A stretch of DNA of 64,000 nt from Gemmatimonadota bacterium (GCA_040388625.1 JAZKBK010000001.1:62001-126000), one strand, 5' to 3'. Shown: positions 1 to 64,000, counted from the stretch's first letter. Translations and numbers: made by a program. Notes: a model not told the origin generated them from the letters alone.

Positions 1-281
1 TTGTCCGTAAGGACATGCACCTTACGTGGCCGCGCGCCGAGACTCCGACCCACTGGATCACCATGGGCACCGACAAGGATCTCGTTACTGCGACCAAGAC
101 GGCGATCCGTCAGGCCATCGACTTCCTTATGAGCCGCGGGCTCAGCAAGGACGACGCATACATGCTCGTGAGTGTCGCCTGCGACGTCGATATTACTCAG
201 CTCGTCGACGGGAACGTCGGTGTCCACGTGATGATTCCCAAGTCGATCTTCACGAAGGAAACGGCCACCGCCAAGAGGTAG
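1..281 (+). CDS. Acetamidase/formamidase family protein, 3' end only
   Basis: The frame is already open at the left edge, so this is the C-terminal part of a longer gene. Family members hydrolyse formamide or acetamide to the acid plus ammonia in the cytoplasm. The visible residues match the family C-terminus: LTWPRAETPTHWITMG, then a helix with IDFLMSRGLSKDDAYML, then DVDITQLVDGN and a final MIPKSIF. The active-site and metal region lies outside the window, so substrate choice cannot be judged. The next features downstream are a short hairpin repeat and tRNA-Lys on the same strand. Confidence 0.85.
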   Translation, partial: VRKDMHLTWPRAETPTHWITMGTDKDLVTATKTAIRQAIDFLMSRGLSKDDAYMLVSVACDVDITQLVDGNVGVHVMIPKSIFTKETATAKR

Positions 282-307
282 CGCGTCGGATGACGTGAGA
301 GAGATTT

Positions 308-335
308 CGTCATTCCCGCGAAAGCGGGAATGACG
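308..335. repeat. Minimal hairpin copy of the CGTCATTCCCGC repeat
   Basis: A perfect 12-bp inverted repeat (CGTCATTCCCGC / GCGGGAATGACG) around a GAAA tetraloop. The same arm sequence forms both ends of longer elements near 8.2 kb and 52.8 kb. It lies between the amidase gene and tRNA-Lys and could also act as a transcript-end hairpin, although no T-run follows. Confidence 0.85.
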
Positions 336-415
336 ACGGGTCGCCGGGTCCCGCGGCGGAATGCATCCGCCTCCGCCGGCAATTCGTTTAAATTCCCTTG
401 CCGTAAGTGGATTTC

Positions 416-489
416 GGGCGGGTAGCTCAGTTGGTTAGAGCAGGAGCCTTTTAAGCTTCAGGTCGTGGGTTCGATTCCCACCCCGCTCA
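416..489 (+). tRNA. tRNA-Lys (anticodon TTT)
   Basis: Complete cloverleaf of 74 nt. The acceptor GGGCGGG pairs with CCCGCTC (one G-T pair), the D arm carries AGCTCAGTTGGTTAGAGC, and the anticodon stem GGAGC/GCTTC holds the loop CTTTTAA, giving anticodon TTT. The T arm is GTGGG-TTCGATT-CCCAC. The discriminator base is A, and the 3' CCA is not encoded. Confidence 0.96.
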
Positions 490-569
490 TTGTGGTTGGG
501 CCGCTCCCAGCCCGCGCTCGCGACTTCGTCCTTGCCACGGGACCGCGGCGCCCGTAACGTCATTCTTCC

Positions 570-860
570 ATGAACGACACTGGCGGCCTCGACTCAGATC
601 TACCGCAGCTTCCCGACCCAGGCGTTTCCGCTGTCACAGAGCGGGTCGAACATGTGAACGAACTCGTCCGGCATCTCTGGAATGCCATTCACGGGCTCAA
701 TCACATGGCGCCGGATGACACGCGCGATGAAGTGTCCGCAGCCCGAATCATGGTCCGCGATCTCAAGCGAGAGATCATGGAAAGCATCGAGCGGCTCCCA
801 GCCGACTACGCCCGCGTCTACAACTCCGCGGTCATAGCTGTCTATTCACTTCTGCGATAG
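570..860 (+). CDS. Small predicted helical protein of unknown function (96 aa)
   Basis: I do not recognise a family. After an acidic, proline-containing N-terminus the protein is predicted to be almost entirely alpha-helical (VTERVEHVNELVRHLWNAIHG, then AARIMVRDLKREIMESIERL), with no signal peptide, transmembrane segment or cysteines. It lies alone between tRNA-Lys and a secreted plug protein. Its ATG has no strong ribosome binding site. A real but lineage-specific gene is the most likely reading. Confidence 0.55.
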   Translation: MNDTGGLDSDLPQLPDPGVSAVTERVEHVNELVRHLWNAIHGLNHMAPDDTRDEVSAARIMVRDLKREIMESIERLPADYARVYNSAVIAVYSLLR

Positions 861-1001
861 CACAGCGCGCCGAAGCGGCCATTCGTGCCGCAACGTAATC
901 GTTGGGTGATGGTTTGCAGTTTGTACTGGCGCCGCTGCGATCCCACACCTATCGTGGTGTCTGTCAGACCCACCATCAGGATCTCCTGCGGCGAGGCTAC
1001 G

Positions 1002-1838
1002 ATGGATACGAAAGATCTGCTTTCGTCGTGGATCTGTTGCCGGCACGGATACAGCCGCGCGTTCATAACGGGATGCGTACTGGCGCTCGCTTTCGCCAGC
1101 TCGACCGGAGCCCAGCAACCCCTCGCTGGCGCGCCGACGACAAGGCCTCCTGACCAGGCTATTCAGCGACCTTCGTCGGTTCGCGGTCTCGTTCGGGACT
1201 CCGCCGATACTCCCATTCCATTTGCGACGGTCGTCTGGGGCGAAGCGCGCCAGGTCATCACCACCACTGACTCGGGCGAATTCTCGCTTACCGACATACC
1301 GGCCGGCAAGACGCGATTCACTATTCGGCGTCTCGGATACGTTCCCGTCGATTTCGATCTGATCCTCAAGCCTGGAACGATCAAGCCCGTCGTCGTACAT
1401 CTCTCGCCCACCCCTCCATCGCTCACGACCGTCGACGTCGAAGCGGCGCGCGCGATGGGAACTGACCCGTATCGTGACGACCGGTTTCGGGCGACTGGAT
1501 TCTTCGATAGAAAGGCACATCTCTCCGGCTACTTCATTTCACCCGACGAGGTCGAGCGGCGCCGGCCCACCTCGGTAAGCGACCTCATGTATGGTGTTCC
1601 AGGTGTGACGTTGATCGGCCGGCCGCATACGTCATCTGCACGCTATGTCTCCTCGAGCGATCATTGCCGTCTGCAGGTGTACCTGGACGGCCATCCTGTG
1701 CCGGACGGAGATGACTTCGTCGCCGGAAGCGACATCAAGGCGGTCGAGGTTTACAGTAGCCTCCTTCGCGCATCGGACAGATTTCTTCCGTCGCCGCAGA
1801 AGGGTTATTGCGGCAGTATCGTCGTCTGGACCAAGTAG
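1002..1838 (+). CDS. Secreted carboxypeptidase-regulatory-like/TonB-plug domain protein without a barrel
   Basis: The ATG at 1002 is preferred over a GTG at 885: GAGG lies 5 nt upstream and the product then begins with a signal peptide (hydrophobic FITGCVLALAFASSTGA). Of 278 residues, roughly 55-145 form a carboxypeptidase-regulatory-like beta sandwich (SVRGLVRDSADTPIPFATV, DSGEFSLTDIPAG, RRLGYVPV) and roughly 190-278 resemble a TonB-dependent receptor plug. It stops where a receptor would start its beta barrel. Cysteines in DHCRLQVYLDG and GYCGSIVVWT could form a disulfide. It is probably periplasmic; a role as accessory or decoy plug is inference. Confidence 0.8.
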   Translation: MDTKDLLSSWICCRHGYSRAFITGCVLALAFASSTGAQQPLAGAPTTRPPDQAIQRPSSVRGLVRDSADTPIPFATVVWGEARQVITTTDSGEFSLTDIPAGKTRFTIRRLGYVPVDFDLILKPGTIKPVVVHLSPTPPSLTTVDVEAARAMGTDPYRDDRFRATGFFDRKAHLSGYFISPDEVERRRPTSVSDLMYGVPGVTLIGRPHTSSARYVSSSDHCRLQVYLDGHPVPDGDDFVAGSDIKAVEVYSSLLRASDRFLPSPQKGYCGSIVVWTK

Positions 1839-1846
1839 CAGCGTAC

Positions 1847-1879
1847 GTGATGTGCACGTGATGTGCACGTGATGTGCAC
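1847..1879. repeat. Three exact 11-bp tandem copies (GTGATGTGCAC)
   Basis: Three perfect head-to-tail copies of GTGATGTGCAC begin 8 bp after the plug-protein stop codon. The GTGCAC part is itself palindromic, so the array spaces a 6-bp palindrome once per DNA helical turn. It lies between convergent genes and has no attached T-run. Confidence 0.9.
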
Positions 1880-1901
1880 CTAACGCGTCGCGGCAATACG
1901 C

Positions 1902-2753
1902 CTACGCGCTTCCGGTGGATCGCGTCGCCGTGCTGCCGCCGCGCCGCTCGGGGCCGATGTATGTGCGAGAGGAAATGTCGGTTGAATGCCCGCCGGGTCG
2001 TGCAGCCACTTCGATGAACTTCACCGGCATTGAATCGGGATTCAGCTTGAGCAGCAGTGGCATCGCGACGTTGTAGACCGGAACGCCGCCGCTCGTCGCT
2101 CCCTCAGGCGTACCGTTGTGCGCGTGACCATGCAGTACAGCAGCCACGGGATAGCGCGCCAACGGCTCTTCCAGTCTGCCGCATCCCAGGAACGGAAATA
2201 TCTCGGGTGACTCGCCCACCACCGTTGCACGGACGGGCGAATAGTGCATGATCGCCACACGCGGCTCGGTGCGAATGCGCGCGAGCGCGGTCTCCAGTTT
2301 CAGCGCTTCGTGTATCGCCTCGTTGACGAAGCTCTTGACCTCCGCCTCGCCCCACGCGCCGAGCGTTCCGCTCCCGAAACCGCCCGCGAATCCCTTTGTG
2401 CCCGCGAATCCGACGCCGAGTATCTCCACCGCTTCGCCGTCGAGCACATGGACTCCGGCATCGTTCAGAATGTCGTGCAGCTCAGTCTGCTTCCCGGATT
2501 CGTAATCGTGATTCCCGAGCACGGCGACCACCTGCGCGCCAATTCCAGCAAGCTCCTTTACCAGCACGCGTGCCTCTTCCGGCAACCCATAGTCCGTAAG
2601 GTCACCGCATATCGCGATGACATCTGCACGCTCGGCGGCCGCAGCAAAGATCGGCTGCAAGGCCCCCTGCGAAGTCCGGCTGCAGTGAATGTCACTCATC
2701 GCGGCGATTCGCACGCGGTCGGGAGAAATTGGCATCAGTGGCGAAATAGACAT
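1902..2753 (-). CDS. Metallophosphoesterase (calcineurin-like)
   Basis: A cytoplasmic dimetal phosphoesterase. It has the full motif series: D-x-H in AAMSDIHCSR, GDxxD in CGDLTDYG, GNHD in LGNHDYE, a lone His in MHYSPVRA, and GHxH in HGHAHNGTP. I start it at the Met preceding SISPLMPISPDRV; a longer form from 2822 would leave about 10 bp to the divergent neighbour. About 284 aa. The C-terminus ends in a basic, disordered tail containing YIGPERRGG. The substrate cannot be told; cyclic nucleotides, nucleotides or phosphoproteins are all possible. Confidence 0.85.
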   Translation of the reverse strand: MSISPLMPISPDRVRIAAMSDIHCSRTSQGALQPIFAAAAERADVIAICGDLTDYGLPEEARVLVKELAGIGAQVVAVLGNHDYESGKQTELHDILNDAGVHVLDGEAVEILGVGFAGTKGFAGGFGSGTLGAWGEAEVKSFVNEAIHEALKLETALARIRTEPRVAIMHYSPVRATVVGESPEIFPFLGCGRLEEPLARYPVAAVLHGHAHNGTPEGATSGGVPVYNVAMPLLLKLNPDSMPVKFIEVAARPGGHSTDISSRTYIGPERRGGSTATRSTGSA

Positions 2754-2832
2754 GGTTTCGAACGATTGTTCATGAACTGCGAGCCCCACACTTGCAGCAG
2801 GCGCCTCCTCACCGTTCAACATTCGTTCCCAT

Positions 2833-3717
2833 ATGACCTCGACTTCAGCCGCCTTCGTCGACCAGATGGTTCCAGACAGTCAAGCCTCATCCGGTGATTT
2901 CGAGCGCCGCGCTGGCATCCGCAAGCCATCGAGGCAGGACGTGGCATCGCCCGCTGCTCAGGCGTTCTACGCCCGTGTGATGCGCATCCTAGGCGGCGCC
3001 GGTCTGGAATTCCTGGTGGGCGGAACCCATGCCTTCATGCCGTACACCGGTATCGAGCGGTCGTCCAAGGACTTCGACATCTTCGTCCGGGGCGACGACA
3101 TCGAACCCGTGCTGGCAGTGCTTGCCCGGTCGGGACTCCGCACCGATATGGCCTTTCCGCACTGGCTCGCGAAGGTCTTCCACCGGCGCTACTTCGTCGA
3201 CATCATCTTCAATTCCGGGAACGCGGTGACTCCGGTCGATGAGCAATGGTTCACCCGCGCCCGCGCCGGCACGGTACTCGGCGTGCCGGTAAAGCTGGTT
3301 CCGGCGGAAGAGATGCTCTGGTCCAAGGCGTTCGTCATGGAGCGCGAGCGATACGATGGCGCCGACGTCGTCCACATTCTCCGGTCTCGCGCGGAGCGGC
3401 TGGATTGGGACCGGTTGCTCGACCGGTTCGGCGAGAGGTGGCGGGTGCTGCTATTCAATCTCGTCCTTTTCGGGTTCGTCTATCCAGCCGAGCGGGCGCG
3501 CATTCCAGCGCGGGTCATGCGAATTCTCATGGAGAGATTGCGGGACGAGTTGGACAGCGACGCGCCCACTGGCCGGCTCTGTCAGGGCACGCTGATCTCG
3601 CGGGAACAGTACCTTCCGGACACCACCGCGTGGGGTTATGCGGACGCGCGCCAGCTCCCGATCGGCAACATGACGGCAGAGCAGATAAGCGACTGGACCG
3701 CGGCTATCGGCCGGTAA
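2833..3717 (+). CDS. Nucleotidyltransferase-fold protein
   Basis: 294 aa. Residues about 60-90 carry the polymerase-beta-type nucleotidyltransferase signature: FLVGGTHAF followed by the metal-binding DxD-like KDFDIFVRGDD. A third acidic strand (FVDIIFN) follows, then a helical C-terminal half. This resembles the AbiEii/MNT-like nucleotidyltransferase superfamily, whose members include toxins and small-molecule modifying enzymes. No HEPN or antitoxin partner is adjacent, so a toxin-antitoxin role is not supported. It is transcribed divergently from the metallophosphoesterase with about 79 bp between their likely starts. Confidence 0.65.
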   Translation: MTSTSAAFVDQMVPDSQASSGDFERRAGIRKPSRQDVASPAAQAFYARVMRILGGAGLEFLVGGTHAFMPYTGIERSSKDFDIFVRGDDIEPVLAVLARSGLRTDMAFPHWLAKVFHRRYFVDIIFNSGNAVTPVDEQWFTRARAGTVLGVPVKLVPAEEMLWSKAFVMERERYDGADVVHILRSRAERLDWDRLLDRFGERWRVLLFNLVLFGFVYPAERARIPARVMRILMERLRDELDSDAPTGRLCQGTLISREQYLPDTTAWGYADARQLPIGNMTAEQISDWTAAIGR

Positions 3718-3835
3718 TATCGGCAATATCGACCTGCAACACGGTCGCGGGATTGCTGCACGGTAAGTAGTTTGGGCTCGAATGCCGATCCTTGCATATT
3801 GATGCCTTATCGTTTGCAGTCCCGCGCCGGTTACC

Positions 3836-5911
3836 TTGCTACAGATGAATTGGCTGATTAACGCCGCCGACAAAGCTGGTTGGCAGGCCGCCTCCAAGCC
3901 AGCGATTGTGGCAAGCACCACTCTGGAATCCGCATGGCGCGCCGTGGCCAACGCTTACGCAGTATCGGAGGCAGAGCTCGCCTCCCAGGTGGCAGCGCTG
4001 TTTCGCATCCAGCCTGCCGCACTCGACGCCGTCGAACCGCGCGCCGTCAAGCTCGTTCCCGAGAAGACCGCGCGGAAACATCATGTTCTGCCGCTTCGTG
4101 AGTCACAGAACGAGATAGTCGTCGCGACCAGCGATCCCACCGACTACAACGCGGAGCAGGCTGTGCAGTTCACGGCTGGCCGTCGCGTGGTGCTGGAGGT
4201 CGCTCCCTATCAGGCGCTGCTGGACGCAATCAATGCACACTATTCGCCCGAGCGGGCGATGGAGGGGTTGCTGCGCTCGATGGACGTCACGTTGAGTGAC
4301 GTCAAGGTGGTCGAGACGGAAGTAGCCGATCAGGTCGCGGCGAGCGAGGCAGACGCCGCGCCGGTGATTCAGCTCACGAACATGGTTCTGCATGCGGCAA
4401 TCGCATGCAATGCGAGCGACATCCATCTCGAGCCCGGTCGGCATCAGGGTGTGGTACGGTTCAGAGTCGACGGCGTCATGCGACAGTACATGCAGATGCC
4501 GTTGATTGCGCTCACGCGCGTCGTGTCGCGCATAAAGGTCCTCGCCAAGCTCGACATCGCCGACAGGCTGCGTCCGCAGGACGGCCGCACGCGCGTGTCG
4601 ATCGCAGGCCGCACATTCGACCTGCGCATCTCGACGGTGCCGACGCGCGAGGCGGAGAAGGCTGTCGTTCGCATTCTGAATCCTGACGCGTCGCGCTCGC
4701 TCGAAGATCTCGGAATTGCGGATCACGAGCTGGCGCGGCTCAAGTATCTGCTGTCGTTCCGTGAAGGCGTGGTCATCGTCACCGGGCCGACGGGATCGGG
4801 AAAGACGACGACGCTCTACGGCGGAGTGCGCGAGCTCGCCGCGCAGGCGATCAACATCATGACCGTGGAAGATCCGGTCGAGTACGAGCTGCCGGGTGTC
4901 ACGCAGATTCAGATCGACCCGAAGCGGGACGTCACGTTCGCATCGGCGTTGCGCGCAATTCTCCGCCAGGATCCCGACGTCGTATTCGTCGGCGAGATTC
5001 GCGATGCTGAGACGGCCAGCGTCGCGCTGCAGGCTGCCGCAACCGGCCACCTCGTGTTGTCCACGCTTCACACCAACGATGCAGTCGGAGCGATACAGCG
5101 CCTGATCGACCTCGGTCTCGATCGCGCCGCCCTGGCTCCCGCGCTGCGCGGCGTGGTGGGACAGAGACTGATTCGCCGTTTGTGCAGTGTCTGTTCAATC
5201 GAGCAGCCCGAGCAACGCGATGCCGGCACCGTGCGCCTGGAGCGTGCATTCGGAGTGCGCCAGGCGCGTCGCGCCGTTGGCTGCAAGGAATGCGGTGAGA
5301 CGGGCTATCGCGGACGCATTCCACTCGACGAAGTGTTGGTGAGCAGTCCCGACTTTCAGGAAAAGCTGACGCGCAATGCGCCCGCGCTCGATCTGCAACG
5401 CGCGGCGGAGAAGGGCGGGATGCGTCCCATTCGCGAAGTGGCACTCGGCCACGTCGTCGTCGGTGATACGACACTCGACGAAGTGGAACGCGTGCTCGGA
5501 GAGGGCGAAGGCCCACCCGAGAGAGGCGATGAACGTCCGCGCATTCTCGTCGTCGATGACGATCCCGTCACGCGCGAGCTGGCCGTTGGAGTGTTGAAGG
5601 CGACCGGATTCACGGTCGAGCAGGCAACGGACGGACAGGCCGCGCTGGATCTGCTCGCGCACGATTCACGATTCGCGCTCGTCACGCTCGACCTGAGCAT
5701 GCCACGCGTGACAGGCCTCGACGTGCTGAGAAAGATGCGCGCGTCGGCGGCGACGGCGGGCGTGCCGATCGTTGTGCTTACGAGCACCGATGGTGAGGAG
5801 ATGGAAATCAACCTCATGAACGAAGGCGCCGACGATTACCTGCGCAAGCCCCTGGACCCGGCGCGGTTCATCGCACGCATTCGTGCTGTGTTGAGACGGG
5901 CGGCCAACTAG
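3836..5911 (+). CDS. GspE/PilB-type secretion ATPase with C-terminal receiver domain
   Basis: Hexameric motor ATPase of the type II secretion/type IV pilus class, 691 aa. An MshEN-like N-terminal region spans about 40-140. The ATPase core has Walker A GPTGSGKTT (317-325), an Asp box TVEDPVEYE, Walker B RQDPDVVFVGEIRD (377-390), a His box TGHLVLSTLHTN, and a four-Cys zinc site (C450, C453, C483, C486). A complete receiver domain follows (about 569-690): acidic pocket VVDDDP, phospho-acceptor D619 in LDLSMP, T649 and K671. The family normally ends after the zinc-binding region, so the receiver is an addition. No other pilus or secretion gene is nearby. A second ATG three codons in is an alternative start. 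Confidence 0.93.
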   Translation: MLQMNWLINAADKAGWQAASKPAIVASTTLESAWRAVANAYAVSEAELASQVAALFRIQPAALDAVEPRAVKLVPEKTARKHHVLPLRESQNEIVVATSDPTDYNAEQAVQFTAGRRVVLEVAPYQALLDAINAHYSPERAMEGLLRSMDVTLSDVKVVETEVADQVAASEADAAPVIQLTNMVLHAAIACNASDIHLEPGRHQGVVRFRVDGVMRQYMQMPLIALTRVVSRIKVLAKLDIADRLRPQDGRTRVSIAGRTFDLRISTVPTREAEKAVVRILNPDASRSLEDLGIADHELARLKYLLSFREGVVIVTGPTGSGKTTTLYGGVRELAAQAINIMTVEDPVEYELPGVTQIQIDPKRDVTFASALRAILRQDPDVVFVGEIRDAETASVALQAAATGHLVLSTLHTNDAVGAIQRLIDLGLDRAALAPALRGVVGQRLIRRLCSVCSIEQPEQRDAGTVRLERAFGVRQARRAVGCKECGETGYRGRIPLDEVLVSSPDFQEKLTRNAPALDLQRAAEKGGMRPIREVALGHVVVGDTTLDEVERVLGEGEGPPERGDERPRILVVDDDPVTRELAVGVLKATGFTVEQATDGQAALDLLAHDSRFALVTLDLSMPRVTGLDVLRKMRASAATAGVPIVVLTSTDGEEMEINLMNEGADDYLRKPLDPARFIARIRAVLRRAAN

Positions 5912-5923
5912 ACAGCGCTTTCC

Positions 5924-6427
5924 TCAAGCTCCAGCTGCGTACTCCCCCGATTTACCGCCGCTCTTTCGTAGCAGCCGCACGCCGCCAATGACCATCGATC
6001 TGTCCACGCTCTTCGCCATGTCGTAGATCGTCGCGAGCGCGATCGATACCGCCACGATCGCTTCCATCTCCACGCCGGTCGTTCCGGTGCTCACTGCAGT
6101 TGCCTCGGCGCGAATTCCGGAAATCGAATCGTCGATCGACAGCACGACGTCGACGTGCGACAACGCGATCTGATGACACAACGGAATCAGCTCGGCGGTT
6201 CGTTTCGCCGCCATGATTCCGGCGATCCGCGCAACTCCCAGCACGTCGCCCTTGGCAACCATGTTGTCGCGAATCGCGGCGACGGCGACGGCCGACATCG
6301 TGATGTTGCCGGCAGCAGTTGCAGTGCGAAGCGTGTCGGTCTTTGCGCTGACATCCACCATGTGCGCTTCACCGGCTTGGTTCGTATGAGTCAGACGCGG
6401 GTTATCCGGACGTTGGGCGGGAATCAA
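5924..6427 (-). CDS. moaC: Cyclic pyranopterin monophosphate synthase MoaC
   Basis: Second step of molybdenum-cofactor synthesis, converting the MoaA product to cyclic pyranopterin monophosphate. Family motifs are intact: LTHTNQAGEAHMVDVSAK near the N-terminus, AELIPLCHQIALSHVDV, TGTTGVEMEA and ALATIYDMAKSVDR. 167 aa is close to the usual size. The start is a TTG that overlaps the holB stop as TTGA, which suggests translational coupling; no ATG upstream of the conserved LTH motif is available. The gene converges on the secretion ATPase with only 12 bp between them. moaA and the other cofactor genes are not in the window. Confidence 0.93.
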   Translation of the reverse strand: MIPAQRPDNPRLTHTNQAGEAHMVDVSAKTDTLRTATAAGNITMSAVAVAAIRDNMVAKGDVLGVARIAGIMAAKRTAELIPLCHQIALSHVDVVLSIDDSISGIRAEATAVSTGTTGVEMEAIVAVSIALATIYDMAKSVDRSMVIGGVRLLRKSGGKSGEYAAGA

Positions 6428-7494
6428 GCGGGCACCCCCTGCAGCGCATCGAGCAACGCGGCGGCTGTCAGTTGTGGACTCACGTTTCCATCGGCGCGCG
6501 CCTGCGCTTCGGTCACGGCGATGGTTGCTTTCGCCGCCGCGTATGCGCCGGCGGTGTCACCACTCGACAGCGAAGACTCTGCGCGCTCGCGCAGAAGCAC
6601 GTTGAGCTCGGCGAGCATGTCGCTGAACGCCCCGCGCGCCCCCGCCGTGCCCTGCGCAAGCGCCGCAGCATAACGCTCGGCGCCGCGCGACGACGACGCC
6701 TGCAGCAGCTTGAGCGCAGCCGCGCGTGCGCTCGAAAGCGCGACAGCCGACAGCAGATCGCCCGGTGCGCCACGTGCAAGCGCGACGCGCTCCGTATCGC
6801 CGCGCGGAAGATCCAGCGAATCAAGCATCGCCTTCACATTCGGATCCCGAATGAACGCCAGCACTTCTGCGTCGGTGAGCGGCGCGCAGCGAATGCTCAC
6901 GACGCGCGAGCGAACCGTGGGGAGCAGTGCGCCGGGCTCGCTCGATGTCAACAGAATCGTCGTGTCCGCAGGCGGTTCCTCCAGCAGCTTGAGAAACGCG
7001 TTCGCTGCCTGATCGGATCCCTCCTGCGCAACCATGCGCTCCGCGTCGCCCACGATGAAGACCTTGCGACGACCCATCGACGGCGACATCGCGGCCTTGC
7101 CGACAATTGTGAGCGTGGTCGCAAGAAAGATCGCCTCGCTCCCGGAAGGCCGCGGATACAGTCCATGACTCGCGATGCGTTCACTGCTCGACTCTCCCAG
7201 ATCCTCGATGACATCGTCGGATGTCGCCGAGGAGTCGGTGAGACGCGGGCGTGGGTACACCCAGAAGACGTCGGGATGGCGCAACTCCAGCACACTCCTG
7301 CACGCCAGGCAGGTTCCACATGGCTTGTCGGAATGCTCACAGACGAGTAGCTGTGCGAGCCAGAGCGCCAGGCGCTGCTTCCCAATGCCACGTTGTCCTT
7401 CGAACAGAATCGAGCCGGGAAGCGTAGCGGCGTCGATCATTCGCCGCAGTCGCCGGCGAATGTTTTCGTGGCCGGTTAGAGGTACGATCGGCAT
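6424..7494 (-). CDS. holB: DNA polymerase III delta-prime-type clamp-loader subunit
   Basis: Clamp-loader AAA+ protein, about 356 aa from the ATG at 7494 (MPIVPLTGHENIRRRL). A P-loop-like GQRGIGKQR (K followed by Q rather than T/S), a Cys cluster in CEHSDKPCGTCLAC, the sensor-like NAFLKLLEEPP and SRVVSIRC near the SRC box match the delta-prime/DnaX fold. An insertion after the zinc cluster carries Ser/Asp-rich sequence. The degenerate P-loop suggests no ATP hydrolysis, as in E. coli delta-prime. It overlaps moaC at its stop and is divergent from the PfpI gene. Confidence 0.85.
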   Translation of the reverse strand: MPIVPLTGHENIRRRLRRMIDAATLPGSILFEGQRGIGKQRLALWLAQLLVCEHSDKPCGTCLACRSVLELRHPDVFWVYPRPRLTDSSATSDDVIEDLGESSSERIASHGLYPRPSGSEAIFLATTLTIVGKAAMSPSMGRRKVFIVGDAERMVAQEGSDQAANAFLKLLEEPPADTTILLTSSEPGALLPTVRSRVVSIRCAPLTDAEVLAFIRDPNVKAMLDSLDLPRGDTERVALARGAPGDLLSAVALSSARAAALKLLQASSSRGAERYAAALAQGTAGARGAFSDMLAELNVLLRERAESSLSSGDTAGAYAAAKATIAVTEAQARADGNVSPQLTAAALLDALQGVPA

Positions 7495-7574
7495 GTCGGA
7501 AATATGGCACGGTGTGTGACGGTGTAGAGCAGCATAGATTCCTTGAAGAACACGCAAATCGTGAGGCTATACAG

Positions 7575-8198
7575 ATGTCATCAGGCAAACTGGACGGCCG
7601 CCGCGTCGCATTTCTGGCGACGAACGGCGTTGACGAGTCGGAATTGGCTGAGCCATGGGCCGCCGTAACCCAGGCGGGAGCGAAGGCGGAGCTGCTTTCT
7701 CTGCAGAACGGTGAGATTCAGTCGATCACCAAGGGGGAGAAGGGGCGCAAGTTCAAGGTGGACCGGCTCGTCGCTGATGCATCGGTGCGGGACTACGACG
7801 CGCTCGTTCTGCCCGGTGGTGTCAAGAACCCCGATACGCTCCGGATGAATCCGGCTGCGGTCGAGTTCGTGCGGTCCTTCATGGATGCCGACAAGCCGGT
7901 CGGTGCCATCTGTCATGGGCCATGGCTGCTAGTCGAGGCGGGCTGCGTGCGCGGCCGGACGCTCACATCATATCCCAGTCTTCGGACCGATATCACGAAC
8001 GCCGGTGGTGACTGGGTCGATCGAACTGTGATTGCGGATCAGAAGCTCGTCACGAGCCGCAACCCCGGCGACCTGCCGGCGTTCGACGCGGCGCTGGTGG
8101 ATACGATCGCGAGCGCGATTGACGAACGAACGCTCGATCGGGTGATAGAGCAGAGCTTTCCGGCGAGCGATCCGGCTCCAGGACCGTCAGCGCTGTAG
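7575..8198 (+). CDS. DJ-1/PfpI-family protein with SFPASDP tail
   Basis: 207 aa from the ATG at 7575, with GTGAGG upstream. A class I glutamine-amidotransferase-like fold: RVAFLATNGVDESEL, a catalytic-type nucleophile elbow AICHGPWLL, and conserved SYPSLRTDITNAGG and VTSRNPGDLPAF. Homologues act as stress proteases, deglycases or chaperones; the exact activity cannot be read. After the domain a short extension carries EQSFPASDPAPGPSAL, a motif otherwise known from small stand-alone proteins. Divergent from holB. Confidence 0.88.
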   Translation: MSSGKLDGRRVAFLATNGVDESELAEPWAAVTQAGAKAELLSLQNGEIQSITKGEKGRKFKVDRLVADASVRDYDALVLPGGVKNPDTLRMNPAAVEFVRSFMDADKPVGAICHGPWLLVEAGCVRGRTLTSYPSLRTDITNAGGDWVDRTVIADQKLVTSRNPGDLPAFDAALVDTIASAIDERTLDRVIEQSFPASDPAPGPSAL

Positions 8199-8202
8199 GG
8201 CT

Positions 8203-8306
8203 CGTCATTCCCGCGAAAGCGGGAATCCATGTTATCGATCTCTGGCTACGACGACGGCAGGCGGATTCTCGGCAACAGATGGATTCCCGCTTTCGCGGGA
8301 ATGACG
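8203..8306. repeat. Full 104-bp CGTCATTCCCGC inverted-repeat element
   Basis: Begins CGTCATTCCCGCGAAAGC and ends with its exact complement, with about 27-nt matching arms that continue into ATCCAT/ATGGAT. The interior is partly self-complementary too, so the whole element could fold as one long hairpin. It has exactly the same length as the copy at 52793-52896, with a diverged centre. It starts 5 bp after the PfpI stop codon. Confidence 0.9.
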
Positions 8307-8349
8307 GATTCCACAGCGAAACCACTAGTCGCCACCCACAATTCTAAAT

Positions 8350-8399
8350 GTACTTTATCGGAAAAAGTACTTGACACCGTGACAGCCACCCCGCAAACT
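8350..8399 (+). promoter_or_regulatory. Palindromic operator abutting a TTGACA promoter
   Basis: GTACTTT and AAAGTAC form a 7-bp inverted repeat with a 7-nt spacer (8350-8370). It is followed at once by a perfect -35 hexamer TTGACA (8371-8376) and, 17 nt later, a weak -10 (CAAACT, 8394-8399), 9 nt before the membrane-protein ATG. A dimeric winged-helix regulator encoded in the same operon is the natural candidate to bind here and repress its own transcription; that part is inference. Confidence 0.65.
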
Positions 8400-8407
8400 T
8401 CGACCCC

Positions 8408-9025
8408 ATGACCAAGGTGCTGCCGATACGCGAGGATCCGGCCCCGGAGCCGCCAGCGTTGCACGCGCGCGCGATGGACAATCTCGCATTCATCAGGTCC
8501 ACGATGGAGAACGCTGGTGCGTTCACCGCCGTTTCAGGATGGGGGATGGTCATCGTCGGATTCATGGCTGTCGCGGCTTCCTTCATAGCGTCTGCCCAAC
8601 CATCGACGGCTCGCTGGCTGGATGTATGGCTCGCACTCGCGGCAGCCGGTATCGTGGTCCAGCTCTGGGCGATGCTGGCCAAGGCACGCGCCTCCGGCGT
8701 TCCACTTCTATCGGGTCCTGGTCGCAAGTTCGTGCTCGCCGTTTCTCCGCCGCTCCTCGCTGGTGCGGTTCTCACGATAGTCCTTCACCGCGCCGGGATG
8801 ACCGCGATCCTGCCCGGCCTCTGGCTTCTTCTATATGGCGCTGCCGTTGCTGCGGGTGGCGCATTCTCCGTCGAGATCGTTCCGGTCATGGGGCTCTGCT
8901 TCCTTGCCGCGGGCGCGCTCGCTCTATTCACACCGCTCGCGTGGAACGACTGGATTCTCGCCATCGCGTTCGGAGGGTTTCACATTGCTTTCGGAATTCC
9001 AATCGCGCGGAGGTACGGTGGCTAA
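8408..9025 (+). CDS. Integral membrane protein of a winged-helix regulator operon
   Basis: 205 aa with about six predicted transmembrane segments (for example WGMVIVGFMAVAASFIAS, VWLALAAAGIVVQLWAML, AVSPPLLAGAVLTIVL) and a cytoplasmic N-terminus containing HARAMDNLAFIRSTMENA. I recognise no catalytic motif. The downstream regulator gene overlaps it by 8 bp, and an operator-like palindrome sits directly upstream. In other soil bacteria membrane proteins of this type are found with small winged-helix regulators, and a sensing or effector role is possible. Confidence 0.7.
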   Translation: MTKVLPIREDPAPEPPALHARAMDNLAFIRSTMENAGAFTAVSGWGMVIVGFMAVAASFIASAQPSTARWLDVWLALAAAGIVVQLWAMLAKARASGVPLLSGPGRKFVLAVSPPLLAGAVLTIVLHRAGMTAILPGLWLLLYGAAVAAGGAFSVEIVPVMGLCFLAAGALALFTPLAWNDWILAIAFGGFHIAFGIPIARRYGG

Positions 9026-9431
9026 GGCAGGCCGCGCCAGACCCAAGGCGCACTCCCAGGCAGTGGCTCCGGCTTCCGCCGACCACGTCGCACCGACGCC
9101 GCTCGCGCCCATCAATGGACGCGCCGTAGACGCCGTGCCTGCCGCGCTCGATCGTCTTATTCATGAACGGTTGCGCCTCGGGATCGTCAGCGCCCTGGCC
9201 GTCAATGACGTCCTCAGCTTCAACGAGCTCAAGACGCTGATGCAGACCACCGACGGCAACCTGAGCGTACACGCCAGGAAGCTCGAGGATGCTCGTTACA
9301 TCACCTGCACCAAGACATTCGAAGGACGCGTGCCGCATACGCAATACTCTCTTACCGCCACCGGAAGATCGGCGCTTGCTCGATACCTGGATCACATGGA
9401 AGCGCTGATTCGCGCAACGAGGGAACGCTAG
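9018..9431 (+). CDS. Winged-helix transcriptional regulator
   Basis: 137 aa. GTG start at 9018 with GGAGG 4-5 nt upstream, overlapping the membrane-protein stop. After a disordered basic N-terminus (AKAGRARPKAHSQ), residues about 45-130 form a MarR/ArsR-like winged helix: LGIVSALAVNDVLSFNELK, recognition helix TDGNLSVHARKLED, and wing ITCTKTFEGRVPHTQYSLT, ending TGRSALARYLDHME. This matches the stand-alone winged-helix family PF13601. Likely autoregulates through the palindrome at 8350-8370. uppS follows after 3 bp. Confidence 0.85.
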   Translation: MAKAGRARPKAHSQAVAPASADHVAPTPLAPINGRAVDAVPAALDRLIHERLRLGIVSALAVNDVLSFNELKTLMQTTDGNLSVHARKLEDARYITCTKTFEGRVPHTQYSLTATGRSALARYLDHMEALIRATRER

Positions 9432-9434
9432 CCA

Positions 9435-10205
9435 GTGCACTCACCCTCGAAGCCGGCATCAACCGGAACGACGTTACTCACTGGGTCGGACGGTCATCCC
9501 AGTGACAAGCTGCACGTGGCAATCATCATGGACGGAAACGGACGTTGGGCAACAGCCCGCGGCCGGCCGCGGACGTCTGGCCACGTAGTCGGAGCGCGGG
9601 TCGTGCGCACCATCGTCGAAAGCGCCGAGAATGCAGGCATCGGCGCGCTCACACTGTACGCATTTTCGGCTGATAACTGGAAGCGTCCCACGCGTGAGGT
9701 CAGCATGCTGATGCGGCTGTTCAGGCGCTATCTGCTTTCCGAGATGGATCGCTGCGTCCAGAACGGCGTTCGCATGCGGATCATCGGAAGACGCGACCGC
9801 ATACCGGTCGAGCTGCGCCGGACGGCCGAAACGGCGGAAGAAACGACTCGGGGCGGGACCCGGCTCGACCTCCGCATCGCTCTGGATTACTCCGCGCGCG
9901 ATGCAATGGTGATGGCCGCCGAGCGTGCTGGCGGGCGCGCACTCACGCGCGACAGCTTCGTGCGGTTGATGAACGAGGTTACGCACGCCGGTCCTGTCCG
10001 CGACGTCGACCTTCTGATCCGGACCGGTGGGGAGCAGCGACTCAGCGACTTTCTGCTCTGGGAATGCGCCTACGCCGAGCTCTATTTCACCGATCTCATG
10101 TGGCCGGAATTTTCGCCGGCGGACCTGCTCGCGGCTGTGCGCGAGTTCCACGCGCGCGACCGTAGGTACGGTGGCGTCCAGGAGTCTGTAGCGGCGGCAG
10201 GTTGA
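9435..10205 (+). CDS. uppS: Isoprenyl transferase (undecaprenyl diphosphate synthase type)
   Basis: Cis-prenyltransferase that elongates farnesyl diphosphate with isopentenyl diphosphate to make the C55 carrier for cell-wall synthesis. Motifs: AIIMDGNGRWA (catalytic Asp and diphosphate site), GHVVGARVVRTIVE, LTLYAFSADNWKRP, DLLIRTGGEQRLSDFLLWE, and ELYFTDLMWPEF. GTG start 3 nt after the regulator stop, so it is co-transcribed with the regulator; this is unusual because uppS normally neighbours cdsA. 256 aa is normal. Confidence 0.93.
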   Translation: MHSPSKPASTGTTLLTGSDGHPSDKLHVAIIMDGNGRWATARGRPRTSGHVVGARVVRTIVESAENAGIGALTLYAFSADNWKRPTREVSMLMRLFRRYLLSEMDRCVQNGVRMRIIGRRDRIPVELRRTAETAEETTRGGTRLDLRIALDYSARDAMVMAAERAGGRALTRDSFVRLMNEVTHAGPVRDVDLLIRTGGEQRLSDFLLWECAYAELYFTDLMWPEFSPADLLAAVREFHARDRRYGGVQESVAAAG

Positions 10206-10272
10206 TTCCCTAACAGAATCCTCATGGACGGGGCGGTGGCACGATCGCGTGTGAAGCGCTAAGATCACGTTC

Positions 10273-12558
10273 ATGCTCCGACTTTCCCTCCGCCCGAACG
10301 TCGTGGCAGCCTACCTGTCCGCCCTCATGGTCTGCGTGATGGGTTGGCTGGCCTATCAGCGAGCGGACGGAGCCCAATCGGTGACCGCGCAGGCACGCAG
10401 CGCGCTGGCCGTAATGGACGCGGTGCGCGCGCTCGATGGTCGCATGCGCGACGCCAATCTGGCGGAACGCGATCTCGTAGTCACCGACGATCCACGTTAC
10501 GCCGGCACTTACACTGCTGCATCGGACGGAACGGTGCGCGCGCTGTCCGCGTTGCGCGATGTTTCCGCGCCGTATCCGGCCGTGGCGGCGCGGCTCGATT
10601 CGCTCGGATATTTCGTCCGTCTCCGCCTGGCCGAGCTCGATGAAACCGTCCGACTTCGGCGCGATGCAGGTGCCAAGGCTGCGGCAGATGTCGTGCGCTC
10701 GCAGCGCAGCAACGAATCCGATCGCAAGATCGACGAGCTGCTGCGCTCCATCGCGACGACGGTGGATCGCAGCGCATCCGGGACTGCAGCGGGCCTGAGC
10801 GCGGAAGGGCAGCTCATACTTCTTCTTATCGCCGCCACCGCAGTGCTGGCGGTGCTGCTCGCCTTTTTCGTGAACATCATGCACGCGCGCAATGTTCGTG
10901 CACAGCGCCGCATGACCGAGGAACTCGAGAATCAATCGCTGCAGCTCCAGCTTCAGGCCAACGAGCTGACCGCTACGAATCGTGAGCTCGAGGCCGCGAC
11001 GACCGAGATGCTGCGACAGACTGTCGAAGCCGAGCGGAGCGAGATGCGGCTCGCTGGAATTCTCGGCTCTGCAACGGACGCCGTCGTTTCGTTCGACGAT
11101 GATGAGAGGGTCGTGTACTTCAACGCCGCCGCACGACGTCTGTTCGGCCTGGACGAGAATCTGATTCCCGGCGCGCGCATCCGTACGGCAATTGCGGAGC
11201 GCAGCTCGCTCGCGTTCGAAGAGCACATGCTCGCGGCGCGCCGCTCAGCGCACCTCGGCGAGGCAAGCCCCGAGGTGTGGGACACGCTGGTCGTTCGCCC
11301 GAACGAGGATGAGATTCCAGTCGAAGTGTCGATGGCCTATGCGCGCACTGGAAAACAGGGATTGTTCACGGCGGTGTTGCGCGACGTCTCGCGCCAGCGG
11401 CAATTCGAGGAAGAGTTCCGGCAGGCGCAGAAGATGGAAGCTGTTGGGCGGCTTGCCGGCGGAATCGCGCACGACTTCAACAATCTGCTGACGGTGATTG
11501 GCGCGTCGAGCGACTTCCTGTTGCACGATCTGCGCGATCAGTCCAGTTCACTGTCGGCCGACGTACGTGAGATCAAGGCCGCTACCAACCGCGCCGCGTC
11601 GCTCACGCGACAGCTGCTGGCCTTCAGTCGGCGACAGCTGGTGCAGCCGCAGATGCTCGATCTCAATGCGGTCGTGCGCGAGATGGAGACGATGCTGCGC
11701 CGATTGATCGGCGAGAACATGACGCTCTCGACCGAGTACAGCGAGGACATTGGATTGGTGAAGCTCGATCGCGGACAACTCGAGCAGATAATCGTGAACC
11801 TCGTGGTGAACGCGCGTGATGCGATGCCAGGGGGCGGGACGGTTCGCGTCTGCACCGGGACTGCTGTCGCCGATACGAATGGAATTCCGGGCGAGTGCGT
11901 CACGTTGTCCGTCGCCGATTCGGGAGTCGGGATGGATGAGCAGACGCGCGCTCGAATCTTCGAGCCGTTCTTCACCACCAAGGAGCAGGGCAAGGGAACC
12001 GGGCTCGGTCTCTCGACCGTGTACGGAATCGTCAAGGCATCGGGAGGCGACATCGAGGTGCAGAGCGTCCTCGAGGAAGGAACGGAGTTTCAGCTTCGCT
12101 TTCCATGTGTCGGTGACGAAATTGCCACGGCGTCGGTCGAAACCCTCGCTCCGGACGCGGGCCGCGGTTCGGAAACCGTCCTGGTGGTCGAGGATGAGGA
12201 GCCACTCCGGCGCCTCACGCGTCGTATTCTCGAGTCGCGGGGCTACACGGTGTTCGATGCCGCTGACGGCGAGGAGGCGATTCGCACGCTCGCGTCGGTG
12301 TCATCACACGTGGATCTCCTGCTGACGGACGTTGTGATGCCGGGAATGAGCGGGCGCGAACTGGTGGAGTGCCTGCTGCCGGTGTATCCGTGGCTTCGGG
12401 TGCTCTTCATGTCTGGCTACACGGAGGACATGATGCTGCAGCACAGGGTGGCGGAGCTCGGGATCACGGTCGTGGAGAAGCCGTTTACGCGCGACGATCT
12501 TGCGCGGGCCGTCAGAAATACCCTGGATCGGGCAGCGGAGACGATCGAGATAGCCTGA
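10273..12558 (+). CDS. Hybrid sensor histidine kinase (periplasmic sensor-PAS-HisKA-HATPase-REC)
   Basis: 761 aa. Transmembrane helices at about 9-28 and 180-202 enclose a helical periplasmic CHASE3-like sensor (30-178). A coiled coil (210-255), a PAS domain (257-370) and the kinase core follow: H400 in GGIAHDFNNLLTVI, N box NLVVNARDAM, G1 DSGVGM, F box FEPFFTTK and G2 GTGLGLSTV. The C-terminal receiver (635-755) has phospho-acceptor D686 in LLTDVVMPGMSG and K737 in VEKPF. No output regulator lies next to it, so phosphate probably moves to an unlinked partner. Confidence 0.93.
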   Translation: MLRLSLRPNVVAAYLSALMVCVMGWLAYQRADGAQSVTAQARSALAVMDAVRALDGRMRDANLAERDLVVTDDPRYAGTYTAASDGTVRALSALRDVSAPYPAVAARLDSLGYFVRLRLAELDETVRLRRDAGAKAAADVVRSQRSNESDRKIDELLRSIATTVDRSASGTAAGLSAEGQLILLLIAATAVLAVLLAFFVNIMHARNVRAQRRMTEELENQSLQLQLQANELTATNRELEAATTEMLRQTVEAERSEMRLAGILGSATDAVVSFDDDERVVYFNAAARRLFGLDENLIPGARIRTAIAERSSLAFEEHMLAARRSAHLGEASPEVWDTLVVRPNEDEIPVEVSMAYARTGKQGLFTAVLRDVSRQRQFEEEFRQAQKMEAVGRLAGGIAHDFNNLLTVIGASSDFLLHDLRDQSSSLSADVREIKAATNRAASLTRQLLAFSRRQLVQPQMLDLNAVVREMETMLRRLIGENMTLSTEYSEDIGLVKLDRGQLEQIIVNLVVNARDAMPGGGTVRVCTGTAVADTNGIPGECVTLSVADSGVGMDEQTRARIFEPFFTTKEQGKGTGLGLSTVYGIVKASGGDIEVQSVLEEGTEFQLRFPCVGDEIATASVETLAPDAGRGSETVLVVEDEEPLRRLTRRILESRGYTVFDAADGEEAIRTLASVSSHVDLLLTDVVMPGMSGRELVECLLPVYPWLRVLFMSGYTEDMMLQHRVAELGITVVEKPFTRDDLARAVRNTLDRAAETIEIA

Positions 12559-12718
12559 GCGGCGACTGCTCGCCCTCCTCGGGGAGGCAGCCCCGTAGTT
12601 TTGCACCCCGCCACAGCGAATGACGCCGGCAGGTCGTACTTTCCCCAGGATGGAACGACGCGCTGGCCGGCTGGCTGGTTCGCGCCGTCTCAAGACTATT
12701 CTCCCACCCGGCGGACTA

Positions 12719-15700
12719 ATGCCTGTATCGCGATGGCTTCGGTTCCTCACTCTTGGTGCTGCCAGTGTTGCGGCACCGCTCTCTGCCCAGGCTCCAGTCG
12801 CACGGGCGTCATCGGCTTCCGCGCTCGACTCGGCGACGCTTGCGGGATTCAAGTGGCGAAACATCGGGCCGGCAAATGTCGACGGCCGCATTGCGAGTAT
12901 CGCCGGCATCGGGTCTCCTTCGCGCACGTTCTACGTTGCGACCGCGGCGAGCGGCATCTGGAAGACCACCAACGCCGGGACCACATTCGAGCCGGTGTTC
13001 GAGCACGAGCCTGTGAGCTCCATGGGTGAGATCGCGATAGCTCCATCGGACACGAACGTCATCTACGCCGGCACGGGCGATGAAGACTCGCGGAATTCGA
13101 TATCTCCTGGCGGCGGAATGTACAAGAGTACGGACGGCGGCCATAAGTGGGCGTTCATCGGACTCAAGGAAACACAGCAGATCGGACGCATCGTCGTGAG
13201 TCCGAAGGATGCCAATACCGTGTACGTCGCGGCGCTTGGCCACGCGTGGGGACCGAACAAGGAACGCGGCCTCTACAAGACCGTTGACGGCGGCACCACC
13301 TGGAAACTGATCAAGTTCATCAGCGACAAGGCTGGCTTTGTCGACGTGGCGATGGATCCGTCCGATCCGAACACGTTGTATGCGGCGAGTTGGGAGCGCG
13401 TGCGTGGTCCGTATTTTCTCACGAGCGGTGGCCCCGGCAGCGGACTCTGGAAGACAACCGATGCCGGCGCTACCTGGACCGAGATCAAGGGCGGTGGCTT
13501 TCCGGCAACGATGAAGGGACGCATCGGTCTCGCGATTGCGCCAAGCAATCCGAAGATCGTGTACGCGCTTGTGGAAGCCGATTCGTTGCCGAATCCAAAG
13601 AAGAGCACCAGCACCAAGGGGCGTCAGAAGTTGGAGAGCGGACTGTATCGCTCGGAGGACGCCGGCTCCACGTGGACGAAGATGAACGATCGCGATGTGC
13701 GGCCCTTTTACTATTCGCAGGTGCGCGTCGATCCCAAGGACCCGAATCGCGTCTACTGGTCGTCGACGCCTGTCAATTTCTCCGACGACGGCGGCAAGAC
13801 TGTGCGCGATGCGACGATCGGAATTCACGTCGATCACCATGCGATGTGGATCGACCCGAATGACCCGGCGCATTTCATCGTTGGTGACGACGGTGGGATC
13901 TCCCAGACGTGGGATCGGGGCGGCAACTACGACTTCATCAGCACGCTGCCCATCGGTCAGTTCTACGCTGTCAGCTACGACATGGCAATCCCGTACCGGG
14001 TGTGTGGTGGATTGCAGGACAATGGCTCGTGGTGTGGGCCGAGCCGGCGCGCCCGCGGCAACATCACCAACGCCATGTGGTTTGTAGTCGGTGGTGGTGA
14101 CGGCTTCTACACTGCGCAGGATCAGACAGACCCGAACACCATATATGCGGAGTCGCAGGGTGGTGCGGTCGGTCGCCTGAACTATGCAACCGGCGAGCGT
14201 TCGCAGATTCGCAAGCCGTCGTACCGCGAGCGCTATCAACAGTTAGAAGATTCGCTGGTCATCGCGCGCGGCGATACCACGCAGCCCGAAACGCCCGCCA
14301 TGAAGAAGACCCTCGCAGAGATAAGGGCTCGCCAGAAAGCGGACTCGATTATCTCCGACATGCGCTTCAACTGGGAGTCTCCGTACATTCTGTCGTCGCA
14401 CGCGCCGCAGACGATGTACATGGGCGGCAATCGGGTTATCAAGTCGCTCGATCGCGGTGACCACATGTTTCCCATCTCGCCGGATCTCTCGACTCAGGAC
14501 ACCGCCAAGATCAACGTCAGCATGCATACCACCGGCGGCATCACAGTTGATGCAACTGGCGCAGAGACGTATGGTACGGTGACCACGCTCGCGGAGTCGC
14601 CTATCCGTGCCGGATTGCTGTACGCCGGCACTGACGACGGCAACGTATGGCTCACTCGCGACGACGGTGCGAAGTGGGAAAATATCAGCACGCGCTTCAC
14701 CGGGGTCCCGAAGGGAACCGAGGTCAGCCGAATCGAGCCGTCTGCGTTCGACTCCGCAACATTCTACGTTACGTTCGACAATCATGAGCGGAACGACTTC
14801 ACTCCGTACGTGTTCGTGACGACTGATTTCGGCAAGACATTCCACTCCATCGCGAACGACATTCCGACCGACGCACCGAACTGGGTGCGCGTGATTCGGG
14901 AGGATCCTGTCAACCGCGACCTGCTGTTCCTGGGTACCGACGTCGCAGCGTACGTGTCGATGGATCGCGGCGCGCACTGGCAGCGTTTCATGACCGGCCT
15001 TCCGACGGTGCCGATTTACGATCTCAAGATTCAGCCGCGCGATCACGAGCTGATCGCCGGAACGTTCGGACGCAGCGTCTGGATCGTCGATATCGCGCCG
15101 CTCGAACAGATGAAGGATGCAGCTGCACGCGGAACGGGTACGCACTTCTTCACGCCGTCCACTGCATTCGAGTACGGTGAGTCGCCTGTCGAAGGTCAGG
15201 AGACTGGACAGAAGACCTTCCAGGGCACGAGCGCTCCTTACGGTGCGCAGTTCACGTATCGTCTCGCGCCGGGTGTGCGCGATTCGGTGAAGTTCACGGT
15301 TACCAATGCAGGCGGCGACACCGTTGCAGTCGTGAACGGACCGCGTGCCTCGGGTGCGTCGATAAGCCGTGCCTATTGGGATTTCCGTATGAAGACGAAG
15401 CCGGAGCCGCTCTCGCCATCGCAGCATCGCGATAGCGTGGCGTACATGCAGCGGGTCGACTTCGTTATCGACTCGATGACGAAGGCCGGCGGCAACGCTG
15501 CGGAGCTGACCCGCATCAAGGCACAGCTCTTGAGCGGTGGTGGTGGTTTTGGAGGCTTCGGGCGTGGTACTGCACCGAGCGAGCGGTTCGTCGCCCGTCC
15601 GGCGGAGTCGCCGGCTCCGCGGGCGCCAGGTGCCGCTGGTCGTCCTGGAGCGGCCGGTGCGCGTGCCGGTGGTCGTGGCGGCCCCGGTGGGCCGGGCGGG

Positions 15701-15952
15701 GAAGCGCCGATCGACCAGACGCTTCTCAGAGAGGTTTTCCAGCTCGTCAGGATCCCCGGGAGCAGCTATCCGTCCGGCCGCGGGTTCGGCGGTCGCTCGG
15801 CGCCGTTGGCTGGCACAGGCGACTACCTTGTGACGATGACGGTGGGAAGCGAGGTGCAGCGTCAGACGGTCCACGTCGAGCGCAGCCCGGGGCTGGACGA
15901 CGACAGCTCGTCCGGTTTTGCGGGTGAGGAAGACGACGACGGCAACCCGTAA
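12719..15952 (+). CDS. Secreted Asp-box (sortilin/VPS10-type) beta-propeller protein, 1
   Basis: 1077 aa from the ATG at 12719, which gives a signal peptide (RFLTLGAASVAAPLSAQA). Repeated Asp-box units such as GIWKTTNAGTTF, GMYKSTDGGHKW, GLYKTVDGGTTW and GLYRSEDAGSTW indicate one or two multi-bladed propellers like sortilin/BNR exo-sialidase relatives. No sialidase catalytic set is evident. Residues about 940-1000 are Gly/Ala/Pro/Arg-rich low complexity. It probably binds or cleaves extracellular polymer or peptide. A paralogue lies at 26966-30157. Confidence 0.85.
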   Translation: MPVSRWLRFLTLGAASVAAPLSAQAPVARASSASALDSATLAGFKWRNIGPANVDGRIASIAGIGSPSRTFYVATAASGIWKTTNAGTTFEPVFEHEPVSSMGEIAIAPSDTNVIYAGTGDEDSRNSISPGGGMYKSTDGGHKWAFIGLKETQQIGRIVVSPKDANTVYVAALGHAWGPNKERGLYKTVDGGTTWKLIKFISDKAGFVDVAMDPSDPNTLYAASWERVRGPYFLTSGGPGSGLWKTTDAGATWTEIKGGGFPATMKGRIGLAIAPSNPKIVYALVEADSLPNPKKSTSTKGRQKLESGLYRSEDAGSTWTKMNDRDVRPFYYSQVRVDPKDPNRVYWSSTPVNFSDDGGKTVRDATIGIHVDHHAMWIDPNDPAHFIVGDDGGISQTWDRGGNYDFISTLPIGQFYAVSYDMAIPYRVCGGLQDNGSWCGPSRRARGNITNAMWFVVGGGDGFYTAQDQTDPNTIYAESQGGAVGRLNYATGERSQIRKPSYRERYQQLEDSLVIARGDTTQPETPAMKKTLAEIRARQKADSIISDMRFNWESPYILSSHAPQTMYMGGNRVIKSLDRGDHMFPISPDLSTQDTAKINVSMHTTGGITVDATGAETYGTVTTLAESPIRAGLLYAGTDDGNVWLTRDDGAKWENISTRFTGVPKGTEVSRIEPSAFDSATFYVTFDNHERNDFTPYVFVTTDFGKTFHSIANDIPTDAPNWVRVIREDPVNRDLLFLGTDVAAYVSMDRGAHWQRFMTGLPTVPIYDLKIQPRDHELIAGTFGRSVWIVDIAPLEQMKDAAARGTGTHFFTPSTAFEYGESPVEGQETGQKTFQGTSAPYGAQFTYRLAPGVRDSVKFTVTNAGGDTVAVVNGPRASGASISRAYWDFRMKTKPEPLSPSQHRDSVAYMQRVDFVIDSMTKAGGNAAELTRIKAQLLSGGGGFGGFGRGTAPSERFVARPAESPAPRAPGAAGRPGAAGARAGGRGGPGGPGGEAPIDQTLLREVFQLVRIPGSSYPSGRGFGGRSAPLAGTGDYLVTMTVGSEVQRQTVHVERSPGLDDDSSSGFAGEEDDDGNP

Positions 15953-15969
15953 CAGGCGCTGAAACGGAT

Positions 15970-16009
15970 CTCCTGCCGGGCTGCGACGCTCGTCGCGGCC
16001 CGGCAGGAG
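15970..16009 (+). terminator. Strong hairpin after the first propeller gene
   Basis: CTCCTGCCGGGC pairs perfectly with GCCCGGCAGGAG around a 16-nt loop that is itself partly self-complementary. It starts 18 bp past the stop codon. There is no T-run, so it is a weak intrinsic terminator at best, or an RNA 3'-end stabiliser. Confidence 0.55.
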
Positions 16010-16115
16010 GGGTCTTGGGAAAAAAGAATGAAATTGGGGCTTGCGTATTCTCCCGTACACGGTAAATTCATTAGTGCGACGCGTGCATTCGTGTACGACA
16101 AGTTCCCATGTAACT

Positions 16116-16143
16116 AGGAGCCTGGTATTGCAGGCTCCTTTTT
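16116..16143 (+). terminator. Intrinsic terminator upstream of cspA
   Basis: AGGAGCCTG-GTATTG-CAGGCTCCT followed by a run of five T. It lies between the propeller gene and cspA, 131 nt before the cspA start codon. It could end read-through from the propeller gene, or act as an attenuator or small-RNA end in the cspA leader. The stretch 15953-16274 otherwise holds only the hairpin at 15970 and a short CGGGTTAAAACCCG inverted repeat near 16160. Confidence 0.8.
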
Positions 16144-16274
16144 GCTGTCCGGCGTTGCAGTCGGGTTAAAACCCGATCCGGGCTAGGATCCCCATCGTGA
16201 GGGCACTGATCACGAACACTACCTCATGGTCGTACGGCATACCCATTTCGACCAAAACTGCAAAAGGACAACGC

Positions 16275-16484
16275 ATGCGTACGACCGGTACTGTTAAGTG
16301 GTTCAACGACGCGAAGGGCTTCGGCTTCATCACGCCTGAGAATGGTACGAAGGATTGCTTCGTTCATCATTCCGCGATTGGTGGATCCGGCTTCAAGACT
16401 CTCGCCGAAGGCGAGCGCGTCGAGTTCGAGATCGTGCAGGGCCAGAAGGGTCCCGCGGCCGAGAACGTAACGAAGATCGGCTAG
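16275..16484 (+). CDS. cspA: Cold-shock-domain protein
   Basis: 69-aa single OB-fold RNA chaperone. RNP1 is KGFGFI and RNP2 is DCFVHHSAI, with [16 protein letters not shown] at the N-terminus and ENVTKIG at the end. ATG at 16275 with AAGGA 8 nt upstream; a longer in-frame reading from 16197 is rejected because the cold-shock domain begins at this Met. Family members melt RNA secondary structure. Monocistronic, with a terminator on each side. Confidence 0.95.
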
Positions 16485-16508
16485 TAGTCGAGCCACTTTT
16501 CGAAGAGA

Positions 16509-16542
16509 GGGCCAGATCGCGAAAGCGGTCTGGCCCTTTTTT
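16509..16542 (+). terminator. Intrinsic terminator of cspA
   Basis: GGGCCAGA and TCTGGCCC form a perfect 8-bp stem around TCGCGAAAGCGG, followed by six T. It begins 25 bp after the cspA stop codon. Confidence 0.9.
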
Positions 16543-16703
16543 GCGATCTCGTGATCGCCAGCAGCGAACTACCGGACGCCGTATCTTGGGAAACGCTCGC
16601 GCCGGCGCGAGGATTGCGCCGTCCTAACGAGATGCGTCGCTCTCTCGCACGGCGACCGGCGCGGAAGTAACCCGAACCACAAACCACGAACGGGGACGAA
16701 TCG

Positions 16704-17258
16704 ATGTCTATCCTGAAAATTGCTGCAGCGGGATTGTCAGTTGGGACGCTTGCCGCGTGCGCGTCCGCGGGTGCACCGCTCAGCGCAGCTCCGCCCGCCG
16801 CAAGTGCACATGCGGTCGTCATGAGTTCCGCGGGCGAGCGCATCGGAACCGCGACACTCACGCAGGATGCCGGCGGCACGGTGCACGTCCACATGAAAGT
16901 CGCAGGATTGCCCTCCGGACTGCATGGAGTACACATACATGCAGTTGGTTCGTGCGTCGCGCCGGCGTTCACCTCTGCCGGCGGTCATTTCAATCCGGAA
17001 TCAAAACATCACGGGTTGAACAACCCTTCAGGACCGCATGCGGGCGATCTTCCGAACATGACCGTGGATGCGTCGGGCAACGCGGAGTACGATGCGAGGA
17101 CGAGCCGCGTGTCGCTGACGCCGGGTGCGCACAGCCTGTTCGATGCCGACGGAAGCGCGCTGGTGATCCACGCAGCGGCGGATGACAACATGAGCGATCC
17201 GGCTGGAAATGCAGGTGCGCGCATAGCGTGCGGGGAGATCATGTCGGGGACCGCCTGA
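16704..17258 (+). CDS. sodC: Cu/Zn superoxide dismutase, predicted lipoprotein
   Basis: 184 aa. The signal ends in a lipobox-like LAAC at Cys19, so it is probably membrane-anchored in the periplasm. Copper/zinc ligands are recognisable: HGVHIHAVGSC, SAGGHFNP, HAGDLPN with the zinc Asp/His set, and ALVIHAAADD. The C-terminal GARIACGEI carries the second Cys of the conserved disulfide (with VGSC). It dismutates superoxide to oxygen and peroxide. A GGGGA ribosome binding site precedes the ATG. Likely its own transcript. Confidence 0.93.
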   Translation: MSILKIAAAGLSVGTLAACASAGAPLSAAPPAASAHAVVMSSAGERIGTATLTQDAGGTVHVHMKVAGLPSGLHGVHIHAVGSCVAPAFTSAGGHFNPESKHHGLNNPSGPHAGDLPNMTVDASGNAEYDARTSRVSLTPGAHSLFDADGSALVIHAAADDNMSDPAGNAGARIACGEIMSGTA

Positions 17259-17309
17259 CGATCTGCAACGGATTCGGGCGTGGCGGCCGGCCGGTCAAGG
17301 CGTAAGATT

Positions 17310-17322
17310 GTATACGATATCC
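17310..17322. promoter_or_regulatory. GKATAYKRTATCC motif upstream of the M1 peptidase
   Basis: GTATACGATATCC, in an AT-rich patch 51 bp before the peptidase ATG. Extended as ATTGTATACGATATCC it matches 14 of 16 bases of the site at 30301-30316. The TATACG part could also be a -10 hexamer. Confidence 0.45.
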
Positions 17323-17372
17323 CGTTCCGGCCGGCCCCATTTGCCCGACCTGTTACCCCCGCAACTCGAGAC

Positions 17373-19079
17373 ATGCGAAAGATCACTCTTCTCTGTGCAA
17401 CCACCTTCATAATGGGCGTGGTTGCAGTCGTCCCGATTGTGCCGATTGCTGCTCAACAGGACACTCCGCGTGTGTTCACTCATGCCGACACGCTGCGCGG
17501 CAGCGACACGCCTGAGCGCGCATGGTGGGACGCGACGTTCTACGACCTGCACGTGAAGGTCGATCCATCCGACAGCACGATCAGCGGTTATAACGGCATC
17601 ACGTACCGCATCGTCAAGCCTGCGCGCGAAATGCAGGTCGATCTTCAGGTCCCCATGGAAGTCGACAGTATGGTGCAGGATGGGCAGAAGGTCAGCTATC
17701 GGCGTGACGGGAACGCATTCTTCGTTTCGCTCGTAGCGCCGCAGCCTGTCGGCCATAGCAAGTCGATGACGGTGTTCTACCACGGACGGCCGCGCGTCGC
17801 GAAACGCGCTCCGTGGGATGGCGGTTTCGTATGGGCGCACGACAGTGCAGGCCACTCGTGGATCGCGACCGCCTGCGAGGGATTGGGCGCAAGCGTGTGG
17901 TGGCCCAACAAGGATCTCGAGGCCGACGAGCCCGACAGTCAGCGCATTGCCATAACGGTACCGGATTCGATCATCGACGTTTCCAACGGCCGCCTGCGGA
18001 AGACCACGCACAATGCCGATCACACGACGACGTACGACTGGTTCGTCGAGAATCCGATCAACAATTATGATGTCGAAGTCAACGCCGGCAAGTACGCTCA
18101 CTTCAGCGATACGTACAAGGGCGAGGACGGTACTCTGACGCTCGACTTCTGGCCGCTCGCGTACAACGTCGACAAGGCCAGGAAACAGTTCCCGCAGGCG
18201 AAATCCATGCTCGCATGCTTCGAGCACTGGTTCGGTCCGTACCCGTGGTACAAGGACGGCTACAAACTCATCGAGGCTCCGCACCTCGGCATGGAGCATC
18301 AGAGCGGCGTCGCGTACGGCAACCACTACGAGAACGGGTATCTGGGCCGCGATCTCTCGAAGACTGGATGGGGACTCAAGTGGGACTTCATCATAGTGCA
18401 CGAGAGCGCGCACGAGTGGTGGGGCAACAGCCTCACGGCGAAGGATCACGCGGACATGTGGATCCACGAGAGCTTCGCGAATTATTCCGAGAACCTTTAC
18501 ACTGAATGTCAGGACGGGAAGGCTGCGGGCGCTGCGTACGTGATCGGCACACGGAAGCTGATCAGGAACGACAAGCCGATCGTCGGACACTTCAACGTGA
18601 ATGACGAAGGCTCGGGCGACATGTACTACAAGGGCGGCAACATGCTGCACACGATTCGTCAGATTGTCAACAACGACGCAAAGTGGCGCGGTATTTTGCG
18701 CGGCCTGCAGAAGACGTACCGGCACCAGATCGTAAGCGGAACTGAAGTGGAGAACTACATCAGCAAGCACGCAGGGATCGATCTCGGCAAGTTATTCCAG
18801 GAGTACCTCAACACGACGATGGTTCCGACCTTTGAATATCGCATCAACGGCTCCCAGCTGTCGTATCGCTGGTCCAACGTCGTTCCCGGATTCGCGATGC
18901 CGGTGAAGGTTTCGCTCACGGATCACGGCACCGCCTTCGTCTATCCGACGGAGACGTGGAAGACGGCCACGCTGTCGCTCAAGTCGCCCGATTCGTTCCA
19001 TGTGGACGAGAACTTCTACGTCAATTCGCAGAACATGGACAAACCCGCGGAGAAGCCGGCATCGGTCGCTTCGCGGTAA
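17373..19079 (+). CDS. Secreted M1-family zinc metallopeptidase
   Basis: 568 aa from the ATG at 17373, which gives a signal peptide (LLCATTFIMGVVAVVPIVPIAA). The zinc site is HESAHEWWGN followed by the third ligand in WIHESFANYSE, the HExxH-x18-E arrangement of gluzincins. The exopeptidase motif is HLGMEHQSG in place of GAMEN, and a catalytic Tyr is likely in DMYYKGGNML. Its N-terminal domain is the family's beta-saddle. It probably releases N-terminal residues from peptides outside the cytoplasm, feeding the import system encoded downstream. Confidence 0.9.
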   Translation: MRKITLLCATTFIMGVVAVVPIVPIAAQQDTPRVFTHADTLRGSDTPERAWWDATFYDLHVKVDPSDSTISGYNGITYRIVKPAREMQVDLQVPMEVDSMVQDGQKVSYRRDGNAFFVSLVAPQPVGHSKSMTVFYHGRPRVAKRAPWDGGFVWAHDSAGHSWIATACEGLGASVWWPNKDLEADEPDSQRIAITVPDSIIDVSNGRLRKTTHNADHTTTYDWFVENPINNYDVEVNAGKYAHFSDTYKGEDGTLTLDFWPLAYNVDKARKQFPQAKSMLACFEHWFGPYPWYKDGYKLIEAPHLGMEHQSGVAYGNHYENGYLGRDLSKTGWGLKWDFIIVHESAHEWWGNSLTAKDHADMWIHESFANYSENLYTECQDGKAAGAAYVIGTRKLIRNDKPIVGHFNVNDEGSGDMYYKGGNMLHTIRQIVNNDAKWRGILRGLQKTYRHQIVSGTEVENYISKHAGIDLGKLFQEYLNTTMVPTFEYRINGSQLSYRWSNVVPGFAMPVKVSLTDHGTAFVYPTETWKTATLSLKSPDSFHVDENFYVNSQNMDKPAEKPASVASR

Positions 19080-19104
19080 TGGGGTGGTGGTGCTCGGGTG
19101 CGCT

Positions 19105-19140
19105 GCATGGGGCTGAGAAATCTGTTCCTCAGCCCCATGC
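19105..19140 (+). terminator. Hairpin terminator after the M1 peptidase
   Basis: A 13-bp perfect stem, GCATGGGGCTGAG / CTCAGCCCCATGC, with a 10-nt loop, 25 bp past the stop codon. No T-run follows. Confidence 0.6.
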
Positions 19141-19252
19141 GTGGCGCGGAGCATGGTTGTCGAGGTGGTGCGGTCGCGCGACGACCTGTCTGTGCGAATA
19201 CGAACCCGGTGGCAACCATGATAAATCCGCTGCAATGCCGTAAATTGCGCGC

Positions 19253-21676
19253 ATGACGCTGCCGCCCAAATCAAGCCCGGCGCCGCATAACGGGGTGCTG
19301 GCAGAAAGCTCGCCGGACCCGATTCTCACGATCGACGAGACAAGCACCATCGTCTTCGCGAATGAGGCAGCGGAGCGCGCGTTCGGCTACAGCGTAGGGG
19401 AAATGGTCGGACAGTCGCTTCACATGCTGATCCCGGCGGATCTCCGCGAGCGACACGCCGCCGGCGTCGCGCATTACGTGAACACTGGTGTGCGACGGAT
19501 TGCATGGCAGGGGTTACGAGTGCCGGTCCGCACCAAGTCCGGCACCGAGCTGCCGGTCGAGATCTCCTTCGGTGAATTCGAGTGGCAGGGTCAGAGGCTC
19601 TTCTCCGGCTTCCTGCGCGACATATCGCAGCAGGTGGAGAGTGAGCGTGTCATTGGTGCGGCCCACGCTCAGTTGCAGGAGCAGGCGAGCGAGCTCGAGC
19701 AGCAGGTGGAAGAAGCTCAGATGCTGACTGAGGAGCTCGAGCTGAGCAACGCCGAGGCGGAGCTGCGCGCGCAGCTTGCCGCGTCGTCCGCCGAGCGCGC
19801 GAAGCGGCTGCTTGCGCTCTCCACGGAGTTGAACAAGGCTGCCACCGCATCGGATGTGGCGGACCTGATACTCGACGCGGGGATGTCGGCGGTCGGCGCC
19901 GACGCGGGATCATTCGCGGTGATCTCGCACGACGACGGTGGCAGCGTGCAATTCGAAATAATTCGTACCCGTGGCTTCAGCGCAGAGATCTCGGAAGCCT
20001 ACCGTCGTTTCGATCTGCAGCCAGGCCGGCCGCTTTCCGACGCGGTGCTTCGCGGCGATGTCGTTCTCGTACGCTCGCGTGATGATGCACGACGACGCTA
20101 TCCGACTGTTGCTGATGTCGGCTACGAGGGGTTTGTTGGCGTACCGGTGTTCATCGGTGGCCTTGCGGTCGCGACCATCGCGTTCAGCTTCAGTGAGCCG
20201 CAGGACTTCGACGAGCCGACCGAGACGTTTCTCCGCACCGTGGGACAACAGTGTGCGCAGGCGCTCGAGCGGGCGCGTCTTTATGATGAGCGCGCCGTCC
20301 AGGCCGAACGCGGTGAATTTCTGGCGGAGGCGACCCGGCTGCTGTCATCTTCGCTCGACTACGAGGCAACCCTCGCATCACTGACAGAAGCAGCGGTTCC
20401 CATGCTCGCCGATTGGTGTGCGGTGGACATCGTGAGGGAACCAAGGTTGCGGGAATGGCCGCCGCGTCTCACTCGGCTCGCCGTCGCACACAAGGATCCG
20501 GCGAAGCGCGCACTCGGTCTCACGCTGGAGGAGCGGTTCCCGATCGATTGGGATTCGCCCGACGGTACACCCGCTGTGGTGCGCGATGGTGCAACGCAAT
20601 TCATTCCATTTGTCACGGATGACATGCTTGGTCGCGCCGCTCGCAGCGCGGAGCATCTGACCGCGCTGCAGCATCTTCACTTCTCGTCGGTCATAATGGT
20701 ACCGTTGCAGGCCCGTGGTCTCACACTCGGCGTCCTCACGCTCGTGATGGGAGAGTCGGGGCGCCACTATGCGACGGACGACGTGGCGCTCGCGAAGGAT
20801 CTTGCGGCGCGCGCGGCGACCGCGATCGACAATGCGCGTCTGTTCCGTGAAGCGCAGACGGCGAGAGCGGTTGCGGAGGCGGCGACGGTTCGTGCGGCGT
20901 CGGCGAACAAGGCGAAGAGCAACTTTCTGGCGACGATGTCGCATGAGATCCGGACGCCGATCAACGCAGTCCTTGGCTACGCCGAGCTGCTCGCCCTGGA
21001 GCTGGCGGGCCCGCTGACCGACGAACAGCGCGCACAGCTGGCGCGAATTCGTGCAAGCACCGCACATCTTCTCACGCTTGTAAATGACGTGCTCGATCTC
21101 GCGAAGATCGAATCCGGCACGCTGCGAGTGGATATGGGAGAGGTTCTGGCATCGGATACGATGAACGCGGCGCTGTCGCTCGTGGCTCCTCAGGCGATTG
21201 CGAAGGGAGTGCGGATCAGCGAGCGCTGCACCGGTGCCTGCGACACCGACACACCGCGGTACGTAGGCGATCCGGACCGGGTGCGGCAGATACTGGTCAA
21301 CCTGTTGGCCAACGCAGTCAAGTTCACCGACCCGGGCGGCGCCGTAACCGTCGATTGCAGGCTGGTCGACCATACGCCGCGCGGCCAATCGCTCACGCGC
21401 GGGCGGTCATTCGTCGGCTTCAGCATTCGCGATACGGGGATCGGCGTTCCGCGGGAACAGCTGGAGCACATTTTCGAGGCGTTCGTGCAGGGGGAGAGCG
21501 ATCGTCGCAGCCCGTACACGCGCGAGCAGGCCGGCACGGGGCTGGGGCTCGCGATCAGCCAGCAACTGGCGCACAGGATGGATGGCGAGATAACGGTGGA
21601 CAGCGAGCAAGGGGCAGGGTCGGTGTTCACGTTGCTGATGCCCGCCGCGGAGCCGCGGGGCGGGGGTCTGGAGTAG
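19253..21676 (+). CDS. Soluble sensor histidine kinase (PAS-GAF-GAF-HisKA-HATPase)
   Basis: 807 aa with no transmembrane segment. A PAS domain (about 12-130, ILTIDETSTIVFANEAAE) is followed by a long coiled coil (130-185) and two GAF domains (about 190-345 and 350-530). The HisKA domain carries H564 in MSHEIRTPINAVLGYAELL. ATPase boxes are NLLANAVKFTD, DTGIGVPREQLEHIFEAF and GTGLGLAI. There is no receiver, so it needs a separate response regulator, and none is adjacent. It senses an intracellular ligand or redox/light cue through PAS/GAF; which one cannot be told. Confidence 0.9.
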   Translation: MTLPPKSSPAPHNGVLAESSPDPILTIDETSTIVFANEAAERAFGYSVGEMVGQSLHMLIPADLRERHAAGVAHYVNTGVRRIAWQGLRVPVRTKSGTELPVEISFGEFEWQGQRLFSGFLRDISQQVESERVIGAAHAQLQEQASELEQQVEEAQMLTEELELSNAEAELRAQLAASSAERAKRLLALSTELNKAATASDVADLILDAGMSAVGADAGSFAVISHDDGGSVQFEIIRTRGFSAEISEAYRRFDLQPGRPLSDAVLRGDVVLVRSRDDARRRYPTVADVGYEGFVGVPVFIGGLAVATIAFSFSEPQDFDEPTETFLRTVGQQCAQALERARLYDERAVQAERGEFLAEATRLLSSSLDYEATLASLTEAAVPMLADWCAVDIVREPRLREWPPRLTRLAVAHKDPAKRALGLTLEERFPIDWDSPDGTPAVVRDGATQFIPFVTDDMLGRAARSAEHLTALQHLHFSSVIMVPLQARGLTLGVLTLVMGESGRHYATDDVALAKDLAARAATAIDNARLFREAQTARAVAEAATVRAASANKAKSNFLATMSHEIRTPINAVLGYAELLALELAGPLTDEQRAQLARIRASTAHLLTLVNDVLDLAKIESGTLRVDMGEVLASDTMNAALSLVAPQAIAKGVRISERCTGACDTDTPRYVGDPDRVRQILVNLLANAVKFTDPGGAVTVDCRLVDHTPRGQSLTRGRSFVGFSIRDTGIGVPREQLEHIFEAFVQGESDRRSPYTREQAGTGLGLAISQQLAHRMDGEITVDSEQGAGSVFTLLMPAAEPRGGGLE

Positions 21677-21756
21677 GATAGAAGGGCCGGTCGGGGTCCT
21701 CGGGAGCGCGGCCCGGACCTGGCGATTTGCGTGCTTGCCCTTTCCGTGCACGCGCC

Positions 21757-21790
21757 GGATATTATATCCGTGTCAGCGGATATTGTATCC
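21757..21790. promoter_or_regulatory. Pair of 13-bp palindromic sites upstream of susC
   Basis: GGATATTATATCC (21757-21769, a perfect palindrome) and GGATATTGTATCC (21778-21790) are 21 bp apart start to start, two helical turns, so both face the same side of the DNA. They lie about 200 bp before the susC ATG inside a 315-bp gene-free stretch (21677-21991) that holds nothing else I can identify. Both match GKATAYKRTATCC. Confidence 0.6.
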
Positions 21791-21991
21791 ATAATGTTAC
21801 ATCGCAGTCGCTCCGCCCCGTACCATTTCGAGCACGCGTCCTAGTCGATGCGTGTCCAGCAGGCCGTTCCACTACGGTGAACGGCGAAAGTCCCAACCCG
21901 ACTTCCGCTCCGTCGCGCCGAGTTGACCGTCAGTGGAGTACCTGAAGGCTGGAAAGTGTGCACGCCCCTCTGCCCCCTCTGGAGGACCCAA

Positions 21992-24900
21992 ATGAAGCGA
22001 TTTGTTTGTTGTTGTGCCGCCTTTGCTGCCATAGCCGGGTCCGTACTGGCACTCCCTGCTGTGGCGCAGGCGCAAACGGCCGTGGTCTCAGGCCGAGTCA
22101 CCGCTGAAACCGGTGAAGCAATTCCCGCGGCGACCGTCGCAATTCCGGCATTGAGTGTCGGAGCTGTCACCGATGATCAGGGACGCTATACCTTCGCAAT
22201 TCCGGCGTCGCGGCTGACCAGTACTTCCGTCACCGTAATGGTGCGGAGAATCGGTTACCGCTCGCAGAGCATCGTCATCTCTCCTCACCTCGGCTCGACG
22301 ACGACGGCCAATTTCACCCTCGCGGCCCTCATCAATCAGCTCGAGGGTGTCGTTACAACTGCCCTCGGCCAGCAGCGTGAAAAGAGTCAGCTCGGAACCG
22401 CGCAGCAGGAGATTTCGAGCAAGGAGCTCAACGCAACCCACTCGCAGAACTTCGTCGACCAGCTGGCAGGCAAGGTTTCAGGCATGGTCGTGACAAGCTC
22501 CGGCACACCGGGTGCTTCGACGAAGATCACCATCCGCGGTTCCAACTCGATCAACGGCGACAACAATCCACTATTCGTGGTGGATGGCATACCCGTTTCG
22601 AGCGACGATCGCGGCGGATCATTCAATGTCGGCTCGCTTTCGAACTCGGCCAGCTCCGGACTCGACCTGGGCAGCGTCATCAACGACATCAACCCCGAAG
22701 ACATCGAGTCCGTTTCGGTGCTCAAGGGGCCGAACGCCGCCGCGCTATACGGCTCACGCGCAGCGAACGGCGTCATCGTAATCACAACCAAGCACGGCGC
22801 CAACTCCAACGCCAAGCTCCGGACGGCTCTTACCAGTACCTACACCTGGGACAGGCCTTCTACTTATATGGACTGGCAGAATCTCTACGGCCAGGGTTCC
22901 GGTGGTAACTTCGCATTCAAGGACGGCAAGGGCGGTGGTGTGAACGACGGTTACGATCAGAGCTACGGCCCGCGCATGAACGGGCAGCTGATCCCGCAGT
23001 TCGACAGCCCAGTCGATGCACAGGGCAATCGGATACCGACTCCGTTCATTCCCCACCCGGACAACGCGGATAGTTTCTTCCAGACCGGACACAGCTTCGC
23101 CAATACTTTCGCCGTGTCTGGCGGAACCGACAACGCGAACGGCCGCTTCTCCATCGGAAACAACGAGACGCAAGGGGTCATCCCGAACAACACGTTCCGC
23201 AATCTGTCCAGTTCTCTCGCTGGTAACTTCCGGCTCGGCAGCAAGTTCACGACTTCCGGAAATGTTCAGTACGTTCAGGGGACTGCCCACAATCGGCCTG
23301 GCCAAGGCTACAATACGAGCATTCTCGAGCAGTTCATCTGGTTCGGCCGTCAGGTGAACATGAACGAGCTCAAGGCGCAGCAGTACGACGCCAACGGCAA
23401 CCTGTACAACTGGAACTACAACTTCCACAACAACCCGTACTGGCTGCAGTACGACAACCCGGAATACGACATCCGCAACCGCGTAATCGGAAGCGTGAGC
23501 GGAACGTACACGGTGAACGACTGGCTCTCCGCTACACTTCGCGGCGGTCAGGATTACTACAACTGGAAGATCAATCGCGATTTCGCGGCTGGCAACATCC
23601 AGTATTCCGATCCGAACTACGCCGGCGCGTTCTCGAACGCGACTCAGGACAACACCGAGAGCAACGTGGATCTGCTGCTCAACGTGAACAAGCAGCTGAG
23701 GACGCGTCTCGCATTTACCGGCCTGCTCGGTGGAACCCTGCGTCGCAACACGTTCGGATCCACGAACGTCTCGACGCCAGGCATCTCGGTACCCGGCATC
23801 TACAACGTCTCAAACGCCGCCATCACGCCGACGCTTCAGCAGTTCGATTCCGATCGGCGCGTGAACAGTGTTTACGAGTCTGGCGCGCTCACGTGGGACA
23901 ACTGGTGGACTGTCGAGGCAACCGGCAGAACCGACTGGTCGTCGACACTCCCTCAGGGTCAGAACTCGTACTTCTACCCGGGCGTGAATACGTCGCTGGT
24001 TCTCACCAACGCTCTTCCGCAGTTGAAGTCCAAGGTGCTCACATACGCCAAGCTGCGCGGCGCATTCGCGCGTGTCGGCAGCGACGCTACGCCATACCAG
24101 TTGGCGACGGTGTTCAACGGCTCTTCGACCAAGTTTGGATCGCTGCCGAAATTCTCGCTCTCCGACAATCTCGCCAACGCGAATCTCAAGCCGGAGCAGA
24201 CGACGAGCTCCGAAGTCGGCGCAGAGCTCGCTTTCCTGGACAGCCGAGTCACGGTCGACGCGAGCTACTACGACAAGGAAACGAAGAATCAGATCCTCAA
24301 CCTCGTGATTCCGCCCACGTCCGGTTACCTGACACAGGCAATCAACGCGGGTCAGATCTCCAACAAGGGATTCGAGGCCACGCTCGGTATAACGCCGCTG
24401 CGTTCCGACAACGGACTGAACTGGACGACCACGTTCAACTATGCCAGCAACAAGAGCAAGGTCGTCGCACTGACGCCTGGTCTCACTACCGTCGTGCTCG
24501 GCACTCAGCGTAGCGCATCGGTGGTGGCCACCGCTGGTCAGCCGTATGGCCAGCTCACCGGCTACACGTTCCTTCGCGACTCCAGCGGCAATCTGCTCAC
24601 ACAGAAGGGGCTTCCGATCCGCGGGCCGGCGGCTGTACTCGGCAACGTGAATCCACGGTGGGTCGGTGGCTGGAACAACGAATTCAAGTTCAAGCGCTTC
24701 ACCGGAAGCTTTCTGTTCGACTTCCACGTGGGCGGTCAGTTCTTCAGCAATACCAACATGATGTGCGATCAGAGCGGAATGTGCGCGAACACGCTGAAGG
24801 GACGCGAGGTTGACTGGAACAATCCCGGCATCGTGGTCAAGGGGATCGACAAGGCGTCAGGCAAGCCGAACACGGTCAACGTCACGTCGGAGCAGTACTT

Positions 24901-25180
24901 CCAATCGCTGTGGCTGTTCAATCAGGCGTACACGTACACCGATACGTACGTCAAGCTGCGCGAGGTACGAGTTGGCTATGACCTGCCAACCACTCTTGCG
25001 AACCGATTCAGCGCTCAAACGATCAACGTCGCACTCGTAGGACGGAATCTCTGGACGCAAACGAACGTGCCGAACATCGACCCTGAGTTCACGTACAACA
25101 CTGGAAATGCACAGGGGCTTGAATTTGCTCCAATGCCGACGACGCGCAGCATCGGCATCACGTTCCAGGTCACCCCATAA
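21992..25180 (+). CDS. SusC/RagA-family TonB-linked outer membrane receptor
   Basis: 1062 aa. ATG at 21992 with GGAGGA 5 nt upstream and a signal peptide ending AVAQAQ. An N-terminal carboxypeptidase-regulatory-like domain (VVSGRVTAETGEAIPAATV) precedes the plug (DQLAGKVSGMVV, TKITIRGSNSINGDNNPLFVVDG, VLKGPNAAALYGSRAANGVI), then a 22-strand-type barrel ending in RSIGITFQVTP with aromatic/hydrophobic alternation. It imports oligomeric nutrients with the SusD lipoprotein encoded 28 bp downstream. The substrate, sugar or peptide, is not readable; nearby peptidases favour peptides. Confidence 0.93.
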   Translation: MKRFVCCCAAFAAIAGSVLALPAVAQAQTAVVSGRVTAETGEAIPAATVAIPALSVGAVTDDQGRYTFAIPASRLTSTSVTVMVRRIGYRSQSIVISPHLGSTTTANFTLAALINQLEGVVTTALGQQREKSQLGTAQQEISSKELNATHSQNFVDQLAGKVSGMVVTSSGTPGASTKITIRGSNSINGDNNPLFVVDGIPVSSDDRGGSFNVGSLSNSASSGLDLGSVINDINPEDIESVSVLKGPNAAALYGSRAANGVIVITTKHGANSNAKLRTALTSTYTWDRPSTYMDWQNLYGQGSGGNFAFKDGKGGGVNDGYDQSYGPRMNGQLIPQFDSPVDAQGNRIPTPFIPHPDNADSFFQTGHSFANTFAVSGGTDNANGRFSIGNNETQGVIPNNTFRNLSSSLAGNFRLGSKFTTSGNVQYVQGTAHNRPGQGYNTSILEQFIWFGRQVNMNELKAQQYDANGNLYNWNYNFHNNPYWLQYDNPEYDIRNRVIGSVSGTYTVNDWLSATLRGGQDYYNWKINRDFAAGNIQYSDPNYAGAFSNATQDNTESNVDLLLNVNKQLRTRLAFTGLLGGTLRRNTFGSTNVSTPGISVPGIYNVSNAAITPTLQQFDSDRRVNSVYESGALTWDNWWTVEATGRTDWSSTLPQGQNSYFYPGVNTSLVLTNALPQLKSKVLTYAKLRGAFARVGSDATPYQLATVFNGSSTKFGSLPKFSLSDNLANANLKPEQTTSSEVGAELAFLDSRVTVDASYYDKETKNQILNLVIPPTSGYLTQAINAGQISNKGFEATLGITPLRSDNGLNWTTTFNYASNKSKVVALTPGLTTVVLGTQRSASVVATAGQPYGQLTGYTFLRDSSGNLLTQKGLPIRGPAAVLGNVNPRWVGGWNNEFKFKRFTGSFLFDFHVGGQFFSNTNMMCDQSGMCANTLKGREVDWNNPGIVVKGIDKASGKPNTVNVTSEQYFQSLWLFNQAYTYTDTYVKLREVRVGYDLPTTLANRFSAQTINVALVGRNLWTQTNVPNIDPEFTYNTGNAQGLEFAPMPTTRSIGITFQVTP

Positions 25181-25208
25181 TTCGCCACCGCATACCGAGG
25201 AGGAATCA

Positions 25209-26744
25209 ATGAACAAGACTTGGCTACGCGGCCTCACACACGGCCTTACCGGGCTCACGGTGATTGCCGGAGCGGTGGCGTGTAACACCGAAAACATCAC
25301 GACCGCCAACCGGAATCCAAACAGTCCGACTTCCGCACCGGCAGGCGCGCTCTTCACGAGCGCGACTTCGGCCGCAGTCGGGCGCTGGGTGGGTTTCGGA
25401 GGCCCCGCGATCATCATTCAACAGATCGCCAACACGACTTATCCGACGGCAGACTCGTACATCAGTCTTCAGGCCGACGGTACGACAGGCACATTCAACG
25501 GGCCTTACAACAATGACCTGCAGGATCTGCGGCAGGTAATCTCGAAAGGGAAGGCCGCGTCCGCACCGGGCATTTTCGGTCCGGCGATGGTCTTGCAGAC
25601 GTGGGATTTCAGCTACCTGACGGATTACTTCGGTGATGTCCCGTACTCGGACGCGCTCAAGGCAGATTCAGGCGTGGTCGCTCCGAAGTACGATGCGCAG
25701 AAGGACATCTACGCTGGTTTCTTCGCCACGCTCAAGGCAGCTTCTGATGCAATGGGCGGCGCAACAGCTGGCTCGGCAGGTCTTGGAACTGCCGATCCCA
25801 TATACGGAGGCGATCTCGCGCAGTGGCGGAAGTTCGCCAATTCGCTCCGTGCCCGTTATGCGATGCGTCTCGTAAACGTCGATCCGACGACCGCCGACGC
25901 GGAGCTCAAGGCAGCCTTCACCGACGCGGGCGGCGTGTTCACGTCCAACGCTGACAACGCCAAGCTCGCGTGGCCTGGCGACGGTGTGTCGGACAATCCG
26001 TTCGCGGATGTGCTCAAGACGCGCGACGACGCACGTCTTGCACGCACGATGACGGCGCTCATGGCGAACGATCCGCGTATCAAGGTCTATGGCCAGCCAG
26101 TCGTCGACAGCTCGGCGTATCCCAACGGATACGGCGGAATGCCGGCGGCGCTCCTGCAGGACTCTGCCAACGTTTGGTACCGAAAGGCGTCGCGTCCCGG
26201 TCTTGTGTTCTATCCGGGCGTCACATCCTACGGCACCTTCGGTACTTCTGCCGGACTCTCGTTTCCATCCAAGCTCATGACGTACGCCGAGTTGATGTTC
26301 ATCCGCGCCGAGGCGGCGGAGCGCGGCATCGGCGGTGTCCCGCATGGCGAGGCGGCCGCGGATTACTATGCTGCAATTCAGGCGTCGATGGCGCAGTGGG
26401 GAGTTACGGACGCTACAGCGATCGCCGCGTTCATGGCTCAGCCGAGTATCGTGTATCAGGGCGGCACGGCGGGGCTCAAGCAGATCGCAACACAGAAATA
26501 CATCGCGCTGTTCGGCGATGACGGCCAGGCATGGGCAGAGTGGCGCCGCACCTGTACACCGGTCATCGTTCCAGGGCCGAGCACGATAGTTCCGTACATT
26601 CCGCGTCGTTACTACTACTCGACCACTGAAGCGTCGGTCAACGCGACGAACCTCAACGCTGCGATCGCGCGACAGGGTCCGGACAACTTCGGTACACGCG
26701 TGTACTGGGATACCAAGCCCACGGCAGCTCCAACCTGCCAGTAG
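25209..26744 (+). CDS. SusD/RagB-family substrate-binding lipoprotein
   Basis: 511 aa. ATG at 25209 behind a GAGGAGG ribosome binding site. Lipobox AGAVAC with Cys20. Typical SusD pattern: N-terminal TPR-like helices (LQTWDFSYLTDYFGDVPYSD, WRKFANSLRARYAMRL) and C-terminal YAELMFIRAEAAER, QKYIALFGDDGQAWAEWRRT and RRYYYST. It caps the SusC barrel at the cell surface. It forms a two-gene operon with susC and ends at a strong terminator. Confidence 0.92.
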   Translation: MNKTWLRGLTHGLTGLTVIAGAVACNTENITTANRNPNSPTSAPAGALFTSATSAAVGRWVGFGGPAIIIQQIANTTYPTADSYISLQADGTTGTFNGPYNNDLQDLRQVISKGKAASAPGIFGPAMVLQTWDFSYLTDYFGDVPYSDALKADSGVVAPKYDAQKDIYAGFFATLKAASDAMGGATAGSAGLGTADPIYGGDLAQWRKFANSLRARYAMRLVNVDPTTADAELKAAFTDAGGVFTSNADNAKLAWPGDGVSDNPFADVLKTRDDARLARTMTALMANDPRIKVYGQPVVDSSAYPNGYGGMPAALLQDSANVWYRKASRPGLVFYPGVTSYGTFGTSAGLSFPSKLMTYAELMFIRAEAAERGIGGVPHGEAAADYYAAIQASMAQWGVTDATAIAAFMAQPSIVYQGGTAGLKQIATQKYIALFGDDGQAWAEWRRTCTPVIVPGPSTIVPYIPRRYYYSTTEASVNATNLNAAIARQGPDNFGTRVYWDTKPTAAPTCQ

Positions 26745-26769
26745 GCTCGTAGCAAAGGCGGGAAGATAA

Positions 26770-26814
26770 AGCGGGAGCCCATCACCGTACCTGTGTGATG
26801 GGCTCCCGCTTTTT
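26770..26814 (+). terminator. Intrinsic terminator of the susCD operon
   Basis: AGCGGGAGCCCATCA and TGATGGGCTCCCGCT form a perfect 15-bp stem with an 11-nt loop and a T5 run, 25 bp after the susD stop. Confidence 0.93.
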
Positions 26815-26906
26815 CGTGCGTGTATTCGCACGCCACGCGATGGATGTGCGCGCGACTGCGATCGGGTCATGGCGTACGAATGGCCAGAGGAGAGTGGATC
26901 GAGGGC

Positions 26907-26943
26907 GTAAAGAAGCCGGTGTGGCGGTCGCCACACCGGCTTC
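26907..26943 (-). terminator. Terminator of the second propeller gene
   Basis: Reading the minus strand past the stop at 26966, GAAGCCGGTGTGGC pairs with GCCACACCGGCTTC around a 4-nt loop, followed by TTTACG. A 14-bp perfect stem with a short T-run. With the susCD terminator it separates the convergent units. Confidence 0.75.
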
Positions 26944-26965
26944 GTCGTGAACGGAACCCTCCGTG

Positions 26966-29900
26966 TTATCTGCCGGCTCGAGCCACCGCATCGTGCGCGA
27001 CTCCGCACGACGGAGCGCTCGGCACTTCGCCGAGTGGAAGTGGCGTGAGCTGAGCGTGCTCCAGTACGGTATTCAGTTGCGGTATCGTCGTTGTGCGTAG
27101 CCTGTGGAGCTCTGTCAGAGCGGCGTCGATCTGTCGACAGTTCGCCTGGACTGCGCCCAGGTTGCTCTCGGTTGGCAGGAGATCGCCGAAGTCGGCATCT
27201 TCGAGGTGCCTCGTCAGGTCGCGATTGGCGAAACCGAACTCGCCGTCCGCAAGCTGTGACAGTTGTCTGGACAATGATCCGATCGCTGCAGTGACCTCGG
27301 ATGCATTCGGCTTGCCGGCAATCCTTGCTTCGTTGGCGGCGAGCGCATTGCGCATCCGGTCGACGACGTAGTAACCGTCGTAGCTGGTCGCCATCCCGGC
27401 AGTAATCACTTTCTCCGACTCGAATTGCGCCGCGAGCTGTTCCTGAGTGACGGGTACGCGCGGATCGTTCCTGAGCGTGAAGCTCTGCTTGTACGTGTGA
27501 CCGTCGACTGTCAGCTCGACAGTGTACTTGCCCGGGATGGCCATGATTCCCGGCGGTTGAACGCGCGGCGTATTTCCCCGTACGGCGTGCCACGTGAGCG
27601 TGTACTCGGTGTACGTGAGCATGTTGCCGGAATAGCCGTACGGCAGCGTCCTGGGGTCCGGATAGCGCAGGTCCCAGAGCACGCGATGCAGGCCCGCCGT
27701 AGTGGGCAGTCCCTCTGGCGGCGAGAACCAGTACGTGGGAACGTTCGGCATGAGACTGGGCGGCGGTGCCGTGTTCGTGTACTGCCGAACCAGGTTTCCG
27801 GCCTCGTCGCGAATGGAGATGCTTATCGGTCCGGACGCGGCTGAGGCGAGGTGGTAGTAGATCATCGCACCTTCCGGCGCGTTCTCGCCCGCCGGAACTT
27901 CGGGCGGCCTTGGCGTATCCTGGTCGTTGTCCCAGCGGACGCGGTAGGTCGTCTCCGGAGCGTACAGATACGGCGCATTGCCAGCAGCGATTGCCTGTTC
28001 TGCATCGCGGAGAGGCGTGACGTCGTCCATCACCCAGAGGCCGCGGCCATACGTCGATATCGCTATGTCGTTGTCGTGAATCGCGATGTCGCTTACAACG
28101 GTGTGGGGAAGGTTGATCTGAAGCGATTGCCAGTGATTTCCGCTGTCGAATGAAACCCACGCACCGGTGACCGTACCAGCATATAGCAAGTTCGGCTTGA
28201 CCGGATCTTCGCGCACCACGCGAACGAGACCTTCGTCTGGCAGGCCGTTCACGATCTTCGTCCAGCTCCTGCCGTAATCGGTGGTGCGATAGATGTACGG
28301 ATGCACGTCGCCCGGCGCGCCAACCGCAGCGTACGCAGTCCCATCATTGCTGTGCGAAGCGTCGATGATGTTGATGCCCGCGCGCGCGGGAAGGCCGGCC
28401 GGCGTGACGTTGGTCCAGCTCTTTCCACCATCGCGAGTGAGCTGGATGACGCCGTTGTTTGTGCCGGCCCATATCTCGCCTTTCGTCAGAGTCGATACGG
28501 ACAGCGTCTGAATGAAGGCATCATACCGTCGGAAGCGCGGCGCGGTTGAGCTCGTGTCCAGTGGCGCGCCCGGAGCGGTGAGATCGGGGCTGATCTTGTG
28601 AAAATGCCGAGCGCTGTCGTCGGATTCCATCACATACTGCGCGGCGAGATACATGACGCGGGGGTCCTGCGGCAGGAATACTGTTGGTGGCAGACCACCG
28701 AAACGATCCTCCGGCGTCGGCGTGTAAAGCACCGCCACCTGGCCCGTCGTCCGATCGTACCTGCGGAGGGTGTGATACCATCCCTGCGTGAATATCCAGC
28801 GGGGATTGAGAGGATCCGGCGCGATCGCGCCGCGCTCGAAACCACCGACAGCGTACCAGTCGTTCTCACGGATCCGGCCGTAATCGCTCCGGCTCAGGAC
28901 ACATGCAGTTCCGCTGTCCTGTTGTGATCCACACACCCTGTATGGAAAGCCTCCATCGATTGCGACGTTGTAAAACTGCCCGTTGGGCATGATGTACCAG
29001 GGTGTCCATGTCACGCCGTTGTCGACACTTATGGTTGGCCCCTGATCGGCTCCCATCAACATCCGGCGCGGATTGGACGGATCGATCCAGAGATCCCGAT
29101 TGTCGTCTCCGCCGGGCGCGCCCTTGTATGAATTGAAAGTGTGTGCGCCGTCCAGAGAGCGATACATCGAGGTCCCCATGAGATAAACGACGTCAGGATT
29201 CTTGGGATCGACGTAGATCCTGCCGCCGGCACTTCCCAGTTCCTTGGTGCCGAGCGTCCAAGAGTTGCCGCCGTCGTCGGAGCGGTAGACTCCACCGGCA
29301 TCGCGGCCGGCGCCCTGCGCTTCGGCGTAGACGCGCCTGCCATGCGTTCCGGACGCAACTGCCATCTCATAGCTCGGGATCCGCTCTGGAAGCCCCTTGC
29401 CGCCTACCGGAGTCCACGTGACTCCCTGGTCCACCGACTTGTACATCCCATTTCCGAGCGGGGCGAGCGCCGAGAGCTCGGCGGGTGAAACGCCGGTCAT
29501 CCCGCGCTGAAGCGACGCATAGATGATCCGTGGATCGGAAGCGTCGAAGGTCATGTTCTTGACGCCGGTGTAGGGGTCCTTGTACAGCACGCGTTTCCAT
29601 GTCGCGCCGCCATCCGAAGTGCGGTAAACGCCACGCGCGTCGTTGGCGGGGCCACCCGAAGCGGGTGCTCCGATTGCGCCCACCAGAACTATGTTGGGGT
29701 TTTTGGGATCGACGATTATCGCGTTTATGTAGCGCGTTTTTTCCAGGCCGATATTGCGCCAGGTCTTTCCGCCGTCGGTCGTCTTGTAAACGCCGTTGCC
29801 GGGTGAGAATGACCAGCCGGAGGGATCACCGGTGCCGACATAGACCGTGTTGGGACTCGACGGTGCGGCTGCTACCGCTCCGATCGAAGCGACGTGAGCG

Positions 29901-30157
29901 TCGTCGAACACGGGATACCAAACGGTGCCGGCACTGGTCGTTTTCCAAACGCCGCCCTCGGGTGTCCCGACATAGTAGGTCGTGGGGTCGCCAGGTATTC
30001 CCGTCACCGACGAAATGTTGCCAGCGCGGTACGGACCAATGGATCTCCATTTGAGACCGGCGAGGTAATCGGGAGCAACCTTCTGTGCCAGGGACGGCAC
30101 CGGGACTGCCGCAAGCGAGAGCGCCGCCAGCGCGGCAACGATCGGTTTGAACTCCAT
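26966..30157 (-). CDS. Secreted Asp-box (sortilin/VPS10-type) beta-propeller protein, 2
   Basis: 1063 aa. The ATG at 30157 is chosen because GGGAGG lies 6 nt upstream; another ATG two codons earlier is too close to it. Signal peptide MEFKPIVAALAALSLAAV to SLAQ. The domain start YLAGLKWRSIGPYRAGN matches LAGFKWRNIGPANVDGR in the paralogue at 12719. Asp boxes: GVWKTTSAGTVW, GVYKTTDGGKTW, GVYRTSDGGATW and GMYKSVDQGVTW. A C-terminal beta domain and helical bundle follow. No Gly/Arg-rich region as in the first copy. Convergent with susCD. Confidence 0.87.
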   Translation of the reverse strand: MEFKPIVAALAALSLAAVPVPSLAQKVAPDYLAGLKWRSIGPYRAGNISSVTGIPGDPTTYYVGTPEGGVWKTTSAGTVWYPVFDDAHVASIGAVAAAPSSPNTVYVGTGDPSGWSFSPGNGVYKTTDGGKTWRNIGLEKTRYINAIIVDPKNPNIVLVGAIGAPASGGPANDARGVYRTSDGGATWKRVLYKDPYTGVKNMTFDASDPRIIYASLQRGMTGVSPAELSALAPLGNGMYKSVDQGVTWTPVGGKGLPERIPSYEMAVASGTHGRRVYAEAQGAGRDAGGVYRSDDGGNSWTLGTKELGSAGGRIYVDPKNPDVVYLMGTSMYRSLDGAHTFNSYKGAPGGDDNRDLWIDPSNPRRMLMGADQGPTISVDNGVTWTPWYIMPNGQFYNVAIDGGFPYRVCGSQQDSGTACVLSRSDYGRIRENDWYAVGGFERGAIAPDPLNPRWIFTQGWYHTLRRYDRTTGQVAVLYTPTPEDRFGGLPPTVFLPQDPRVMYLAAQYVMESDDSARHFHKISPDLTAPGAPLDTSSTAPRFRRYDAFIQTLSVSTLTKGEIWAGTNNGVIQLTRDGGKSWTNVTPAGLPARAGINIIDASHSNDGTAYAAVGAPGDVHPYIYRTTDYGRSWTKIVNGLPDEGLVRVVREDPVKPNLLYAGTVTGAWVSFDSGNHWQSLQINLPHTVVSDIAIHDNDIAISTYGRGLWVMDDVTPLRDAEQAIAAGNAPYLYAPETTYRVRWDNDQDTPRPPEVPAGENAPEGAMIYYHLASAASGPISISIRDEAGNLVRQYTNTAPPPSLMPNVPTYWFSPPEGLPTTAGLHRVLWDLRYPDPRTLPYGYSGNMLTYTEYTLTWHAVRGNTPRVQPPGIMAIPGKYTVELTVDGHTYKQSFTLRNDPRVPVTQEQLAAQFESEKVITAGMATSYDGYYVVDRMRNALAANEARIAGKPNASEVTAAIGSLSRQLSQLADGEFGFANRDLTRHLEDADFGDLLPTESNLGAVQANCRQIDAALTELHRLRTTTIPQLNTVLEHAQLTPLPLGEVPSAPSCGVAHDAVARAGR

Positions 30158-30303
30158 GCCCATCCTCCCGGCGCGGTGGCGCCGAACGTATTGAAAACGC
30201 GACATCACGAGGTACGGCGAGTTCGTTTGTGGATCGCCCGGGGGGTGTCCGGCAGGGGGCCTGCCGCAACGTACCCTTCCGGGCCGCCGTATTTAACCGT
30301 ATT

Positions 30304-30316
30304 GTATACTGTATCC
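30304..30316. promoter_or_regulatory. GKATAYKRTATCC motif in a divergent promoter region
   Basis: GTATACTGTATCC, 73 bp before the DUF885-like lipoprotein ATG and about 150 bp before the divergent propeller gene. The 16-bp context from 30301 differs from the M1-peptidase site at only two positions. TATACT could alternatively be a -10 hexamer for the plus-strand gene. Confidence 0.45.
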
Positions 30317-30388
30317 GAGAATTGGTAAGAGGCGACATTCGCGAATTCGTCTCCAGAGCCGTTGAACGCTGATCCAACCCCAGGCCCG

Positions 30389-32047
30389 ATGACTGTGAAA
30401 CTGGCATTTGTGGGAATGCTCGCGCTCGCGACAGCATGTTCGCCCGCGAGCGAGACGCGAGCTACGCAACGCACCAACTATGCGGATCTCGTAGCGCTGT
30501 TCCATGACTGGCGCACGTTCGAGCAGCCAAAGATCGTCGACGGCGCGCCAGATTATTCCGTGGCGGCGATGACCGCGCAGCACACCGAGCTCGCACGGTA
30601 CCAGCGTCGTCTCGCTGCCATGGATACCACTGGCTGGACCACTCCACAGCAGGTGGATTACAACATCGTGCGCGCGGAGATGAACGGGCTGGACTTCAGT
30701 CACCGCGTGCTGAGGCCCTGGGCGAGAAACCCATCGTTCTACGTTTATTACTTCCCTTCACGAAGCGATCAGCCGGCGCGCGAAGGCACCGTAGTGTCAG
30801 GCGCGATCGAGATGTGGATGTACACGTTCCCCTTGTCGCCAGCGAGCGCGGACAGCCTTGCAGTGCGGCTGCGGACGATTCCGAAGCTGCTCAAGGCAGC
30901 CCGGGTCAATCTCGACGGCAACGCCAAGGATCTGTGGAATTACGGCATCGCCGACATCAAGGCGCAGAGTAGCGCGCTCGCGGCATTGTCTGCAAGGGTC
31001 GCGACGACCAACCCCGGCGTCGCCTCCGCGGCGCAACAGGCTCGCACAGCAACCGACGAATTTGCCGCGTGGCTGGAGCAGCAGGCGCCATCCAAGACGG
31101 GTCCGTCCGGAGTGGGAGTCGACAATTACAACTGGTACCTGAAGAACGTCCAGCTCGTGCCGTACACGTGGGCCGAGGAAGAAGTACTGATGCGTCGAGA
31201 GCTGTCGCGTTCGCGTGCCTCGCTCAAGCTCGAGGAAGACAGGAACCGCAAGCTCCCGCCCCTTGTTCCCATCTCGGACTCGGCGACCTACGTCCATCGC
31301 TTCAACGCCGCCGTGACGGAGTACATGAACTTCCTGCGTGATCATGACGTCCTTACGGTCCAGCCGTACATGGACCCGGCGCTGCGCGCGAGAATCGGTC
31401 GTTATCGTCCGGCGGACAGGCCGCGCGAGTTCTTCGACGAGGTTTCGTACCGCGATCCGATGATCATGCTCACGCACGACTTCCACTGGTTCGATCTCGC
31501 GAGAATGGCGGCCCAGCCGCATCCGGATCCAATAAGACGCGACGCGTTGCTCTACAACACCTTTGTCACACGCACCGAAGGGTTTGCCACCGCGTTCGAA
31601 GAGATGATGATGCGGGAAGGTTTCGTGGACACGCATCCGCGGTCGAACGAGCTCATCTACGTGCTGGTGGCCGAACGCGCGGCACGCGCACTGGGCGATC
31701 TGCACCTGCAGAGCAACGAGTTCACAATGGATCAGGCCAAGAAGTTCGCATCCGAGTGGACGCCGCGGGGTTGGCTGCGAGTGGATGGTGAGACGGTCAC
31801 CGGTGAACAGCACCTGTATCTGCAGCAACCGGCGTATGGTACGAGTTACATCATGGGGAAGATCCAGTTCGACGAGCTGCTCGATGAACGCGCGAAACAG
31901 CTTGGCGATGCCTACTCGACCAAACGCTTCATGGACGAGTTCATCGATGCCGGATTGATACCGATGTCGCTGATCCGCTGGGAGCTTACCGGCAACGCCG
32001 ATCAGATCAGGGCAATGACACGGCCCGACTCGGCGCGGTCGCATTAG
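30389..32047 (+). CDS. DUF885-like lipoprotein, putative metallopeptidase relative
   Basis: 552 aa from the ATG at 30389; the short hydrophobic signal ends in a lipobox (LALATAC). The rest is predicted helical. Sequence such as RTEGFATAFEEMMMREGF, followed much later by GTSYIMGKIQFDELLDERA, resembles the DUF885 family, whose members share TEGWALYxE and a Yxx-GK helix with zinc carboxypeptidase-like folds. A clear HExxH is absent, so peptidase activity is uncertain. It sits 52 bp before a secreted M24 peptidase gene, consistent with peptide degradation. Confidence 0.65.
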   Translation: MTVKLAFVGMLALATACSPASETRATQRTNYADLVALFHDWRTFEQPKIVDGAPDYSVAAMTAQHTELARYQRRLAAMDTTGWTTPQQVDYNIVRAEMNGLDFSHRVLRPWARNPSFYVYYFPSRSDQPAREGTVVSGAIEMWMYTFPLSPASADSLAVRLRTIPKLLKAARVNLDGNAKDLWNYGIADIKAQSSALAALSARVATTNPGVASAAQQARTATDEFAAWLEQQAPSKTGPSGVGVDNYNWYLKNVQLVPYTWAEEEVLMRRELSRSRASLKLEEDRNRKLPPLVPISDSATYVHRFNAAVTEYMNFLRDHDVLTVQPYMDPALRARIGRYRPADRPREFFDEVSYRDPMIMLTHDFHWFDLARMAAQPHPDPIRRDALLYNTFVTRTEGFATAFEEMMMREGFVDTHPRSNELIYVLVAERAARALGDLHLQSNEFTMDQAKKFASEWTPRGWLRVDGETVTGEQHLYLQQPAYGTSYIMGKIQFDELLDERAKQLGDAYSTKRFMDEFIDAGLIPMSLIRWELTGNADQIRAMTRPDSARSH

Positions 32048-32099
32048 CGCACCGGGCCGTCTGGCAGCAACGCAATATCCCCACAGAATGGAGATTCGC

Positions 32100-33572
32100 A
32101 TGAAATCTGGGACGCATGCATTCGAGCGTATGCGGAAGGTGTGCAGCAACCTGGCAGTCGCAACACTCGGGTTGCTCTGCCTGTCGTCGAGCTTGCAGGC
32201 ACAGCCGGTGATCGGCCGCATCTTTCCCGCGAGTGAGTTTGCCGCGCGCCGCGCCGCTGTCATGAAGTCGATCGGCGACGGCGTCGCGATCATTCAGGGC
32301 ACCACGGAGCGGCCCGGCGAGCAGCCCTTGCGTCAGAACAACGAATTCTATTATCTGACCGGCGTCATCGAGCCTCGTGCGATCCTCATGATCGACGGAC
32401 GCACTAGAAAGTCGACGCTGTTCCTGAGTCCGACCAGCGAAAAGCGCGAGCTCTCCATGTTCGGGCCTTCGCTCATACCAGGCGATTCCGCAGAGAAGGA
32501 TACCGGCATCGAGTCCGTCGTGGAGCGGGACAAGTTCGGGCCCGCGCTCATCGCGGCCGGCACTGCAGGACGACAGATCTTCACGCCGTTCCGTGCGGAA
32601 GTGCTTGGAAGTGCATCGGCCGCCGATCCGGTCGCGCTGGCTCGCGCAACCAAGGCCGATCCGTGGGACGGCCGCGATTCGCGCGAGGAAGCATTCCAGC
32701 AGAAGATGAAGGCTGCAGCACCCGCGATCGAGATCAGGAACCTGGATCCGATCATCGACACTCTCCGCGCGATCAAGAGTCCACGCGAGATCGAGATCAT
32801 TCGCGAGGCCACCAATATCGCCGGCCTCGGCATCATGGAAGCCATGCGTGACGCGAAACCCGGAATGCACGAGTACGAGCTACAGGCGGATGCGGAGTTC
32901 GTGTTCAAGAAGCACGGTTCGTATGGTCCGGCCTACTTCGCACTGATAGCGACGGGAAAGAACACGTACTACACGCACTACCACAAGGATACCGCGATAT
33001 TGCAGGATGGCGATCTGGTGCAGTTCGACTACGCGCCCGACTACAACTACTACACGTCGGACGTCACGCGGATCTTCCCCGCAAACGGCAAATTCACTGC
33101 CCGGCAAAAGGAGATGTACACCATCTACCTCCGGCTGTATCAGGCGCTGATGACGTCCATCAAGCCCTACGTGTCCGCCAACGACATTGCGCAGGAAGCA
33201 GTCGGGAAGATGGAAAAGATCGTTGCCAACTACAAGTTCAGCGACAGCAAGATCAAGGATGCGGCAAATTCGTTCATCGATCTCTACCGCGGGAAGACGG
33301 TACGCGCCCTCGGTCATACTGTCGGAATGTCGGTTCACGACACGCCCTATGCTGGCGCGACTCTTCAACCGGGCGAGATCTTCACCATCGAGCCGGAGAT
33401 GCGGATTCCCGACGAACATCTCGGATTCCGGCTTGAAGACATGCTGCTGATCACGAAGACGGGATATGTGAACATGTCCGGATTCGTGCCCGTCGAAGTT
33501 GCCGACATCGAGAAGCTGATGGCGCAGCGCGGCCTGAGCGACGCCGCGCTCAAGCTTCCAGCGGCAAAGTAG
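32100..33572 (+). CDS. Secreted M24B (aminopeptidase P-like) metallopeptidase
   Basis: 490 aa. ATG at 32100 with a TGGAGA ribosome binding site, signal peptide through CLSSSLQAQ. N-terminal creatinase-type domain with QNNEFYYLTGV. The C-terminal pita-bread fold shows metal ligands in order: Asp in VQFDYAPDYNYYTSDVTR, His in GHTVGMSVHD, Glu in FTIEPEMRIP and Glu in FRLEDMLLI. It probably removes residues ahead of proline, here in the periplasm rather than the cytoplasm. Likely co-transcribed with the preceding lipoprotein. Confidence 0.9.
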   Translation: MKSGTHAFERMRKVCSNLAVATLGLLCLSSSLQAQPVIGRIFPASEFAARRAAVMKSIGDGVAIIQGTTERPGEQPLRQNNEFYYLTGVIEPRAILMIDGRTRKSTLFLSPTSEKRELSMFGPSLIPGDSAEKDTGIESVVERDKFGPALIAAGTAGRQIFTPFRAEVLGSASAADPVALARATKADPWDGRDSREEAFQQKMKAAAPAIEIRNLDPIIDTLRAIKSPREIEIIREATNIAGLGIMEAMRDAKPGMHEYELQADAEFVFKKHGSYGPAYFALIATGKNTYYTHYHKDTAILQDGDLVQFDYAPDYNYYTSDVTRIFPANGKFTARQKEMYTIYLRLYQALMTSIKPYVSANDIAQEAVGKMEKIVANYKFSDSKIKDAANSFIDLYRGKTVRALGHTVGMSVHDTPYAGATLQPGEIFTIEPEMRIPDEHLGFRLEDMLLITKTGYVNMSGFVPVEVADIEKLMAQRGLSDAALKLPAAK

Positions 33573-33602
33573 AACGGCAGGATCGGAGAGTCCGGTACAT
33601 TC

Positions 33603-33635
33603 ATGAACTCACTTCAAATATCGAGCAAGCCTTGA
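33603..33635 (+). other. Possible 10-codon leader ORF overlapping the next start
   Basis: An ATG-started ORF of ten codons (MNSLQISSKP) whose TGA stop overlaps the TTG start of the following 635-aa gene as TTGA. It could couple translation to the weak start. No strong ribosome binding site is seen, so this may be coincidence. Confidence 0.3.
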
Positions 33636-35539
33636 CGCTCATCAAAAACATTTCGAATCGAATCGCCATTTCGGTCGTGACGGCTGGACTGCTGGGTGCG
33701 GTCGTTGCAACCACAGTCGTGCGGCGTCAGAAGCCGGACGCGCCGGCCACCCCTGACACGCATGCAACGGTACATCGCGCTGTGGCGCACGACGTCTCCG
33801 GTGTATTGAGCGCCGAGAACTACCGGCCGTCGGAACTGGAAGCCAGCGGTGGTCCGGATGACATTCCGCGCAACGCGTTGGCGCCTGACCCGGACGGTGT
33901 GCGTGAGATGGCAGACACAACGATAGTGGTGGCGCCGATAGTGATTCCGAAAGGTGGTGAGAAGGTGGAGCAGCATCGCCAGGGATCGCGATCGGCGCCC
34001 GTGCTCTTCGCAAGTTTCGGGGGCCTCGGCGCCGACTTCGTTGGGCCGCAGGGAAATGCCGTGATGCGGAGTCCCGCCGACAACAGTCTCGCAGTTGGAC
34101 GCGATTACATCGTTCAGCTCGTCAACTCGCGGATGGCGATCTATACCAAGAAGGGCGCACTGTTCGACACGACAGGCAAGGTGCTGTACGGCCCGGTGGA
34201 GACGAACAACATCTTCAAGGGATTTGGTGGTGCGTGCGAGTCGCACAATAACGGCGATGCTGTCGTACGCTACGATCAGCTCGCAGATCGCTGGCTGGTA
34301 GTTATGCCGATCTTCACCCGGTTGCCGCGCCGCCCGGTGGAACCGGCGGCTCCCAAGGCGGGAGAACCGGCGAATCTGAGCCAGAAGGGTCAGCCAGGAC
34401 AGCCTGGCAAGGCTGTCGAGCTCTATCAGCCTCCGAAGGCACACCCGACTCAACTTCCTGCGGAAGGTCCGCAGGGACGTCGTCCAGGCACGCGGCCGCC
34501 GGCGGACAGCGGCGGCTATGCAATGTGTTACGCCGTGAGCACCACGTCGAGTCCGTTCGGTCCCTACTATCGATACGAATTCGCGCGTCCGCTCTTTCCA
34601 GATTATCCGCGTCCTGCGATCTGGCCGGACGGATATTACGTGCCCACGAGCACCGGGGACGCCGTAATCCAGAAGCACGCCTGTGTCGCCGACCGGGTCC
34701 GGATGTTGAAGGGCGAGGATGCAACCGAACAGTGCATGATCGTGGATGACGTGAGCTTCCTCAACAACGCAGACGTGGATGGAACGCAACTTCCGCCGGC
34801 TGGCGCGCCGAATATCGTGATGGCCACCGGTGGAACTCAACTCAGAAAGATCTTCGAGGACGACGGGATTTACGTCTGGAAGTATCACGTCGACTGGAAT
34901 GATCCATCACGGACTACGCTCACCGGACCGGAGAAGATCGCTGTCGCTCCGTATCACTTTCTGTGCAACGGACAGCTCACGAATTGTGTTCCACAGCCCG
35001 GAACCGAGCATCGCATCGATTCCCAGGGTGACAAGCTCATGACGCGCCTCGTGTATCGGCGCATCGGCAACCAGGAGTCGATCGTCGGCGTTCATTCAAT
35101 CAACACAGCGCTTGGCGGCGGCGGCGTACGCTGGTATGAATTCCGTCTGGACAAGGCCCGCAACGTGAGCCTGTACCAGCAGGGCACGTTCGCTCCCGAC
35201 TCGCTATACAGATGGATGCCGAGTCCGGCGATGGACAAGTTCGGCAACATCGGGATCGGATATTCGTTCGGTGGCAAGACGGACTTCGTCGGTCAGCGTT
35301 TCGCTGGGCGATTGGCGGGCGATCCGAAGGGACAAATGACGTTGCGCGAGACGACGCTCGTGGACGGCGAGGCCGCGCAGGAATCGACGTTACGCTGGGA
35401 GGACTACACCCAGACGGCGATCGATCCGAGCGACGACTGCACGATCTGGTACGTCGGCGACTATCTCAGGAAGGGTGAGACGCGCTACTCCACGAAGATC
35501 GGCGCGTTCCGCATGCCGGGGTGTGGCGGAGGCAGATAG
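33632..35539 (+). CDS. Large secreted protein of unknown function (635 aa)
   Basis: TTG start, then a basic-hydrophobic segment (KNISNRIAISVVTAGLLGAV) that reads as a signal or membrane anchor. The body is beta-rich and resembles a propeller-like secreted protein: ADNSLAVGRDYIVQLVNSRM, YDQLADRWLVV, CYAVSTTSSPFGPYYRYEF and WEDYTQTAIDPSDDCTIWYVGDY. A Pro/Gly/Gln-rich insertion lies near residues 230-290. Several Cys suggest disulfides. Homologous-looking proteins occur in soil Acidobacteria and Gemmatimonadota, but I know of no assigned function. Confidence 0.7.
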   Translation: MTLIKNISNRIAISVVTAGLLGAVVATTVVRRQKPDAPATPDTHATVHRAVAHDVSGVLSAENYRPSELEASGGPDDIPRNALAPDPDGVREMADTTIVVAPIVIPKGGEKVEQHRQGSRSAPVLFASFGGLGADFVGPQGNAVMRSPADNSLAVGRDYIVQLVNSRMAIYTKKGALFDTTGKVLYGPVETNNIFKGFGGACESHNNGDAVVRYDQLADRWLVVMPIFTRLPRRPVEPAAPKAGEPANLSQKGQPGQPGKAVELYQPPKAHPTQLPAEGPQGRRPGTRPPADSGGYAMCYAVSTTSSPFGPYYRYEFARPLFPDYPRPAIWPDGYYVPTSTGDAVIQKHACVADRVRMLKGEDATEQCMIVDDVSFLNNADVDGTQLPPAGAPNIVMATGGTQLRKIFEDDGIYVWKYHVDWNDPSRTTLTGPEKIAVAPYHFLCNGQLTNCVPQPGTEHRIDSQGDKLMTRLVYRRIGNQESIVGVHSINTALGGGGVRWYEFRLDKARNVSLYQQGTFAPDSLYRWMPSPAMDKFGNIGIGYSFGGKTDFVGQRFAGRLAGDPKGQMTLRETTLVDGEAAQESTLRWEDYTQTAIDPSDDCTIWYVGDYLRKGETRYSTKIGAFRMPGCGGGR

Positions 35540-35605
35540 AAGATTCCACACGCGCGACCTTCTACGCTATAGGCGCGCGGACATCTCGACCCAGGCCCGC
35601 TGTGC

Positions 35606-35633
35606 GCGACGTGATCATTCGTGATCAGGTCGC
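35606..35633. terminator. Hairpin between convergent genes
   Basis: GCGACGTGATCA and TGATCAGGTCGC form a 12-bp stem with one mismatch and a 4-nt loop. It abuts the stop codon of the minus-strand kinase gene and may serve both directions. No T-run on either side. Confidence 0.45.
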
Positions 35634-37108
35634 TACGCAGCGGCCTCGGCGCCTTCGCTGTAACCGACCACAGGAAGTTTCACGGTGAAGCGGGCACCGT
35701 GACCAGTATCCGTAGCAGAGATCGTACCGCCATGTCTGGTCACGATGTCGGACACCATCCACAGGCCAAGTCCGGTTCCCTTGCCGGCCGGTTTGGTCGT
35801 GAAGAATCGCTCGAATACATGCTCGACCGCGCCGGGAAGGAAACCGGGTCCGCTGTCTTCCACTGAGAGCGTCGCAGTGTCGCCGTCGCCGCTGACACGA
35901 ATCCGAATGATGCGCTCGGTGGTCTGCGATTCCATCGCCTGAGCTGCGTTGATGATCAGATTGATCACCACGCGCTCGAGCGCGCTGGCGTCGCCGTTCA
36001 CCGGAACCGCGCTACTCTCGGCATCACGCTCGACGGTCACTCTGCGCTCGCGCAGGAGCGACCGGAGAGTCCCGACGCTTCTCGTAACAACGTCGCCGAG
36101 CAGCACTGTAGCGGGCTCCGTCTGGCCCTGGCGTGCGAAGGCGAGAAGATCGTGCAGCGCGGTCGCGGTGCGCCGCGCGTCACTGGCGATCGCGGTGGCT
36201 TCCTCGCGATCGGCTGGATCCGTGAGACCGCGGCCGAGCATCTCCGCGGACAGCGCGATCGCGGTGAGGGGGCTGTTCACCTCGTGCGCTACGCAGGCGG
36301 CGAGTGTGCCAAGCGCTGCGAGCTTGTCTGCCTCCTGAAGGCGAATCGAGAGGTCGCGTTGTTCAGTGTTTCGCACGATCTGTGCGGCCAGCGCACGCCG
36401 CAGCACTCGTTCGTGCCACGCACTTACATAAGTGGCAACTACACCGGCTGCGGCGAGGAGCACCAGCTTCATCCCTTCGTCCAGAATCGCCACATTGGCT
36501 GACGCGGCAGCCGTGATCGGATCCGACCATAGCGTCACGTGCGCAACTTGAACCAGTATCAACAGTACCGCGAGATATTCAGCAGTAATGCAGGCGGCGG
36601 TAATTCCTGTGGACCGCGCCGATCCCATGATCGGGCGTGCCGCCAATATTGCGAAGTAGACGAGTGTGATGGGCGCCTTGAGCGCGACCGACGGCGAGCC
36701 GAGCAGCCCATAGCACAGGATGATCGCTGTAACGGCCGTTGCGTCGACGATCGGGGCGACGGCGGACAGCCAGTGAGGATACGCACCGTCGCGGTTGGGG
36801 ACGAAGGATGCCAGCACCACTGACCAGAGCAGCATCGGAGCGAGAACCGCTGCATTGGCGGCCCGCAGAGGGCGTGGCAAGGCCGTTGAGTAGGCCAGTG
36901 CCGCCACAGTCAGCACGACCACGATCACCAGCCGCAGTACGTTCAGCAGCCCCTCGGCCCGAGCCCGCTCCGCGGCGAGCAGGAAGGTCAGCTCGTCGCT
37001 ATCGGAGCGGGGAGGGGAGTGTATCGGGCCGGTGGCCACGGCAAACATCGTCGTCGAGGACATTGCCCTTAAGGCTCGACCTCCCGTACGGGGACTATAG
37101 GTAGCCAT
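35633..37108 (-). CDS. Membrane sensor histidine kinase
   Basis: 491 aa. About six transmembrane helices (residues 55-245, such as VLRLVIVVVLTVAALAYS and KLVLLAAAGVVATYVSA) without a large periplasmic loop. HisKA: CVAHEVNSPLTAIALSAE. HATPase: NLIINAAQAM, DSGPGFLPGAVEHVFERFFTTK, GTGLGLWMV. No receiver domain. It is divergently transcribed from the receiver/KaiC-like/kinase set, with about 245 bp between them and no other recognisable feature. Met16 or Met21 are alternative starts, since no good ribosome binding site precedes the first Met. Confidence 0.9.
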   Translation of the reverse strand: MATYSPRTGGRALRAMSSTTMFAVATGPIHSPPRSDSDELTFLLAAERARAEGLLNVLRLVIVVVLTVAALAYSTALPRPLRAANAAVLAPMLLWSVVLASFVPNRDGAYPHWLSAVAPIVDATAVTAIILCYGLLGSPSVALKAPITLVYFAILAARPIMGSARSTGITAACITAEYLAVLLILVQVAHVTLWSDPITAAASANVAILDEGMKLVLLAAAGVVATYVSAWHERVLRRALAAQIVRNTEQRDLSIRLQEADKLAALGTLAACVAHEVNSPLTAIALSAEMLGRGLTDPADREEATAIASDARRTATALHDLLAFARQGQTEPATVLLGDVVTRSVGTLRSLLRERRVTVERDAESSAVPVNGDASALERVVINLIINAAQAMESQTTERIIRIRVSGDGDTATLSVEDSGPGFLPGAVEHVFERFFTTKPAGKGTGLGLWMVSDIVTRHGGTISATDTGHGARFTVKLPVVGYSEGAEAAA

Positions 37109-37352
37109 ACTGGAATTTCAGGCCTTCGTCCCGGAACTTGCTGGAGGTGGCAGCGTACGCCGGTGCATTCGGGGTGATCCGAGCGGCCTGACTTCAGATG
37201 ATTATCTTACGACTGCTCGCGTCGCCTGGCGAACGCCGGATCACTGGTTCGTGCCGGTCGTGCACCGGAGGCCTTTTTTTCTGATCCTGCGTCCGTGGCA
37301 TGTGCGCCTGCGCCTCAACGCCGTTGTCTGGCCTTGCCGTAATTGCGAATCC

Positions 37353-37781
37353 GTGAATACAGACGAAGCAAGCGCGTTGGTCCTGGTTGTTGAACGCGAC
37401 CCCAACGTGCGTGAGCTCGAGTCCTTTTTTCTCAACGAAGCTGGTTTCGCGGTGGACTTTGCCGAAGACGGCGTCGCCGCATTGCAGCTCGCACGTGAGA
37501 GGCGGCCCGCGATCATTGTCACCGAGATCATGGTTCCCAAGCTGGATGGTCTGGCGTTGTGCCGGGCTGTCAAGGAGGACCCCGAACTTGCCGACACCGT
37601 CGTGCTCGTGTTCAGCATTCTCGCCGCACATGGGCGTGCGCGCGACGCCGGCGCGGATGCGTTTCTGATCAAGCCACTGGCCGAGCAACGGCTGGTTCAA
37701 ACTGTTCGTGAGTTGCTGGAGAGGAGAGCCGCAACATCTCCTCATACCGCACCAGGGACGCAACCGGGACAGCTTCGATGA
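37353..37781 (+). CDS. Stand-alone receiver domain with Glu at the phosphorylation site
   Basis: 142 aa from a GTG at 37353. CheY-like fold: LVLVVERDPNVRELE, AIIVTEIMVPKLDGL, VVLVFSI and ADAFLIKPL. The position normally held by the phospho-accepting Asp is Glu58 (VTEIMVP), while the Lys (K107) and the Ser switch residue remain. A Glu there usually mimics the phosphorylated state. Its stop overlaps the start of the KaiC-like gene as ATGA, so the two are translationally coupled. A longer N-terminus from 37251 is possible but lacks domain content. Confidence 0.85.
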   Translation: MNTDEASALVLVVERDPNVRELESFFLNEAGFAVDFAEDGVAALQLARERRPAIIVTEIMVPKLDGLALCRAVKEDPELADTVVLVFSILAAHGRARDAGADAFLIKPLAEQRLVQTVRELLERRAATSPHTAPGTQPGQLR

Positions 37782-39193
37782 CTGATGCACTGATGGACGA
37801 ATCGGGCGTCGCGGACGGCTCCGTCGTGTTCCCCCGCATCAGTACGGGGAACCCGCAGGCCGACGCGATTCTGGGCGGCGGCTTTCCCGCGAATTCGATC
37901 AACATCATCATGGGCCAGCCCGGCACTGGAAAGACGATCTTCGCCGAGCAGCTGCTCTTTCACAATGCGAATCCGACCAGGCCTCTACTCTATCTGACCA
38001 CTCTGTCAGAGCCCATGTCAAAGGTCGTGAGCTACGCACAGCGGCTCGACTTTTTCGACATCGACCAGGTCGGCACAGGTATCCTGTATGACGATCTCGG
38101 CGCCAAGCTGATTGCTGACGGGCCGGCCGCGCTGGTACCACACCTTCTGGAATCCATAAAGCGGCTGTCGCCATCGATCGTGGTGATCGACTCGTTCAAG
38201 GCCGTACACGACATCGCTCAATCCACCTCGGAGATGCGGCGACTCGTATCGCAGCTCGCGGGAGTCGTGTCGGCTTACGATATGACTGTGTTTCTCCTGG
38301 GTGAATACACGCAGGACAACATCGAGCAATATCCGGAGTTTGCGGTTGCGGATTCCATCGTGCAGCTGGAACGCAATACGCTTGGTGCCCGGGATGAGCG
38401 ATACGTCCGGGTGCTGAAGCTGCGCGGAAGCGGCTACAGCGAGGGCAGGCACGCGTTTCGCATCACGTCTACGGGTCTCGCGATCTTTCCGCGCCTGGTG
38501 ACACCAAAGTTCGAGAGCTATGTCCCGCTCCTCGAGCGAACGGCCACCGGAATCGAGGGGCTGGACGAGATCATGGGCGGCGGCGTGTGGCGTGGCAGCA
38601 CCACGCTCGTCGCCGGCCCAACCGGTGCTGGCAAGTCGACCATCGGGCTTCAGTTCGCTTTGCAGGCGCATCGCGACGGCGAGGCAGTGCTTTTCGTGAA
38701 CTTCCAGGAAAACCCTGCTCAGGTGCAGCGGATGATCCGAGCGCTCGGGACAGATCCGGAAATCGCCTACACAACGGGCTTTCATCACCTCTACAGATCC
38801 CCCGTGGAGTTGCAGATCGACAGCGTCATCGTGGAGATATTCAACTTCATCGAGACGGCGAATGTGCGGCGTGTCGTAATCGATGCCGTTGGTGATCTGT
38901 CGACAGCTGCGAGCGATCCGCATCGTCTGAATGACTTTCTATATTCGCTCGTGCAGCACTTCGTGGTCCGTAACGTGACGACGCTCCTCAATCTCGAGTC
39001 GGCGCCTGGTGTTACAGGCAGACGAGAGGAAGAGCAACGGTGGAGTTACATGTCCGATAACGTGTTGGTCCTGGAGCGGGGTGAAGGCCTGGCCGGGGAG
39101 CGTACAATACGAGTAGTGAAGACACGCAACAGCGATCACGACCCGTTGCCACACCGCGTGGAAATCCGTCGTGATGGCGTTCACGTCGTCTGA
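37778..39193 (+). CDS. Double-domain KaiC-like RecA-family ATPase
   Basis: 471 aa made of two KaiC/RadA-like ATPase domains. Domain 1: Walker A GQPGTGKT (46-53), Walker B IVVIDSF (134-140). Domain 2: GPTGAGKS (280-287), RVVIDAV (365-371). The paired glutamates after the fourth strand in cyanobacterial KaiC (EE) read S-E (LSEP, 76-79) and Q-E (FQEN, 309-312). By eye, the region of the KaiC phospho-site pair reads RWSYMSDNV. No kaiA or kaiB is present. Overlaps the receiver gene by 4 bp; a histidine kinase gene follows 55 bp downstream. Confidence 0.88.
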   Translation: MTDALMDESGVADGSVVFPRISTGNPQADAILGGGFPANSINIIMGQPGTGKTIFAEQLLFHNANPTRPLLYLTTLSEPMSKVVSYAQRLDFFDIDQVGTGILYDDLGAKLIADGPAALVPHLLESIKRLSPSIVVIDSFKAVHDIAQSTSEMRRLVSQLAGVVSAYDMTVFLLGEYTQDNIEQYPEFAVADSIVQLERNTLGARDERYVRVLKLRGSGYSEGRHAFRITSTGLAIFPRLVTPKFESYVPLLERTATGIEGLDEIMGGGVWRGSTTLVAGPTGAGKSTIGLQFALQAHRDGEAVLFVNFQENPAQVQRMIRALGTDPEIAYTTGFHHLYRSPVELQIDSVIVEIFNFIETANVRRVVIDAVGDLSTAASDPHRLNDFLYSLVQHFVVRNVTTLLNLESAPGVTGRREEEQRWSYMSDNVLVLERGEGLAGERTIRVVKTRNSDHDPLPHRVEIRRDGVHVV

Positions 39194-39247
39194 CTCGATG
39201 AGCCAGCGTGGATGTGACCCTGCGGAAGACTACCGGCTTCTGATGAA

Positions 39248-40546
39248 ATGATGGACGACATGGAACGGCCCGGCCGTATCGAGGACCTCCACCAGCTGAC
39301 TCGACTCAGTCGGGAATTCACGTACGCGCGATCGCTCGATGAGATTCTCGATCTGGCGGTCTCACAGTCGGCGCATCTGATGCGGTCCGAGAAGGCGGTG
39401 CTGCTGCTCACGGATGACGACGGACTGCTCCGCGTGCGTGCGTCGATAGGAGTCGATGCGGAAATCGTCGAGCGTTTCAGACAGCCGGCGAACGAGGCCC
39501 TGGTGAGTCGGTTGCGTGGCTTGCTGGGTGCCAACCTGGCGGGTGGCTTCGTCGGTGTTCCGCTGGTGTCGCATGGAAACGTCGTCGGGCTTCTGGCCAC
39601 GGTGCGGCCGGATGGACTCCCGGTATCGGAAGATGACGAGTGGTTGCTCGCTGCGCTGGCGGACCAGATTGCCGCGCCGCTCGAAAACGCGCGCCTCGCG
39701 AAACAGCTCGAGAGTTCCGCGCTGCTCGCCGAAAACGTGCGCCTTTATGAAGCGGAGCACGAAGCGCGCGTCGTTGCCGAGGTTGCGCTTCGCGAAGCCG
39801 AATCCGCTCGCGACGCCGCGTTGCAAGCCGACACGAGCAAGACGTCGTTTCTCGCGGCGATGAGTCATGAGCTGCGCACGCCGCTGAACGCAATCGGCGG
39901 CTACGTCGAGCTGCTGGAGATGGGATTACGAGGTCCGATCACCGTCGAGCAGGCAGACGACCTCAGGCGCATCAAGGCGAGCCAGGCTCACTTGTTGCGC
40001 CTCATAACGGAGGTGCTCGATTTCGCACGACTCGGCTCCGGACATACCGAACTGCATTTCGACGACGTCGATCTGCACGAGATCCTGCGAGAAGCTGAAA
40101 TAATGACCATGCCGCAGGCGAGAGCGCGGGGAATCGAGTACGCATACGAGCCGCTCGACTGTCGTGTCATCGTGCGTGCCGATCCGCACAGGCTGCAACA
40201 GATTGTACTCAACCTTCTCACCAACGCAATCAAGTTCACCGAGCCCGGCGGAGCGATACGCATGACGTGCGGACCCGTGAGCGGTGGATCAACAGGACAG
40301 AAACGTGTGCGCGTCTCCGTGCAGGATACAGGGCGCGGCATACCACCCGATCAGATCGATGGCATATGGCAGCCGTTCGTTCAGGTCGGGCGGAAACTCA
40401 ATCATCCGAGCGAGGGTGTCGGCCTGGGGCTGGCAATCAGCCGGGATCTCGCGCGACGGCTTGGTGGCGAGTTGAGTGTCACCAGCGAATTGGGCCGCGG
40501 GTCGGAGTTCACACTCACGTTGCCCGTGCTACGAATGGGGCAGTGA
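39248..40546 (+). CDS. GAF-domain sensor histidine kinase
   Basis: 432 aa, soluble. A GAF domain spans about 14-150 (SLDEILDLAVSQSAHLMRSEKAV), a coiled coil runs to about 195, then HisKA with H207 (MSHELRTPLNAIGGYVELL) and HATPase boxes NLLTNAIKFTE, DTGRGIPPDQIDGIWQPF and GVGLGLAISRDLARR. Third gene of the receiver/KaiC-like/kinase set. The stop overlaps the end of the convergent DNA polymerase gene by 18 bp. Confidence 0.9.
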   Translation: MMDDMERPGRIEDLHQLTRLSREFTYARSLDEILDLAVSQSAHLMRSEKAVLLLTDDDGLLRVRASIGVDAEIVERFRQPANEALVSRLRGLLGANLAGGFVGVPLVSHGNVVGLLATVRPDGLPVSEDDEWLLAALADQIAAPLENARLAKQLESSALLAENVRLYEAEHEARVVAEVALREAESARDAALQADTSKTSFLAAMSHELRTPLNAIGGYVELLEMGLRGPITVEQADDLRRIKASQAHLLRLITEVLDFARLGSGHTELHFDDVDLHEILREAEIMTMPQARARGIEYAYEPLDCRVIVRADPHRLQQIVLNLLTNAIKFTEPGGAIRMTCGPVSGGSTGQKRVRVSVQDTGRGIPPDQIDGIWQPFVQVGRKLNHPSEGVGLGLAISRDLARRLGGELSVTSELGRGSEFTLTLPVLRMGQ

Positions 40547-42916
40547 TTCGGTCGACAGCATCATGGTCGCGGTGCTGGTCGTAAGAACTGTGCGTACTGA
40601 TTCGATGGATGGCTGGAAGATGGAGAACTGGTCCGCGTCCGCGAATACGGTGGTAAAGTCCAGCGGGGTGAACGCGCGCGCCATTCGCTGTGCGTAGGTA
40701 GTGTGGAGCAGCCGGACATAATGGTCCACGGAATAATCGCGCGGATCCTGATCCGCGCTCTCGTCCTCGTGCGAAGTGAGGAGCCCGTACTCGCCGTTCT
40801 GCTTGCGGTACACGCGAATGCGGTCCCCGACGCTCCACGTCGTCCGGCCCGCACTCAACAGTGCCTCGTATGGAATCTCGCGACGCTTCGCTCTGGTCGC
40901 GAGATAATCCTGCGGCGGTTTGGAGAGGCGGAGTCGCGCCGATACATCATGCGTCGAGAGAAGCCGCGTCTGAAGCGCGGCGACAGTCGCGAGATATGCA
41001 CGCCGAACGCCCGGCACATCGCCGGCGAGCAGTCGTGCGATCGCCTGCCGCAGGAATGCCTCGCCAAACGGCTCAGAGCGGCTCGATCTGAAGGCGACGC
41101 CTCTCAGCAATAGCGTTCCATCGTAGCCGAGCAGTGCATAATTCTTGGGCTCGTGTGACAGCATGGCTGCGTAGCGTCCCTCGAATTCGAGCTGGACCAG
41201 TGGCGGTAGCAGCGTTGCGACATCCGCGACGACGCGGCGCTCATCCGCTTCATTCCAGCTTGCAGGCACCGCGAAATACACGCCGTCCGTATCGGCTTCG
41301 AGTAGCGTCACGCCGCGAGCGGCGAGCTCCCTGCATAGAAGTCCAAGCACTTCGCGTCCGCGTCGTGTGACTTCGTTCGCCGCGTGAATGTCGGCGAATC
41401 GCGTGAGGCCGCCCGCGCCGAGATAACCGTACGCGGAGTTCACGACTATCTTGAGTGCTGCGGACATCGCTTCGTTGCTGTGTCGTTGAGCCGAACCCGG
41501 CACAGAGATCCTCGCGCGAGCCTTGGCCTCAAGTCGGCGCTCGACCAGACCATCGACGAGTGCCAGAAGAACGCCGAGCCGATCGCGCGCGGGTCCGATG
41601 CGATACGTGCGCATCAGCGATGGATACAGACTTGCTACGTCCGCCTTGACGACGCGATGTGCGACACCGGCCGCGAAGAGATGTAGCGCTGCGCCACTAT
41701 GTGAAGTTCCGTCGCCAGGTTGATGTGCAGGCAGCGCCGCGCCGGAGCGTATGTACGCGCGCACGATCAGAGGATCGATGACGCCGGTCGCGGCGCCGGC
41801 ATCCGCCAGTCGTTCGTACCGTCTCGGAACCATCTGCGCGAGTGCATACGCCGCGCCGCCGAGGAGACGCGACAGCTGCGCCACCTCCTCGACGTCGTCC
41901 GTTGCGTATCGACGCACGCGATCCGGATCGGTACGGAATGTCGTGTAGATCTGATCGCCGCGTATGTACTCGCGATCCGGGGCCGCGATGCCGAGATGCT
42001 TCGCGACGGCCTTGAGCCCGTATCCCGGCAGTTCGCGCGTCGAGAAGTCGTAGCGCCGTACCGCATCGAGAGTGTCTATGAGCTCTCTACCTGGCGCGAC
42101 GAATCTTACGCGTCTCCGGTCGTTGGGGTCACTGGATCGAATACCGCGCCGCGCTGCGCGCTGTCGCAATCCCGCGGTCTGGATTCTGCCGAGTGAGAGC
42201 GGGGCGCCGAGCATACGGGAGCGCTGGTCCAGAAACGGAAGATCGAAGCCATGCAGGTTGTGATTCTCTATCACGTCGGGATCGGCCGCGTGCACGGATT
42301 GGACGAGACGACGGATCAGATCGGCTTCGGCAGCGTCGTCATCGCTCGTCGCTTCGAGCACTTCCGTGTCGCCCGTGTGATAGCGGATCGAGATCATGAA
42401 GATGCGATCCTGCTGCGGGTCGAGGCCGGTGGTCTCGAGATCGAACTGCATGCGGTGCAGTGCGTCGAACGGGAGATCGCGAAAATAATTGCGTCCAGTT
42501 GCGACGAGATACTGCTCTTCGGGTGGCAGCGACAGCACGTTCTGCTGGCCAAGCTCGCTGATGTGATTGATACGCTGTCCCATCCTTTCGGACGCACCGC
42601 GGAGAATGGCTGCAGTGAGGGAGCGACCGTCAGTCGCGGTAACGAGATGACGGAGCGCGCCCGGTCCTTCCAGCTCACGATGGCGAAATGCAGCCGATGG
42701 GCTGTTGCCATGATCGAGTCTGCTGCCCAGATGATTCAGGTCGTCGATGTGCGCGAGCAGCACCCATGGGCGAAAGCGCTCCTGCTCACGTACGAGTGCC
42801 CCCGTTTCGGCGATGCGGCGCCACACCGTTGCGCGTCCGTCATGGTCCGCATGAACGGATACGATCCCCGGTGTTGCGTCCCAGCCCCAGAGCCACTCGT
42901 CCGTCTCAGGGTTCAT
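40529..42916 (-). CDS. polB: Family B DNA polymerase (Pol II type)
   Basis: 795 aa, close to the size of E. coli Pol II. Proofreading motifs are intact: Exo I MQFDLETTGLD (D159, E161), Exo II NHNLHGFDLPFL, Exo III YATDDVEEV. Polymerase motifs: A KADVASLYPSLM (D426), B KIVVNSAYGYLG, C EADTDGVYF (D542, D544). Family B enzymes in bacteria work in damage tolerance and replication restart. Single gene between a kinase (convergent) and a periplasmic protein gene on the same strand. Confidence 0.93.
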   Translation of the reverse strand: MNPETDEWLWGWDATPGIVSVHADHDGRATVWRRIAETGALVREQERFRPWVLLAHIDDLNHLGSRLDHGNSPSAAFRHRELEGPGALRHLVTATDGRSLTAAILRGASERMGQRINHISELGQQNVLSLPPEEQYLVATGRNYFRDLPFDALHRMQFDLETTGLDPQQDRIFMISIRYHTGDTEVLEATSDDDAAEADLIRRLVQSVHAADPDVIENHNLHGFDLPFLDQRSRMLGAPLSLGRIQTAGLRQRAARRGIRSSDPNDRRRVRFVAPGRELIDTLDAVRRYDFSTRELPGYGLKAVAKHLGIAAPDREYIRGDQIYTTFRTDPDRVRRYATDDVEEVAQLSRLLGGAAYALAQMVPRRYERLADAGAATGVIDPLIVRAYIRSGAALPAHQPGDGTSHSGAALHLFAAGVAHRVVKADVASLYPSLMRTYRIGPARDRLGVLLALVDGLVERRLEAKARARISVPGSAQRHSNEAMSAALKIVVNSAYGYLGAGGLTRFADIHAANEVTRRGREVLGLLCRELAARGVTLLEADTDGVYFAVPASWNEADERRVVADVATLLPPLVQLEFEGRYAAMLSHEPKNYALLGYDGTLLLRGVAFRSSRSEPFGEAFLRQAIARLLAGDVPGVRRAYLATVAALQTRLLSTHDVSARLRLSKPPQDYLATRAKRREIPYEALLSAGRTTWSVGDRIRVYRKQNGEYGLLTSHEDESADQDPRDYSVDHYVRLLHTTYAQRMARAFTPLDFTTVFADADQFSIFQPSIESVRTVLTTSTATMMLSTESLPHS

Positions 42917-42983
42917 GAGTACATCAGATGGGCAATCGTGATCGATCTACGAAAGTGCGACGTCTTGCTTCCCAGCCATAGTG

Positions 42984-43778
42984 CTATGGTATCTGCGCCG
43001 GATCGAATATCGCTGGTGGTGCGTCGACGTTCGCCTTGATGTCCCGGTAAACTTCGCGCTGGAGGAGCTTGCCGCCTTCCTCGATCGACACGTCGCGCGA
43101 GATCCAGCCTCCTGCGAGCGGTGCATAATCGCCGAACGTCACCGTGGCTGTTTTGGTTGTGTCACGAAGCCCGCGCATGATCGAATGGACGTAAACGAGC
43201 CGCTCCTTGTCGATCCAGAACTGCGGAGTCGTGCTGTCGCCATTTTGTGCGCCGACGACCCACACGGGCCGTCCATCCCACGTTCCATCCGACACCACGT
43301 CAAGGTTGTATCCCTCTTCACGCAGGATCTGCGCGGACGTATCCACGGGCTGCCGATACACGTCGAAGCCCAGGACCATGAGATCGTTGCGCAGCTTGCG
43401 TCCCTGCCACGGTCCACCGTTGCGGCGCGTGTAGAGCGAATCCTTGCGATAGATGCTGACGTTCCGGTCGTCGTTTGCGAGACGGCGGATGCGCAGATAG
43501 CCGGGCACCGACGCCGTCTCCCACCACGTCTGGTGCACCACCGAATCGTTCGGGAGATGGACTTCGGTCGATTGCGTGAAACTGAGCGAGTGGTACCACG
43601 TTTTGGCGTAGCGGTCGTGCATGCGCTGAAGAAGCTCGACGCCCGATTTGGGTGCATTTGCCGAGGCCTGGTGTTGCGCTGTGGCGGTGGCAAGGAATGG
43701 CGTGACCGTAATGACTGCTGCAATCATCCAGGCAATCGCCGGTCGTCGGTGTTCGAGGATAGCGCGATTTGTCGACAT
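42984..43778 (-). CDS. Exported LolA-like beta-rich protein of unknown function
   Basis: 264 aa from the ATG at 43778, with GAGAGA upstream. Signal segment AWMIAAVITVTPFLATATA. The mature part is rich in beta strands with a short helix first (GVELLQRMHDRYAKTWYHSLSFTQST) and repeated strand pairs such as DGRPVWVVGAQNGDSTTPQFWIDKE, which resembles the LolA/LppX half-barrel architecture of lipoprotein carriers. Sequence similarity by eye is weak. Genes next to it do not suggest a pathway. Confidence 0.6.
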   Translation of the reverse strand: MSTNRAILEHRRPAIAWMIAAVITVTPFLATATAQHQASANAPKSGVELLQRMHDRYAKTWYHSLSFTQSTEVHLPNDSVVHQTWWETASVPGYLRIRRLANDDRNVSIYRKDSLYTRRNGGPWQGRKLRNDLMVLGFDVYRQPVDTSAQILREEGYNLDVVSDGTWDGRPVWVVGAQNGDSTTPQFWIDKERLVYVHSIMRGLRDTTKTATVTFGDYAPLAGGWISRDVSIEEGGKLLQREVYRDIKANVDAPPAIFDPAQIP

Positions 43779-43900
43779 GTTCGCTCTCTCGTGAATGGAT
43801 TGGGAGTTCGCGCTCGGCGTAGGACGCCAGTACACAATAACGAACATCCGCGGCGACGGTGGCCAGGCCACGCGGCCACACGATGTGGAGCTTTCGCTAA

Positions 43901-43937
43901 AGCAAAACCTCGCCTTGAGTAGCTACTCAAGGCGAGG
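43901..43937 (-). terminator. Terminator downstream of tRNA-Asn
   Basis: A perfect 30-bp palindrome from CCTCGCCTTGAGTA to its complement (43908-43937). On the minus strand it is followed by GTTTTGCTTT, so it ends the tRNA-Asn transcript. Confidence 0.8.
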
Positions 43938-43952
43938 CAATTACCTGCTCAG

Positions 43953-44026
43953 CTCCCCAGGTAGGACTTGAACCTACGACCCTTCGATTAACAGTCGAAT
44001 GCTCTAACCAACTGAGCTACTGGGGA
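43953..44026 (-). tRNA. tRNA-Asn (anticodon GTT)
   Basis: 74 nt on the minus strand. The acceptor TCCCCAG pairs with CTGGGGA, D arm AGCTCAGTTGGTTAGAGC, anticodon arm with loop CTGTTAA, giving GTT, and T arm GTAGG-TTCAAGT-CCTAC. The discriminator is G and CCA is not encoded. Confidence 0.96.
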
Positions 44027-44107
44027 ATGTCCCGCGGGATCTGTTCCGGGGGAGACCTACCAATTTAGCGCGCAAACCTGCCAAGCTCAACTGCAGACGC
44101 GCTCGAC

Positions 44108-47005
44108 TTACCCCACCCGCAGCGTCTTCGACCCGCCACGTGTAGTACCCCTCTCGGACTCGGACGGTGCTTCATGAATTGGAGCGCCTGCCGCAAGCAA
44201 GGGAGCGAGCCATCGGCCGGTATGGGAGCCCGCCACCCTGACGATCTCCTCGGGCCGGCCCATTGCCACCAGCTGGCCACCGCCATCACCGCCTTCCGGA
44301 CCCATGTCGATGACCCAGTCCGCCAGCTTGATCACGTCGAGGTTGTGCTCGATAAGCACCATCGTGTGACCCGCGGAGACGAGACGATCCAGCACGAGCA
44401 CGAGCTTCCGGATGTCGTCCAGATGCAGACCCGTGGTCGGCTCGTCCATGATGTACAGCTTGCGGCCGCCTTTCTTGCTCGCCAGCGCAAGCTCGCGGGC
44501 AATCTTGATGCGTTGAGCCTCGCCGCCCGATAGTGTCGTTGCAGGTTGCCCCAGTCGTAGATAGCCAAGTCCGACTTGTTGCAGGTGCCAGAGCGCCTGA
44601 CCGAGCTTTTCCTCGCGCGCGAAGAACCTTATGGCCTGATCCACCGTAAGCTGCAGCACGTCGTCGATGTTCTTTCCGTTGACGCGCACTTCGAGAACCG
44701 GCGCCTTGAACCGTCGGCCGCCGCATTCGTCGCATGGAACGAAGACGTCGGCCATGAACACCATCTCGACTTCCGTGTAACCCGCGCCCTCGCACTTGCT
44801 GCAACGGCCACCCTCGACGTTGAAGCTGAACGTGCCGGGCGTGTACTTGCGTTGACGCGACAGCGGCGCATCCGCGAATATCGCGCGAATCTCGTCCATC
44901 GCCTTGATGTACGTCACGGGATTTGACCGCGGCGAGCGTCCGATCGGACTCTGATCGATCATCACTACATCGTCGATAGCCTCGACGCCGCTGATGCTCT
45001 CGTATGCACCGACGGCCTCACCGAGGTGTCGCTTCGCCGAATGCTCACCCTGCGTGTGGGTTTCCAACGCGTGGTACAACACGTCGTGCACGAGCGTGCT
45101 CTTTCCAGATCCAGATACACCGGTGACCACCGTCATCGCGCCAACCGGAATCTTCACATCGACTCCGTGAAGGTTGTGCTCGCGCGCACCGTTGAGCGCG
45201 ATCCAGCGCGGCCCCACACGACGGCGCTCTTCCGGCAGTGGGACGGATAGCTCACCGCTCAGATACTTTCCGGTGAGTGGACTCTCCGCGATACGCGACA
45301 TCGGCCCGGCGAACATCACTGACCCGCCGTGCGCACCGCTGCCTGGTCCCAGCTCCACCATGTAATCCGCGACTTCCATCGCCGCTGGATCGTGCTCGAC
45401 GACGATCACCGTGTTGCCTGCGTCGCGCAATCTGCGCAGCAACGACAGCAGCCTGTTCATGTCGCGTGGGTGCAATCCGACCGACGGCTCATCCAGCACG
45501 TACAGAGTATCGACGAGGCGCGAGCCCAGTGAATTTGCCAGCCCGATGCGCTGCGCCTCGCCGCCCGAAAGTGTACGCGTCGACCGGTTGAGCGTGAGAT
45601 AGTCCAGCCCCACGTCGCGCAGAAAACGCACCCGATCTCGCGACTCCCGCAGAATCATCTCGGCGATCGCGATCTCGTAGTCGCTCAACTCCAGCGTCTC
45701 GAGCCAGTCGCTCAGCCGGTCGATCGGAAGCTCGGCGACCTGCGCGATGTTGCGGCCGCCGACCAGCACGTTCAGCGCCTCTGGCTGCAGCTTGGCGCCA
45801 TGACACGCAGGACATTCCTGCGCTGTCTGGTACTGCCTGAGAAAGACGCGTATGTACTGTTTGTACCGCTTCTCTTCCAGCGCGCGAAGGAACGGGAATA
45901 TCCCCACGTAGCCGCGACGCGCTTCGGTGTTCAGGAGCATTTCGCGATGCGCGGACGACAGATCGAGCCACGGCACATCCATCGGAATGCCGTTCTTCTT
46001 CGCGAATTCCGCCAGCGTTCTGCGCTTGTTGTCGTAACGTGGCTTGGTCCACGGCTCGATCGCACCATCACGAAGCGATCTATCGGGATACGGAATCACG
46101 AGCGACTCGTCGTATTCGAGTATCGCGCCGAATCCATTGCAACGCGGACATGCGCCGCGCGGATTGTTGAACGAGAACAGCTGCGGGGTGGGAGCGGGGA
46201 GGCGCGTGCCGTCGTTGGCACACTCGAACCGATCCGTGAATCTGAGCCGCGTGACCATCTCACCATTCAACGGAGAGCGCACCGGCGTGGTGAACACGAT
46301 TACCACGTCACCGTCACCTTCGCGGAACGATGTGCCGATCGATTCCGCGAGGCGACTGCTCGCGTCGGGTTTCACCGACAGTCGGTCCACGACGACGAGA
46401 AGTTCCTTCGCACGCGTGAGGTCGTCGTCTGCGCCGATCTCATCCAGCGACTTGATGGCACCATCGACCGATACACGCAGGAATCCCTGGGCGCGCAGAT
46501 TCTCGATCACGACAGGTGTGGTGACGCGTGCCGACAGTTTGAGCGGAAACGTCACCGCAAAGCGCGTGTCCGGCGCAAGCGACAGCACCGTGTCCGTGAC
46601 CGACGAAACCGAATCGGGGCGCATCTCGCGGCCGCACCGGGGGCAGAACGTGCGGCCGATCCGGGCCCACATCAATCGCAGGTAATCGTAGATCTCCGTT
46701 GCGGTGCCAACGGTGGAGCGCGATGTCTTGGTGGGATTCTTCTGCTCGATCGCTACTGCTGGCGACAGACCGTCGATCGAATCGACGTCCGGCTTTTCCA
46801 TGCGCTCGAGGAACTGGCGCGCATAGGCCGACAGGGACTCGACGTAGCGCCGCTGCCCTTCGGCGTAGATCGTATCGAACGCGAGCGATGACTTCCCGGA
46901 GCCTGAAGGCCCCGTGATGACCGTATAGCTTCGCCTCGGTATCTCGAGGTCGAATCCTTTCAGATTATGTTGCCGAGCCCCACGGACGACCAGATAATCC
47001 TTCAC
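44108..47005 (-). CDS. uvrA: Excinuclease ABC subunit A
   Basis: Damage-recognition ATPase of nucleotide excision repair, 965 aa from a GTG at 47005 (KDYLVVRGARQHNLKGFDLEIP); sequence before it does not fit the family. Two ABC modules: Walker A GPSGSGKSS and GVSGSGKST; signatures TLSGGEAQRIGLANSLG and TLSGGEAQRIKIARELA. Zinc modules: CPRC (twice), CPAC, and the highly conserved RCSKCEGAGYTEVEMVF followed by VPCDECGGRRF. Acts with UvrB, which is not in this window. Leads a minus-strand group with the GlsB-like gene upstream. Confidence 0.96.
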   Translation of the reverse strand: MKDYLVVRGARQHNLKGFDLEIPRRSYTVITGPSGSGKSSLAFDTIYAEGQRRYVESLSAYARQFLERMEKPDVDSIDGLSPAVAIEQKNPTKTSRSTVGTATEIYDYLRLMWARIGRTFCPRCGREMRPDSVSSVTDTVLSLAPDTRFAVTFPLKLSARVTTPVVIENLRAQGFLRVSVDGAIKSLDEIGADDDLTRAKELLVVVDRLSVKPDASSRLAESIGTSFREGDGDVVIVFTTPVRSPLNGEMVTRLRFTDRFECANDGTRLPAPTPQLFSFNNPRGACPRCNGFGAILEYDESLVIPYPDRSLRDGAIEPWTKPRYDNKRRTLAEFAKKNGIPMDVPWLDLSSAHREMLLNTEARRGYVGIFPFLRALEEKRYKQYIRVFLRQYQTAQECPACHGAKLQPEALNVLVGGRNIAQVAELPIDRLSDWLETLELSDYEIAIAEMILRESRDRVRFLRDVGLDYLTLNRSTRTLSGGEAQRIGLANSLGSRLVDTLYVLDEPSVGLHPRDMNRLLSLLRRLRDAGNTVIVVEHDPAAMEVADYMVELGPGSGAHGGSVMFAGPMSRIAESPLTGKYLSGELSVPLPEERRRVGPRWIALNGAREHNLHGVDVKIPVGAMTVVTGVSGSGKSTLVHDVLYHALETHTQGEHSAKRHLGEAVGAYESISGVEAIDDVVMIDQSPIGRSPRSNPVTYIKAMDEIRAIFADAPLSRQRKYTPGTFSFNVEGGRCSKCEGAGYTEVEMVFMADVFVPCDECGGRRFKAPVLEVRVNGKNIDDVLQLTVDQAIRFFAREEKLGQALWHLQQVGLGYLRLGQPATTLSGGEAQRIKIARELALASKKGGRKLYIMDEPTTGLHLDDIRKLVLVLDRLVSAGHTMVLIEHNLDVIKLADWVIDMGPEGGDGGGQLVAMGRPEEIVRVAGSHTGRWLAPLLAAGAPIHEAPSESERGTTRGGSKTLRVG

Positions 47006-47131
47006 CCTTGAAAGATAGCGAATAGGGGCGAAGAAAGCCCGTAGCTGACGGTGGCGGGCGTAAGGCGCAGGATGGTCGGCCGACGCATGCGCGCCTGCCT
47101 CCAACCAGCGCCCTACGGAACCATTCGCACG

Positions 47132-47398
47132 CTAGACCGTGGTGGTACGCCCGCGGACGCTCATGCGATAGATCCAGAGCAGGATCAGCGCGCCGACGAT
47201 GGCCAGGACGAGGCTCCACAGCGAGAAACCTGTGAGGCCTACGCCGGTGATCATACCGCCAATCCAGCCGCCGATGAAGGCGCCAATGATTCCGATGATC
47301 ATCGTTACGACTATCCCACCAGGGTCGGTCCCCGGCGAAATGGCCTTTGCGATGGCACCCGCCAGCAAGCCGAGCACGATCCAGGCAATGATGCTCAT
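47132..47398 (-). CDS. GlsB/YeaQ/YmgE-family small membrane protein
   Basis: 88 aa from the ATG at 47398, with GGAGG 5 nt upstream. Three hydrophobic segments: SIIAWIVLGLLAGAIAKAI, VTMIIGIIGAFIGGWIGGMI and SLWSLVLAIVGALILLWI, with the family's glycine-zipper character and PGTDPGG loop. Members are linked to envelope or general stress, but their mechanism is unknown. 126 bp upstream of uvrA on the same strand. Confidence 0.9.
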   Translation of the reverse strand: MSIIAWIVLGLLAGAIAKAISPGTDPGGIVVTMIIGIIGAFIGGWIGGMITGVGLTGFSLWSLVLAIVGALILLWIYRMSVRGRTTTV

Positions 47399-47483
47399 AC
47401 AACCTCCGATGTTGTGGAAAGACGACACATATCATCATGGCAACCACCGTACCACAATTGCGCGCGGTTAGATTGAAGGCCGC

Positions 47484-49292
47484 ATGACCGCGCCCGCCCT
47501 GTCATTCCACGAAGAAGAGGCGCTCGGCAAAGCTTACGACAGCCGGTTGATGCGGAGGCTCCTGGCCTTCGCAGCGCCGTACCGAGCCCTGATCGCCATC
47601 GCGCTGTTCTTCCTCATGATCGAAGGCGCCCTACAGCTCGTAGGGCCGTTTTTGACGCAACGCGTGATCGACGTCGCGATTCCCAGGCACGATTATGCAG
47701 CGATAAAGCTCGCAGTCATAGTGTACGGACTGTCGCTCGTTCTGGAGCTTGGAACCTCGTACGGCCAGACCTGGTTCACCGCACTACTGGGCCAGAACGT
47801 CATGCGCGACCTCCGGCTGCAGCTTTTCAGTCACCTGCAGCGGCTGCCGATCGCCTTCTTCGACCGAAATCCCGCTGGCCGCCTAATCACGCGCGTGACG
47901 TCTGACGTCGAGACGCTGAACGAGCTGTTCACCGCGGGTGTGGTGAGCGGCATGGGCGACCTGTTCACACTGCTCGCAATCAGCATCGCGATGCTCGTGA
48001 CCGACTGGCGGCTGGCGCTGGCGGCGTTCGGCGTGATTCCCCTCGTCGTTCTCGTCTCGCACGTGTTTCGCGTCAAGGTTCGCGAGGCATATCGCGACAT
48101 TCGCACTCGCCTGGCCCGAATCAACGCCTTCCTGCAGGAAAGGCTGGTCGGAATGCGAGTCGTTCAACTGTTCGGAAGAGAGCGAGACGAGGCTCGGCGC
48201 TTCGATGAGCTGAACAAGAGCCACCTGGATGCACATCTGCGCTCGATCACGGTCTATGCGCTGTACTTCCCGGCGATCGAGATTCTTACGTCGGTAGCGC
48301 TGGCAAGTCTCCTGGTCGCGGGCGCCGCGCGCGTCGAGGCTGCGACACTGACGGTCGGAACCGTAGCGGCCTTTCTGCAACTGGTGCGGCGCTTCTTCCA
48401 GCCTCTACAGGACCTGTCGGACAAATACAACACTCTCCAGACCGCGATGGCCAGCTCGGAGCGGATTTTTCATCTGCTGGACACGGAGCCATGGGTGGAT
48501 GTCTCGGGTGACGCGCACCTGGCGCGAGAGCGGCCAAAGACCGTCCTCGTTGAATTCCAGAACGTCTGGTTTGCATATGACCGCCCGCACTCGGCGGCGT
48601 CCAGGACGGCCACCGAGCCCGAATGGGTGCTTCGCAACGTCAGCTTCACCGCGCGGCCCGGGCAGACGCTGGCGATAGTGGGGCACACCGGCGCTGGAAA
48701 GACGACGATCGTCAGTCTGCTGATGCGATTCTACGATCCGCAGAAGGGGCGGATCCTCGTCAATGGAAGGGACGTGCGCGACATGCCGGTGGAGCAGCTT
48801 CGCGAGCTGATCGGCTACGTGCAGCAGGACATCTTCCTGTTCGCCGGGGACGTTGCGTCAAACATCCGTCTGTCGGCGCCGCTCACGGATGCCCAGGTGC
48901 AGGCGGCCGCGGAGCAGGTAGGGGCGGACAGAATCATCCGGCGCCTTGCAAATGGCTATCATCAGGTGCTGGGCGAGCGCGGCGCGTCGATAAGCGTGGG
49001 CGAGCGCCAGTTGTTATCGTTCGCACGGGCGGTTGCAGCCGATCCGGCCCTGTTGATCCTGGACGAGGCGACGAGCGCTGTCGACAGCGAGGTCGAGGCT
49101 GAGATCCAGCAGGCGCTGAGCGTCCTTCTGGCGGGACGGACGACAATCGCCATCGCACACCGGCTCAGTACCATTGTAGACGCGGACGATATTATCGTGA
49201 TGCACCACGGCGAGGTGGTGGAGCACGGAACACATGACGCACTTCTTGCGCTGGATGGCCTGTACGCACGCCTCTGGCGCTTGCAGATTTAA
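47484..49292 (+). CDS. ABC exporter, fused permease-ATPase
   Basis: 602 aa half-transporter. Six transmembrane helices (about 35-325) with coupling sequence PIAFFDRNPAGRLITRVTSDVE, then the ATPase: Walker A GHTGAGKTT, Q loop GYVQQDIFLF, signature ISVGERQLLSFARA, Walker B LLILDEATSAVDSE, switch AHRLST. Similar to MdlB/MsbA and multidrug exporters; the SVGERQ signature is common in that branch. It would act as a homodimer unless a partner lies elsewhere. Cargo unknown, lipid or drug likely. Confidence 0.9.
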   Translation: MTAPALSFHEEEALGKAYDSRLMRRLLAFAAPYRALIAIALFFLMIEGALQLVGPFLTQRVIDVAIPRHDYAAIKLAVIVYGLSLVLELGTSYGQTWFTALLGQNVMRDLRLQLFSHLQRLPIAFFDRNPAGRLITRVTSDVETLNELFTAGVVSGMGDLFTLLAISIAMLVTDWRLALAAFGVIPLVVLVSHVFRVKVREAYRDIRTRLARINAFLQERLVGMRVVQLFGRERDEARRFDELNKSHLDAHLRSITVYALYFPAIEILTSVALASLLVAGAARVEAATLTVGTVAAFLQLVRRFFQPLQDLSDKYNTLQTAMASSERIFHLLDTEPWVDVSGDAHLARERPKTVLVEFQNVWFAYDRPHSAASRTATEPEWVLRNVSFTARPGQTLAIVGHTGAGKTTIVSLLMRFYDPQKGRILVNGRDVRDMPVEQLRELIGYVQQDIFLFAGDVASNIRLSAPLTDAQVQAAAEQVGADRIIRRLANGYHQVLGERGASISVGERQLLSFARAVAADPALLILDEATSAVDSEVEAEIQQALSVLLAGRTTIAIAHRLSTIVDADDIIVMHHGEVVEHGTHDALLALDGLYARLWRLQI

Positions 49293-49318
49293 GAATCACC
49301 TTTGAAACGATCACGCTT

Positions 49319-49340
49319 GTGAGCCTCTAGTGAGCCTCTA
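49319..49340. repeat. Two exact 11-bp tandem copies (GTGAGCCTCTA)
   Basis: Direct duplication ending exactly at the GTG start of the PP2C gene. The copies bring two extra GTG triplets in other frames and separate the ABC stop from the phosphatase start. Confidence 0.85.
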
Positions 49341-50132
49341 GTGCATTTTGCAGTAGCCGCCGGCTCGGACGTCGGACGAGTTCGGAAAGGGAACGAGGAC
49401 AGCTTCTTTGCGGACGCCAACGAGTATCGCGGCCTTTTCATGGTCGCGGACGGGATGGGCGGGCATGCGGCCGGTGAGGTCGCAAGCCAGATGGCCGTCG
49501 AAGTCGTCTCCGTGGACCTGGAGAAGCTGAAGGACCTCGAGAGTGCCGACGCGCTCGAGTTGGTATCGCTTGCGCTGCGCCACGCCAATCGAGCCGTCTT
49601 CGAGCGGAGCGCCGCCGAGCGGGACAAGATGGGGATGGGAAGCACCGCATCGGTGCTGGTGCTGGGCGACGAGCGGTTCATCATCGGTCACTTGGGCGAC
49701 TCCCGGATCTATCTGTTCCGCGATGGCGAGCTGCGCCAGATCACGCACGACCATTCGGTGGTGCAGGAACAGATCGACGCCGGCCTCATCACGCGCGATG
49801 CAGCCAAGAACCACAAGCAGAGCAACGTGATAACGCGCTGCGTCGGAATGGGCTGGGACGTTGAGCCCGACATAACCGACGGCGAAGTTCGTCAGGGCGA
49901 CGTGTTCCTGCTGGCCAGCGACGGTCTCACCGGCATGGTGGACGACTGGCGTTTGCAGCAGCTGCTTGGCTCCCGCGCGACCCCGGACCGCCTTGTGGAC
50001 GCCATGATCTCGGAAGCAAATGCGCGCGGAGGTGTAGACAACATTACGGTCGTCGTCGTGCGCGTGCACTCGTCGTCTGCCATGGCGACCGGGGCGCATC
50101 CGACAAATCCCGGAGCGGGCTCAATTGGTTGA
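49341..50132 (+). CDS. PP2C-family serine/threonine phosphatase
   Basis: 263 aa, GTG start. Metal-dependent phosphatase of the Stp1/PrpC kind: SDVGRVRKGNEDSFF, FMVADGMGGHAAGEVAS, GMGSTASVLVLG, GHLGDSRIYLFRDGELRQITHDHS, VFLLASDGLTGMV and GGVDNITVVVV, all expected aspartates present. It would reverse phosphorylation by Hanks-type Ser/Thr kinases, but no such kinase gene is in the window. Follows the ABC exporter gene after 48 bp. No good ribosome binding site precedes the GTG. Confidence 0.93.
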   Translation: MHFAVAAGSDVGRVRKGNEDSFFADANEYRGLFMVADGMGGHAAGEVASQMAVEVVSVDLEKLKDLESADALELVSLALRHANRAVFERSAAERDKMGMGSTASVLVLGDERFIIGHLGDSRIYLFRDGELRQITHDHSVVQEQIDAGLITRDAAKNHKQSNVITRCVGMGWDVEPDITDGEVRQGDVFLLASDGLTGMVDDWRLQQLLGSRATPDRLVDAMISEANARGGVDNITVVVVRVHSSSAMATGAHPTNPGAGSIG

Positions 50133-50328
50133 AGAGCCTTTCGAACAACCGTCCGAATCGAAGCAGGATGTTGGCGAGTTGGCGCGACTCTATCTTGGAA
50201 ATATTCTATACGCGCTCGAGTTGGCCTCTCTCTCGCTGGAAGATCAGGGAAAGGGTCCCGACGCGCAGTTCTATCGCGGCATAGCCCGGAAGCTGGCAGA
50301 GGCGCACGGCGCTTCAAGAAAGGGTTGA
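50125..50328 (+). CDS. Small protein of unknown function (67 aa) overlapping the phosphatase gene
   Basis: A TTG start overlaps the phosphatase stop by 8 bp, with GGAG about 9 nt upstream. The sequence is acidic at the N-terminus then helical (DVGELARLYLGNILYALELASLSLEDQ, shown here only in part; FYRGIARKLAEAH). No family recognised. The overlap suggests co-translation with the phosphatase and possibly a regulatory role for it. Confidence 0.55.
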   Translation: MVEEPFEQPSESKQDVGELARLYLGNILYALELASLSLEDQGKGPDAQFYRGIARKLAEAHGASRKG

Positions 50329-50365
50329 CGCCCGGGATCGGCATGTAACACAACGGAGGTACCAA

Positions 50366-51508
50366 ATGGCAACGGCGACATTACCAGAGCAGGCTGCGAC
50401 AGGAGACACGTTCCCGATCAACGGAACCGATTACATCGAGTTCTACGTGGGGAATGCGAAGCAGGCGGCCCATTATTACGTGAGTGCATTCGGCTTCCAC
50501 ATGGTTGCGTACCGCGGTCCGGAGACCGGTGTCCGCGACCGGGCGAGCTATCTGCTGCAGCAGGACAAGATCCGTTTCGTTCTCACCACGGCGATTCGTC
50601 CCGATCTGAGCGACGACGCCAAGGTCATCGCCGATCACGTCTATCGCCATGGTGACGGCGTACGCGACCTGGCACTCTGGGTGGAGGACGCACGCGACGC
50701 TTACGCGAAGGCTGTCGAGCGGGGCGCCGAGTCGGTGCACGAGCCGCGTGTGATGCGTGATGACAACGGCGAGATTGTCATCGCGGCGATCAAGACGTAC
50801 GGTGAGACGATTCACTCGCTGGTGGAGCGAAAGAACTACAAGGGACTGTTCATGCCGGGCTTCCGTCCGGTGACGCAGGCGTATCAGCCGCCGTCGGTTG
50901 GTCTCAAGTACGTGGACCACTGCGTCGGCAACGTCGAGCTCGGCAAGATGAACGTGTGGGTCGATTTCTATGCGACGGTGATGGGTTTTCGCAATCTCCT
51001 CACGTTCGACGACAAGATGATCAGCACGGAATACTCGTCGCTGATGTCGAAGGTGATGGCAAACGGCAACGATCGCATCAAGTTCCCGATCAACGAGCCG
51101 GCGGCAGGCAAGAAGAAGTCGCAGATCGACGAGTACCTGGACTTCTACAAGGGACCCGGCGTACAGCACATGGCACTTGCGACCGACGACATCATCGGAA
51201 CCGTGAAGCAGCTGGTCGCTCGCGGAGTTCAGTTCCTCAGCGGTGTGCCTGGCACTTACTACGCCGACCTCAAGGACCGCATCGGCAAGATCGACGAGCC
51301 GATCGACGAGCTCGCAAGGCTCGGCATTCTGGTCGATCGGGATCCGGACGGATATCTGCTGCAGATATTCACCAAGCCGGTCGAGGATCGGCCCACGGTG
51401 TTCTACGAAATCATTCAGCGCAAGGGAGCCAAGAGCTTCGGCGCTGGCAACTTCAAGGCGCTGTTCGAAGCGATCGAGCGAGAGCAGGAATTGCGCGGGA
51501 ATACGTAA
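50366..51508 (+). CDS. hppD: 4-Hydroxyphenylpyruvate dioxygenase
   Basis: Converts 4-hydroxyphenylpyruvate to homogentisate, the second step of tyrosine breakdown. 380 aa, GGAGGT ribosome binding site. Fe(II) ligands: His near 185 (YVDHCVGNV), His near 268 (GVQHMALATDD) and Glu near 348 (VFYEIIQRKG), plus the C-terminal GAGNFKALFEAIEREQ helix that closes the active site. First of the hppD-hmgA pair; hmgA starts 3 nt after its stop. Confidence 0.95.
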   Translation: MATATLPEQAATGDTFPINGTDYIEFYVGNAKQAAHYYVSAFGFHMVAYRGPETGVRDRASYLLQQDKIRFVLTTAIRPDLSDDAKVIADHVYRHGDGVRDLALWVEDARDAYAKAVERGAESVHEPRVMRDDNGEIVIAAIKTYGETIHSLVERKNYKGLFMPGFRPVTQAYQPPSVGLKYVDHCVGNVELGKMNVWVDFYATVMGFRNLLTFDDKMISTEYSSLMSKVMANGNDRIKFPINEPAAGKKKSQIDEYLDFYKGPGVQHMALATDDIIGTVKQLVARGVQFLSGVPGTYYADLKDRIGKIDEPIDELARLGILVDRDPDGYLLQIFTKPVEDRPTVFYEIIQRKGAKSFGAGNFKALFEAIEREQELRGNT

Positions 51509-51511
51509 GCC

Positions 51512-52711
51512 ATGCCTACCTATCACACGTTGGGCGCGATCCCGCGGAAGCGACACATCGCCTTCCGCAAGCCGGACGGCGGGATATACGCGGAAGAGCT
51601 GATGGGACACGAAGGGTTCACGGGAACGTCTTCGCTGCTGTATCACGTATACCCGCCGACGACTGTGAAGTCGGTGCGCCGCGTCAAGGAAATGAAGTTC
51701 GAGGAAGACAAGGACGTGACGCTTCGTCACCGCCACTTCCTCACGTCGCGCATAAAGAAGGGCGGCAGTCCGACGATGGATCGCATTCCGCTGCTGTTCA
51801 ATCAGGACGTGGCGATGCTGTACGTCGAGCCGAATGTGGAAGACAAGCACTTCTACAGGAACGCGCAGGCCGACGAGCTGGTGTACGTGAGCAAGGGCAA
51901 GGGCGTGCTCGAGTCGATTTTTGGCGAGCTGCCCTTTGGCGAGGGTGACTATCTCGTCATCCATCGCGGCATCATGCACAAGTATCGCTTTGACAAGAAG
52001 GCGGAACAGCCCAAGCTTCTCATCATGGAGAGCAGGGGACACATACGCTCGCCAAAGAGGTATCGCAACGAGTTTGGCCAGCTTGTGGAAGGCGCGCCGT
52101 ATTCGGAGCGCGACATTCGGCGTCCCGTGTTCGTTCCGCCGCACGACGAGATGGGTGACTTTCCGATCTACGTGAAGCAGTACGACGGGATCAACGAGCT
52201 GGTTCTGGATCACCATCCGTTCGATGTTGTTGGATGGGACGGATATTTCTATCCGTGGGCGTTCAATATCATGGACTTCGAGCCGATCGTTGGACGTGTG
52301 CACCAGCCACCTCCGGTGCACCAGACGTTCCAGGGCGACGGCTTCGTGGTCTGCTCGTTCTGCCCGCGTCCGTATGACTTCCATCCGGAAGCAATACCTG
52401 CTCCGTACAACCACTCCAACGTGGACTCGGACGAGGTGTTGTACTATGCGTCGAGCGAATTCATGTCGCGCAAGGGAATCGAGTTCGGCTCGATCACGCA
52501 TCACCCGGACGGTCTGCCGCATGGACCGCATCCAGGTCGGGCGGAGGCGTCGATCGGTGCCAAGTACACCGACGAGCTTGCGGTGATGATGGACACGTTC
52601 CGCCCGCTCAAAGTCGCGAAGCAGGCACTCGACATCGAAGATCCGAACTACCACAAGTCGTGGATCTCGGCGCAGCACGAGCAGACAGCGTTCTCACCGC
52701 CGACCTCGTAA
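51512..52711 (+). CDS. hmgA: Homogentisate 1,2-dioxygenase
   Basis: Opens the ring of homogentisate to maleylacetoacetate. 399 aa. Family motifs: HHPFDVVGWDGYFYPWAFNI, PPVHQTFQGDGFVVCSF, and the iron region with NHSNVDSDEV and ITHHPDGLPHGPHPG supplying His/Glu/His ligands. Stop-to-start distance from hppD is 3 nt, so the two are co-translated. Maleylacetoacetate isomerase and fumarylacetoacetase genes are not within the window, although the terminal acetoacetate-activating enzyme is. Confidence 0.94.
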   Translation: MPTYHTLGAIPRKRHIAFRKPDGGIYAEELMGHEGFTGTSSLLYHVYPPTTVKSVRRVKEMKFEEDKDVTLRHRHFLTSRIKKGGSPTMDRIPLLFNQDVAMLYVEPNVEDKHFYRNAQADELVYVSKGKGVLESIFGELPFGEGDYLVIHRGIMHKYRFDKKAEQPKLLIMESRGHIRSPKRYRNEFGQLVEGAPYSERDIRRPVFVPPHDEMGDFPIYVKQYDGINELVLDHHPFDVVGWDGYFYPWAFNIMDFEPIVGRVHQPPPVHQTFQGDGFVVCSFCPRPYDFHPEAIPAPYNHSNVDSDEVLYYASSEFMSRKGIEFGSITHHPDGLPHGPHPGRAEASIGAKYTDELAVMMDTFRPLKVAKQALDIEDPNYHKSWISAQHEQTAFSPPTS

Positions 52712-52756
52712 GTTTCGTTGCCGGTGGGCGTCGCTGAACCTCGTCAATCCCAGAGG

Positions 52757-52784
52757 CGTCATTCCCGCGGAAGCGGGAATCCAT
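52757..52784. repeat. Half copy of the CGTCATTCCCGC repeat
   Basis: CGTCATTCCCGCGGAAGCGG continuing into GAATCCAT: one arm of the element with a single change (GGAA in place of GAAA), placed 8 bp before the full copy. Confidence 0.85.
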
Positions 52785-52792
52785 GTAGTCCT

Positions 52793-52896
52793 CGTCATTC
52801 CCGCGAAAGCGGGAATCCATGTTGTCGATCTCTGGATGCGATGACAGCAGGGAGTCGATCGGCAGCAGATGGATTCCCGCTTTCGCGGGAATGACG
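52793..52896. repeat. Full 104-bp CGTCATTCCCGC inverted-repeat element
   Basis: Same length and ends as the element at 8203-8306. Long complementary arms continue into ATCCATGTTGTCGAT versus ATCGGCAGCAGATGGAT, so the whole unit can form one extended hairpin. Reading it in frame gives the WIPAFAGMT / VIPAKAGIH peptides that often appear as false protein extensions. Confidence 0.9.
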
Positions 52897-52910
52897 AATC
52901 TCCGAATCGC

Positions 52911-52928
52911 CGGCACGGGAATGACGAC
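52911..52928. repeat. Repeat-arm remnant carrying the acetoacetyl-CoA synthetase start codon
   Basis: CGGCACGGGAATGACGAC resembles the 3' arm of the repeat (GCGGGAATGACGA). Its ATG is the most probable start codon of the next gene and its CGGGA sits where a ribosome binding site could be, though the spacing is short. Confidence 0.5.
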
Positions 52929-54936
52929 ACCACAAGTGCAGCCAATCTGGCGTCCGTCGCCGGAGCAGGTGCGCGACGCGAACCTTACGCGGTTCATAGC
53001 GTCGCTGCGCTCGCGCGGCGAGCTCGCGGCTGGCGAGAGCGGTATCCCGCTGCCGTATGGCGTGCTGCACGAGTGGTCAATCCTCGATCGTGAAGAATTC
53101 TGGCGTGCGGTCGCTGATTTCTGCGGGCTGATCGCAGACGGTTTCGATTCGAGCAGGTGCATCGGACTGGATCGCATGGCGCCGCCGGATGCGGAGCTCG
53201 GACCGAAATGGTTTGACGGAACGAAGCTCAACTTCGCCGAGAATCTCCTGCGTTTCAGAGACGACCGGCCCGCGATCATATCGTGGAATGAGAAGGGACG
53301 GCAGCATCAGCTGACTTTCGCGGAGCTGGGCGGTGAGGTGAGCCGAATCGCGACTGCGTTGCGCGACATGGGTGTCGGAGTGGGTGATCGCGTCGCCGGC
53401 TTCCTGCCGAATCTCCCGGAAACGATCATCGCGATGCTCGCGACGACCACACTCGGCGCCGTATGGAGCTCGTGCTCGCCGGACTTCGGAGTGCAGGGAG
53501 TGCTGGACAGATTTGGTCAGATCGAGCCCAAGGTTCTGATCTGCGCCGACGGCTACCGTTACGCCGGGAAGGAGATCGACTGTCTCGAGCGCGTGCGTGA
53601 GATCGCATCTCGGATTCCTTCGATTACCAACGTCATCATCGTTCCATACCTCAACGATCGTGTGGACGCCGCGACGGTTCCGCGTGCAGTGCGGTGGGAT
53701 TCGTTGCGACGCATCGGACGGTCGCCCGCATTCGAGAGATTGCCGTTCGATCATCCCGTGTACGTGATGTACTCGTCCGGAACGACGGGACTTCCAAAGT
53801 GCATGGTGCACGGAGCCGGTGGGACGTTGTTGCAGCATCTCAAGGAGCTGGTGCTGCACACCAATCTTACGCGTGATGACAGGATGTTCTACTTCACCAC
53901 TTGTGGGTGGATGATGTGGAACTGGATGCTGAGTTCGCTCGCCGTCGGCGCGACGGTCGTGCTGTATGACGGTGCTCCGCTGCAGCCGCGAGTGGATATC
54001 CTTTGGGATCTCATAGAGCGTGAGCGCGTGACGGTGTTCGGAACGAGCGCGAAGTATCTCGCGCTGGCGGAGAAGGCGGATCTGGTCCCGAAGACGAGCC
54101 ACAACATCGCGTCGCTGCGTACGATTCTTTCCACCGGAAGTCCGCTCGCGGATCACAGCTACGATTACGTGTATCGGCAAGTCGGCAGCGAGGTGCATCT
54201 CGCCAGCATCAGCGGCGGCACCGACATCATCTCATGCTTCGCCCTCGGCAATCCGACTGCGCCAGTGTATCGCGGCGAGCTCCAGTGCCGCGGACTCGGA
54301 ATGGCGGTCGACGTGTTCGACGCTGCCGGCAACGGCATCGCGGGATCGCCAGGCGAGCTGGTGTGCACGCGACCGTTCCCGAGCATGCCCGTGGGATTCT
54401 GGAATGATGCGGACGGCGCCAAGTATCGCGCGGCGTACTTCGACTTCTACGAGCACGCATGGCGTCATGGCGACTGGGCCGAGCTCACCGAACATGATGG
54501 GATGATCATCTACGGGCGCAGCGACGCTACTTTGAATCCGGGCGGAGTACGGATAGGAACGGCTGAGATATATCGCCAGGTCGAACAGCTTCCCGAAGTA
54601 ATCGAGAGCGTTGCGGTGGGCCAGGAGATCGGCAACGGTGCGCACGGAGACGTTCGCATCGTGCTGTTCGTGCGGTTGCGGGAGGGATTGAGTCTGTCGG
54701 ACGATCTCGTGACGCGGATCAAGACGCAGATACGGAGCAACGCTACGCCGCTGCACGTGCCGAAGGTAGTGATTCAGATCGACGACATACCGCGAACAGT
54801 AAGCGGGAAGATCAGCGAGATTGCGGTCCGCGAGGTGATTCACGGACGGCCGGTGAAGAACGTCGAGGCGCTCGCGAATCCGGGGGCGTTGGAGCTTTTC
54901 CGCGACCTCTCGGAGCTGATCCTGAGGGAATCGTAG
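52921..54936 (+). CDS. Acetoacetate-CoA ligase
   Basis: Activates acetoacetate to acetoacetyl-CoA with ATP. 671 aa from the ATG at 52921 (TTPQVQPIWRPSPEQV matches the family N-terminus); the frame stays open back through the repeat, but that part is repeat translation. Adenylation motifs: MYSSGTTGLPKCMVHGAGG, TTCGWMMWNWM, SISGGTDIISCFALG, YGRSDATLNPGGVRIG and the Lys loop PRTVSGKISE. Following hppD and hmgA, it fits the use of acetoacetate released at the end of tyrosine breakdown. Confidence 0.92.
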   Translation: MTTPQVQPIWRPSPEQVRDANLTRFIASLRSRGELAAGESGIPLPYGVLHEWSILDREEFWRAVADFCGLIADGFDSSRCIGLDRMAPPDAELGPKWFDGTKLNFAENLLRFRDDRPAIISWNEKGRQHQLTFAELGGEVSRIATALRDMGVGVGDRVAGFLPNLPETIIAMLATTTLGAVWSSCSPDFGVQGVLDRFGQIEPKVLICADGYRYAGKEIDCLERVREIASRIPSITNVIIVPYLNDRVDAATVPRAVRWDSLRRIGRSPAFERLPFDHPVYVMYSSGTTGLPKCMVHGAGGTLLQHLKELVLHTNLTRDDRMFYFTTCGWMMWNWMLSSLAVGATVVLYDGAPLQPRVDILWDLIERERVTVFGTSAKYLALAEKADLVPKTSHNIASLRTILSTGSPLADHSYDYVYRQVGSEVHLASISGGTDIISCFALGNPTAPVYRGELQCRGLGMAVDVFDAAGNGIAGSPGELVCTRPFPSMPVGFWNDADGAKYRAAYFDFYEHAWRHGDWAELTEHDGMIIYGRSDATLNPGGVRIGTAEIYRQVEQLPEVIESVAVGQEIGNGAHGDVRIVLFVRLREGLSLSDDLVTRIKTQIRSNATPLHVPKVVIQIDDIPRTVSGKISEIAVREVIHGRPVKNVEALANPGALELFRDLSELILRES

Positions 54937-54982
54937 GCGTCTCCCAGTTGCGATTCCGCCGCTCCGTCGCGAGGTTACCCGG

Positions 54983-55480
54983 ATGCCAATTTTCATCGCC
55001 TTGTTCGCCTCCGCCACGATGGCCGTCGCGAGCCCGTCTCCGGTCAAGCAGCCGGCGATGCAGAGTGCCCCAGTTGCCGCCGCCGACACGGAGCCAGCCT
55101 GGCACGCGGTACGCGCCGATACGATCGGCGATCTGCTCTTCACCACCGAGACGCTGAACGGCCGCGTCCGCTTCGTAGCTGGTGGCCGCACTGGTGCCAC
55201 CGCCGTCACGACCTCGGACTTCACCCCTGACTCGGTCCGCACCTGGACCGCTTCCGCGGCTGAGCTTGCTTCCAGCGCAACACCCAAGATGGGCGAGATG
55301 CGCGGCCTTGGCCTCGCTCTCACCCTCAATGTCACCACGACGACAACCGGCGAGACGGCATTCGGATTCTATGTCGGCGACGCGGTCAGCGATCAGCAGA
55401 TCGCGCTGGCGCTGACAAAGGACAAGGTCATGCAGCTGACGTCCGACGTGAACAAGGCACTGGATGCGATAGGACACTGA
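54983..55480 (+). CDS. Exported protein of unknown function (165 aa)
   Basis: ATG followed by a hydrophobic signal (FIALFASATMAVAS). The mature protein is Ala/Thr-rich and probably beta-structured with strands such as RVRFVAGGRTGATAVTTSDF and LGLALTLNVTTTTTGE (each under 21 residues), ending in a helix (SDVNKALDAIGH). No Cys and no known domain. Last gene before a strong bidirectional terminator. Confidence 0.6.
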   Translation: MPIFIALFASATMAVASPSPVKQPAMQSAPVAAADTEPAWHAVRADTIGDLLFTTETLNGRVRFVAGGRTGATAVTTSDFTPDSVRTWTASAAELASSATPKMGEMRGLGLALTLNVTTTTTGETAFGFYVGDAVSDQQIALALTKDKVMQLTSDVNKALDAIGH

Positions 55481-55500
55481 CACAACCGTTACAACTGCAG

Positions 55501-55540
55501 CAAGAAGGGCGCAGATCTCACTTGATCTGCGCCCTTCTTG
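55501..55540. terminator. Bidirectional terminator between convergent genes
   Basis: CAAGAAGGGCGCAGATC and GATCTGCGCCCTTCTTG form a perfect 17-bp stem with a 6-nt loop, placed between the ends of a plus-strand and a minus-strand gene. The stem's own TTCTTG end supplies a T-rich edge. Confidence 0.85.
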
Positions 55541-55559
55541 CTTCTATCCATCCGCGCCG

Positions 55560-56459
55560 CTACTGCTTGGTAACCTTGTGCGTGTCGAGGTTGAGCGTGT
55601 AGGCGGTGCCGTTGATGGTCATCGGCACGTTCGCCGTTCCGTTGAAGGTCACCACCACCTGTCGCGTCGTCGTGTGCGTCGTGGTGTCACTCGCCTCGCG
55701 AGTCCGTACCACGGTGTAGTTCTTCACGAACGTCCCGCTCAGCGGATACGGGTTGATGTCGCGCGGCTGCCGGAACTTGATCGCGGACGCCGTATCGGTC
55801 GATGTGAAGGTGTAGTCCTTCGTTATCTGGCCCGTGCGAGTGGAGTGGACTGAACCGGTGCCGCTGCCATTCCAGGTGTGCACCGTATCGCCGAGGAGAG
55901 TGGAGACGGTCCGGTTGTGCAACCGGTATGTGGTGTCGGAGAATGTATTCTGGTTCGCGCTGAAGCTCGTCTGACCGGTATCGGCGACGATGAAGTTGAT
56001 CGATGCAGTCGTGGACTTGTTATACGCAGACTGTGTTGTGCCATTCGCGTCGAACAATGCGTAGCTGACGGTATACGTCTGAGTCCCGCGCTTCATCGGC
56101 GGGCAGTTGAATCGTCCGGTCGCAGCATTGAATACGCACGACGGACTGATCCATGCCGCCGATCCGCCCGACGGGGGCGCGTTGACTATGGGGGAAACGC
56201 CCGCGCCCGCGATCGTTGCGCCGGGTGCGTTCACGGAGAACGACGCGCCAGATCCGGTGAGATCGGCGCCGGACATGAATGAATAATCAGTCGCGATATC
56301 TTCACCCGCGCTAGGCGCCAGGTCCGGCGTTACCGCCGCCTCGAATGATGCCGAGGATGATGGCGACGATGCGCCCGGTGCAGTCGAGTCGCTGCACGCG
56401 ACGCCCGCGGCTATCACTAGCGCCGCTGTCAGCGTTGATAACAGGGAACGTGTTTTCAT
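55560..56459 (-). CDS. Predicted surface lipoprotein of unknown function (299 aa)
   Basis: Signal with lipobox AAGVAC (Cys22), then a low-complexity Ser/Ala/Pro linker and a Thr/Asn-rich beta domain with many short strands (QTYTVSYALFDANG, GTGSVHSTRTGQITKDYTF, HTTTRQVVVTFNG, VPMTINGTAYTLNLD). Two Cys in PSCVFNAATGRFNC could pair. It resembles small lineage-specific lipoproteins of Gemmatimonadota. The 240 bp upstream hold a 19-bp palindrome and nothing else I can name. Confidence 0.65.
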   Translation of the reverse strand: MKTRSLLSTLTAALVIAAGVACSDSTAPGASSPSSSASFEAAVTPDLAPSAGEDIATDYSFMSGADLTGSGASFSVNAPGATIAGAGVSPIVNAPPSGGSAAWISPSCVFNAATGRFNCPPMKRGTQTYTVSYALFDANGTTQSAYNKSTTASINFIVADTGQTSFSANQNTFSDTTYRLHNRTVSTLLGDTVHTWNGSGTGSVHSTRTGQITKDYTFTSTDTASAIKFRQPRDINPYPLSGTFVKNYTVVRTREASDTTTHTTTRQVVVTFNGTANVPMTINGTAYTLNLDTHKVTKQ

Positions 56460-56656
56460 CGTATAAGCTCCGTGCCACGAGGGCCAAGTTCACAATCCGC
56501 GCACTGAACGGTGTCTTGCGCGCCGTCGGCGTTTACCGACTTCGCCATCTATGACGCCAAGTCTCGTCGGTGCGTTAAGAGCTCTGCGATGATAGCGCAT
56601 TAAGGAAGCGCTAACGTTTATGGCGGTGGGGCTTGCGATACTGCGGCGGCGCCAAA

Positions 56657-56675
56657 TAGTTGACTAAGTCAACTA
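56657..56675. promoter_or_regulatory. 19-bp palindrome, operator-like
   Basis: TAGTTGACT-A-AGTCAACTA: perfect 9-bp arms around one base, in an AT-rich stretch about 200 bp upstream of the lipoprotein gene and 24 bp past the end of the HD-domain gene. The form resembles operators of MarR-type dimers; no regulator gene is close. A weak terminator hairpin is an alternative. Confidence 0.5.
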
Positions 56676-56698
56676 ATTTTCCAGCTGCCGTATAGGAC

Positions 56699-57919
56699 TC
56701 AGGAAGCCGCGATGGTCCGCATTATCTCATCCGCTGAGGCTTCCAGCCGACGCGCGGTGAACACGCGCAGCCAGCGCGCGGAGCGATACAGTTCTTCCGA
56801 CAGTCGCGGGAGATTTATCGCGCCAGAGATTCCGCGATTGGTGAGTGTCTCGACGGTCGCATCGCGTCGCAATACTGCTATGTCCAGCCCCAGCATCTGC
56901 GTCTTCTCGGGGTAGTCCAGCAACAGCTCGCCGCTCTTCAAACCGAGCATCGAGCCCAGCGCGTTCTCCGCGGCACGAGTGCGCTTGCGGTCGTTGCCGA
57001 TCCAGTCGCCGAATCCGTCGTCGAGTTCGGATGCGGGCCATTCAGCCACGCGCTTGAAGAGATGGCGCGAGCGAAGCGCGGCCAGCAGTGGCGACGGTGC
57101 ACGATCCTGCAAAAAGTAGAGCAGTCCCTCATCTGTAAAGCTGACGAGCTTCTCCTGTGTCAGTGTTCCGCTATCGCACGCGTCTTCCACCACACGCTTG
57201 TACATCGCCGTAGCGCTGCGCACTGCATGGTGCCAGTACACGTTGCGGTACATCTGGTACTTCGCGAACAGCAGCGATTCCAGCGCGGACAGTCCCTTCT
57301 CGGCGACGCCGACAGTCTGGAGTCCCGTGACTGGATCGCCGACGAGCACCATCGAGTTGATCAGCCGGTCCACATCGATCTCGCCGTATGCGACTCCGCA
57401 CATGTGTGCATCGCGCTTCAAGTATTCGATCTTGTCGAGATCGAGCGATCCGGACACCAGTCCCTGAAGCGGGGAATCCGCCTCGCCCCGGATCAGCGCG
57501 ATGATTCGCTCGGGGGCGTTCTCTCCGATCCGGGAGCGAAGAATCGACGCCACGGGGCCGGTCGTCACGAGCGCAGTCGCCACCTCCTCGTGATTGGTCG
57601 CGCCAATCTCTTCCAGAGCGTGGGAGAAGGGGTAGTGGCCGACGTCATGCAGCAGCGCCGCAATCGTAGTCACGGTGCACTCTTCTTCGGGTACGTCGGC
57701 GATTCCGCGCTCGCGCAGCAGGCCGATCGCAATCCGGCACAGGTGATATGCGCCGAGCGCATGCTCGAAGCGCGTGTGAGTCGCGCCGGGATATACGAAA
57801 TACGCGAGCCCCAACTGCCGGACGTAACGAAGGCGCTGGAATACCGGTGTGTCCACCAGTTCCAGCGCCAACGAGTCGACGCGAATGTTGTTCCAGATGG
57901 GGTCGCGGATGATTTCCAT
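56699..57919 (-). CDS. HD-domain phosphohydrolase
   Basis: 406 aa. Metal-binding HD motif set: THTRFEHALGAYHLCR, LLHDVGHYPFSHALE and SLDLDKIEYLKRDAH, with VFQRLRYVRQLG at the N-terminus. This is the dNTPase/SAMHD1-like branch, which hydrolyses (d)NTPs or related nucleotides; the true substrate is uncertain. It lies 55 bp after pckA on the same strand and may be transcribed with maeB-pckA. Confidence 0.88.
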   Translation of the reverse strand: MEIIRDPIWNNIRVDSLALELVDTPVFQRLRYVRQLGLAYFVYPGATHTRFEHALGAYHLCRIAIGLLRERGIADVPEEECTVTTIAALLHDVGHYPFSHALEEIGATNHEEVATALVTTGPVASILRSRIGENAPERIIALIRGEADSPLQGLVSGSLDLDKIEYLKRDAHMCGVAYGEIDVDRLINSMVLVGDPVTGLQTVGVAEKGLSALESLLFAKYQMYRNVYWHHAVRSATAMYKRVVEDACDSGTLTQEKLVSFTDEGLLYFLQDRAPSPLLAALRSRHLFKRVAEWPASELDDGFGDWIGNDRKRTRAAENALGSMLGLKSGELLLDYPEKTQMLGLDIAVLRRDATVETLTNRGISGAINLPRLSEELYRSARWLRVFTARRLEASADEIMRTIAAS

Positions 57920-57974
57920 GACCCGAAAGCTAACGCCGCCGGCGGTGCACGGTGTTAGCCAGGCCGAGCGTTCG

Positions 57975-59552
57975 TTATCCCTTTGGTCCGGCGGCCTTGA
58001 TCGCCTCCGAGGTGCCCTTGAACTGCGCGAAGTTATCGCGGAACATGCCGGCGAGCTTGCGTGCCTGCTTGTCGTACGCGTCCTTATCCTCCCACGTACC
58101 GCGCGCGTTCAGGATCTCCTTGGGGACTTCCGGCACCGACTGCGGTACATTGAGGCCGAAGATCGGATCGGTCGTGGTCGGAACCTTGTCGAGCGCACCG
58201 CTCAGCAAGGCGTTGACCATGGCTCGCGTGTAGCTCAGCTTCATGCGCTTGCCGACGCCGTACGGGCCGCCGCTCCAGCCGGTGTTGAGGAGCCAGACGT
58301 TCGAGCCGTGCTCGCGCAGCAGCTCGCCGAGCATGTCCGCGTATTTCGCTGCTGGCCAGACCAGGAACACCGCGCCGAATGCAGCGCTGAAGGTCGCCTG
58401 CGGCTCGGTCACACCGCGCTCGGTGCCTGCGACCTTGGCGGTGTAGCCGGACAGGAAGTAGTACATCGCCTGTTCTGGGGTGAGCTTGGAGATTGGCGGC
58501 AGCACGCCGAATGCGTCGGCGGTAAGCAGGACTACGTTCTTTGGATGTCCACCGCGCCCGCTCGGCACGTGGTTCGGGATGTACGTGAGCGGATAGGAAG
58601 CGCGTGTGTTCTCCGTGATCGACTGATCGGCGAACTTGATGCGCTTCTGATCGTCGAGTACGACGTTCTCGAGGATGGTGCCGAACATCTGCGTGGTGCG
58701 GTAGATGTCAGGCTCGGTGTCCGGCGACAGATTGATCACTTTGGCGTAGCATCCGCCCTCGAAATTGAACACGCCCTCTTTGGACCAGCCGTGCTCGTCG
58801 TCACCGATGAGGTCGCGCGATGGATCGGCGGAAAGCGTCGTCTTACCCGTTCCCGAGAGTCCGAAGAAAAGTGCGGTATCGCCGGCCTTGCCGATGTTCG
58901 CCGAGCAGTGCATGGAGAGGACGCCCTGCTTGGGGAGCATGTAGTTCATCACCGTGAACATCGCCTTCTTGAGCTCGCCGGCGTAGCGTGTTCCGCCGAT
59001 GAGGATCATGCGCTTGGCGAGGTTCAGTACTACGAAGGTGCCGGTACGTGTACCGTGCTTCGCAGGATCGGCCTGCATCTCGGGCGCGTGAAGCACCGTG
59101 AAGTTGGGCGCGAAGGTTTCGAGCGTCTTGCGATCGGGACGAATGAACATGTTCCGCACGAATGCCATCTGCCATGCATTTGGCGAGACGTAGCGAACCG
59201 AGAGCTGGTAGTTGGGATCTGCTCCGCAATACAGATCCTGAACGAAGAGCTCCGGCTGCTTGTCGAGGTACGCCTGGACGTCCGCAAGGAGAGCGGTGAA
59301 GTGCGCGGGATCCATCTTGCGATTCACATCGCCCCAATCGACATCGCCGTCAGTGGAAGGGTTGCTGACCAGGAACTTGTCCTTGGGTGAGCGGCCGGTG
59401 TGCGGTGCGGTGACGGCGGCGTACGGTCCCATGTCGGCGAACTGGCCTTCCTGACGCCGAGCAGCTGCGTCGAAGAGCTCCGGTGGCACCATGTTGAAAT
59501 GAACAGTGCCGGTGGGTGCGAGGCCCTGATCCTTGAGTGAATTTGCGGACAT
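57975..59552 (-). CDS. pckA: Phosphoenolpyruvate carboxykinase (ATP)
   Basis: Converts oxaloacetate and ATP to PEP, CO2 and ADP, the entry step of gluconeogenesis. 525 aa. Kinase motifs: P-loop GLSGTGKTTLSADP (near residue 235), DDEHGW, FNFEGGCYAK, and the oxaloacetate/metal region SPKDKFLVSN. GGTRYAGELKK carries the catalytic Lys. The ATP-type rather than the GTP-type fold. 31 bp downstream of maeB on the same strand. Confidence 0.96.
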   Translation of the reverse strand: MSANSLKDQGLAPTGTVHFNMVPPELFDAAARRQEGQFADMGPYAAVTAPHTGRSPKDKFLVSNPSTDGDVDWGDVNRKMDPAHFTALLADVQAYLDKQPELFVQDLYCGADPNYQLSVRYVSPNAWQMAFVRNMFIRPDRKTLETFAPNFTVLHAPEMQADPAKHGTRTGTFVVLNLAKRMILIGGTRYAGELKKAMFTVMNYMLPKQGVLSMHCSANIGKAGDTALFFGLSGTGKTTLSADPSRDLIGDDEHGWSKEGVFNFEGGCYAKVINLSPDTEPDIYRTTQMFGTILENVVLDDQKRIKFADQSITENTRASYPLTYIPNHVPSGRGGHPKNVVLLTADAFGVLPPISKLTPEQAMYYFLSGYTAKVAGTERGVTEPQATFSAAFGAVFLVWPAAKYADMLGELLREHGSNVWLLNTGWSGGPYGVGKRMKLSYTRAMVNALLSGALDKVPTTTDPIFGLNVPQSVPEVPKEILNARGTWEDKDAYDKQARKLAGMFRDNFAQFKGTSEAIKAAGPKG

Positions 59553-59583
59553 CTATGTTCTCTTCAATTGAATGTGAATGTGG

Positions 59584-61857
<2,274 letters not shown>

Positions 61858-62041
61858 CTAAGGCTTCCAAAGATCGCACTCCGGGGGGTCGTGGCGCCAC
61901 CCTGCGGCCATTTTGCGCTCCGCGACGGCGGCCGGCGCCCGGGGGGGCGAGATCCCGCCGTGGCGCATCCGGAGTGGGCGGCGTGCCGTAGCGTTTTGCC
62001 CACTGGTGCGTAATACGTGTGCTGGTATACGATTAGACCGG

Positions 62042-62401
62042 ATGCTCAGACCGACCCAAAGCGTACGACGTGGTAGCGGCCGGTGGGGATGGCGGCTGGC
62101 AGCTGTGCTGGCCATTCTTGCCCAATGCTGGATAGCGGTGGCTCCTCTCTCCGAGAGCCGCGGCTTTGGGCTGTCCGCGCACGTCGAGGCGGCGGGAAAC
62201 CATCGGGGTCACTTCACGCACGACGCTGCGTCGTGTGCCGCGTGCTCGGTGCTGTCGCTCCACGCGTTGAGCTCGCATCCGGCCGCGGTCCCCGTGCCGC
62301 CAGGCCAGCCCGTCTTCAGGCCGGTCACTACCGCTGAAGGGTGGATCGAAGCACTTCAGCTCAAATCGACCCAGCCCAGGGCGCCTCCCGCGTCTGTGTA
62401 G
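62042..62401 (+). CDS. DUF2946-like His/Cys-rich membrane protein
   Basis: 119 aa from the ATG at 62042; the frame upstream has no protein-like content. One hydrophobic segment (LAAVLAILAQCWIAVAPL) places the rest in the periplasm, including a His/Cys cluster (GNHRGHFTHDAASCAACSV) and HALSSH. This resembles the small DUF2946 proteins found with copper or heavy-metal efflux genes, and the following genes are a TolC-type channel and an RND adaptor. Metal binding is inferred from the residues. A GTATACGAT stretch sits just ahead of the start. Confidence 0.65.
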   Translation: MLRPTQSVRRGSGRWGWRLAAVLAILAQCWIAVAPLSESRGFGLSAHVEAAGNHRGHFTHDAASCAACSVLSLHALSSHPAAVPVPPGQPVFRPVTTAEGWIEALQLKSTQPRAPPASV

Positions 62402-62475
62402 TCCACGTCCGGTAGTCCGGGTGCATTTCCGCGCCCGTGCGCATGCCGGCGTGTCAACACAACGAGAGAGATCGC

Positions 62476-63747
62476 ATGTCCCCAGCACGCTGGACTGCGC
62501 TGCTCGCACTTTGTGCAAGCAGCGCGTCTGCCCAACAACGTCCTGATACACTTCTACTGACTCGTGCGGCCGCGATCCAGCTCGCGCTCGAGCGCAACCC
62601 GCAGCTCGACGTTGCGCGCGAGCAGATCGCGGAGCTTCGCGCAGCCAAGGTGCAGGCTGTGGCCATTCCCGATCCGGCACTCACGGCGTCGCTGGATGGG
62701 CAGCCCGGCCTGTTCCGCTCCTCGGCTACCGGCCAGAAAAATGTCGGTGCAACGCTGCAGGTTCCGTTTCCCGACAAGTTCCGCTTGCGCGGCAACGTCG
62801 CGGGTGCCGACATACGCAACGCGCAGGCGAACTACACTGCGCTCCAGCGTCAGATTGCTGCCCTCACCGCCGAGCAATACGATTCGCTGTTGGTCGCGCT
62901 GCGACATCGAACGGATTTTACCGAAGCACAGACGCTCGCAAACGACTTTCTCAAGCGCACTCAGGCGCGGTTCGATGCCGGGACGGCACCGCGGCTGGAC
63001 GTCATCAAGGCGCAGGTGGACGTTGCCGCGGCGACCAACGATCTGATATCGAACGAGCGCGCGATTGCGAACGCATCGTCGGGATTGAATCGCTTCATCG
63101 GGCGGCAGCTTGGCGCTCCAATTGTAGCGACGGATTCGCTGACGGTGCCTCCGTCGCTCCCCTCGGTCGATGTGCTCGAGCGCGAGGCGTTGAATGCGCG
63201 GCCAGAGCTCGCGGGTCTCATGGCGCAGCGCAAGGGAGCACACTCCGCCACCACTCTCGCGCGTGAATTCTGGCTTCCCGATCTCACACTCGGCGTTTCG
63301 CGCGACGTTTCAGGCAACAGCGGGCCTGGCGTTTTCTCCACCGGGCTCGCATTCCCGCTTCCCTTGCTGTTCTGGCAGCATACGAAAGGCGAGGTGAGCC
63401 AGTCGCTGCATTTCGAGCGCGAGTTGGCCGCATCTTACCGCGATCTCGAAGCGCAGGTTGGCCAGGACGTGCGAAACGCATATACCGCGGCGAGCACGTC
63501 GCTACGGCAGGCGATCTACATACGTGATGAGTTGCTTCCGGCAGCACGTGAGGCGTACCGGTCGACCGCCGCGAGCTATGCAATTGGCGGATCGTCCGCG
63601 TTCGAAGTCATCGACGCACGCCGCACTCTGCTCGCTGCGCAGAGTCAGTATTCCGACGCACTGGCCGCGGCCAACACGTCCAGATCCGATCTGGAACGAG
63701 CTGTAAGTGTGCCACTCGAAACCATCGCTTCCGGACCGAACCAATGA
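62476..63747 (+). CDS. TolC-family outer membrane efflux channel
   Basis: 423 aa. ATG at 62476 with GAGAGA upstream; signal through ASSASAQQ. Alternating coiled-coil helices typical of the channel tunnel: AAIQLALERNPQLDVAREQI, ARFDAGTAPRLDVIKAQVDV, SYAIGGSSAFEVIDARRTLL, with the repeat-like pair (RFDAGTA / SYAIGGSSAF) marking the two duplicated halves. The CusC/CzcC branch is likely given the neighbours. Overlaps the adaptor gene by 4 bp (ATGA). Confidence 0.9.
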   Translation: MSPARWTALLALCASSASAQQRPDTLLLTRAAAIQLALERNPQLDVAREQIAELRAAKVQAVAIPDPALTASLDGQPGLFRSSATGQKNVGATLQVPFPDKFRLRGNVAGADIRNAQANYTALQRQIAALTAEQYDSLLVALRHRTDFTEAQTLANDFLKRTQARFDAGTAPRLDVIKAQVDVAAATNDLISNERAIANASSGLNRFIGRQLGAPIVATDSLTVPPSLPSVDVLEREALNARPELAGLMAQRKGAHSATTLAREFWLPDLTLGVSRDVSGNSGPGVFSTGLAFPLPLLFWQHTKGEVSQSLHFERELAASYRDLEAQVGQDVRNAYTAASTSLRQAIYIRDELLPAAREAYRSTAASYAIGGSSAFEVIDARRTLLAAQSQYSDALAAANTSRSDLERAVSVPLETIASGPNQ

Positions 63748-64000
63748 GCATGAAGTCATTCTGTTTGATTGCTGGCCTCGTACTCCTCTCGGCTTGTGGC
63801 GGGTCGGACGAGTCGGCCAATACCGCGACGCCGGCATCGGCGAAGCCGTCCAACCTCACGCTCACGGCGGAGCAACAGGGGCGGATTCACCTGGACACCA
63901 TTGCGCCGTCGAAGTTCTATTCCAGCGTATCGACAACCGGTACAGTCGCGTTCAATGGTGACAGATCGACGCAGGTGCTGTCACCGGTTTCGGGCCCCGT
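63744..64000 (+). CDS. RND efflux periplasmic adaptor lipoprotein, 5' end only
   Basis: Starts at ATG 63744 overlapping the channel gene stop, and is still open at the right edge (85 codons seen). Signal with lipobox LLSAC. After a Ser/Ala/Thr linker the mature part begins LTAEQQGRIHLDTIAPSKFY, then STTGTVAFNGDRSTQVLSPV, the start of the barrel-sandwich domain of CusB/CzcB-type membrane fusion proteins. An RND pump gene should follow outside the window. Confidence 0.85.
   Translation, partial: MSMKSFCLIAGLVLLSACGGSDESANTATPASAKPSNLTLTAEQQGRIHLDTIAPSKFYSSVSTTGTVAFNGDRSTQVLSPVSGP

Follow-up and report, generated by a model that had tools for sequence, protein, structure and literature searches.

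KaiC-like ATPases are common outside cyanobacteria, and their partners are mostly unknown. The locus described here, which encodes such an ATPase together with a receiver and histidine kinases, raises the question of whether these genes form a signalling system that works without the clock proteins KaiA and KaiB. The window, meaning the whole 64,000-nucleotide stretch that was analysed (G000:C1:62001-126000), comes from a soil bacterium; its 3.84 Mb assembly is 99.3% complete and its relatives are Gemmatimonadota MAGs. The genes for the receiver, the KaiC-like ATPase and a GAF histidine kinase lie close together on the plus strand, and a membrane kinase gene is divergent from them (Table 1); the coordinates, strands, 4-bp overlap and divergent kinase given by a prior sequence-only reading all hold against the sequence and Pfam.

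We favour the GTG at 37353 as the receiver start codon over the GTG at 37251 because the receiver N-terminus aligns with its orthologues from 'VN'. The shared ATGA, as read from the sequence, points to translational coupling of the receiver and ATPase genes, and 54 nt separate the ATPase stop from the GAF kinase start. The GAF kinase has the features of a HisKA sensor kinase, with Pfam matches to GAF, HisKA and HATPase_c, an intact H-box (MSHELRTPL) carrying the phospho-acceptor His, and intact N and G boxes. Hydropathy of the membrane kinase revealed roughly five to seven hydrophobic stretches, overlapping one another, within residues 54-230, which fits the six helices attributed to it earlier. 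The last 18 bp of the GAF kinase gene are shared with a convergent minus-strand gene (40529-42916) for a family-B DNA polymerase related to DNA polymerase II. A Type II/IV secretion ATPase (PilB/GspE-like) with a fused C-terminal receiver domain is encoded at 3836-5911 on the plus strand of the window.

Table 1. Features of the locus, in window coordinates.
Feature	Position	Strand	Evidence
Membrane histidine kinase, 491 aa; neighbour but no conserved member	35633..37108	-	Pfam HisKA + HATPase_c
Stand-alone pseudo-receiver, 142 aa	37353..37781	+	Pfam, alignment to solved receivers, 39-41 orthologues, AlphaFold model
ATGA, receiver stop and ATPase start shared, 4-bp overlap	37778..37781	+	Sequence
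Two-domain KaiC-like ATPase, 471 aa	37778..39193	+	Pfam, model, tree
Soluble GAF-HisKA-HATPase_c histidine kinase, 432 aa	39248..40546	+	Pfam, sequence

Gene order and placement of the ATPase

Orthologues of the ATPase (52-95% identity) were present in 8 of 60 related genomes, always with the receiver upstream. The GAF kinase follows at each of these loci apart from a second ATPase copy in G017 (L043:7546-8771), which is broken by a frameshift and has an intact pseudo-receiver upstream. A scan with short motifs, using one genome per species, yielded 42 loci of the same family (39-95% identity) in Gemmatimonadota, Melainabacteria/Obscuribacterales, Myxococcota, a Thiogranum MAG and two Kribbella isolates, and the receiver–ATPase pair was found in at least four phyla. 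Several MAG names in this set are doubtful: L081 ('Actinobacteria') and L071 and L077 ('Rhodospirillales', 'Pseudomonadota') all fall among the Melainabacteria. A single receiver gene lies immediately 5' of the ATPase in 41 of the 42 loci, and in the other (L094) the contig begins inside the ATPase gene. Of the 40 pairs that could be measured, 26 overlap by exactly 4 bp. Since the first scan relied on short motifs, a clade HMM was also run on 249 Gemmatimonadota genomes. Its scores were bimodal (650-778 bits versus at most 371 for other full-length matches), and all 12 genomes with a full-length clade member had the receiver, while none of the 18 sister-group loci from the same search had one within 1.5 kb. 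Conservation of the order of receiver and ATPase is far above chance, so the pair passes the comparison across related genomes on which the sequence-only reading had staked its case. Fusions of the receiver and KaiC genes were sought among the clade loci and none was seen; long open frames at some loci were considered as fusions and rejected, being upstream extensions of the KaiC frame.

The third and fourth genes are less constant. The GAF kinase follows in 22/42 loci (Gemmatimonadota, Myxococcota and Thiogranum); the remaining 20, some of which are on contigs that end there, have no recognised GAF kinase downstream. Obscuribacterales loci mostly consist of the pair alone among unrelated genes, and G038 has a different histidine kinase downstream. 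The membrane kinase is adjacent only in the window's genome, G002 and G003; it is no neighbour in G001 (same genus, with another kinase upstream), G020, G034 or G017. The four-gene module proposed earlier was rejected because the membrane kinase adjoins the cluster only within the genus, and the conserved core is the receiver and ATPase, then the GAF kinase in a subset. One Obscuribacter MAG carries a tandem REC-KaiC-REC-KaiC arrangement followed by a CHASE3-PAS kinase and another receiver (L072:178-6058); this tandem is the only one noted. Pairwise distances were correlated between receiver and ATPase (Mantel r = 0.72, reached in 0 of 2000 permutations) and between ATPase and kinase (r = 0.89), with a range of 0.52-0.89 over the three proteins; such covariation is as expected for genes travelling together, and in part reflects shared species history.

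Maximum-likelihood analysis of 71 proteins placed the ATPases linked to a receiver in one clade (100/98), apart from KaiB-associated KaiCs (100/99) and from RadA, with the genome's own RadA as a distant outgroup. Other KaiC-like proteins of the same bacterial family, which have PAS/GAF kinase neighbours and no receiver, fell outside the clade. The ATPase scored far below the NCBIfam circ_KaiC cut-off (105.5 versus 546 bits), and below the PRK09302 cut-off (189 versus 408 bits) and the sms cut-off (82 of 403 bits). A role as a RadA/Sms DNA repair protein, the grouping named earlier as counting against the module, was rejected given this low sms score, the two KaiC-like domains in Pfam and the separation in the tree. 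Profile searches of the 99.3% complete genome gave no match for KaiA (PF07688) or KaiB (PF07689), and KaiB was absent from the genus too; both profiles matched in a Synechococcus control. The earlier description of a signalling module around a KaiC-like ATPase without KaiA or KaiB thus stands.

Residues lost from the receiver and the ATPase

The receiver matched Pfam Response_reg (4.8e-18), and its AlphaFold model is a confident receiver fold (pLDDT 91.8) with a short helix 4. The closest solved structures were all receivers (Z about 20-22); KaiA-domain and CikA structures were absent from the best 50 structural matches, which has no bearing either way. The fold therefore agrees with the label of receiver assigned from the sequence, but both the Mg-binding and the phospho-acceptor Asp are lost, which that reading had missed. 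Alignment to DivK and other solved receivers places E14-R15 at the normally acidic DD pair, with Arg15 (37395-37397) in place of the Mg-binding Asp (DD2) and Glu58 (37524-37526) in place of the phospho-acceptor, making phosphotransfer from a kinase to this receiver unlikely. DD2 was non-acidic in all 41 aligned receivers (Arg in 26). The acceptor position, over 42 rows with the window included, held Glu in 31 rows and Asp in the other 11. Gemmatimonadota and Myxococcota members all have Glu; Asp is kept in Obscuribacterales and Kribbella, some of whose receivers might still be phosphorylated. On the ATPase tree, the Asp/Glu state requires three changes and the downstream kinase two.

The switch residues Ser88 and Lys107 are kept, as are Ser and Lys in the orthologues. 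They are 19 residues apart in 39/39 receivers, whereas the canonical spacing, as in CheY (T87-K109), is 22, which leaves the beta4-alpha4/helix-4 region three residues short. Only 16-36 residues follow the K-P motif across the clade (about 30 in the window protein), and the 142-aa receiver has no KaiA-like four-helix C-terminal domain. DD2 is always acidic in true receivers, and pseudo-receivers, whose regulation in bacteria has been called a mystery, make up about 6% of bacterial receivers (PMC12632262). By the definition in that review, the protein as aligned here, with its Response_reg match and its loss of DD2 and the acceptor Asp, classes as a pseudo-receiver.

The ATPase matched the KaiC ATPase family (PF06745, 2.2e-64) in two stretches, and its model resembled KaiC structures with a TM of about 0.75-0.81. 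As in circadian KaiC, there are two RecA-like KaiC domains with Walker A and B motifs: Walker A K52/K286, Walker B D138/D369 and the trans fingers K214/R216 and K448/R450 are invariant in 36/36 clade ATPases. The earlier label of KaiC-like is borne out by this fold and these motifs, but not by the catalytic residues. S77 (38006-38008) stands in place of KaiC E77, and Q310 (38705-38707) replaces E318, with Gln in 36/36 clade members and never in other groups; E78 and E311 are kept. In KaiC, E77 activates water in CI, E318 activates Thr432/Ser431 in CII, E78/E319 bind Mg, and phosphoryl transfer is lost in E318A (PMC2777353). The Thr432 position is Y424 in the window and Y/N/A/H across the clade, with Thr in 0/36, and the S431 position is Ser in 35/36. 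The ATPase ends with the last CII strand, leaving a tail of 0-6 residues in the clade versus 11-117 in KaiB-associated KaiCs. Two conserved glutamates near the ATPase sites, E176 (36/36) and E407 (34/36), could serve as catalytic bases for hydrolysis in place of those lost, so we claim loss of the autokinase alone and withhold the claim of a dead enzyme.

A proposed ring–receiver mechanism and its rivals

Because receiver chemistry and ATPase autokinase residues are both degraded in one operon, signalling by nucleotide state and binding is the simplest reading. We suggest, with a probability of roughly 0.5, that the KaiC-like protein of this cluster forms a ring that works independently of phosphorylation and sends its signal via a dedicated pseudo-receiver, coupled at this locus to a kinase. 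The KaiC-like protein would assemble into a double-ring hexamer with ATP bound at the subunit interfaces, as proposed from the invariance of all Walker and trans-finger residues, and the ring would no longer phosphorylate itself. The translationally coupled pseudo-receiver may bind this ring as a fixed adaptor without switching by a kinase, and the ring's nucleotide state, perhaps reflecting the cellular ATP/ADP state, may control that binding as the site is offered or hidden. In this lineage the ring–receiver complex would tune the co-encoded GAF histidine kinase, which must then phosphorylate an unlinked response regulator. The GAF kinase need not be the output, given the 20 loci with no recognised one downstream. 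The Kribbella soli receiver, whose gene shares 4 bp with the ATPase gene, carries a fused MerR DNA-binding domain, which suggests that there the receiver itself is the output. This MerR-receiver fusion is found at L096:5348-6010 and probably also in L093, with LuxR-type regulators following.

We considered whether the pseudo-receiver is instead a KaiA-like regulator, an input acting on the ATPase with the ring and histidine kinase as output. This is the main rival, and we hold it to be unlikely. KaiA has a pseudo-receiver N-domain, KaiA3 combines a receiver with a KaiA-like C-domain and is encoded beside kaiB3 (PMC11372060, PMC12632262), and the receiver is co-inherited with the ATPase at every observable clade locus. 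Against it, the receiver has no KaiA-like C-domain and the genome no PF07688 match, the ATPase has no counterpart of the tail by which KaiA holds KaiC, and the Kribbella MerR fusion favours the receiver as output. In an ordinary phosphorelay, the GAF kinase would phosphorylate the receiver (at Asp in certain species, but here at Glu or a different residue) and the receiver would then control the ATPase; this is less probable still. The intact catalytic boxes of the co-encoded kinase would suit it, as would the retained Ser88 and Lys107 and the Asp in Obscuribacterales and Kribbella, but DD2 is non-acidic throughout and helix 4 of the receiver is shortened. Moreover, the Gemmatimonadota and Myxococcota with a Glu acceptor are exactly the members with the GAF kinase, whereas those keeping Asp have none adjacent; Glu in every member of the GAF kinase lineages makes a conventional relay unlikely.

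Linkage by chance, or as a genomic block moved with no joint function, would fit the variation of upstream and downstream flanks between lineages. The pair stays linked in 41/42 and 12/12 cases over several phyla, its reading frames overlapping and every flank differing, and we consider this explanation very improbable. Identification of the ATPase as a circadian KaiC was rejected for lack of KaiA and KaiB, loss of E318 and T432 and absence of the tail. The KaiC fold and two-domain layout could also belong to a reduced circadian or hourglass clock without KaiA and KaiB, and KaiC-KaiB hourglass timers without KaiA are known in Rhodobacter (PMC11372060). Here KaiB is missing from genome and genus, E318 and T432 are lost clade-wide along with the tail, the circ_KaiC score is 105.5 against 546, and the clade stands apart from KaiB-associated KaiCs; a clock is the least probable of these readings.

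The same pair recurs in distant bacterial phyla, which marks it as a genuine though unstudied kind of signalling module, not a clock. As a more tentative extension of the ring–receiver proposal, to which we give rather less than even odds, several phyla may share a phosphate-free KaiC double ring with an obligate stand-alone pseudo-receiver, which would pass the ATP/ADP state to kinases in Gemmatimonadota and Myxococcota or to DNA through the MerR-receiver of Kribbella. Kept in several phyla, and with the two phosphorylation chemistries both altered in a single operon, the pair is a clean system for asking whether a ring driven by nucleotides is able to drive a pseudo-receiver. Kribbella soli and K. 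jiaozuonensis are named, culturable strains with a version whose DNA-binding domain makes the output measurable.

Comparison with known systems

KaiC-like hubs, methanogen KaiC-REC fusions, the pseudo-receivers of KaiA and CikA, and kinase neighbours of KaiC-like proteins are already known. The arrangement had been put forward as perhaps undescribed: the theme of KaiC, histidine kinase and response regulator as such is not new, since looser neighbourhoods of this kind are common in Pseudomonadota plasmids and around sister Gemmatimonadota KaiCs, and the new part is the pseudo-receiver clade. No conserved pseudo-receiver/KaiC-like pair in which both proteins have lost phosphorylation residues is described in the literature searched, with Makarova et al. 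2017 (archaeal KaiC hubs) outside its scope.

The Pseudomonadota-plasmid and sister Gemmatimonadota (group 2) KaiC-likes share sensor kinase neighbours and sometimes receivers with the window system, but they are about 31-38% identical, fall in other clades, have any receivers downstream, and carry E or another residue rather than Q at the E318 position. Receivers beside the plasmid KaiC-likes of Sphingobium and Geminicoccaceae keep the acidic DD pair and Asp. Two plasmid-KaiC receivers (L118:4967-5335 and L117:4934-5362) retain their active-site acids but have a modified helix-4 region with a Ser-to-Lys spacing of 20, counted by eye. A small uncharacterised gene of about 140 aa lies directly 5' of several sister-group KaiC-likes (L045-L056, L113, L114), in the slot of the pseudo-receiver; it is common to Gemmatimonadota and Pseudomonadota plasmids and may be another KaiC partner.

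Like cyanobacterial KaiC, the window ATPase has two RecA-like domains, intact Walker motifs, trans K/R fingers and a matching structure; unlike it, the window ATPase has S for E77 and Q for E318, lacks T432, the KaiA-binding tail, KaiA and KaiB, and belongs to a separate clade. KaiA and CikA are likewise receiver-fold proteins without phosphorylation, working with KaiC or KaiB (PMC12632262, PMC11372060), whereas the window receiver differs from KaiA, KaiA3 and CikA in being stand-alone, matching Pfam Response_reg, having no KaiA-like C-domain or kinase fusion, and lacking three residues in the beta4-alpha4/helix-4 region. Archaeal KaiC-like signalling hubs, and the KaiC-REC fusions of Methanosarcinaceae (PMC5847659), also join a KaiC-superfamily ATPase to receiver or kinase signalling, but the window system is bacterial and two-domain, with separate overlapping genes, a degenerate receiver and a position in another clade. 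BcsE (PMC7439463), in which a degenerate RecA/KaiC-like domain and a degenerate receiver are fused, differs in being a single protein whose Walker A is degenerate and in its tie to cellulose secretion, and it provides a precedent for a KaiC-fold domain that works with a phosphorylation-incompetent receiver.
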